Shown piece by piece: positions 1 through 23,921 of a stretch of DNA of 23,921 nt. Both the position numbers and the translations under genes were made by a program. The stretch comes from a virus. The stretch is from IMG/VR virus record IMGVR_UViG_3300023170_000170, positions 1 to 23,921 of that record; one strand, written 5' to 3'. Numbering within the stretch: position 1 is the first letter of the stretch; every line of letters starts with the position of its first letter. The notes under the pieces were generated by a model. That model saw only the letters and a program-made list of their open reading frames with translations. It was not told where the DNA came from and ran no database searches.

Positions 1-113
1 TATAGATACTGGAATGGTTCTGGTTTTTCTTTCTTTAGTTCTTCTTCCAAACCTTTTATCTTTTCAGGATCAGGATTCCAAAGCGTAACATCATTAGAGC
101 ACCAATTGGGCAT
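1..113 (-). CDS. Api92-like protein, partial (N-terminus only)
   Basis: The first 37 codons are visible; the gene runs off the left edge, so its C-terminus is missing. It opens with MPNWCSN, the hallmark start of the phage and plasmid Api92-like family (ferredoxin-like fold, function unknown). The rest of the visible part is charged (EKIKGLEEELKKEKPEP). An AAGGA ribosome site lies nine bases before the ATG. It directly follows the small secreted protein gene, separated by two bases. The family call rests on the N-terminal motif alone. Confidence 0.7.
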   Translation of the reverse strand, partial: MPNWCSNDVTLWNPDPEKIKGLEEELKKEKPEPFQYL

Positions 114-115
114 AG

Positions 116-328
116 TTATCTTTCCTTATATATTCTATTGAAGGTAATTCTAAATTTTTGTTTACGCTCTTCTTCCTCAGCAAGAGTCTGTTTAGTTTTG
201 CCAGTTGTCGTATAAACAGCAATACGTTTTATAGCAGCTACGAAATTCAATTTAGTTAGTATATGTCCCATACCATCAGCAAAGCATAATGTAGGAATCA
301 ACAAAATCATAACTAGTATTTTTCTCAT
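116..328 (-). CDS. small secreted protein, 70 aa, unknown function
   Basis: I do not recognise a family. Residues 1-17 form a classic signal peptide (MRK, then a hydrophobic core, then CFA before DGM), so the product is probably exported to the periplasm. The mature part of about 53 residues is basic, with a Glu-rich stretch (LAEEEERKQK) that could be helical. AAGGA lies nine bases before the ATG. The start overlaps the end of the preceding 41-aa membrane peptide gene (ATGA), so the two are probably translated together. Confidence 0.6.
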   Translation of the reverse strand: MRKILVMILLIPTLCFADGMGHILTKLNFVAAIKRIAVYTTTGKTKQTLAEEEERKQKFRITFNRIYKER

Positions 329-450
329 TTTACGTTTTCCTTCACGGTTTCTTGAACATTTACCAAACCTTTCTCAAGGAAATTGGTAAAGTTAGTAACG
401 CCAACAGTGGCAATGATAAAACCCAAAATAAACCCAATAACAAATTTCAT
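325..450 (-). CDS. single-pass membrane peptide, 41 aa
   Basis: The peptide begins MKFVIGFILGFIIATVG, one membrane segment over about residues 2-18, followed by an amphipathic charged tail (FLEKGLVNVQETVKENVK). Small proteins of this shape are common in T4-like marine phages; no function is known to me. Its stop overlaps the start of the next gene (ATGA). An in-frame ATG at 462 would add four residues, but neither start has a strong ribosome site. I chose 450 because it gives the compact N-terminal anchor. Confidence 0.55.
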   Translation of the reverse strand: MKFVIGFILGFIIATVGVTNFTNFLEKGLVNVQETVKENVK

Positions 451-468
451 AATAAACCCCATTATTAA

Positions 469-687
469 TTAACAAAAGTCAACAGCGTAATCATCACCAA
501 CTTTAGAAAACATCATATCAGTGAAAGTTTCAACTTTATTTTTGATATTAATGATATCATCAGCATTAACACCTTCAATAAACAAAGTTCCTTCAAACCA
601 ATCAAGAAGGTAATCAGTAGAACCATTCATCGCTTCAGCGATAAGAGCAGTAACTTTAGTTTCAAAATTTTGGTTAGTAGTAGTCAT
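469..687 (-). CDS. hypothetical acidic protein, 72 aa
   Basis: No family is recognised. The protein is small and acidic, with no membrane segment, and ends VGDDYAVDFC. Tandem ATG codons at 690 and 687 follow an AAAGGA site; 687 has the better spacing (six bases). It is the first gene after a consensus promoter (724-752), with a leader of about 30 bases, so it is probably an early or middle gene. Confidence 0.6.
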   Translation of the reverse strand: MTTTNQNFETKVTALIAEAMNGSTDYLLDWFEGTLFIEGVNADDIINIKNKVETFTDMMFSKVGDDYAVDFC

Positions 688-723
688 CATATTTCCTTTC
701 ACATTTATTAACTCAATATAATA

Positions 724-752
724 ATTATACGATATTATTGAATTAAAGTAAA
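724..752 (-). promoter_or_regulatory. promoter, TTTACT-17-TATAAT (copy 1)
   Basis: Read on the minus strand, TTTACT (747-752) and TATAAT (724-729) are separated by exactly 17 bases. The -35 region continues as TTTACTTTAATT, as in nine other copies in this window. It sits 37 bases upstream of the 72-aa gene. Confidence 0.8.
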
Positions 753-790
753 GGGTTTTTTAAAAAAAGATACCTAATAAAAACAATAAC

Positions 791-1015
791 TTACTTATCT
801 AATTTAGATTTTATATAACTAATTACCTCTTCTGCCTCAAAATATATGGGTTGTTTGTCTATAATTTTGTCTATTCTCCGTGCCTTATACTCCTCCATAA
901 TCTCGAAAAAGGGTTGGAGCTCGTCTGGTTCGAGAGTATCCAAGAACTGCTGGAAGGACCTCTGGTCAAGAAACCCCACCAGCTTACACATAATGTCTTC
1001 AACTTTCTTGGACAA
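791..1015 (-). CDS. hypothetical protein, 74 aa (TTG start)
   Basis: A helical, acidic protein (LEPDELQPFFEIMEEYKARR) of unknown function. It follows RNase H and the 150-aa gene, where T4 carries dsbA, 33 and 59, but I see no convincing similarity to gp33 or other late-transcription factors. The chosen start is TTG at 1015, because AAGGAGGAG lies directly before it. The first ATG (991, 66 aa) lacks a comparable site. The start overlaps the upstream gene by 17 bases. Confidence 0.55.
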   Translation of the reverse strand: MSKKVEDIMCKLVGFLDQRSFQQFLDTLEPDELQPFFEIMEEYKARRIDKIIDKQPIYFEAEEVISYIKSKLDK

Positions 1016-1451
1016 TCTCCTCCTCCTTTTTTACTTTGGGTTCCTTTTTAGGTAGCGGAGGAATAAACCCAGCATCAGATACTAACTTGCGTGTGATCTT
1101 TTTATACAGCTTTGGCAGTTTCTGTTCTTTAATAGCAAGAATAATTTTTGCTTCTGATGGGTGAAGAGACTCCAATAAATTAATGAACAACTGCTCACGT
1201 TTAATTGGTTTAAGATCTTCACGTAAGAACACATATAGTCTCTTCAATTCAAATAGAAGAGTAGTCGGACTCATAGTGAATGGGGCAGAGTCTTCTTTAT
1301 ATGGAGGGTTCCCCTCAGGAAGAATAAATTTTTTCTCAGGTAAAAATGCATACTCGAAAAAAACTTTTAATGCTGCATTGTTTTTATACTGCTCAATGAG
1401 TTTAGGGTTCTCAGATATTTCATCTAAGATTTCTACAATATGTTTCTTCAT
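999..1451 (-). CDS. conserved marine T4-like phage protein, 150 aa
   Basis: This resembles the small family (DUF6433-like, from memory) found beside replication genes of T4-like marine phages. It has an N-terminal helical region (ILDEISENPKLIEQYKNN), a middle PFTMSPTTLLFELKRLY segment, and a Lys/Glu-rich, probably disordered tail. The ATG directly follows the RNase H stop codon, and GGAGG lies within the last RNase H codons, so translation is coupled. Function is unknown. Confidence 0.65.
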   Translation of the reverse strand: MKKHIVEILDEISENPKLIEQYKNNAALKVFFEYAFLPEKKFILPEGNPPYKEDSAPFTMSPTTLLFELKRLYVFLREDLKPIKREQLFINLLESLHPSEAKIILAIKEQKLPKLYKKITRKLVSDAGFIPPLPKKEPKVKKEEEIVQES

Positions 1452-2324
1452 TTAAAAGTCCTCCAGTTCATCTAATAACAATCTACATTTATTTGCTATG
1501 AGATAATTCATAATTGACATCTTGTCGCCTTTAGGTGATTCGTTGTCGTATGTTGTTTGTATTGTTTCTACTATTTCCTCAGGTATATAGTTGAAGTCTA
1601 CCAGCTTTTGATTACGATGCCAGTTAGTTCTTTCTTCTGATGTCTTACACGCATCAATACCATTCTCAAAAAAATCTGCTAGACGTTTCGCCGTTACAGG
1701 TTTTTGTCTAGTGCCAGTTATGAATACATCATCAGCACTTAGAATATTTGGTATACCGTCACCTGAGTCTCCCTTAACAATATGCTCGATCATATACTTT
1801 TTGATTTCAGCTGGCTTACCAGTGACCATCTTTTTTTGCATAGGTGACCACTGCTTAACATTGTTATAAACCTGAAGCTGTTTGAAATCTTTATCGCTAG
1901 AGATAATCAAGTTCTCCTCATGCTTACCCAGTTCTTGAGTAGACATAACCAATGCGGCAATGATATCATCTGCCTCAGTATTTTCAAAGTGCATAACCTT
2001 GTAGGGAAAGTGTTCCTTAATTTCCTCACGGATAGTTGATAGCGTATCAAAGATCAAAGACCAGTTTAAGTCTGAGGCATCACGATGTTTTTTACGCATG
2101 GCTTTATAAGGAGAAAACATATCTCGTCTCCAATATTTTTTACCATCGCAACAAACAACTATGTCACCGTAAGTGCTTCCATACTTTTTCTTATACGACT
2201 TCAGTGTAGATAAAGTAACGTGCCGTACCAAATCAGTTATTTCTGATTCACTTCCAGCAACTAGTTCTCTCTTGAATGAAAGAATGTTACTCAACGAAAC
2301 CTGCGAATAGTCTACTAGTATCAT
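1452..2324 (-). CDS. rnh: RNase H, T4-type 5'-3' exonuclease / flap nuclease
   Basis: This is the phage enzyme that removes RNA primers from lagging-strand fragments, a member of the FEN-1/5'-nuclease family. At 290 residues it is close to T4 RNase H (about 305). The acidic metal-binding motifs are in order: MILVDYSQ at the N-terminus (Asp5), VVCCDGKKYWRR then SPYKAMRKK, ENTEADDIIAALV, ISSDKDFKQL, and GDSGDGIPNI with a following helix-hairpin-helix-like stretch. It is flanked by conserved small phage genes and ends just before the 150-aa gene, an order like T4-type replication clusters. Confidence 0.92.
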   Translation of the reverse strand: MILVDYSQVSLSNILSFKRELVAGSESEITDLVRHVTLSTLKSYKKKYGSTYGDIVVCCDGKKYWRRDMFSPYKAMRKKHRDASDLNWSLIFDTLSTIREEIKEHFPYKVMHFENTEADDIIAALVMSTQELGKHEENLIISSDKDFKQLQVYNNVKQWSPMQKKMVTGKPAEIKKYMIEHIVKGDSGDGIPNILSADDVFITGTRQKPVTAKRLADFFENGIDACKTSEERTNWHRNQKLVDFNYIPEEIVETIQTTYDNESPKGDKMSIMNYLIANKCRLLLDELEDF

Positions 2325-2325
2325 A

Positions 2326-3402
2326 TCAAAATGCCTTCAAAATTATACAATCTTTATTTACTCTACCGTTTACTGCGCTCGGTTTAGTCTTTAGTTTTTT
2401 AATGCTACTATTCAACCAAGACTTAGTTAGATTACCGAGTATCTCTTGTGGCTTTCGTAGAGTTTTTGCCAGAGATTCTGCAGTTGAATAGTTAAGTAGC
2501 GTAGTACCTTTAACTGAGATACCTGAACTATCTGCCGCCACATATCTAAACAACTTCTTATACTTGGTGTTATAGATCCAAACTTCTTTACTGCCAATTA
2601 TCTTTATAGGATCAACACTGGTAAGTTCATTATCCTCCTTCATATACTGGAGTTTAGAAACTAACTGTAGTGGAGACTTTTGTTTTCTTACTCTTGGCTT
2701 TCTATTTGCCTTAGAAGAAACAACACATTGCTCGCATCCATTAATTATATCTTCAATGAACTTCTTAAATTTCTTAAGCTGAGATTTAGTAAAATTAGAA
2801 TACCCTTCTTCGAGATCTTCGTCATTACCTTCAATAACTTCATTGATTTCTTCTAGATGCTCAGCATAAAACTCAGCAATCTTTTTAGCAACTGGTCCAC
2901 TAACCTGTTTACCTTGAAGATATGACAGCGTAGAAAACTTTGGTATCTGTTTAGTGGTAATGAACGAATCAATTTGGTAATCTATTTCGTCAGACAAAAC
3001 AACAGCTGTATCGTATATTCTCTTTTGAATATCGACTTCAACTTTTTTCTCTGGTTGTTTTTCTTCGGTGTTGATATATTTCTGTTTAAGATTATCGATA
3101 AGTTCCCGTACTCTAACTTTATCTTCATCAGAAATGTATTGACCTTTGCTCTCATGATAAGAGTATATGGCTATATAACGTAACTCGTAGTCTTTTGCTT
3201 TGTTGAAAAGTTTGACTAGAGATGGGTCTTTCTTTTTAAAAATAGTAGTGAGCCATTTCAGGTATTTCTTATTATCTGTGTTCGCATTATGATAATTGAA
3301 CACCCTCATAAGATCCATCCTGTAGTTCTCTTGGGTAAGAACTGGCTCACTAACTTTAATTGACGTGATTAATTGTTGCTGCTTTACTTTCTTTTTTAAC
3401 AT
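2326..3402 (-). CDS. conserved hypothetical protein, 358 aa, T4-like phage family
   Basis: No known domain is recognised. The N-terminal half is Lys-rich and helical (KKVKQQQ; KWLTTIFKKKDPSLVKLFNKA). The centre is acidic (EVIEGNDEDLEEG) next to a Cys pair (NGCEQCVV). The C-terminal third is mixed (IIGSKEVWIYNTKYKKLFRY, ending CIILKAF) and resembles a hypothetical protein I associate with cyanophage and pelagiphage genomes. GGAGG lies ten bases before the ATG. It is the first gene after promoter copy 2 and leads directly into RNase H, so the two probably share a transcript. Confidence 0.65.
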   Translation of the reverse strand: MLKKKVKQQQLITSIKVSEPVLTQENYRMDLMRVFNYHNANTDNKKYLKWLTTIFKKKDPSLVKLFNKAKDYELRYIAIYSYHESKGQYISDEDKVRVRELIDNLKQKYINTEEKQPEKKVEVDIQKRIYDTAVVLSDEIDYQIDSFITTKQIPKFSTLSYLQGKQVSGPVAKKIAEFYAEHLEEINEVIEGNDEDLEEGYSNFTKSQLKKFKKFIEDIINGCEQCVVSSKANRKPRVRKQKSPLQLVSKLQYMKEDNELTSVDPIKIIGSKEVWIYNTKYKKLFRYVAADSSGISVKGTTLLNYSTAESLAKTLRKPQEILGNLTKSWLNSSIKKLKTKPSAVNGRVNKDCIILKAF

Positions 3403-3433
3403 AGGATAATATCCTCCATAACAATATATAGTT

Positions 3434-3462
3434 ATTATACAGGATAATTGAATTAAAGTAAA
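3434..3462 (-). promoter_or_regulatory. promoter, TTTACT-17-TATAAT (copy 2)
   Basis: TTTACT (3457-3462) and TATAAT (3434-3439) are separated by 17 bases on the minus strand, with the extended TTTACTTTAATTCAAT. It lies 32 bases upstream of the 358-aa gene and the RNase H operon. Confidence 0.8.
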
Positions 3463-3465
3463 GAG

Positions 3466-3786
3466 TTATTTTCCCACGTAAAAACAGTAGTTTATAGATT
3501 CAGATACATCTTTCCAACTAAACTTGGAAATAGAATCAGTCCTAAAGGATCTCCATTCCTGTATACCCTCATCAAAAACTCTTACTGTTTCTGTAGAAGA
3601 ATCGGTAGTTGTTGTTTTGGGTTTTTTATCTTCGGGGATTCTACTTTCGGCAAGCGTGCACGCCATCTCCCTTTGCGTCCCGTCTTTTTTGGTAAAAACA
3701 ACGCACAGATCTCGGACTTCTTCATTGTATAATAGCTCCTTTAGAAAGTCTAATTTAAAATCCTCTTGTATCTCAACGGTAGTCAT
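3466..3786 (-). CDS. WYL_2-like (DUF2693, Sm/SH3-barrel) protein, 106 aa
   Basis: The layout matches the small phage WYL_2/DUF2693 family, thought to adopt an Sm-like SH3 barrel. LCVVFTKKDGTQREMACTL is followed by a variable Pro/Thr-rich linker, then VRVFDEGIQEWRSFRTDSI. The exact role is unknown; nucleic-acid or ligand binding is inferred from the fold. The start at 3786 has GGAG five bases upstream; upstream in-frame codons contain only a TTG without a site. Promoter copy 3 lies 33 bases upstream. Confidence 0.75.
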   Translation of the reverse strand: MTTVEIQEDFKLDFLKELLYNEEVRDLCVVFTKKDGTQREMACTLAESRIPEDKKPKTTTTDSSTETVRVFDEGIQEWRSFRTDSISKFSWKDVSESINYCFYVGK

Positions 3787-3818
3787 AATATCTCCAATTA
3801 ATTTTAAACCGTACAACT

Positions 3819-3847
3819 ATTATACATGATCGCAATATTAAAGTAAA
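3819..3847 (-). promoter_or_regulatory. promoter, TTTACT-17-TATAAT (copy 3)
   Basis: TTTACT (3842-3847) and TATAAT (3819-3824) are separated by 17 bases. It is placed immediately after the hairpin ending the outer-membrane protein gene, so it restarts transcription for the WYL_2-like gene. Confidence 0.78.
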
Positions 3848-3871
3848 ATTGGAAGGGGGAAGAACTCCCCC
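3847..3871 (-). terminator. terminator-like hairpin after the outer-membrane protein gene
   Basis: On the minus strand, GGGGGA and TCCCCC (3855-3871) form a six-pair GC stem with a five-base loop. Only a short T run (TTTT) follows, some bases downstream. It lies four bases beyond the stop of the 491-aa gene, and its stem is very like that of the terminator at 22512-22536. The weak T tract makes termination plausible rather than certain. Confidence 0.55.
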
Positions 3872-3875
3872 ATCC

Positions 3876-5351
3876 TTAGAATGCTACATTCAGCTTTGCG
3901 CTGATTGTGTTGGTAGAAACAAGATCTGTTGAAGCATGACCGTATTCTAACACCAAAGTCTTGTTAGAGATCTGCTTGTTGACTCCAAGATTAAATCTGT
4001 TTGTACCATCAGTATCTCTAATAATACCACCTGAGATACTCTTTGTCAAATTAAACTCCATACCAACGGAAGCGTAACGATACTTATCCTCAGCATCGCC
4101 CACTGCTCTTGCGCTTTGAATGCTGCCAGTTTCAACGTAACCATCCACGTCAGTAACACCACGTGTATAACCTACGATTGGACGAAGTTTCTCACCGTCA
4201 CCTGTCCACTGAACTCTAGCATATTTGTCACTACCCTCTGTGATACCTTTGTTGCTAAAGTCGCCAATGACTCTATCAACTTCGTAGTCCATACTAGTAG
4301 TTGTTAAACTCAAACGCATAGTACCTGAGGCAATGTACTTCTCAGCATGAATGTTAAACATCATACTGTCTACTGTAACTTTACCACTAGTGTTTTCTGC
4401 GCTACCATCTAACTTACCAAAACCTGCACCGAATCCCCAACCACTTTCTAGAGTCTTAGTACCGCCCATAACGATTCCAGTAATGTCACCTGTCATACCA
4501 TTTAGTGCGTTGTTGTTATTCTTTACAAGTTTAATTCCATCAAAGTCAACACCACGATTAGATAACTGCATCATACTATTGATAGTCTTAATTTGATCGA
4601 CTCTCCCAACGAGTGGGTCAAGTGTTGTGGTAGTTGATGTAGATGTACCTAAACTACCATCGCTGTAGATATCCCACGTTGAAGTAGTTTGAGTTCTTGT
4701 TATTGTTTGAACCAATGCCGTTGATGATGCGGCATAGGCAACAACATTACTTGAACCTTGTCCTGTTACGGTAGGTCCACCAGACGCTGACCCAACTGCT
4801 ACCTCGTTGATGTCAAGTATACCATTGTTATTTGCATCACCATCTAAGTCATTCTGGGTAAGAGTAATGGTGAGAGTACGAATAACTTGATCCATTGGTG
4901 CCCACTCTTGTGTTGGAGTACCTGTTGGATAACTCGACTCTGTATCACCTAAAGGAATGTATGTGAATGTATAATCTCCTGGCTGTAGGTTTGCATAGTT
5001 GATACCCTGCCAAGTATACGATTCACCGCCACCATTAGGATCGTCAGGATCGTAGTCAATCAGTTGTGTACCGTCTGACGTAAAGAAGTTTACACCTGAG
5101 ATAAGACCTGCTGGTGAATCTTGCGATAGCAAGTCAAACTCATCTATTTGTGCTGTAAATGTAGTGCCATTGGCACCTTCGATTTTAATTTCTGCTTCAT
5201 TGAATTGAGTATTATCGTGCCACGAACCATACCAAAATGTTAACCCACCATTGCCGTCTCCAACATAGCCAATACTGTTTGTGTGTGCAAACACAGGGGA
5301 TGAGACAAGCGTAACCATAACAAATGCTGCCACGCATTTGAATAGACGCAT
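3876..5351 (-). CDS. phage-encoded autotransporter-like outer-membrane protein, 491 aa
   Basis: Residues 1-22 are a signal peptide ending VFA before HTN. The N-terminal region is a Gly/Asp/Thr-rich beta domain. It includes a Ca-binding-like loop, DLDGDANNNGILDINEV, around residues 168-184. A Ser/Thr-rich linker follows (SLGTSTSTTTTLD). The last 230 residues or so show alternating amphipathic strands and end in ISAKLNVAF, a typical outer-membrane beta-signal with terminal Phe. I infer an exported surface domain plus a beta-barrel. AGGAG lies eight bases before the ATG. No consensus early promoter precedes it; a late-type TAATAAATA lies about 84 bases upstream, and a hairpin follows the gene. 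The role could be surface display, receptor masking or uptake. Confidence 0.75.
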   Translation of the reverse strand: MRLFKCVAAFVMVTLVSSPVFAHTNSIGYVGDGNGGLTFWYGSWHDNTQFNEAEIKIEGANGTTFTAQIDEFDLLSQDSPAGLISGVNFFTSDGTQLIDYDPDDPNGGGESYTWQGINYANLQPGDYTFTYIPLGDTESSYPTGTPTQEWAPMDQVIRTLTITLTQNDLDGDANNNGILDINEVAVGSASGGPTVTGQGSSNVVAYAASSTALVQTITRTQTTSTWDIYSDGSLGTSTSTTTTLDPLVGRVDQIKTINSMMQLSNRGVDFDGIKLVKNNNNALNGMTGDITGIVMGGTKTLESGWGFGAGFGKLDGSAENTSGKVTVDSMMFNIHAEKYIASGTMRLSLTTTSMDYEVDRVIGDFSNKGITEGSDKYARVQWTGDGEKLRPIVGYTRGVTDVDGYVETGSIQSARAVGDAEDKYRYASVGMEFNLTKSISGGIIRDTDGTNRFNLGVNKQISNKTLVLEYGHASTDLVSTNTISAKLNVAF

Positions 5352-5433
5352 TTATGATGCTCCTGTTTATTATAATTTTTATGAGAGCATATTAAGAAAG
5401 GATATAGATCAGATCATAGTCACCAATCAGTTT

Positions 5434-5523
5434 CTATTTATTACTTTGAGAGTTTGATGCTTTGCAACTACTCCATTGACAAAAGGGATCCAACTTTTTG
5501 CCGCAGACTACACAGGTTTTCAT
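5434..5523 (-). CDS. 29-aa Cys-pair micro-protein
   Basis: A very short ORF encodes MKTCVVCGKK...FCQWSSCK. It has a CxxC pair and a second C-x4-C pair, spaced as in a small zinc ribbon or knuckle. GGAGG lies six bases before the ATG and is provided by the last codons of the cupin gene, whose stop overlaps this start (ATGA). The ribosome site, the coupling and the ordered Cys pairs support a real gene. Metal binding is inference and the function is unknown. Confidence 0.55.
   Translation of the reverse strand: MKTCVVCGKKLDPFCQWSSCKASNSQSNK
5435..5443 (-). promoter_or_regulatory. candidate T4-type late promoter (TAATAAATA)
   Basis: The minus-strand motif TAATAAATA is one mismatch from the T4 late consensus TATAAATA. 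It lies about 84 bases upstream of the outer-membrane protein gene, which lacks the early-type promoter. Short AT-rich motifs occur by chance in such DNA, so this is tentative. Confidence 0.35.
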
Positions 5524-5864
5524 TCTTTTCCTCCAACGGATTGCCGTTCAATATCGTTATGGTCAAACTGTGCCCAATATAATTCAAAAGCCACAGTGTC
5601 TTCTACTGCTTCGAACTGGTGTACCTCTCCTGGAGGCACGATTGTGAACTCATTGGATGATAGAACAGTTTCGTCTACCAAATCATAATCATTTTTCCAC
5701 ACACGAATAATCAACTTCCCACTTTCTACATAAAAGCCATTGTGCTTAGTCTTGTGAAAATGCCTTGAACAATAGCTACCTGCTTCTGCCTCTATGCGAT
5801 GAAACTCAAGTACCCCATTAGATAGAATGTTCTCAGTGCTACCCCATACTTTACCTTGCTTCAT
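5520..5864 (-). CDS. cupin-fold protein, 114 aa
   Basis: A single small cupin barrel. Cupin motif 1 is visible as CSRHFHKTKHNGFYVESGKL (about residues 33-52), with the His residues and Glu expected for metal binding. Motif 2 is PPGEVHQFEA (about residues 77-86), with Pro-Gly and His. Such stand-alone cupins occur in phages and bacteria as isomerases, dioxygenases or sugar-binding proteins; the substrate cannot be read here. AGGTGA precedes the ATG. The start overlaps the upstream 2-TM gene by 14 bases, and the stop overlaps the 29-aa gene. Confidence 0.82.
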   Translation of the reverse strand: MKQGKVWGSTENILSNGVLEFHRIEAEAGSYCSRHFHKTKHNGFYVESGKLIIRVWKNDYDLVDETVLSSNEFTIVPPGEVHQFEAVEDTVAFELYWAQFDHNDIERQSVGGKE

Positions 5865-6066
5865 TATTTCTCACCTTTCTAAAATACATACGCCATAGCG
5901 CAGAACGAATCATACTCGTAATCATAAAGATCAATGCGATAGTTATGTTCTCGAGTATCGTAGGGTGTAGCCCAAACAAAGGAAACACCAACAACTGAAT
6001 AGTTATCCCTAATATGAATCCACTCCCTACGTCTACAATACTTTCAAAGATATCTCTACGTTTCAC
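5851..6066 (-). CDS. two-TM phage membrane protein, 71 aa (GTG start)
   Basis: Two hydrophobic segments are clear: VDVGSGFILGITIQLLVFPLF and ILENITIALIFMITSMI. They are separated by a short loop (GLHPT) and followed by a basic tail (RMYFRKVRN). This shape matches a common small phage inner-membrane family (DUF7220-like, from memory) of unknown function. I chose GTG at 6066 because it overlaps the cytochrome stop as GTGA; a GTG at 6081 is also possible. Neither has a strong ribosome site, so translation is probably coupled. Confidence 0.6.
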   Translation of the reverse strand: MKRRDIFESIVDVGSGFILGITIQLLVFPLFGLHPTILENITIALIFMITSMIRSALWRMYFRKVRNNEAR

Positions 6067-6374
6067 TGACTCAGGATCCACCGTACAGCTTGCGCTGTAT
6101 CTTCTTCGTTGATAGCATTAGGTGGCATCGGAATGGGACCCCACACTCCACCACCGCCATTCATAATCTTCTGCACCAGATAGTCCATATCTGCTTCTGT
6201 GTACTTGGCAGCAACATCTTTAAACGCTGGACCAACCAGTTTCTTATCTACCGCATGACACATGAAGCAGTTACGCTCTTTGAGAATCTTTTCTCTCTGG
6301 AACTGTTCTGCTGGAGTTGTCGCCATGACACTAAACCACAAACACGATAATACTACTGCGCTTAATACTCTCAT
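6063..6374 (-). CDS. periplasmic cytochrome c551-type protein, 103 aa
   Basis: A complete class I c-type cytochrome. Residues 1-18 form a signal peptide. The haem-attachment motif is C36-F-M-C39-H40. The distal ligand is Met83 in the diagnostic WGPIPMPPN stretch, and the protein ends RWILSQ. The LVGPAFKDVAAKY segment also matches bacterial c551 proteins. Mature length (about 85) is normal for the family, and no key residue is missing. It would carry electrons in the periplasm after haem loading by the host Ccm system. The start at 6374 follows AAAGGAGG; an ATG at 6395 lies before that site. It sits among small phage genes, so it looks like an acquired metabolic gene. Confidence 0.9.
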   Translation of the reverse strand: MRVLSAVVLSCLWFSVMATTPAEQFQREKILKERNCFMCHAVDKKLVGPAFKDVAAKYTEADMDYLVQKIMNGGGGVWGPIPMPPNAINEEDTAQAVRWILSQ

Positions 6375-6391
6375 TATACCTCCTTTGAGTT

Positions 6392-6628
6392 TCATCTATT
6401 TCTATTTACATCCCAATAAGATTCGTGATGCTTAAGTTCGTCATTTAACATACCGTACTTATGGCGTAGTTGGCTAGTGAGTCCAAACTTCGTTCGTATC
6501 GCCGCACTCGCTCCTGCACTGGTCATCTGAGTACCAATACCGTCCTCACAAATACGTAGCACTTCTTCTAGAATCCGCACCGCATATTCTTCGTGTCCAT
6601 TAGACTTTTCCCAGAGTTCCTCGATCAT
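6392..6628 (-). CDS. hypothetical protein, 78 aa
   Basis: A helical, soluble protein with no recognised domain. The first half is acidic (AVRILEEVLRICEDGIG) and the second basic (IRTKFGLTSQLRHKYG). GGAAG precedes the ATG, which overlaps the upstream stop (ATGA). Its own end lies 17 bases before the cytochrome start. Function is unknown. Confidence 0.6.
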   Translation of the reverse strand: MIEELWEKSNGHEEYAVRILEEVLRICEDGIGTQMTSAGASAAIRTKFGLTSQLRHKYGMLNDELKHHESYWDVNRNR

Positions 6629-6819
6629 TCGTCTTCCTCCTTTACGTATTCACCGTTCTCGTACTTCCAACCATTCTCGGTCAACTCTTTATAATCATGC
6701 CAAGGATTGTCGGGCATTCGTTCCTTCTTACCAAAGATACGATCCCACCCCTCGTCATACTTAGTCTTATCCACTTTTCTAGGAGAGTCTCCCTTACCCC
6801 CATGCCATTGTTCACTCAT
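6625..6819 (-). CDS. conserved small phage protein, 64 aa
   Basis: The N-terminal SEQWHGGKGDSPRKVD followed by WDRIFGKK is a pattern I associate with a small protein family widespread in phages; its function is unknown. The protein is hydrophilic, with Trp-rich turns (NPWHDYKELTENGWKYENG) and an acidic tail. The start overlaps the upstream gene by eight bases, and the stop overlaps the next start (ATGA). Confidence 0.65.
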   Translation of the reverse strand: MSEQWHGGKGDSPRKVDKTKYDEGWDRIFGKKERMPDNPWHDYKELTENGWKYENGEYVKEEDE

Positions 6820-7042
6820 CGCTTTCTCTTTCTATATACTTAGTAGGATCATTGACTTGTATCACTGTTTCGGTAGTGATGATGTCGATAATGGTATTGG
6901 TCAAATCAATTTCTCTTCTCAATCCCATCATCTTACTCTGCAACTTCTCCAACTCTTTTTGATAAAACTCTAACTCCTGTTCCTTGCGGAGTCTTTGTTC
7001 CAAAATATCTGTAAGCAGAATTATCTTTCTCTCTTCACTCAT
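6812..7042 (-). CDS. coiled-coil protein, 76 aa
   Basis: Residues 10-45 form a strong heptad-like helix (EQRLRKEQELEFYQKELEKL), followed by a short Ile/Thr-rich tail (IIDIITTETVIQ). It is probably a small oligomerising protein of unknown function. The start codon lies at the foot of a 10-bp inverted repeat (7043-7104), which also holds the AGGA site, so initiation may depend on RNA structure. Confidence 0.6.
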   Translation of the reverse strand: MSEERKIILLTDILEQRLRKEQELEFYQKELEKLQSKMMGLRREIDLTNTIIDIITTETVIQVNDPTKYIERESDE

Positions 7043-7104
7043 AGGGGGATCCTAATTTATATCTTCGTAGTTCTTATGCTTACGTTTCCTATAAGGATCC
7101 CCCC
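7043..7104 (-). repeat. inverted repeat spanning a translation start
   Basis: Arms AGGGGGATCCT (7043-7053) and AGGATCCCCCC (7094-7104) form a 10-bp, mostly GC stem with a loop of about 40 bases. In the minus-strand RNA the second arm includes AGGA and ends directly at the AUG of the 76-aa gene. This could hide the ribosome site, or act in termination or processing. Confidence 0.6.
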
Positions 7105-7195
7105 TTCTACTTCTATGCTTTCCACCTGCGCCACTTGTTCTAAGTTTAGCAAGCATTTTCCATAGGAGGTTTCTGGGTTTTAGTTTTTTACGCAT
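7052..7195 (-). CDS. basic 47-aa protein
   Basis: An ORF between the nuclease and the coiled-coil gene encodes MRKKLKPRNLLWKML, then GGKHRSRRGDPYRKRKHK. It is very basic and possibly nucleic-acid binding. It overlaps the nuclease end by 16 bases. There is no strong ribosome site, and a second in-frame ATG at 7156 would give 34 aa. Part of it lies inside the inverted repeat described above, so it may be an accidental ORF. Confidence 0.35.
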   Translation of the reverse strand: MRKKLKPRNLLWKMLAKLRTSGAGGKHRSRRGDPYRKRKHKNYEDIN

Positions 7196-8142
7196 ATACT
7201 AGACTCCACAAAGTCTGCGAATCCATTATGAAATCCACCTTCCTCTTTATTCTTATAAAAGAGTTCCTCATTAACAAAGACCACTTTAAGTGCTTTAGGA
7301 CAATCTTTAAAGTTACTATACCGTAATGCTGGAGATTTATTTGACATCTTATCATAAGCATAAGAAGTCTCAGGTACCTTCTTATAATCAATCAAAACGG
7401 TACAGATAACCTTACCTGTTTCAAAGTCAATAGCATTCCAATATAATAAAGGAGTTTCTTCTTTATACTTATTTGCCCAATTAACGACTTCATCAGAATC
7501 TACATCTTTAGGAGAAAACCCAAAACAAAGATTAAACTTTCGTTCTTGTCCACACCAGCTTTGACTCTTAATCTCAACTGGTCTCTTTCCCTTCCAAGCA
7601 TCATATCCGTGCATTGGCTGATCAACTTTAAGATTGAATTGGTGGCTGACCAAGTCTTCCATAAGAGTTCCGGAACTATTATATCGTTGCATGTTATAGA
7701 TAAATGAAATCTTATGAGTCTTGGAAACTTTCCTTTCTCCCCCATTAAAAGCGTAGTCTGCCTCTAGTGGTAAGCAATGCTCTACGTATTGTTGCCTTGC
7801 AGCAGATCGTATCTCCTGAGATTTAGTTTTCTTTTCGTCGTATCGTTTCTTATTAGACTCTGCTATCTTTTCTTTGTTATCATTATAATACTCTGCCATC
7901 TTTTCTTTGTTGTCCTTATTGTATTGCCTTTGATACTCCGCTACCTTTTCTTTATTATCTTGTTTCCATTTCTTATTAGACTCTGCTATCTTTTCTTTGT
8001 TATCATTATAGTATTGCCTGTGATACTCTCTTATCTTTTCTTTATTATCCTGTTTCCATTGCTTGTTATACTCTTTTCTAGTCATACCCTTTACCATCGG
8101 TGTATCCTCTACTACTGGTCCGTACTTATCCCAAAATCCCAT
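7180..8142 (-). CDS. PD-(D/E)XK-type nuclease with N-terminal Lys-rich repeats (possible homing endonuclease)
   Basis: Residues 25-108 hold four or five imperfect repeats of about 22 residues built on QDNKEKIAEY / YYNDNKEKIAES, like DNA-binding repeats of phage homing nucleases. The C-terminal domain shows a PD-(D/E)XK pattern: Glu162 (MEDLVSHQF), Asp181 (HGYDAW), then Glu190-Ile-Lys192 (PVEIKSQ). Its ligand order fits known nucleases, but I cannot test the fold. AGGAG lies nine bases before the ATG, and promoter copy 4 is 37 bases upstream. It is a stand-alone gene; no intron is evident. Alternatives are a restriction-like or host-DNA-degrading enzyme. Confidence 0.65.
   Translation of the reverse strand: MGFWDKYGPVVEDTPMVKGMTRKEYNKQWKQDNKEKIREYHRQYYNDNKEKIAESNKKWKQDNKEKVAEYQRQYNKDNKEKMAEYYNDNKEKIAESNKKRYDEKKTKSQEIRSAARQQYVEHCLPLEADYAFNGGERKVSKTHKISFIYNMQRYNSSGTLMEDLVSHQFNLKVDQPMHGYDAWKGKRPVEIKSQSWCGQERKFNLCFGFSPKDVDSDEVVNWANKYKEETPLLYWNAIDFETGKVICTVLIDYKKVPETSYAYDKMSNKSPALRYSNFKDCPKALKVVFVNEELFYKNKEEGGFHNGFADFVESSICVKN
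7846..8010 (-). repeat. direct DNA repeats within the nuclease gene
   Basis: Two identical 42-base copies lie at 7846-7887 and 7969-8010, with diverged copies between them and up to about 8050. They encode the repeated NDNKEKIAESNKK segments. Near-identity at DNA level points to recent duplication. Confidence 0.8.
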
Positions 8143-8178
8143 GATATAATGCTCCTATAAAGTGTTAAGAGAACAGCT

Positions 8179-8207
8179 ATTATAATACAACGGTTAATAA
8201 AAGTAAA
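8179..8207 (-). promoter_or_regulatory. promoter, TTTACT-17-TATAAT (copy 4)
   Basis: TTTACT (8202-8207) and TATAAT (8179-8184) are separated by 17 bases on the minus strand. It sits between the stop of the 53-aa gene and the nuclease gene, and adjoins the short palindrome gggttaaaaaccc. Confidence 0.8.
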
Positions 8208-8210
8208 GGG

Positions 8211-8372
8211 TTAAAAACCCCCTACCCTAAGTTTTAAACCCATATTAAGCGTGACCGCTTTCCTACCTAACTTATTAATAATGCTAGTGGGTTTAAAAGT
8301 TATTTCTTCCTTCCTAGGTGGGTACTCGGGTAGCTGTTTAATTAACTTAGGATCAATTTTTAGGTTTTTCAT
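8211..8372 (-). CDS. hypothetical basic protein, 53 aa
   Basis: An unrecognised short protein, MKNLKIDPKLIKQLPEYPPR at the N-terminus and ending LKLRVGGF, basic and Pro-containing. GGAGG lies five bases before the ATG, and promoter copy 5 lies 28 bases upstream, so expression is well supported even though the function is unknown. Confidence 0.6.
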   Translation of the reverse strand: MKNLKIDPKLIKQLPEYPPRKEEITFKPTSIINKLGRKAVTLNMGLKLRVGGF

Positions 8373-8399
8373 AAAAGCCTCCATAACTAAAGAACCTAT

Positions 8400-8428
8400 A
8401 TCATATACCTTTCTTTAATAAAAGTAAA
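8400..8428 (-). promoter_or_regulatory. promoter, TTTACT-17-TATGAT (copy 5)
   Basis: TTTACT (8423-8428) and TATGAT (8400-8405) are separated by 17 bases. This is the only copy with a changed -10 hexamer, so it may be weaker. It precedes the 53-aa gene. Confidence 0.7.
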
Positions 8429-8467
8429 GCGATATATTAAAAAAGGGGGGACCCAATTTTAAGTTCA

Positions 8468-8587
8468 CTAACCTTTCGAGAGTACGTCTATGACTATACC
8501 CCCCATAACTCCAACCCATAACATCTGAGCTACAGTCATTATTGCAACTACAATCCAGTTCCTAACTCTCCACTGTAGATCTGTCAT
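8468..8587 (-). CDS. single-pass membrane peptide, 39 aa
   Basis: The peptide starts MTDLQWRVRNW and then has one long hydrophobic span (IVVAIMTVAQMLWVGVMGGIV), ending VLSKG. A GGAG site precedes the ATG, which follows the 48-aa Cys-rich gene by 14 bases. Holin-like size, but nothing specific links it to lysis. Confidence 0.5.
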   Translation of the reverse strand: MTDLQWRVRNWIVVAIMTVAQMLWVGVMGGIVIDVLSKG

Positions 8588-8601
8588 TACGCTCCGCTCC
8601 T

Positions 8602-8748
8602 TCATTCTTTTTCCTTATTCCTTCGGATTCCTTCGGAACAAATACCACATATACAATCCTTACCTTTCCTATCACACCAACATCCCTGAGGATTACATAT
8701 AAAGGGATGTGTACATATAGGACACTTCTTAAGTTTTCTGTGTAACAT
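8602..8748 (-). CDS. 48-aa Cys-rich (putative zinc-binding) protein
   Basis: Eight Cys occur in 29 residues: C9, C12, C18, C23, C25, C32, C34, C37. They sit in a CxxC ... CxC ... CxCxxC layout on a basic background. This suggests two zinc sites, perhaps a rubredoxin- or ring-like mini-fold; I know no exact family. A GAAGG site precedes the ATG. The gene starts 20 bases past the tRNA-Cys 3' end. Confidence 0.55.
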   Translation of the reverse strand: MLHRKLKKCPICTHPFICNPQGCWCDRKGKDCICGICSEGIRRNKEKE

Positions 8749-8767
8749 ATATTACCTTCTATATCAA

Positions 8768-8841
8768 TGGAGTGGATGACAGGAATCGAACCTGTATACA
8801 AGGATTTGCAATCCTCTGCATAACCACTCTGCCACATCCAC
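8768..8841 (-). tRNA. tRNA-Cys (GCA)
   Basis: Read on the minus strand: acceptor GTGGATG pairs with CATCCAC; the anticodon stem GAGGA/TCCTT holds loop TTGCAAA with anticodon GCA; the T-arm is CAGGTTCGATTCCTG. The discriminator base is T (U73), characteristic of tRNA-Cys. The 3' CCA is encoded (8768-8770). Confidence 0.92.
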
Positions 8842-8869
8842 ACGCTCCGCTTCAACTTCGTTACTAGGG

Positions 8870-8940
8870 CAGAGGGACAAGGAATCGAACCTCATCTTTC
8901 GGATTTGGAAACCGACGTACTACCATTATACTATCCCTCT
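8870..8940 (-). tRNA. tRNA-Trp (CCA)
   Basis: Acceptor AGAGGGA pairs with TCCCTCT; the D-arm is GTAT/GTAC; the anticodon loop TTCCAAA carries CCA. The T-arm contains GGTTCGATTCC and the discriminator is G. There is one T-T mismatch at the base of the anticodon loop. CCC rather than CCA follows, so the host would have to repair the 3' end. It lies 29 bases upstream of tRNA-Cys. Confidence 0.88.
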
Positions 8941-9089
8941 ACGCTATTCGCTACTACTACTTGATCGTTGTTCTTCGTTGTTCTATCGTTGTTCTATCGG
9001 AAACAACTGGGTCGGGGGTTACGAAGGGCGGGACCCAGTGTGTTCCATCCAAGCCATATACTCCCCCCACCATTCTGGAGGGTACCCCC
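8941..9089. other. gene-free spacer with GC-rich inverted repeat
   Basis: An 8-bp perfect inverted repeat (ACTGGGTC at about 9006-9013, GACCCAGT at about 9032-9039) has an 18-base loop. Nearby are the palindrome GGGTACCC and a G6 run, and tandem copies of cgttgttctat. The spacer is more GC-rich than its surroundings. It separates the tRNAs from the upstream operon and could be a terminator or processing region; no T tract is seen. Confidence 0.5.
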
Positions 9090-9266
9090 CTATGCTACTC
9101 TACGACTCTGCATCCAACAGTATCCAGCCACCTTGTCCTCCAGAACACTCAGCTCTTCCACTGTCATGTCATGGCGAGCGGCAACAGCTGCATAAACCAG
9201 ACGAGTCATGTTGTTGTCGTCCAACTCATCCCAAAGTTCCTGTACGATATCCTTGTACTTACTCAT
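9090..9266 (-). CDS. hypothetical acidic protein, 58 aa
   Basis: A helical protein, MSKYKDIVQELWDELDDNNM at the start, ending CWMQSRRVA. No family is recognised. The ATG at 9266 has CAGGAG eight bases upstream; a TTG at 9272 is less likely. The start overlaps the upstream stop by eight bases, placing it last in the operon led by promoter copy 6. Confidence 0.55.
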   Translation of the reverse strand: MSKYKDIVQELWDELDDNNMTRLVYAAVAARHDMTVEELSVLEDKVAGYCWMQSRRVA

Positions 9267-9477
9267 CCTCAAAACTCCTGCTTGTAACTAGATCTGCTGG
9301 ATAACCATCCCACTGTTCTTCCCAGTACTCATACTGATGCATGTGTGCATCCATATGTGCTGCATAATACTTGTTCTCTATATCTTCTTCCATGCATGCA
9401 TACATACCATCCACTTCATCATCATATGCTGTACTACCTACCAGCTGTAGTTCCATGTTCGCTTGATCTAAAGTCAT
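9259..9477 (-). CDS. hypothetical acidic, His/Met/Tyr-rich protein, 72 aa
   Basis: The centre is rich in acidic residues, Met, His and Tyr (ACMEEDIENKYYAAHMDAHM), which might bind a metal, but no known site is recognised. AGGAG lies six bases before the ATG. The start overlaps the membrane peptide gene (ATGA). Confidence 0.58.
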   Translation of the reverse strand: MTLDQANMELQLVGSTAYDDEVDGMYACMEEDIENKYYAAHMDAHMHQYEYWEEQWDGYPADLVTSRSFEDE

Positions 9478-9629
9478 ACTGTACTCCTGTTGCTAGCAAT
9501 CACTGACCCAATAGCAATACCCCCTACTAGAGCCAACAGTATAGAAGCAGTTAGATTACCTGTATCAGTGCTAGATCCAGCGATAATCAACAGCGTCATT
9601 CCAATAAACAGTCTAATACTACCTTTCAT
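9474..9629 (-). CDS. two-TM membrane peptide, 51 aa
   Basis: Two hydrophobic spans, IRLFIGMTLLIIAG and ASILLALVGGIAIGSVIA, are joined by a short polar loop (SSTDTGN). A strong AAGGGGG site lies seven bases before the ATG, and promoter copy 6 is 43 bases upstream. A holin-like hairpin is possible, but early-type expression argues against a lysis role. Confidence 0.6.
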   Translation of the reverse strand: MKGSIRLFIGMTLLIIAGSSTDTGNLTASILLALVGGIAIGSVIASNRSTV

Positions 9630-9671
9630 AACAATACCCCCTTAGTAACCTTAATCAACCACCACACCGTA

Positions 9672-9700
9672 ATTATACGCCATTTCAAAATAAAAGTAAA
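9672..9700 (-). promoter_or_regulatory. promoter, TTTACT-17-TATAAT (copy 6)
   Basis: TTTACT (9695-9700) and TATAAT (9672-9677) are separated by 17 bases on the minus strand. It leads the operon of the 51-, 72- and 58-aa genes. Confidence 0.8.
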
Positions 9701-9718
9701 GTCTTTTTCTTTGGAAAC

Positions 9719-9940
9719 TTACCACATATCAGAGAACTTCTTTTCGAGCTCGATGTACTTCTTATACTTCTCGTACTCGTTAAAGCAAGAATAGAATCGC
9801 CTGTATCCACCGTCCTCTGTCTCCACGTTTAGATAGACATCAGGTTTAGAGCCAAAGCCAATCTCCCTCGAGACGATTCGGTCACCATTGTACTCGGTCT
9901 TTTGCAACATCACATCCATAAACTCTTTTAGACTCAACAC
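9719..9940 (-). CDS. hypothetical protein, 73 aa (GTG start)
   Basis: A soluble mixed alpha/beta protein (YLNVETEDGGYRRFYSCFNE; then a Lys/Glu-rich helix) with no recognised family. GTG at 9940 follows GAGGTGA and overlaps the TAG of the ArdC-N gene by one base; a TTG at 9937 would also fit. It is last in the operon from promoter copy 7. Confidence 0.55.
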   Translation of the reverse strand: MLSLKEFMDVMLQKTEYNGDRIVSREIGFGSKPDVYLNVETEDGGYRRFYSCFNEYEKYKKYIELEKKFSDMW

Positions 9941-10197
9941 TATATCACCTCAGTCTGGTCGAAGTTAAAGACAGTGAAGAACTTAGGTACTCGAACCGTT
10001 CTCAGCTTACCGCTCTTGTCTTTCTTCTTTACAGTAACGATGCGCTTCAGAGTAATACCTTTTTCACCCTGCATCACCACTCGTCCCATCTCGTATGCTT
10101 GGCGGTAAGTCATAAAGTTAGGATTAGTGTATTCTGTTTGCATTAGAGTAACCAAGTTTCCACCAGTATAAGGAGCATCAGTAACATAGTTTTTCAT
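9940..10197 (-). CDS. ArdC N-terminal-domain protein (putative anti-restriction), 85 aa
   Basis: The whole protein matches the ArdC-type ssDNA-binding domain. PYTGGNLVTLMQ is followed by MTYRQAYEMGRVVMQGEKG, a basic KKKDKSGKLRTVRVP stretch, and the closing FFTVFNFDQTEVI. In full ArdC proteins this domain precedes a metalloprotease domain, which is absent here. ArdC proteins protect incoming DNA from restriction; that this short version does so is inference. The ATG at 10197 is preferred over a TTG at 10203. It sits mid-operon downstream of promoter copy 7, consistent with early expression. Confidence 0.78.
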   Translation of the reverse strand: MKNYVTDAPYTGGNLVTLMQTEYTNPNFMTYRQAYEMGRVVMQGEKGITLKRIVTVKKKDKSGKLRTVRVPKFFTVFNFDQTEVI

Positions 10198-10199
10198 AA

Positions 10200-10346
10200 T
10201 CAATACCTTTCCATAACAGTTTCAACAGCTTCCGCAGCAACAAAGGCAGGACAGCGGAAGTACTTCTTTACAACAGTGACAGCTTGCTCGAAAGTCTTTG
10301 TTGGACCCATAAGGATTTCAACCATTGCAAGATCAAGTTCATTCAT
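10200..10346 (-). CDS. hypothetical protein, 48 aa
   Basis: A short helical protein, MNELDLAMVEILMGPTKTFE, then AVTVVKKYFRCPAF and a helical end (VETVMERY). No family is recognised. Its start overlaps the upstream stop (ATGA), and its end contains the AAGG that precedes the ArdC-N start, so it is an integral part of the operon. Confidence 0.55.
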   Translation of the reverse strand: MNELDLAMVEILMGPTKTFEQAVTVVKKYFRCPAFVAAEAVETVMERY

Positions 10347-10537
10347 GATAAGGCGCCTCCACGGTAATCAGAGTAATCTTCACTTAGTTTCCACTCGAGC
10401 TGCTCAGCAACAAGATTCCAAAGTCTTTGCTTACGCTCAGGAGTAGAAGTATAGTAGTCATCATTCTTCTCAGGGCGAAAACCGTAAGCGTCAAAGTGGA
10501 AGTCAGAGTAGAGGTTATCATCATAAGTGTAGCTCAT
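10343..10537 (-). CDS. hypothetical phage protein, 64 aa, paralogue of the 129-aa gene
   Basis: Shows the pattern YSDFHFDAYGFRP ... TPERKQRLWNLVAEQLEW, which aligns with FSDLWKDVNGYRP ... TPRQKQELWTALVDELEQ in the 129-aa protein at 13184-13573. Both open their operons. Function is unknown. I chose ATG at 10537 with AAAGGA upstream; the ATG at 10570 lies inside the -10 box of promoter copy 7 and would not be transcribed. Confidence 0.65.
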   Translation of the reverse strand: MSYTYDDNLYSDFHFDAYGFRPEKNDDYYTSTPERKQRLWNLVAEQLEWKLSEDYSDYRGGALS

Positions 10538-10568
10538 TTCAGTTCCTTTATCACGTTTCGTTATTATC

Positions 10569-10597
10569 ATTATATTGCAAACGCTAATTAAAGTAAA
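10569..10597 (-). promoter_or_regulatory. promoter, TTTACT-17-TATAAT (copy 7)
   Basis: TTTACT (10592-10597) and TATAAT (10569-10574) are separated by 17 bases on the minus strand, with the extended TTTACTTTAATTAGCG. It leads the four-gene operon that includes ArdC-N. Confidence 0.82.
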
Positions 10598-10602
10598 GCG
10601 AT

Positions 10603-10779
10603 TTAACGCTTTATTTTATCATTTTCATATTTAATTTTAGCTTCACGCCAGCTATCGGCTTCAGTTTTAGCTAAGATTTCAGCGTCAGGAAACCGTTTTA
10701 GGTCATTTTCAGACAAAATAGCTAACCTAGTATTTAAACCATAACGCTCAGAAACGTTAGCAAGAAAGTAAGTAGTCAT
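10603..10779 (-). CDS. hypothetical protein, 58 aa
   Basis: A soluble protein starting MTTYFLANVSERYGLNTR, with a Lys/Glu-rich helical end (WREAKIKYENDKIKR). No family is recognised. AAAGG lies seven bases before the ATG. It is a single-gene unit between promoter copy 8, 36 bases upstream, and promoter copy 7 immediately downstream. Confidence 0.6.
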   Translation of the reverse strand: MTTYFLANVSERYGLNTRLAILSENDLKRFPDAEILAKTEADSWREAKIKYENDKIKR

Positions 10780-10814
10780 AATAGTACCTTTCAGTGTTGT
10801 TAAAGAATAGTATA

Positions 10815-10843
10815 ATTATAGACCAACTGCTAATTAAAGTAAA
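10815..10843 (-). promoter_or_regulatory. promoter, TTTACT-17-TATAAT (copy 8)
   Basis: TTTACT (10838-10843) and TATAAT (10815-10820) are separated by 17 bases. The stretch GGTCTATAATTATACTA is shared with copy 9, suggesting duplication of a whole promoter. Confidence 0.82.
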
Positions 10844-10925
10844 GGGATTTGTTAAGTTTTTTCGGGACAATGGGGGAGCTGCGGGATCCAACGCACATTT
10901 CCCATGTCAGTCCCAGTTCATACAC

Positions 10926-10971
10926 CGATATATTATAGCGTCAAACCACACTTTTACCATATAATATATCG
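10926..10971. repeat. 12-bp perfect inverted repeat, 22-base loop
   Basis: Arms CGATATATTATA (10926-10937) and TATAATATATCG (10960-10971) match perfectly. TAATATATCG recurs at 11036-11045 in the same direction as the second arm. The AT-rich arms suit a protein-binding or unwinding site better than a strong terminator. Confidence 0.7.
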
Positions 10972-11056
10972 TTTACAAAGCGAGTTACAGCGTTTTGTAT
11001 ATCAGGTATACTAGTAATAGAGTAAGTAATAACGGTAATATATCGTATAACATAGG

Positions 11057-11081
11057 TAGTGTAGCGTAGCGTAGCGTAGTA
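11057..11081. repeat. short tandem repeat, GTAGC units
   Basis: About four copies of the 5-base unit gtagc lie in the gene-free region. They may be a slippage product; no other role is evident. Confidence 0.6.
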
Positions 11082-11178
11082 TAAGCGGCAGAGCAGGTAA
11101 AGCGAAGCGCAGCGAATCTCCTGGATCCGAGAGGATCTCCTAAAGAGGAACTAATGAATACTGTATAGTGTGTTGCTA

Positions 11179-11607
11179 TTAGAATGTAGCATCAGTTCCA
11201 TATCCTTTCCATTCTTCCATCTCTATGGGACATTGGATATAGACTTCCATATCAGTAGGTTCAAAGCCATCATCTTCGAATATAGTGTAACCTTCTTCGT
11301 TGAATCTGTTTTGGTATGTTTCTTTGTCTTCTTCGGACCATGCACCGTACATGTATATGGATGTCTCTACTCCATCGTACGTAGAGTTGAGTTCCCAGTT
11401 GGTGAAGTCAGTTATGCAAATGCCTTCTTCTTTGGTGTATTCTTTTAGTGATTGGAGTTCTTCTTCGGTTTCAGGGTGGATGATGTACTCACCTCCACGC
11501 CAGATAGTCATTACATCCACGAAGCGAGCTTTGTCGTCTTTGAATGTCTCTATCTCTTCTATGGACTTCTTCATGGATGGTTGGATTAGGTAGGATTTCA
11601 TAGTCAT
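11179..11607 (-). CDS. hypothetical acidic protein, 142 aa
   Basis: A soluble, Glu- and Tyr-rich protein with alternating short strands and helices (SIYMYGAWSEEDKETYQNRF; EGYTIFEDDGFEPTDMEVYI). No recognised domain; the acidic composition could suggest a DNA-mimic type inhibitor, but that is speculation. AAGGAG lies five bases before the first ATG. It is the last gene of the seven-gene operon from promoter copy 9 and starts two bases after the HExxH gene. Confidence 0.6.
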   Translation of the reverse strand: MTMKSYLIQPSMKKSIEEIETFKDDKARFVDVMTIWRGGEYIIHPETEEELQSLKEYTKEEGICITDFTNWELNSTYDGVETSIYMYGAWSEEDKETYQNRFNEEGYTIFEDDGFEPTDMEVYIQCPIEMEEWKGYGTDATF

Positions 11608-11609
11608 AG

Positions 11610-12089
11610 TTACTCCTTACAAAGTGAATCGATATATGGTATGATTGTTTCTATTTCAGTTGTGTCGTACTCTCTTTTAGAGTTATACATGTACTGTAAA
11701 CTGTATGCTTCATGTTCTCTACGTCGCCACTCGTTGCAACTGTGTGCGTTTCCAAGGTTTAGGAACTGCACCACGTGTATGGTCTCATGATAGATTATAG
11801 AGTCATAGTAATCAGACGATGGGTTTATTACATCAGATATATAGATCACTCCATCGTAGCTGATTGCAATGGGTGCGGCGTTGCACTTGTGGTGTTTGCA
11901 ATAGATGTCTTTGATAGTCTGAGGTGATACTCTAAGTACCTTTACCTCTTTAGGTATCAGACTGTAGTGTGTGTTCTTATCAATGTCTCTCAGGTGCTCA
12001 CTTGCACGTGGAATTATAGGTAGTGCAAACAGAGCAGCGATCACTGTTACTAGACCGATAGCACAGACCAGCTTTTCAGAGTTGCTCAT
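11610..12089 (-). CDS. membrane-anchored HExxH (zincin-like) protein, 159 aa
   Basis: Residues 7-25 form an N-terminal membrane anchor, so the rest probably faces the periplasm. The zinc-protease motif is H101-E-T-I-H105. A Glu in REHEAYSLQ (E127) is well placed as third ligand, as in gluzincins. Four Cys (64, 69, 118, 157) could form disulfides. Substrates are unknown; a peptidase in the host envelope is inferred. The ATG at 12089 has AAGGAG upstream and overlaps the previous stop (ATGA); an ATG at 12110 precedes that site. Confidence 0.72.
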   Translation of the reverse strand: MSNSEKLVCAIGLVTVIAALFALPIIPRASEHLRDIDKNTHYSLIPKEVKVLRVSPQTIKDIYCKHHKCNAAPIAISYDGVIYISDVINPSSDYYDSIIYHETIHVVQFLNLGNAHSCNEWRRREHEAYSLQYMYNSKREYDTTEIETIIPYIDSLCKE

Positions 12090-12397
12090 ATTCGTCTCTC
12101 CTTCATGCATTCTTGGAACATGAAGTCACCTGTCTTGATTGGATCTAATCCTAACATGAATCCTTGGCAGGTATAGTGCTTTACAAAGTCTACTTCTTGT
12201 TCGGTTTCGTCACCATCCCAGATGTACTTGATAGTGTCACAGGAATCAGCGAACTTCTGAATCCTTATCCAAGATGCAGCTGCACCTAACTTTGCAATGT
12301 AAACACATCGCTCAGCGTCTTGTAGTTCTAGGATGTTGGGTCTTGCTTGTAGTGTAAATGTGATGCTAATCAGCATCAAACCAAATATCTTCACCAT
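12086..12397 (-). CDS. small secreted Cys-containing protein, 103 aa
   Basis: Residues 1-18 form a signal peptide (MVKIFGLMLISITFTLQA). The mature part has four Cys (ERCVY, DSCDT, YTCQG, QECMK), even in number and compatible with disulfides in the periplasm. No family is recognised. ATG at 12397 has an AGAGG site and falls inside the end of the upstream zinc-finger gene (32-base overlap), so the signal peptide is encoded over that gene's tail. Confidence 0.6.
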   Translation of the reverse strand: MVKIFGLMLISITFTLQARPNILELQDAERCVYIAKLGAAASWIRIQKFADSCDTIKYIWDGDETEQEVDFVKHYTCQGFMLGLDPIKTGDFMFQECMKERRI

Positions 12398-12662
12398 CTC
12401 TATAATACCTCTCTTCTGGTTGGTGTGGAGGTACGACTGCTTCCCACTCTTTATCATGATAGTTAATGCGCCACCTTGCTTCTTCTGCTACATCAGAGTC
12501 AGAGTTCATAAATCTTTCCATACTCTCCGACGTTTTCTTCTTCTGTGCTTCTGTCACGGTACGACCACTATTACTACATGGTTTACTACAATACTGACCT
12601 CTCTTGCGGTGTTTAGTACCGCAGACAGGACATTCTCTTTCATCTCTTGCTTTACGACCCAC
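12366..12662 (-). CDS. zinc-finger protein, 98 aa (GTG start)
   Basis: The N-terminal zinc finger is CPVCG...YCSKPCSNSGR (about residues 11-34), the type that precedes HNH or NUMOD modules in phage proteins, but no HNH motif follows. The rest is charged, with SESMERFMNSD and an acidic end. It may be a DNA-binding remnant or a regulator. Start is GTG at 12662; the first ATG would lose the finger. It overlaps the upstream gene by 11 bases and the downstream one by 32. Confidence 0.6.
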   Translation of the reverse strand: MGRKARDERECPVCGTKHRKRGQYCSKPCSNSGRTVTEAQKKKTSESMERFMNSDSDVAEEARWRINYHDKEWEAVVPPHQPEERYYRDGEDIWFDAD

Positions 12663-13044
12663 AGTCTACCACCGTATCGGAATCAAATCTCATTATCAGC
12701 TTGCATCCTTTCTTCTTTGCAAACTGTATGACGGCACGTGCACGGACTGTAGCGTCAGGATGCGTCAACCAGTATGAGACTGGCATGCCACCCAATGTTT
12801 CACTTCGATATTCCATCTTGTATGGATATCCATCGACCAATTCGTTGTGTCTTTGTTCTGCTTGTTCTTGTTCTTCCCTCACATAGATCTCTTGTAGCTT
12901 GTCGTGGTACTCAATCAGAGTACAGTAACAGACGGTGCTGTCGTCACGTGATGACCACTCAAGACCATCAGTTGATAGTCGAGTGGCTTCATTTGCATAT
13001 GCACTACTGAATAGCAGTGCCAGTGTGAGGGGAATCAGTTTCAT
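12652..13044 (-). CDS. secreted protein, 130 aa, unknown function
   Basis: Residues 1-17 form a signal peptide ending SAYA before NEA. The mature protein has a CYC motif, a long charged helix (IYVREEQEQAEQRHNELV) and a further Cys near the C-terminus (VVDCGS). No known domain. The start overlaps the previous gene's stop (ATGA) without a clear ribosome site, so coupling is likely. Confidence 0.6.
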   Translation of the reverse strand: MKLIPLTLALLFSSAYANEATRLSTDGLEWSSRDDSTVCYCTLIEYHDKLQEIYVREEQEQAEQRHNELVDGYPYKMEYRSETLGGMPVSYWLTHPDATVRARAVIQFAKKKGCKLIMRFDSDTVVDCGS

Positions 13045-13187
13045 ACTGGTTCAGGTAGATCTTCTTTCGATAGTACAGCGTATGCTTTCATGTCAGCAGT
13101 CTCATCGTCGTATCCTTGGAACAGAAACTCAGCTACCAGTTCCTCGTATCGCTTTTCGTACCACTGTTCGTTTGCAAAGTTACTCAT
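13041..13187 (-). CDS. hypothetical protein, 48 aa
   Basis: A short acidic helical protein, MSNFANEQWYEKRYEELVAE, then FLFQGYDDETADMKAY. GGAGGCAGC precedes the ATG and lies in the end of the upstream gene, whose stop overlaps (ATGA). Downstream it overlaps the secreted 130-aa gene. Function is unknown, but placement within a tight operon supports it. Confidence 0.58.
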   Translation of the reverse strand: MSNFANEQWYEKRYEELVAEFLFQGYDDETADMKAYAVLSKEDLPEPV

Positions 13188-13573
13188 GCTGCCTCCTCAA
13201 CAAAGGGGTTAAACGTAGTTTCCAGCACCTCTTGGAACTCCTTAGTATATTTACCGTAAGGAAGATCAAGAGAGTATGCAACGTACTCAGGATCAATCTC
13301 ATTCAACAAGTTTTTATCCTCAAGTATCGAACGGATAGCATCAGAGCGAGTACCACCCATGTTCTGAATCTGATCCTCGAAGTTATCAACAGCTTCCTGT
13401 TCGATTTCTAATCGATCATCTTCCATTTGCTCCAGCTCATCAACAAGAGCAGTCCACAACTCCTGCTTTTGGCGAGGTGTGCGAGCATTCCACTCGTCCT
13501 TCATGTCCTCAGTAGGACGGTAACCATTAACATCTTTCCAAAGATCAGAGAAAAGTTCATCAGAGTAATTCAT
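13184..13573 (-). CDS. hypothetical phage protein, 129 aa (GYRP family)
   Basis: First gene of a seven-gene operon. The N-terminal FSDLWKDVNGYRP and TPRQKQELWTALVDELEQ segments match the 64-aa protein at 10343-10537. This copy adds an acidic helical C-terminal half (DNFEDQIQNMGGTRSDAIRS; YGKYTKEFQEVLETT). AAGGA lies six bases before the ATG, and promoter copy 9 is 34 bases upstream. Function is unknown. Confidence 0.65.
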   Translation of the reverse strand: MNYSDELFSDLWKDVNGYRPTEDMKDEWNARTPRQKQELWTALVDELEQMEDDRLEIEQEAVDNFEDQIQNMGGTRSDAIRSILEDKNLLNEIDPEYVAYSLDLPYGKYTKEFQEVLETTFNPFVEEAA

Positions 13574-13606
13574 AATATATCCTTCGTTTTGTTATTCAAT
13601 AGTATA

Positions 13607-13635
13607 ATTATAGACCAATTCTGAATTAAAGTAAA
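13607..13635 (-). promoter_or_regulatory. promoter, TTTACT-17-TATAAT (copy 9)
   Basis: TTTACT (13630-13635) and TATAAT (13607-13612) are separated by 17 bases on the minus strand. It leads the operon from 13573 down to 11179. Confidence 0.82.
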
Positions 13636-13638
13636 GCA

Positions 13639-13920
13639 TTATTTAAAAACAATTAACGCTAGTAGTACACTATTCAGGAAGAAGCCGATAGCATTAGACA
13701 CGATATAGAGTATGTCACGCCTAGCAACAGCACGAACCAAGAATAGCATCAAGCCACCCCAAACTAGTAGAACCATGTTTAGAGGTGGTAGTTTATCAGA
13801 ATAACCTAGTATAACAGATAGCGAAGTAGGCACCGTAGCACCATGGATCAGTAACATTCCGACCCAACCCAAGAACTCAGGGATTTTATTTAACATATTT
13901 TTCATAATTTTAACTTTCAT
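13639..13920 (-). CDS. three-TM membrane protein, SemiSWEET-like, 93 aa
   Basis: Three hydrophobic helices: FLGWVGMLLIHGATVPTSL, LNMVLLVWGGLMLFLVRA, and ILYIVSNAIGFFLNSVLLAL. Size, helix count, the Pro in helix 1 and the SNAIG near helix 3 resemble SemiSWEET/PQ-loop half-transporters, which dimerise to move sugars. The match is by pattern only, so transport is inference. Promoter copy 10 is 27 bases upstream. The first ATG is used, with AGGAAA about nine bases before it. Confidence 0.55.
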   Translation of the reverse strand: MKVKIMKNMLNKIPEFLGWVGMLLIHGATVPTSLSVILGYSDKLPPLNMVLLVWGGLMLFLVRAVARRDILYIVSNAIGFFLNSVLLALIVFK

Positions 13921-13946
13921 AATATAATTTCCTATTCAATGTATTA

Positions 13947-13975
13947 ATTATATTCCAACATTGAATTAAAGTAAA
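13947..13975 (-). promoter_or_regulatory. promoter, TTTACT-17-TATAAT (copy 10)
   Basis: TTTACT (13970-13975) and TATAAT (13947-13952) are separated by 17 bases on the minus strand. It is the rightmost copy in the window; none is found upstream of it in the endolysin-curli block. Confidence 0.82.
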
Positions 13976-14013
13976 GCGAAATATGAAAATAAAATCCCTA
14001 CATAATCAACTAC

Positions 14014-14478
14014 TTACGCAATTAGTCCCTGCTTATAAACTGTTTTACCGTTCTCTTTCACTGCGGTAAGGATAGATCTTCTATTCTCGCCGTTGTTATT
14101 GTATGAAACATGTACCCAACCAGAGTCAGGAATCCCTGGAGTGTAGAACTCGAGGATAACTTGATCAAATTCTAAGTTGTCTACGATCCACTGAGCCACG
14201 TCAGCGTTTGGAACTCCAGGACACTCAATATCAACTGCCTGTCCCTTGCAGTGCTGTGATCGACTTGAACCACCGACTGCTTCGTTTAGTGCTGGACCAC
14301 GATAGCCACTGTTGATGACTGTTGGACCGAAGTTGTCACGTACCTTCTGAACCACGTTAGCGAACAGAAACTCTGCTGCTTCCATGTGCTCTTCATTAGG
14401 TGTGTTATCGATTCCCATCCGAAGAGCAGTCTGGCTCTTGGTAAACTCTTGTAGCGTAAAATTCTTTGATAGTTTCAT
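14014..14478 (-). CDS. endolysin, M15-family peptidase, 154 aa
   Basis: Full-length peptidase_M15 (VanY/VanX-type) fold: SGYRGPALNEAVGG then SRSQHCKGQAVDIE and SGWVHVSY. Zinc ligands are His76, Asp83 and His123; Glu110 (ILEFY) may be catalytic. It should cleave peptide cross-links of peptidoglycan to release virions. No signal peptide is seen, so it needs a holin or similar to reach the wall. AGGAG lies five bases before the ATG. It is the final gene of the block that contains the EF-hand membrane protein and the curli genes. Confidence 0.88.
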   Translation of the reverse strand: MKLSKNFTLQEFTKSQTALRMGIDNTPNEEHMEAAEFLFANVVQKVRDNFGPTVINSGYRGPALNEAVGGSSRSQHCKGQAVDIECPGVPNADVAQWIVDNLEFDQVILEFYTPGIPDSGWVHVSYNNNGENRRSILTAVKENGKTVYKQGLIA

Positions 14479-14487
14479 TATGTCTCC

Positions 14488-14823
14488 TTAGTCTTTCTTC
14501 TTACCTTTTAAAGCATCAGCACCAAAGAATGCTGCGACCAATGCTGAGATAGCAACAAAGTAGGTTGGCGCAATGTCACCAATGATGTTTGCTGCCTTGT
14601 CTAAACCGAACAGTGATGTTAGGAAGATACCAAAAGGATAGAGTAACATGCCAAACAAAGCAAACCATGTCATCTTTCTCATCGCATCACGTTGTGCGTC
14701 TTGATCTTCAAGTTCTTTACGCTTGAACTCAAGATACATATTTCTCTCGTCTTCAGTTACAACTCCATCACCGTTGGTGTCAGCTGGGTGGTAACCTGCC
14801 TTTTTGATTTCTTCTTCTGCCAT
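14488..14823 (-). CDS. EF-hand plus two-TM membrane protein, possible holin, 111 aa
   Basis: Residues about 15-26 form a canonical EF-hand loop (DTNGDGVVTEDE), so calcium binding is likely. A charged helix follows, then two membrane segments (WFALFGMLLYPFGIFLTSLF; TYFVAISALVAAFFGADAL) and a basic tail. Two TMs, a charged tail and position directly before the endolysin fit a holin or holin regulator, but this is context only. AAAGGAAG precedes the ATG. Confidence 0.68.
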   Translation of the reverse strand: MAEEEIKKAGYHPADTNGDGVVTEDERNMYLEFKRKELEDQDAQRDAMRKMTWFALFGMLLYPFGIFLTSLFGLDKAANIIGDIAPTYFVAISALVAAFFGADALKGKKKD

Positions 14824-14840
14824 CTATCTTCCTTTCTAGT

Positions 14841-15029
14841 TTAATTATGAGACGGTGCCTTTACTTCAACAAACATCTCGTGTTTCCTCTTAATGGGATT
14901 ATATTTACGAAACTTTTGCTTGATGCCTCTAATGTTTTTAGTCTTTAATAATGTATAGTGATACGTGTGACTATCTCTAGTCTCACCCTCAGGTATCAAG
15001 TAAACAATATCTTTCTTTTTCTTAGCCAT
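14841..15029 (-). CDS. rpmG-like: phage-encoded ribosomal protein bL33-like, 62 aa
   Basis: The C-terminal half FRKYNPIKRKHEMFVEVK aligns with the conserved bL33 end (FRKYDP..RKHV.FKEAK in alphaproteobacterial forms). The N-terminal AKKKK, the TYHYTLLKTKN stretch and overall length (bL33 is about 55) also fit. It would join the large ribosomal subunit near the E site during infection; incorporation is inference. Several usual residues differ (for example the GTG.FY region is SHTYHY), so it has diverged. GAGGA precedes the ATG. It lies seven bases after the cyclase gene. Confidence 0.8.
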   Translation of the reverse strand: MAKKKKDIVYLIPEGETRDSHTYHYTLLKTKNIRGIKQKFRKYNPIKRKHEMFVEVKAPSHN

Positions 15030-15036
15030 ACTATCC

Positions 15037-17106
15037 TCACTTTGTTGTTGCTATAAACACGCCATTCCAATCTTTTGGTAAATCTTGGGTTTGCATGTAC
15101 TCACATCTTTCAATCCACATGTCGTAGTATTTATCGACTTGACCGTCGAAAGAACCTTTTAATTCGTTACACATCTTGATTGCTTGTTTGAACTTTTGAT
15201 CACGATAGAGTTGATGCATCTTATCGTGCCTTTCTTTGTCCTCGTCCCAATCTGCTCTATTCTCACCAAGAACAGTATAGATGCGGATACCGACACTCTT
15301 TCCCTTAACTGCTAACTCGTCTACTTTAAGATAGAAAAAGTCACCTTCAGTAGCATCGTATGTGTTCTCGCCCACTAGCAATAAGCAACCATATTCTTTA
15401 CACTTTGACTCAATACGTGCGGCAGTACTAACAGCATCACCTAGTACATCGTAACTGTGTCTGCTGGTGCTTCCCATTTCACCCAAGTATCCCAGTCCAC
15501 TGTTAATACCAGCACCCATACCAATTGGTGGTCTGCCCTCTGCTGTGATCTTCTCGTTGAACTTCTCAACTGCCCTCAGCATATTGAGACCTGTTTGTAC
15601 CGCACTCTTCGCATGCTCTGGATCATCATTAGGTGCATTGTGTACGTGCATACTGGCGTCACCGATGTACTTGATAACCATACCATCAGCATCTAGCACT
15701 GGTTGCGTGATAGCATCCATGTAGCCATTCATCAATGTTGTGAGTCCCTTCACATCGTCACCGAATGATTCGCCCAACGGAGTAAACCCACGCAAGTCTG
15801 AGAAGCAAATAGATATCTCACGCTTCATGCCGTCTTTGATTAGACTTGGATTTTCCTGCAACATACGAACAACGGTGGGCGAACAGTAGCCAGCAAACTG
15901 TTTCTTGATTGCCTGCTTCTGTTTAAATTCTTCCATGAACCGTAGAAATGCAGTGATTGACCACGTCAAGAACACAGCAAATACTGGGAAGCTCCAGTCT
16001 AACAGCAAGGACTTATCTATAAATGCTTTTCTGGTTACCCAAAATATTCCACCGAGTGAAACTACAATAGAACCGATACCAAAGTACCAGTTCATTCTCA
16101 TAACTACTGCGATTATAATTAGTCCAAGTGCCAACGATACAGTAAGTTCACTGATATCTGACCACCATGGACGACTCATGTTGATTCCGTTAAGCATAGT
16201 GTAGACTGAAGCAGCAACCAAATCATGTGAGTATAGAGTGCCAACTGGAGTAGGTACAGTTGCTTCTAATCCTGATGCTGTTAATGATAGTATAACGATA
16301 CCACCATTGAAGTCTGGTAGATCTTCTAATGAATACTCTTGAACTTTGAAGCGATAGTCAACGTAGATACTACCGTTGCTGTCTGTTTTGATTGTATCAA
16401 ACTGCGGTATGCGTAGTGCCTCAACACCTGCTTCACCGATCTTCATTTGATAACTTGGATCGCCAGCAATAACTCTGATAATTTCCATAGGCAACGACGG
16501 GAATATCCTTGCGCTTTCTGTGTCCTCTTGCGAAGGTATACGTACAACCAGTGGTAGTTTACGCACCACACCATCAGCTTCAGGACTGGTTAACATCATA
16601 CCAACACCGATAGCATTATCACCGATCTCTTTCAGTGGACCAATGGCTTGATCGTAACGGTATAACCAATCTTCCCATCCCTCGCCAATGATAGCCACAC
16701 CACGTGGGACTGGTGTTCCTTTACCGTTTAGTGCTGGTATCTGTCCGACAATAACTGGTGCGTTCTGTAGCAGATCAATAAATGCTGGGTCGCCACCGAA
16801 TCTATCCTCGTCAGCAAACAACATAGGTAGCACAACTAGACCAGCATTTGACTGGAACAATCTGATAATTTGATCAGCCAGCAAGTCACGTGGCCATGGG
16901 AATTGTCCGTACTTATCTAAGGCATCGTTGTCGATAGTTACGACTGATATTAGGATGTCGCTATCTAGACCAATAACTTCCTGCGGTACACTACGCTGAT
17001 GCGTGTCTAGTGCTTTGAGACGAACTACTTGGGAGAACCAAGGATCTTGATAACGTACAGATAAAATTACTAACAATGCAATTAATGCAACCAACCACTT
17101 CTTCAT
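15037..17106 (-). CDS. CHASE2-domain class III adenylate/guanylate cyclase, 689 aa
   Basis: The N-terminal TM (about 4-18) is followed by a CHASE2 extracytoplasmic sensor (about 25-305; DILISVVTIDNDAL, YGQFPWPRDLLA) and three TMs (about 320-390). The cyclase domain is at about 428-610: metal Asp437 (CFSDLRGFT) and Asp483 (KYIGDAS), purine-reading Lys479 and Asp557, Arg564. The transition-state Asn is replaced by Ser560 (VSTAAR instead of VNTAAR), which may lower or alter activity. A helical TPR-like tail follows. It would make cAMP (or cGMP) in response to an envelope signal. The ATG at 17106 has GAAAAGG upstream; the earlier codon is TTG. It follows the FecR and curlin-like genes. Confidence 0.9.
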   Translation of the reverse strand: MKKWLVALIALLVILSVRYQDPWFSQVVRLKALDTHQRSVPQEVIGLDSDILISVVTIDNDALDKYGQFPWPRDLLADQIIRLFQSNAGLVVLPMLFADEDRFGGDPAFIDLLQNAPVIVGQIPALNGKGTPVPRGVAIIGEGWEDWLYRYDQAIGPLKEIGDNAIGVGMMLTSPEADGVVRKLPLVVRIPSQEDTESARIFPSLPMEIIRVIAGDPSYQMKIGEAGVEALRIPQFDTIKTDSNGSIYVDYRFKVQEYSLEDLPDFNGGIVILSLTASGLEATVPTPVGTLYSHDLVAASVYTMLNGINMSRPWWSDISELTVSLALGLIIIAVVMRMNWYFGIGSIVVSLGGIFWVTRKAFIDKSLLLDWSFPVFAVFLTWSITAFLRFMEEFKQKQAIKKQFAGYCSPTVVRMLQENPSLIKDGMKREISICFSDLRGFTPLGESFGDDVKGLTTLMNGYMDAITQPVLDADGMVIKYIGDASMHVHNAPNDDPEHAKSAVQTGLNMLRAVEKFNEKITAEGRPPIGMGAGINSGLGYLGEMGSTSRHSYDVLGDAVSTAARIESKCKEYGCLLLVGENTYDATEGDFFYLKVDELAVKGKSVGIRIYTVLGENRADWDEDKERHDKMHQLYRDQKFKQAIKMCNELKGSFDGQVDKYYDMWIERCEYMQTQDLPKDWNGVFIATTK

Positions 17107-17135
17107 TATAGACCTTTTCAATTCATGTTTTGTAT

Positions 17136-17474
17136 TTATTCAGTTTGAGATATTGACATGTTACAACCAGCGGCAGTCACGCAAGTGCCAGAAACTGAGA
17201 TAGATAAATCACTGGAGGAGTTTTGATTCAAATCTAGATCATATGATCCACCACCGTTTGTCAGATCAACAGTCGCATCGTGACCACCAGATCCTTCTTG
17301 CTTAACCCAAACGTCATGTCCGTTGCCACTCAACGTAACATCTGCGGTATGACTACCAGCGTCTAGTTGCTGAATGGAAATGATAGCACTGCTACCAGTC
17401 AAATCCAGTATCACACTATCAGCATAAACAACTGAATTAATTTTGATTAATAGTAATAACGCTATCGTTCGCAT
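17136..17474 (-). CDS. curlin-like secreted repeat protein 2, 112 aa
   Basis: Signal peptide residues 1-18 (ending VYA before DSV). The mature part has about four repeats of around 22 residues with alternating hydrophobic strands and turns: VILDLTGSSAIISIQQ, HDVWVKQEGSGGHDATVDL, SYDLDLNQNSSSDLSISV, ending CNMSISQTE. The Gln/Asn/Gly/Ser positions resemble CsgA/CsgB repeats. Two Cys close to the C-terminus could form a disulfide. It is probably a substrate or nucleator for the CsgG pore. The start overlaps the FecR gene end by 38 bases. Confidence 0.7.
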   Translation of the reverse strand: MRTIALLLLIKINSVVYADSVILDLTGSSAIISIQQLDAGSHTADVTLSGNGHDVWVKQEGSGGHDATVDLTNGGGSYDLDLNQNSSSDLSISVSGTCVTAAGCNMSISQTE

Positions 17475-18489
17475 TTTCTTTTGTATGTAAAGTTACTGGC
17501 ACTCCCGCCTGATTCAATATCAATTGAGTAGAAGAATCACCATCCAAAGTAATACTCACAATCCTACTGTCCACGTTTCTATAGATTATCCAGTCACCGT
17601 CCTTAACGATTTGTGTATTGCCACCTTCAAATGTTCCAGGTTGTATTGGGTTTGTTGTAAATCTCGCAGTCTCTTGAAGTAATTTAGAATTCAGCATTTC
17701 TAAAATATTTGCCAATAAATCAACATCAAGTAAGTTAAAATCTAACCTAGTAAATACAAGTTCATCTTCATCCAGTTCGTTCTCAGCAAGCAAGTCTATA
17801 TCAAGTTCATTGAAGTCTAACATAGACTTTTCTTCGTCGCCCTTCTCTTCTTCTTTTTCTTTTGGTTTCCTAACAATCAACAAGTTGTTTATCTGCGCCT
17901 CAGATAAATCTAATATGACTGGCTGTGATGGTGCCTTTTCTCTAAAGCCAACGACTGTGGCTTGGAATGCTTGATTGAGAATAACTTGACCGACATCTGA
18001 TTCAACAGATATTTCGCCGACTGTTCCGTCAGCATTTGGTAACAGGATAACTAGCGACTTACCTATCTCGTCAACTGTCATACTGAACGCAGTACCACGC
18101 ACACCAATCCTAGCAGTTGGTGTTTGTATGTCTACATTTTGTGCGTTGTTTTTAGCAATCTTACCACTGGCGTACTTGACTGTACCCAGTCCTACCTTCA
18201 TCTTAAGTTTGCTTTTCTTTGGATTGGCTCCATCATAAACAAAGTCATCAATCACCATCTTGCTGTGCTTTTCAATTTGCACTTTAGTATCGTCGTTAAA
18301 TCCGATACCAATAATACCGTCACCTGTACGGATGTCGTCAAACATCTCGACACCCGTATTTTTCTTTATCTTTATCTTATCTTTGTCCCTTACTAACTGC
18401 GCTGGTCCAGTTTGTTTTTCAACTGTACCAATCGCAGCATAAGAAACATCAATCAGAAATAGTAATAGTAACGCTAGAACTCGAGCCAT
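17437..18489 (-). CDS. FecR-domain protein with curlin-like C-terminal tail, 350 aa
   Basis: Signal peptide residues 1-18 (ending SYA). The FecR domain spans about 40-150: VEMFDDIRTGDGIIGIGF ... KVQIEKHSKMVID ... QTPTARIGVRGTAFSM. The centre has a Lys/Glu linker and two Leu/Asp-rich near-repeats (LDFNELDIDLLAE, LDFNLLDVDLLAN). The last 45 residues (VSITLDGDSSTQLILNQAG ... SVITINQN) look like a curlin repeat pair. FecR domains sense or transmit envelope state, and such genes often neighbour CHASE2-cyclases. I infer a periplasmic partner of the cyclase that may contact the amyloid through its tail. It overlaps both neighbours by about 40 bases. Confidence 0.82.
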   Translation of the reverse strand: MARVLALLLLFLIDVSYAAIGTVEKQTGPAQLVRDKDKIKIKKNTGVEMFDDIRTGDGIIGIGFNDDTKVQIEKHSKMVIDDFVYDGANPKKSKLKMKVGLGTVKYASGKIAKNNAQNVDIQTPTARIGVRGTAFSMTVDEIGKSLVILLPNADGTVGEISVESDVGQVILNQAFQATVVGFREKAPSQPVILDLSEAQINNLLIVRKPKEKEEEKGDEEKSMLDFNELDIDLLAENELDEDELVFTRLDFNLLDVDLLANILEMLNSKLLQETARFTTNPIQPGTFEGGNTQIVKDGDWIIYRNVDSRIVSITLDGDSSTQLILNQAGVPVTLHTKENANDSVITINQN

Positions 18490-19129
18490 CTGTAGTCATA
18501 TCCACTGTACTGGCTTCAGCGCCACCTTGCGTTACGCTAATAGTACTGCTACTGCCAGTGTGATTAATAGTTGTATCATGTTGTGCTGAACCACTCTTGG
18601 TCGCACTTACTGTGTTTGTGCTTCCACTGATATCAATGTCAGTTATCTTATTAGTAATACTTGCTGCAGTACTGTTTTCGTTAACTGTGACAGTATTACT
18701 GTCGCCAGTGATATCAAGTGTTATTGTGGCATCTTCAGTTGCTGCTGTTGTTCCAACATTAGTTGTTATATCATTTGAATCGCCAGTAATATTTTCTGTG
18801 TAGTTGACACCATCAGAACCTGCGCTGGTTCCAATAGTTAATGTGCTCTCATTACTACTACCTTGTTGGTTAATTGTGATGTCTGCGTCTGCGCCAGTAA
18901 CATCATAATCAATCGTGTTGCTCGAGCCAACCTGATCGATATCCATAGTAGTTGTTGCACCATCACTAGCAGAATCAGTCGTACTAGATCCAACTCTGTT
19001 GCCTGAACCATCTTGGTTAATGTTGATGGTGGCTGATGAGCCAACTTGATCTATATAAATTAAATTGTCTGCTGTTGCAAAATTAATAAAGAATGTCAGT
19101 ACAGCAGCAATAGCTACTTTTACATTCAT
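18449..19129 (-). CDS. curlin-like secreted repeat protein 1, 226 aa
   Basis: Signal peptide residues 1-20. About ten repeats of around 20 residues follow, each a strand-turn-strand of the type I-x-Q-x-G-S-S-x-x-I: IDQVGSSATININQDGSG, MDIDQVGSSNTIDYDVTG, ITINQQGSSNESTLTIG, then ITGDSN and SGSTN versions. This is the curlin (CsgA) pattern, though Thr- and Asp-rich and lacking Cys. It is a candidate functional amyloid exported by CsgG. GGAGAAG precedes the ATG, which directly follows the CsgG stop codon. Confidence 0.78.
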   Translation of the reverse strand: MNVKVAIAAVLTFFINFATADNLIYIDQVGSSATININQDGSGNRVGSSTTDSASDGATTTMDIDQVGSSNTIDYDVTGADADITINQQGSSNESTLTIGTSAGSDGVNYTENITGDSNDITTNVGTTAATEDATITLDITGDSNTVTVNENSTAASITNKITDIDISGSTNTVSATKSGSAQHDTTINHTGSSSTISVTQGGAEASTVDMTTDGSSSSVTITISD

Positions 19130-19894
19130 TTACTTCTCCTCGTAATCCCAGTAACCTCTTTCCTTACCTTGCTTCGCTAACTCTATGACTGCCTGTTGAA
19201 CTGCCCTTCGTACAGCGTAGTTAACTGGTTCATTTGTTGATGTTCCAGATTCAATCTCTAATACTTTAGTTCCTTGATCGTAAAATTTAAAAATGTTGAT
19301 ACCCACACTGGTGCTCAATATAGTTTTTTCTGTGCTAACATTTAACAAGATATCACCTGTTAACACACTCACTGCTCGTAGACCAACGGTAACTATATCA
19401 CACCGCCATTGACCTGTTGGTCCGATTCCCATAATCCTTGCGCCAGCTCCTCCAGTAAACATATTTGTATCATAACCAATTATACCTCCCTCAATAATAA
19501 TACCAGCGAACTTTAGAGCACCAAGATCTTTATTCTCGTCTGCCTCTTGTCTTGCATTTCTTATAATCTGCCGTTCTTTAATCAAATTATCTAAATTAGT
19601 TCTCTCAACAACGTCAAAAAAGTTTCCATTACTTAACGACATCAAAGCATCTATCAAATAAACTTCTCCACCCTGCGTCACTGCCGTACTAATATTTGCT
19701 ATATTGTCAGCTGGCTTTCGTTGACCAGTTTTATCTAAGAAACTATACACAGCAACAGTAACTGGTTTATTGCTCCCTATATTTGGAAACTCTTTCAGTT
19801 TGTCTTCTGTCTGCGTCTCAGACAACTTTGGTTCCTCCACATATTTCGTAGTGGCGCAACCAGCTAACAATAAAACAAGTAACAATATTTTCAT
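19130..19894 (-). CDS. csgG: CsgG-family curli secretion pore lipoprotein, 254 aa
   Basis: Outer-membrane nonameric pore of type VIII secretion. Lipoprotein signal LLLAG-C13. Conserved CsgG segments are visible in order: VTVAVYSFLDKTGQRKP, STAVTQGG, VERTNLDNLIKERQIIR, IIIEGGIIGYDTN, GGAGARIMGIGP, AVSVLTGDILLNVSTEKTI and GTSTNEPVNYAVRRAV, ending GYWDYEEK. The last 20 or so residues of E. coli CsgG are missing. In the constriction loop the E. coli SNF is NI here and the Tyr is not conserved. The ATG at 19894 follows the CsgF stop by one base; there is no ribosome site, so translation is coupled. Confidence 0.93.
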   Translation of the reverse strand: MKILLLVLLLAGCATTKYVEEPKLSETQTEDKLKEFPNIGSNKPVTVAVYSFLDKTGQRKPADNIANISTAVTQGGEVYLIDALMSLSNGNFFDVVERTNLDNLIKERQIIRNARQEADENKDLGALKFAGIIIEGGIIGYDTNMFTGGAGARIMGIGPTGQWRCDIVTVGLRAVSVLTGDILLNVSTEKTILSTSVGINIFKFYDQGTKVLEIESGTSTNEPVNYAVRRAVQQAVIELAKQGKERGYWDYEEK

Positions 19895-19895
19895 A

Positions 19896-20339
19896 TTAAA
19901 AAGCAAATTGAGCAACAGGTATTTCTACAACAGTTTTTGACCCATCCGTTTGTGTAACATTAAGAGTAACCATATCATCAGTCATTTCATATGATATAGT
20001 ATTTCCCAACAAATCTATTGTCCCTGTTTCCTGTGGATTTTCTCCAAATAACTTATCGCTGATCTGCTTACTCAACTCAGCGTATATTCTACTTTCCAAA
20101 TTAGCAAGAAATTTATTTACGTTAGTATTTTTTGCTTCACGTTCTGCTTCTCTTAAATCCGACTCAATCTTTGACTCTATATCCTTCTTTCTCTGATGTG
20201 TCAAGTTCTCAATAGTCAACACATGACTACTGTATCCTATTCCGTTGAAAGCTGGCGACTTAAATTGATATACAAGATCACCTGCAAAACAATTAGTCGT
20301 CGCTATCAGAAGTATCGTTAGAAGGTTTCTTTTTCTCAT
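19896..20339 (-). CDS. csgF: CsgF-family curli assembly protein, 147 aa
   Basis: Signal peptide residues 1-19 (FA before GDL). The mature N-terminus LVYQFKSPAFNG matches the CsgF segment that inserts into the CsgG pore (F.F..P.FGG). A long charged helical middle follows (ESKIESDLREAEREAK; LANLESRIYAELSKQI), then the strand end TISYEMTDDMVTLNVTQTDG, as in CsgF. It couples substrate release with assembly at the cell surface. It precedes csgG. The start lies inside the end of the holin-like gene (47-base overlap). Confidence 0.88.
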   Translation of the reverse strand: MRKRNLLTILLIATTNCFAGDLVYQFKSPAFNGIGYSSHVLTIENLTHQRKKDIESKIESDLREAEREAKNTNVNKFLANLESRIYAELSKQISDKLFGENPQETGTIDLLGNTISYEMTDDMVTLNVTQTDGSKTVVEIPVAQFAF

Positions 20340-20565
20340 TTTCTCTTATTGCCAGTATTACGTCAACTTTTTGATTAAGTCTTATCAAGTCATTATCTAA
20401 CATTCTAATTCTGTCGATTAAAGCAATCAATGTTACATTTGCTTGACTAGTTACTGGATCAATTTCCTTAGTAACCCATTGCCACACATAGTAAATAAAA
20501 TATCCTAGACCACCTGCAGCAATAATTGGAAATCCGTACTGATTAATTAGTCCTGCGATATCCAT
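20293..20565 (-). CDS. holin-like single-TM protein B, 90 aa
   Basis: N-terminal TM (INQYGFPIIAAGGLGYFIYY), then an amphipathic helix (LIALIDRIRMLDNDLIRLNQ), and a charged tail (NEKKKPSNDTSDSDD). The shape matches YvrJ/BhlA-type small holin-like proteins and the paralogue at 20727-21002 (GFPI.AA...GYF, then LD.R....D.IR...KV). Its ATG follows the 53-aa stop directly. It overlaps CsgF by 47 bases. Confidence 0.62.
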   Translation of the reverse strand: MDIAGLINQYGFPIIAAGGLGYFIYYVWQWVTKEIDPVTSQANVTLIALIDRIRMLDNDLIRLNQKVDVILAIRENEKKKPSNDTSDSDD

Positions 20566-20727
20566 TTACAATGCCAACCCATAGATTAAGCCAAGTACCA
20601 ATCCAGATACAAATCCAGACAGCAATGCTCCTACGACTTCGCTAGTAAAATATGTTGGTTGATTTTTGAGCCAAACTTGCGTGGCTTGGTTTTGATTCTC
20701 AAGCCATCCTTCTTTAAAGAATTTCAT
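20566..20727 (-). CDS. single-TM protein between the holin-like paralogues, 53 aa
   Basis: A polar, Gln/Asn-rich N-terminus (MKFFKEGWLENQNQATQVWL) is followed by a Gly-rich membrane segment (VVGALLSGFVSGLVLGLIYG) with small-residue spacing that favours helix packing. GGAGAG precedes the ATG, which overlaps the upstream stop by one base, and the stop abuts the next ATG. No family is recognised; pore or pinholin behaviour is possible. Confidence 0.6.
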   Translation of the reverse strand: MKFFKEGWLENQNQATQVWLKNQPTYFTSEVVGALLSGFVSGLVLGLIYGLAL

Positions 20728-21002
20728 CAGTCTCTCCTGGCGTCGGACTGCTCGGCTCTCGCTATTCTATCAAGATCAGGTGGAATCTTTAATGCGTGAC
20801 TAACCTTCGTGTCAATGCGAATGACATCGTGGTTCATCGTTGCAACTCTTTTGTCTAATGCCATGATAATACCCTTCATGCCATTAACCGACCCAGTTAC
20901 ACCTGCTAGAATAAATTTTAGTGTGAGGAAAACAAAGTATCCTGCAGCGCATGCTGCAGCAATCGGAAAACCCACCTCAGCGACGAGATTCAAGAACTCC
21001 AT
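20727..21002 (-). CDS. holin-like single-TM protein A, 91 aa
   Basis: TM near residues 10-34 (VGFPIAAACAAGYFVFLTLK), then a helix with MALDKRVATMNHDVIRIDTK and a charged tail (RIARAEQSDARRD). It aligns with the neighbouring 90-aa protein, so the two are probably ancient duplicates. The context (CsgGF downstream, endolysin at the end of the block) supports a lysis or envelope role. The ribosome site is weak. Confidence 0.62.
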   Translation of the reverse strand: MEFLNLVAEVGFPIAAACAAGYFVFLTLKFILAGVTGSVNGMKGIIMALDKRVATMNHDVIRIDTKVSHALKIPPDLDRIARAEQSDARRD

Positions 21003-21036
21003 AACCGTTTTATTATAGTTGTTATTGGTTAATGTG

Positions 21037-21180
21037 CTACTTCTTATTTAGTCTTGCTGCTTCTTTTAATTCTCTTTTTCTAGACCATCCACGTGTATGT
21101 GGCTCTATTTGATCCTTGACTTCAACATTATCAGAGAGACTTATCACTGTTCCTTGCAATAAAATAGTTTCCTTGATCAC
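21037..21180 (-). CDS. basic 47-aa protein (GTG start)
   Basis: A GTG at 21180 overlaps the previous stop as GTGA, and the frame stays open for 47 residues. It encodes KETILLQGTVISLSDNVEVK, then a basic helical end (GWSRKRELKEAARLNKK). No family is recognised, and the ribosome site is weak (AGG). The coupling arrangement and the protein-like pattern support it moderately. Confidence 0.45.
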   Translation of the reverse strand: MIKETILLQGTVISLSDNVEVKDQIEPHTRGWSRKRELKEAARLNKK

Positions 21181-22103
21181 CTTTTTTGGCTGTTTTTTAG
21201 GTGCTGGCTTGGGTTCACGAACTTTTTTGCAGGTTGAGGCACCTCCTCGACAACCTCTTCTTCAACCCTTTCGACTCTAGTTGGTCTACCACGATACAAA
21301 CTCCAGTTCGCAGCAATAACCATCAGTACAGCAAGAGGGTCAAATACAACAACGATCATTATAATTACCCAACGAACTGCTCTCTCTAATAAATTCTTAT
21401 CAGGATTATCGCCATATATTAAAGCAGCAACATATTTGATTGGACCAACTTCAGCTTCAAGTGTACGTAACTCAGCATTAATTGGTGCCTTTTCTTTTTG
21501 TAAATCTAGTATCTTTGCTTGACTTGCTTCTATTTCTTTGATGAGTCTGGCTCTATCCTTTGCCTGACTTCTTCTAATTTGTAAAGCACGCTCAGCTACA
21601 TCCTCTTTCTCAAGAAACTCTTTACGCTCTCCGTCGCTAAACAAACTTTCTTCTTTAATACCTTTCTTAACTAAAGTTCTTCCTTCTTGATTCATTTTGT
21701 TATTGACGACAGCATCCATCTGAGCAATAAGAGATTTATTTGCCTCAATCATTTGACGCTCAGTATCTATTTGATAATCTATAATTTCTATTTGAGATGC
21801 TACATCACCTGTTGGCAATGCCTGATCTAAGTGTGCCTTTGATAAGAATCCAAAGATTCCCATTGACGTTAAACACATCAATATTATCAAAGCAAACGTA
21901 AAGTATGACTTCATGAGCAACGGAACTTGTTTCCAGTTGCGATACATCCATGAAGCAACAATTAATTTTGCGACTTCTAAAGAACTTCCCATAACAATGA
22001 TGGGAACAACTGCCGCAGCGAAGATAGCTACCAATCCAGAAATAGCATAGAAGGCAGCAATGGTTGACAACGTTAATGCTGTCACTAAAAGTAAGTAGTT
22101 CAT
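21177..22103 (-). CDS. conserved phage membrane protein with coiled coil, 308 aa
   Basis: Three TMs lie in the first 90 residues (about 3-20, 22-40, 66-87). SLEVAKLIVASWMYRNWKQV and MGIFGFLSKAHLDQA are motifs I associate with a widespread marine phage protein. A long charged coiled coil follows (about 105-220), then another TM (about 235-262) and a Pro/Val-rich tail (EEEVVEEVPQPAKK). It is an inner-membrane protein of unknown function; the coiled coil may face the periplasm. It overlaps both neighbours by four bases. Confidence 0.72.
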   Translation of the reverse strand: MNYLLLVTALTLSTIAAFYAISGLVAIFAAAVVPIIVMGSSLEVAKLIVASWMYRNWKQVPLLMKSYFTFALIILMCLTSMGIFGFLSKAHLDQALPTGDVASQIEIIDYQIDTERQMIEANKSLIAQMDAVVNNKMNQEGRTLVKKGIKEESLFSDGERKEFLEKEDVAERALQIRRSQAKDRARLIKEIEASQAKILDLQKEKAPINAELRTLEAEVGPIKYVAALIYGDNPDKNLLERAVRWVIIMIVVVFDPLAVLMVIAANWSLYRGRPTRVERVEEEVVEEVPQPAKKFVNPSQHLKNSQKR

Positions 22104-22507
22104 TTTTGTAAATTCTTTACATGAGAAGCATGAACCCTCGCCATTATATTTTTATTATACCAATCCGTAGGATTTTCTAACACTTCCCTTAGAAATTGCT
22201 CTTTGGCTTCTAAGTAAGTGCTTTCACCTTTCTTTTTACACAAATACAATATTTCCCGTGTAAAGTTTTCCTCCCCCAGTCGTTGAACATCTGATTTCAA
22301 TTCATCAGAGGATGACCAATATGTTTTCCAATCACTTTCCTCTTTATACCTTTTCTTTTTACCTTTGACTTGTCTAGTCTTAGAAAAATAGAAAAGTTTT
22401 TTACCAATATACTTTTTGTTTTCTAAATTATTTGTTATGAGATAAACAAAGGCAATATATCCTTCAGGTATCTCATTCATTTCTTCATTGTTATATAACC
22501 ACGCCAT
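22100..22507 (-). CDS. GIY-YIG-like nuclease-fold protein, 135 aa
   Basis: The GIY-YIG core is recognisable: FVYLITNNLENKKYIGKKLF, then WKTYWSSSDELKSDV, ENFTREILYLC, the Glu-bearing YLEAKEQF, and WYNKNI with the late Asn. The first motif is FVY rather than GIY and the usual catalytic Arg is not obvious, so activity is uncertain. Such genes in marine phages may be Seg-like nucleases. ATG at 22507 directly follows the terminator and lacks a ribosome site; an ATG at 22480 is an alternative. Confidence 0.62.
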   Translation of the reverse strand: MAWLYNNEEMNEIPEGYIAFVYLITNNLENKKYIGKKLFYFSKTRQVKGKKKRYKEESDWKTYWSSSDELKSDVQRLGEENFTREILYLCKKKGESTYLEAKEQFLREVLENPTDWYNKNIMARVHASHVKNLQK

Positions 22508-22511
22508 GGAC

Positions 22512-22536
22512 AAAAAAAGGGGGATTACTCCCCCTT
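22512..22536 (-). terminator. Rho-independent terminator after the small barrel gene
   Basis: On the minus strand, AAGGGGGA-GTAA-TCCCCCTT forms an 8-bp stem with a four-base loop, followed by a T7 run that overlaps the end of the stem (22512-22518). It lies 25 bases past the stop of the outer-membrane barrel gene. The strongest terminator in the window; it isolates that gene from the GIY-YIG/curli block. Confidence 0.88.
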
Positions 22537-22560
22537 ATGAGTTAGTATCAGTACTATTTA

Positions 22561-23139
22561 TTAGAACTTAACTTGTACAGTTGTACCACCGATTAGGTGC
22601 TCTTTTTGCCAATCACCGTCTTCACCTGCCGTCAAATACTCAACGAATGGTGTAAGTTTGAGATTTGGAGCGATAGCAATATCGTAACCTGCTTGCCACT
22701 TGACGTCATCAATCTTCATGTCGCCTGTTTTGCCAGCACCGAAAGTCCAACGTGGTTGCATTTTTAACCATGCTCCACCATATTCTGCCTTTACAATACC
22801 ACGATATCTCCAATTATCATCTTTACTTCCCTCGAAATATCGATACTCAATTCTGTGCGCAAGACTAATTGGACCTGCGTTAAAAACTTTGTGTGTTAAC
22901 TTTGGACGAATCTCAGTATCTGTACCGTCCTCAGCAAGTCTAAGCGCACCAGTAAGATTAGGTGCTAATTTGTATGTCACTTCAGCGTGATCATAGTCGT
23001 CGTCAGCATATGTTCTGATTTCTAGTCCATATGACTCACCTTGGAATTTAAAATTGTTTTCCATGGTTTGCCAGTCATCTTCAGCATGAACTGAAGACAC
23101 GAGTATTAATGCTGCGAAAAGTGTCAATAGTTGTTTCAT
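22561..23139 (-). CDS. phage-encoded outer-membrane beta-barrel (porin-like), 192 aa
   Basis: Signal peptide residues 1-19 (VHA before EDD). The mature protein alternates amphipathic strands with short turns throughout (YGLEIRTYADDDYDHAEVTY; LAHRIEYRYFEGSKDDNWRY; WQAGYDIAIAPNLKLTPFVE) and ends GGTTVQVKF, a beta-signal with terminal Phe. Length suggests 10-12 strands. It may alter host permeability, block superinfection or aid release; none is shown. AAGGAG lies five bases before the ATG. It has a dedicated terminator, an upstream hairpin and a possible late promoter. Confidence 0.78.
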   Translation of the reverse strand: MKQLLTLFAALILVSSVHAEDDWQTMENNFKFQGESYGLEIRTYADDDYDHAEVTYKLAPNLTGALRLAEDGTDTEIRPKLTHKVFNAGPISLAHRIEYRYFEGSKDDNWRYRGIVKAEYGGAWLKMQPRWTFGAGKTGDMKIDDVKWQAGYDIAIAPNLKLTPFVEYLTAGEDGDWQKEHLIGGTTVQVKF

Positions 23140-23163
23140 TTAATCTCCTTATTAATATGGGTT

Positions 23164-23172
23164 ATTATTTAG
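23164..23172 (-). promoter_or_regulatory. candidate late promoter (CTAAATAAT)
   Basis: CTAAATAAT on the minus strand resembles late promoters of T4-like marine phages (TATAAATA/CTAAATA). It lies 25 bases upstream of the barrel gene and about 10 bases after the 23183-23216 hairpin. The motif is short and AT-rich. Confidence 0.35.
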
Positions 23173-23182
23173 TTATCGTAGT

Positions 23183-23216
23183 TTTTTAGATACAAATTTT
23201 TGAAAAACGTATCTTT
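23183..23216 (-). repeat. hairpin upstream of the barrel gene
   Basis: AGATAC and GTATCT form a stem, with inner TTTTT/AAAAA pairing; GTAG and CTAC pair further out across A-rich mismatches. It lies between the 40-aa peptide gene and the barrel gene and could stabilise or attenuate the transcript. Confidence 0.5.
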
Positions 23217-23220
23217 TTAG

Positions 23221-23343
23221 CTACAAAATTAAGTAAGCATATATGAACGCCAATGCAGTAAATAACGTCATACCGCCCAACATCAGTAAAACTATGTAAC
23301 CGATGATAAGCATAAAAAGAGATTCATCTCTATCATTACTCAT
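23221..23343 (-). CDS. single-pass membrane peptide, 40 aa
   Basis: A short acidic head (MSNDRDES) is followed by hydrophobic residues almost to the C-terminus (LFMLIIGYIVLLMLGGMTLF). The start overlaps the upstream gene end by eight bases, and no strong ribosome site is seen. No family is recognised. Confidence 0.5.
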   Translation of the reverse strand: MSNDRDESLFMLIIGYIVLLMLGGMTLFTALAFIYAYLIL

Positions 23344-23921
23344 CTAAGTCTTTATATTGCCAATCATCAGTATGCCCAACATTCCAATAGTCTTTATCCT
23401 CAACTGTATAATTTTGAGAACAAACCTTAAAGTCAGGCATTTTAGTTTCTTTTGGTATTAAACTATTATCACTCCAGATAACTCTATTGTTTGGTTGTGC
23501 AGCAAACTGTCCGTTATCTAACTTGATAACGTTAAATGATTTGTGTTCAGGATCATGCTCCGAAAAGTTTATGTCTAATGTGTTACTATCCGAATGGCAA
23601 CTATCAATCGTAAACATATAACTACCACTGTAGAATGCTTTATTCTTAGCGAAAAATTTACATCTACTGAGAAGTGGTTTTTTAATTACAGTTATGTTAT
23701 AATCAAAGCAATCCCAAAGTTGTAAAGTATCCAACGATAATTGTCTGAGTCTATCATAACTCTTATCCCAAACAAACGCACTGATTGGGAGTTTATCGTA
23801 CAAGGCACCATACTCTGTCAATAAAGTTTCAAAATATAATGCCTTGCCCTGAACACTCTTTACTGAGATCCAAATACCTGGAGTCAGTTGTCCCTGTCCG
23901 TCTTGGTGATCATATAAAAAC
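23336..23921 (-). CDS. conserved phage protein, 5'-truncated by the window edge
   Basis: The reading frame is open to the right edge (194 residues visible), so the true start lies outside; the TTG at 23821 is internal. The visible part begins FLYDHQDGQGQLTPGIWISV. Later it has YDKLPISAFVWDK, CKFFAKNKAFYSGSYMFTID, LDNGQFAAQPNNRVIWSDNS and a C-terminal DFKVCSQNYTVEDKDYW. I associate this with a hypothetical protein of T4-like marine phages; function is unknown. Confidence 0.65.
   Translation of the reverse strand, partial: FLYDHQDGQGQLTPGIWISVKSVQGKALYFETLLTEYGALYDKLPISAFVWDKSYDRLRQLSLDTLQLWDCFDYNITVIKKPLLSRCKFFAKNKAFYSGSYMFTIDSCHSDSNTLDINFSEHDPEHKSFNVIKLDNGQFAAQPNNRVIWSDNSLIPKETKMPDFKVCSQNYTVEDKDYWNVGHTDDWQYKDLDE

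Follow-up and report, generated by a model that had tools for sequence, protein, structure and literature searches.

What would a phage gain from encoding a type VIII (curli) secretion module together with its own candidate substrates? This question is raised by the stretch of DNA analysed here (the window), a 23.9 kb fragment (23,921 nucleotides) of the virus record IMGVR_UViG_3300023170_000170. The answer that we favor, with a probability of roughly 0.6, is that the infected cell exports curli-like fibre proteins and that a signalling pair is attached to this export. The export part of this explanation is well supported by the anatomy of the operon, and we infer the signalling and benefit parts. 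The genes concerned are as follows.

20727-21002, minus: small membrane protein 2, paralogue of protein 1 (91 aa; phrog_18771 E=1e-35)
20566-20727, minus: single-TM protein between both small paralogues (53 aa; from the ORF list and hydropathy)
20293-20565, minus: small membrane protein 1 (90 aa; phrog_18771 E=8e-34)
19896-20339, minus: CsgF (147 aa, signal peptide; Pfam PF10614 E=1.6e-17)
19130-19915, minus: CsgG, outer-membrane secretion pore (261 aa, lipobox LAGC; Pfam PF03783 E=1.1e-49)
18449-19129, minus: curlin-repeat protein 1, CurA (226 aa, signal peptide; Curlin_rpt E=4.5e-4), candidate major fibre subunit
17437-18489, minus: FecR-domain protein, predicted secreted, with a curlin-like C-terminal strand (FecR Pfam E=1.4e-8; ends VITINQN)
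17136-17474, minus: curlin-repeat protein 2, CurB (112 aa; Curlin_rpt match via its family)
15037-17121, minus: CHASE2-adenylate/guanylate cyclase, last gene of the operon (694 aa; CHASE2 E=1.7e-32, Guanylate_cyc E=6e-18)

Overlaps of 20-47 bp join small membrane protein 1 to csgF, CsgF to CsgG, CurA to FecR and FecR to CurB. Gene order and overlaps thus imply a single transcription unit, and CsgF, CsgG, CurA, FecR, CurB and the CHASE2 cyclase form one tightly packed operon. A sequence-only reading of this DNA had placed the five genes from CsgF to CurB correctly on the minus strand, but its bounds of 17136-20339 were too narrow, as the operon continues downstream to the cyclase and upstream to the two small membrane proteins. 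The 53-aa protein between these paralogues is confined to the closest relatives. Beyond the cyclase the window carries an M15 endolysin (14014-14478) and then a 2-TM protein (14488-14823). An Rfam scan returned two tRNAs only and no riboswitch, the T4-type late promoter TATAAATA has zero copies within the window, and a Pfam scan gave no family for the beta-barrel family at 3876-5351.

The identity of the pore and its assembly factor is clear. Both proteins had been called recognizable from the sequence alone, and the Pfam matches listed above bear this out; CsgG also matches the E. coli CsgG structures at E=2e-44, its lipobox Cys is invariant across 19 homologues, and the N-terminal motif FKSPAFNGIGYSSHVL of CsgF is kept in phage homologues. 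The reported absence of CsgE, CsgC and CsgD likewise held up under profile searches. A search for csgE found nothing in the window or in the sister contig of 49.5 kb, no match passed the CsgE cut-off in another 14 records, two of them isolate genomes, and neither CsgC nor LuxR-type (CsgD-like) domains were found in the sister contig, HTVC008M or Melnitz. No gate or chaperone of the CsgE or CsgH-like type was identified. Curli systems of alphaproteobacteria normally lack CsgE, which gammaproteobacteria possess (PMC3521004), so its absence does not bar membership of the curli class. The operon encodes a CsgG lipoprotein pore, CsgF and curlin substrates alongside the pore, and family matches together with conserved gene order uphold the claim of a phage-borne type VIII module with its own substrates.

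Evidence that the substrates are curlins comes from profiles, repeat motifs and structure prediction. CurA scores 20.5 bits against Curlin_rpt, just below the 20.7 cut-off, and matches NCBIfam CsgA at E=2.7e-8. CurB alone is weak against the Pfam profile (E=0.21) and is accepted as a curlin because its family matches Curlin_rpt (22 of 25 members, best E=2.5e-25). The strand motif zxzxQ, where z is hydrophobic, occurs 5 times in CurA and 4 times in CurB, compared with 0.27 and 0.29 expected from shuffled sequences. Across homologues of the two curlins the counts are 4.7 vs 0.6 and 7.5 vs 1.1, and the excess over shuffles is approximately 10- to 20-fold. The curlin-like repeat proteins proposed beside CsgG and CsgF are therefore sustained by profile for CurA, by family for CurB and by motif counts above shuffles. 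Structure prediction for the first repeat protein, which had been suggested as a check, gave a confident AlphaFold2 model with a strand-turn-strand repeat (pLDDT 86, pTM 0.82); a Foldseek search of this model against the PDB returned nothing below E=0.001 (best E=0.056; CsgA fibril E=5.3). CurB varies in length among family members: the copy in the window has 112 aa and others reach about 485 aa. Its C-terminal Cys pair (C98 and C104) is invariant in the family and recurs in the curlin adjoining csgG of an alphaproteobacterium (L220).

The same gene order is shared by 106 distinct viral loci, where CsgF adjoins CsgG in 97 of 101, CsgG adjoins CurA in 94 of 96 and CurA adjoins FecR in 88 of 92, with a median CurA-FecR overlap of 43 bp; the synteny survey suggested earlier thus finds the order kept. 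CsgG precedes FecR in 87/87 viral loci. A search with CsgG reached 49 viral loci and one with FecR at least 569. Signal-peptide-like N-termini are present in CurA (106/106), CsgG (104/104), FecR (104/105) and CsgF (100/102), compared with 35% of other ORFs. Relative to the closest relatives, dN/dS is about 0.04-0.07 for CsgF, CsgG, CurA and FecR (CurA about 0.04), values which are rough as silent sites are near saturation. Purifying selection acts on those genes that could be measured before saturation; for CurB and the small proteins saturation is too high to obtain a value.

The sequence-only reading supposed that the full set might be undescribed, and this did not survive comparison with published work. 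Zaragoza-Solas 2020 noted CsgF and CsgG in pelagimyophages (PMC7029224), and Wittmers 2022 reported the order HK (one or two)-CsgF-CsgG-CsgA/B-FecR-CsgA/B-AC for Myoviridae and Podoviridae pelagiphages and its expression in ocean metatranscriptomes (PMC9599517). The window operon follows this order with the same genes, and both lack CsgE, C and D. Annotated, syntenic operons are also carried by Pelagibacter phage HTVC008M (KC465899; PMC7029224) and Methylophilales phage Melnitz (MZ577098; PMC9004378). The set, complete with substrates, FecR and cyclase, is therefore not novel. The window nevertheless represents another phage, one of marine type with an operon that looks complete; a near-DNA search among phage records gave no match to it, and its CurB is very short. 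CsgG of HTVC008M and Melnitz is 42-46% identical to that of the window, and the second curlin measures 442 aa in HTVC008M and 341 aa in Melnitz as opposed to 112 aa in the window, the HTVC008M protein having an additional N-terminal domain of considerable length, probably PA14. The published reading needs correcting on three points: the FecR protein is predicted to be secreted and carries a curlin strand, the protein labelled HK is not a kinase, and Melnitz has curlins. The passages of Wittmers 2022 consulted here contain no mention of a FecR curlin strand, a non-kinase 'HK' or the FecR-CHASE2 pairing (PMC9599517). As to the third correction, the deposited Melnitz record contains two curlin-repeat proteins flanking the FecR gene on either side, and Melnitz does encode curlins, against the published reading.

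The FecR profile is matched by 27/27 aligned copies of the phage protein. A FecR iron regulator has a cytoplasmic N-terminal part and a transmembrane segment that signals to a sigma factor; here a signal peptide leads straight into the FecR domain and no other TM segment follows. Since the start is signal-peptide-like and a later membrane segment is lacking, the classical transmembrane anti-sigma role is impossible, and the assignment as iron regulator was rejected on topology. Judged by its sequence, the phage 'FecR' is secreted and has no cytoplasmic portion, and it is not a classical iron sensor. The curlin-like tail attributed to it is weak in the single window sequence (zxzxQ 2 vs 0.26 expected, p=0.013), but a curlin-type terminal zxzxQ strand (consensus NxIxIxQ) closes 91 of 98 distinct complete phage FecR proteins, compared with 30 of 1579 other ORFs (1.9%). 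Copies without it finish in variants such as IDITIQ or TTIKQ. The C-terminal half of the protein was modelled without confidence. The FecR domain is predicted to be all-beta; it resembles PupR and other anti-sigma proteins (Foldseek prob 1.00; PupR signalling domain rmsd 2.9), and the Foldseek search of the PDB gave no match below E=0.001.

The small membrane proteins preceding csgF are equated here with the published 'HK' on the basis of position and of a remark in the paper about the short length and divergence of HK and CsgA/B (PMC9599517). A histidine kinase combines a phospho-accepting His with an ATPase domain. These proteins have only about 90 residues and no kinase domain among their Pfam matches, and the candidate phospho-His position is Asn in 75 of 80 copies of paralogue 1 and in about 19 of 78 of paralogue 2. 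The kinase label was therefore discarded.

Alphaproteobacterial csg operons resemble that of the window in combining CsgF-CsgG and curlins without CsgE/C/D, and the phage profiles match their curlins at E down to 3e-14. Among five such csgF loci (L219-L223), all have CsgF and CsgG, four have homologous curlins, and neither FecR nor a CHASE2 cyclase is present. Conversely, 74 bacterial loci with relatives of the phage FecR include csg or curlin neighbours in none, and the curlin-type end is missing from these relatives save for two chance-like matches; bacterial FecR-CHASE2 pairs examined likewise lack the curlin-like C-terminus of phage FecR. A cyclase match occurs within 21 of the 74 loci, one of which (L065) may be without CHASE2. 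The background of 117 CHASE2 genes in about 199 Mb, taken from 49 of these genomes, predicts approximately 0.01 per 18 kb, and CHASE2 cyclases beside bacterial FecR relatives thus exceed expectation by approximately 25- to 40-fold in a sample biased by its selection for similarity to the phage FecR protein. In phages the cyclase lies downstream of FecR in 53 of the 57 loci with enough sequence. A comparable arrangement is known from the Burkholderia BiofilmReg operon, a regulator of biofilm in which a gene for a secreted FecR-domain protein adjoins that of a CHASE2 receptor, as in the window; unlike the window, it has no curli genes, its receptor is a histidine kinase and its FecR carries LysM (PMC5192318). 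Because bacterial FecR relatives lack both the curlin end and csg neighbours yet adjoin CHASE2 cyclases, the phage module is most simply read as the union of a curli exporter with a FecR-CHASE2 signalling pair, in which FecR gained its fibre-like end. The cyclase has a CHASE2 domain, a class III cyclase domain and the metal-binding Asp residues. Its catalytic activity in this clade is uncertain since, in the motif GDAVSTAAR, Ser replaces the usual transition-state Asn. No cyclic-nucleotide target was found within the window.

We propose a mechanism consistent with these observations. Export signals are present on both curlins, CsgF, CsgG and FecR, and no gene adjoining the pore other than those of the two curlins is substrate-like. 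Sec would carry the operon's proteins out, a CsgG9-CsgF pore would let curlins through without CsgE, as in alphaproteobacteria, and fibres would assemble on the infected cell. The terminal strand of FecR may bind curlin subunits or fibre ends while its FecR domain engages the cyclase through CHASE2 in the periplasm, such that the state of the fibre or of export would be reported inside the infected cell as a cyclic nucleotide. The benefit would most plausibly be that neighbouring cells or virions are held together, or that the surface is masked against competing phages. Buchholz et al. 2022 observed no clumping among Melnitz-infected cells (PMC9004378), and the literature cited here reports no measurement of amyloid, fibres or cyclic nucleotides for a phage module. 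The roles of sensor and nucleator that had been given to FecR and CurB are interpretations. A more specific form of the proposal, an amyloid-export feedback circuit in which a secreted FecR uses its gained curlin strand to gauge curlin, either periplasmic or on a fibre as it grows, and drives the CHASE2 cyclase so that the cyclic-nucleotide level tracks export, is tentative and we regard it as rather doubtful.

Other explanations account for parts of this evidence. FecR with its curlin strand might be a mere fibre nucleator or anchor comparable to CsgB, with the cyclase as a separate passenger, and the resemblance of its terminal strand to a curlin repeat end, its predicted all-beta domain and the position of its gene between both curlins fit such a role. 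The pairing of FecR relatives with CHASE2 cyclases in bacteria that have no curli, and the cyclase that follows FecR in nearly all phage loci with enough sequence, speak against it, and we consider this reading unlikely. The uptake of nutrients or iron complexes through an open pore, with FecR as an iron sensor, was suggested in PMC7029224 and PMC9599517, and the likeness to the signalling domain of the anti-sigma regulator PupR agrees with it. However, the predicted secreted FecR lacks a cytoplasmic anti-sigma part, neither a TonB-dependent receptor nor a sigma factor was recognized among the window proteins scanned, and the conservation of two curlins, with clear purifying selection on the first, would go unexplained; the uptake reading is accordingly very improbable.

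Repurposing of the CsgG pore for the timing of lysis, in a pinholin- or secretin-like manner with the curlins incidental, was put forward for Melnitz by Buchholz 2022, where csgA and csgB were deemed missing (PMC9004378). The M15 endolysin and 2-TM protein that follow the cyclase in the window would suit this role, as would the weakly holin-like character of the two small upstream proteins (phrog_4898 E=0.003-0.006; protein 2 E=0.003). The argument loses ground because the deposited Melnitz record itself lists two curlin-repeat proteins, and CsgG, which has curlins beside it in nearly all loci, is an outer-membrane lipoprotein rather than an inner-membrane holin. Outside the window and the sister contig the endolysin gene did not turn up, and tail genes come after the operon in HTVC008M and Melnitz. 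A lysis cassette defined by synteny was thus set aside, the M15 endolysin being limited to the window's phage population among the loci examined, and a lysis role as such seems quite improbable.

Export of curli-like fibre proteins with an attached signalling pair, our preferred reading, would have consequences beyond this phage. Phages that induce fibres on the host surface would change cell contact, clumping and co-infection among aquatic bacteria, even in lineages that lack curli of their own, and the number of viral loci that match the FecR protein indicates that the module is common. The reinterpretation of FecR suggests a connection of fibre export with cyclic-nucleotide signalling that can be tested, and, together with that of the small membrane proteins, it disposes of the labels 'iron regulator' and 'histidine kinase', both of them misleading. 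We know of no earlier signalling protein that reads functional amyloid via a built-in copy of its strand; if the feedback circuit is true, FecR would be the first. As for the carriers of the module, the T4-type capsid gene gp23 is present in 10 of the 18 records examined, and some of the T4-like contigs with the module measure 221-338 kb.

The curli module has what is apparently a recurrent and unreported partner: a protein that is secreted and whose C-terminus resembles an outer-membrane beta-barrel. The copy in the window lies about 10 kb away from the curli operon; in other phages the homologues are found inside the operon, where they separate CsgF from CsgG or else follow FecR or the second curlin. 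A Pfam scan of this protein family matched no family. The window copy and three homologues from compared loci are:

window 3876-5351, minus strand, secreted beta-barrel-like protein
L018:9913-11805, homologue
L021:10452-12419, homologue
L040:10926-12824, homologue

Further loci encoding the protein are L136, L138, L150, L152, L159, L172, L173, L177, L187, L191 and L200. In some loci (L016, L026, L032, L047, L158 and others), the genes for both small membrane proteins lie after the cyclase on the opposite strand rather than before csgF; they are therefore linked to the module without being part of its transcript in every case.

In some second curlins the repeats are preceded by a large N-terminal domain. 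Examples are:

L050:10638-11963 (Pelagibacter phage HTVC008M)
L032:6836-8290
L037:8035-9489

The Pfam scan of the second-curlin family gave one PA14 match (2.7e-6), probably to the HTVC008M protein. With such an N-terminal domain, a binding domain would be displayed on the fibre.

Phage-type curli modules also occur on short contigs (L053-L057, L063) that were assigned to bacterial genome bins, namely Flavobacteriaceae, Rhodobacteraceae, Pirellulales and Pelagibacter MAGs. These are probably mis-binned phage contigs, and they carry a risk of confusion with bacterial curli.

Other features of the window are:

14014-14823, minus strand, M15-type endolysin and the two-TM protein preceding it
6063-6395, minus strand, phage-encoded secreted cytochrome c (Pfam 3e-8)
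8768-8941, minus strand, tRNA genes for Cys (gca) and Trp (cca)
22561-23139, minus strand, small secreted porin-like beta-barrel protein (weak match to DUF2490)

The two-TM protein contains an EF-hand-like motif, DTNGDGVVTEDE, and its homologues in HTVC008M and the Methylophilales phage Melnitz lie amid tail and baseplate genes. The cytochrome c belongs to phrog_36206, a family of unknown function, and the porin-like protein is one more envelope protein of this phage.

Follow-up and report, generated by a model that had tools for sequence, protein, structure and literature searches.

Among the described systems closest to the locus analysed here are the phage curli operon, which is already published, and the overlapped spanins, which are a known precedent for its gene junctions. 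The operon described for pelagiphages comprises CsgG, CsgF, CsgA/B, FecR, a second CsgA/B and an adenylate cyclase (PMC9599517), and CsgG and CsgF had been reported earlier without CsgA/B (PMC7029224, PMC9004378). In the searched text of PMC9599517 the terms "signal peptide" and "start codon" are absent, "overlapping" is used for host ranges only, and overprinted signals are not mentioned.

The window, i.e. the whole stretch of 23,921 nt that was analysed (a 23.9-kb virus record), carries an operon on its minus strand, from about 21002 down to 15037. It encodes, in this order, two small membrane proteins (both phrog_18771), CsgF, CsgG, two curlin-like proteins (curlin-1 and the small curlin-2) separated by a FecR-domain protein, and a CHASE2-cyclase, and it shares with the pelagiphage type VIII secretion operon (PMC9599517) the order CsgF-CsgG-CsgA/B-FecR-second CsgA/B-adenylate cyclase. 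CsgG (19130..19894, minus strand; PF03783, 1.1e-49) and CsgF (19896..20339, minus; PF10614, 1.6e-17) adjoin each other near curlin, which identifies a type VIII secretion operon. CsgG has a lipoprotein signal (MKILLLVLLLAGC), and its start is placed at the ATG at 19894, favoured over the TTG at 19915. One of the small membrane proteins (20293..20565, minus; phrog_18771, 7.7e-34) is holin-like, with a weak similarity to holin phrog_4898 (0.006). The final gene of the operon encodes a CHASE2-adenylate/guanylate cyclase (15037..17106, minus; PF05226, 1.7e-32; PF00211, 6.1e-18).

Elsewhere in the window a T4-type RNase H at 1452-2324 points to a T4-like phage. The phage also encodes a cytochrome c with a signal-peptide-like start (6063-6395, minus; PF00034, 3e-8), and a SegE-like GIY-YIG homing endonuclease lies at 22100-22513 (minus; 2.9e-37). 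The phage group with curli-like genes is aquatic and widespread. Among bacterial relatives, the top matches in the genome collection have their genes arranged as in the phages and probably represent phage contigs inside MAGs; the remaining matches have the FecR domain alone, a curlin neighbour being absent from the hit table.

Curlin-1 (18449..19129, minus; 226 aa) consists of a signal peptide and repeated strands (PF07012, 4.5e-4). The end of its gene overlaps the start of the FecR gene (17437..18489, minus; 350 aa; phrog_37870) by 41 nt (18449..18489, minus), and the end of the FecR gene overlaps curlin-2 (17136..17474, minus; 112 aa in the window) by 38 nt (17437..17474, minus). We call these overlaps J1 and J2, respectively. 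Read on the minus strand from 18489 to 18449, J1 is ATGGCTCGAGTTCTAGCGTTACTATTACTATTTCTGATTGA: in the upstream frame it encodes the C-terminal strand of curlin-1 (DGSSSSVTITISD and stop), and in the +1 frame the n and h regions of the FecR signal peptide (MARVLALLLLFLI). J2, read on the minus strand from 17474 to 17437, is ATGCGAACGATAGCGTTATTACTATTAATCAAAATTAA; its upstream frame gives the end of FecR (...NDSVITINQN and stop), a curlin-like strand (NANDSVITINQN and stop), and its other frame the start of the curlin-2 signal peptide (MRTIALLLLIKI). Both lengths are 2 mod 3, thus J1 and J2 share one relative frame. An earlier note on this DNA had placed the two junctions at these coordinates, which are exact to the base. 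It had also claimed that each set of bases serves two genes, as the final stretch of the first and as the signal-peptide core of the second, and both junctions do turn out to be real cases of dual coding.

The overprinting would be illusory if the starts were mis-called, that is if FecR and curlin-2 began downstream and the open +1 frame were incidental, and in the isolate HTVC008M FecR is indeed annotated two nt after the curlin stop. In the window, however, the FecR start is forced, because an in-frame stop lies two codons 5' of it and the next in-frame start is found only at residue 49, inside the conserved FecR domain. A start of curlin-2 at either of its next in-frame positions (residue 21 or 25) would leave the protein without its signal peptide. 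The overprinted N-termini do hold a hydrophobic signal-like core; the criteria for a signal peptide were simple rules on hydrophobicity and on the cleavage motif, and the starts were chosen partly by hydrophobicity. Synonymous sites are moreover constrained, as detailed below. We consider mis-called starts extremely improbable.

We compared the junctions across related phages (IMG/VR loci plus the isolates HTVC008M and Melnitz), an overlap being scored as present when it reached at least 15 nt. In all, more than 500 viral contigs have a match to the FecR profile. J1 is overlapped in 84 of the 98 loci having an upstream gene, 77 of them in phase 2 mod 3 and seven in 1 mod 3; J2 is overlapped in 54 loci, every one 2 mod 3. 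Overlap lengths range from 19 to 80 nt at J1 and from 26 to 98 nt at J2, with a constant frame despite this variation; the starts were picked by a simple signal-peptide heuristic, relying partly on hydrophobicity, which affects the exact length and leaves the frame unaffected. The seven 1 mod 3 loci belong to one clade with a 19-nt overlap. In the clade L025-L033 (without L032) curlin-1 ends in DQCTSGC, and the J1 overlap of 19 nt is in this other phase.

On an unrooted tree of 98 FecR proteins the three J1 states require six changes and the J2 states five. The J1 overlap spans nearly the whole tree, across FecR proteins that are only about 40-45% identical. The non-overlapped J1 state (HTVC008M type) lies in the pelagimyophage clade, where it is intermingled with short overlaps; the window and many relatives are placed outside this clade. 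This distribution indicates that the overlap is old and that J1 and J2 are independent of each other. A recent birth of the signal peptides is unsupported, since the J1 overlap is nearly tree-wide among such divergent proteins.

Both reading frames at J1 and J2 are conserved and constrained. The earlier note had proposed a test of synonymous constraint, and suppression was found throughout: in 6/6 clade-junction comparisons the overlap has proportionally fewer synonymous differences than the 30 codons that precede it (inside/upstream 36/58%, 0/43%, 29/52% and 38/59% at J1; 25/54% and 13/37% at J2). Amino-acid change at J1 is about equal or just somewhat lower inside the overlap. Fourfold sites end in T more often inside than outside the overlap, both at J1 (67 vs 45%, p 1.6e-6) and at J2 (78 vs 37%, p 2.6e-14), p values that are inflated by the shared ancestry of related loci. 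J2 offers only 4-5 phylogenetically independent contrasts, in which the frequency of T at third positions goes in the expected direction by 2.6:0 on average, which is not significant.

The FecR strand serves as a natural control, since it occurs in overlapped and in non-overlapped loci alike. In the overlapped ones, compared with the others, third positions are T in 74 vs 36%, +1-frame stops occur in 8 vs 69%, and the +1 hydrophobicity is 2.6 vs -0.33 (p 3e-11, subject to the same inflation). The Gln of this strand is encoded by CAG in 38/52 overlapped tails and in 11/40 non-overlapped ones, for a background of 35%; CAG mostly reads Ser in +1 (whenever a pyrimidine comes next), CAA reads Lys/Asn. 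The Gln of the curlin-1 terminal strand is found in 12/12 non-overlapped loci and in 63% of the loci overlapped by at least 38 nt, and it is lost in the clade of the window (SVTITISD), where the hydrophobic core sits. When the upstream codons were resampled synonymously, the observed overlaps were more hydrophobic than the null, with a median P of 0.02 at J2; at J1 it discriminates poorly (median P 0.21), mostly at loci whose overlap spans no more than the n-region. When the product of the gene behind FecR does not look secreted (MKTFREFTE...), the two genes usually overlap by 4 nt. The constraint tests show that the J1 and J2 overlaps exceed chance.

The preference for the +1 frame follows from the code: the T that closes an upstream codon becomes the middle base of the +1 codon, which therefore specifies F, L, I, M or V. 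ATG is plentiful in +1 because xAT Gxx suffices, which D/N/S-rich ends supply, whereas these ends almost never offer it in +2, where a Cys or Trp codon is required. Resampled strands average +0.7 to +1.3 on the Kyte-Doolittle scale in the +1 frame and -0.7 to -1.2 in the +2 frame, and ATG is several to more than 20 times commoner in +1 than in +2 in every gene group tested. For bacterial overlaps the phase bias has been attributed to start-codon supply, the same reason as here (PMC2542354). One could then suppose that the overlaps are purely compositional and unconstrained, AT-rich phage genes overlapping by chance in the start-rich phase (the null model of PMC2542354). The excess of +1 over +2 ATG does explain the phase, but this supposition fails on the suppressed synonymous divergence, on the T3 and CAG enrichment limited to overlapped cases, and on the persistence of the overlap among proteins of about 40% identity; we regard it as improbable. 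Given the code, an AT-rich upstream tail, beta-strand or hydrophilic, can be adjusted by synonymous changes to yield a signal peptide while keeping its own sequence, and selection then brings such changes about.

A third overprinted signal peptide, which the earlier note did not list, is found at the holin-like/CsgF junction (20293..20339, minus; 47 nt, 2 mod 3), the longest overlap of the window's operon. Here the hydrophilic tail of the holin-like protein (ENEKKKPSNDTSDSDD and stop) encodes in +1 the CsgF signal peptide (MRKRNLLTILLIATT). In the relatives the holin-like/CsgF overlap reaches at least 15 nt in 38/72 loci and the CsgF/CsgG overlap in 18/88, all 2 mod 3, and up to four operon junctions carry the same overprinted arrangement.

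This third junction bears on the proposal, made in the earlier note, that new signal peptides were born from amyloid strands, the strand code coming first and a frame shift turning it into poly-Leu. Part of it stands: the signal-peptide cores do overprint conserved C-terminal strands, and these strands, read in +1, give a hydrophobic sequence even when synonymous codons are chosen at random. Latent +1 starts (ATG plus hydrophobic run) number 0.95 per 100 codons in curlin-1 genes vs 0.46 in FecR genes. But the other downstream genes, at 0.83, have a similar supply, and the hydrophilic holin-like tails are overprinted in the same way, no strand being needed; an amyloid-specific origin was rejected on these two grounds. 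Non-overlapped FecR tails, moreover, mostly carry +1 stops (69%), and non-overlapping homologues, e.g. HTVC008M FecR, have a full signal peptide 3' of the curlin stop. For want of an informative root, the FecR tree does not separate gain from loss. That the signal peptides originated de novo in amyloid strands thus appears unlikely.

The likeness between the two junctions had also led to the suggestion that a unit made of strand, overlap and signal peptide was copied to produce both. In the window the DNA of J1 and J2 is indeed alike: aligned at the stop, the two upstream genes agree at 18 of their final 27 nt (P 0.002 under a null of ordinary synonymous coding), and of the curlin-1 repeats it is the last to which the FecR tail can best be aligned (hhalign P 0.018). 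The 18/27 match, however, is the value that all-T third positions in both strands would yield by themselves. Across relatives the likeness is not locus-specific, the identity of J1 and J2 being 12.6 of 27 within a locus vs 12.2 between loci. The DNA past the stop is unlike (10 of 30), J1 without J2 and J2 without J1 both occur, and FecR is unrelated to curlin outside the tail. As for the tail itself, the hhalign result (probability 2.6%) is suggestive only, and we rejected it as a significant curlin homologue. With no J1/J2 homology beyond the strand, and FecR not being a copy of curlin, a duplicated overlap-bearing unit is not borne out and we hold it to be very improbable. J1 and J2 are very probably old, selectively maintained dual-coding junctions of a phage curli (type VIII secretion) operon, at which the end of the upstream gene carries a +1 start and the hydrophobic core of a signal peptide.

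The products of the overlapping genes were examined by profile and structure. Curlin-1 has curlin repeats in four stretches (PF07012, 20.5 bits vs a cut-off of 20.7); its profile matches the solved curlin-repeat protein 8c50 (5e-8) and, weakly, CsgA (0.03). Its AlphaFold model shows regular paired beta strands, the overprinted strand being the last (218-225), with a pLDDT of 85.8; Foldseek found no match for this fold in the PDB at E<=0.001. Rows from annotated phage records were left out of the alignments used for the structure models.

The FecR protein is laid out as a signal peptide, a FecR-family domain (PF04773, 1.4e-8), an acidic Leu/Asp linker and a beta C-terminus ending in [IV]x[IV]xQ, and tails of this type are found in 93/101 loci, overlapped or not. 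In its model a FecR/PupR-type domain is joined, through an acidic linker of poor model quality, to a beta region at the C-terminus that ends in the overprinted strand; the fold matches PupR/FecR-type anti-sigma regulators (E about 1e-5). The tail may dock FecR to the curlin fibre. The signalling partner of FecR is probably the adjacent CHASE2 cyclase, as judged by neighbourhood only. FecR residues 20-90 weakly match 5ix9, the domain that anchors an antifreeze adhesin to the cell surface (0.0075 from sequence, 0.0097 from fold), which may hint at a fibre-anchoring role of the FecR protein.

For curlin-2 the PF07012 match is only 0.21 in the window and reaches 5e-8 for its positional counterpart in HTVC008M; relatives encode a longer or different secreted protein at this position. 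The second curlin-like protein of HTVC008M (L034, 7031-8356) combines a PA14 domain and curlin repeats, suggesting that the fibre bears an adhesin. Long second genes are also present in L192 (6061-7554), L014 (5037-6497) and L021 (3740-5182). Those of L192 and L014 have a weak N-terminal match to ThuA or DUF4350 (Rossmann-like), followed in L192 by curlin-like repeats; that of L021 (480 aa) is without Pfam match.

In the pelagimyophage clade the proteins encoded behind FecR change while the signal peptide in front of them is retained. There the J2 overlap is typically 29 nt, the FecR tail and the signal peptide remain alike, and the mature cargo varies: Rossmann-like curlin (two classes), PA14-curlin, short curlin or SoxYZ. 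The median likeness of the signal peptides is 59% for different-cargo loci and 61% for same-cargo loci. In 29 pairs of loci with different cargo the signal-peptide DNA is at least 80% alike, 12 of these pairs being formed by the two Rossmann-like classes, which are counted as different and may be distant relatives.

SoxYZ behind FecR uses the FecR-tail signal peptide, with the 29-nt overlap, in six contigs; in other phage contigs SoxYZ has different signal peptides, with no FecR on the sequence pieces examined. Behind FecR, SoxYZ appears to have given up its customary signal peptide for the FecR-tail one. A SoxY-SoxZ fusion lies between FecR and the curlin gene, on the FecR-tail signal peptide, in L168 (6067-6810, 6807-8276), L197-L201 and L204. 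In L168, L197 and L198 SoxYZ is flanked by a 56-bp signal-peptide repeat (49/56 identical); in L168 the displaced curlin gene keeps the second copy of the signal peptide, a real duplication beside the inserted gene. In the window's own clade, L118 carries on the overprinted signal peptide a 112-aa lipoprotein (6025-6363) with an HExxH-like motif (HEMRH), and its curlin gene stands behind this small lipoprotein with a signal peptide of its own.

At the pelagimyophage J2 the FecR tail would have to be kept and its built-in signal peptide would thereby stay put, and a secreted gene recombining in behind the tail would acquire the resident signal peptide. We tentatively propose, as a possibility somewhat short of an even chance, that the FecR-tail signal peptide is a resident, exchangeable export tag: it would survive recombination because the FecR tail strand must be kept, and incoming genes joined after it would become secreted, SoxYZ showing such a case. 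The overlaps could in addition couple the translation of stoichiometrically linked secreted parts, and save genome. Coupled genes typically overlap by 1-4 nt (PMC10666635), and the overlaps here, of 40-80 nt, are larger. We infer these steps of export, coupling and docking from the sequences.

The junctions offer a natural case of dual coding governed by a simple code rule, an upstream T-ending codon giving a hydrophobic +1 residue; as a built-in control, one and the same protein strand occurs both overlapped by the next gene and free of it. They are also a warning to annotators, because the signal peptides of such operons sit within the preceding gene. For phages they outline a possible route to additional secreted proteins, in which a gene is attached behind a signal peptide that its upstream neighbour has to preserve; the cargo recruited by that route here would be adhesin-like curlins and a sulfur-carrier gene.

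The closest architecture is that of the overlapped or embedded phage spanins (lambda Rz/Rz1, P2; PMC6139136), where the export signal of the downstream gene is likewise encoded out of frame in the end of the upstream gene and where non-overlapped relatives exist too. The likeness is one of architecture only: the genes are CsgF, curlin and FecR, not an i-spanin with its N-terminal membrane domain and an o-spanin lipoprotein, and an identification as a spanin pair was rejected. Unlike spanins, the curli operon has up to four such junctions, with type I as well as lipoprotein signal peptides; its upstream tails are putative amyloid strands or hydrophilic, its cargo is exchangeable, and its overlaps are almost always +1, whereas the spanin survey found both +1 and -1 (PMC6139136). 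With the long same-strand +1 overlaps of bacteria (PMC2542354) the junctions share a phase bias that stems from start-codon supply, but in contrast to these the curli overlaps are conserved and constrained at the codon level for a signal-peptide core.
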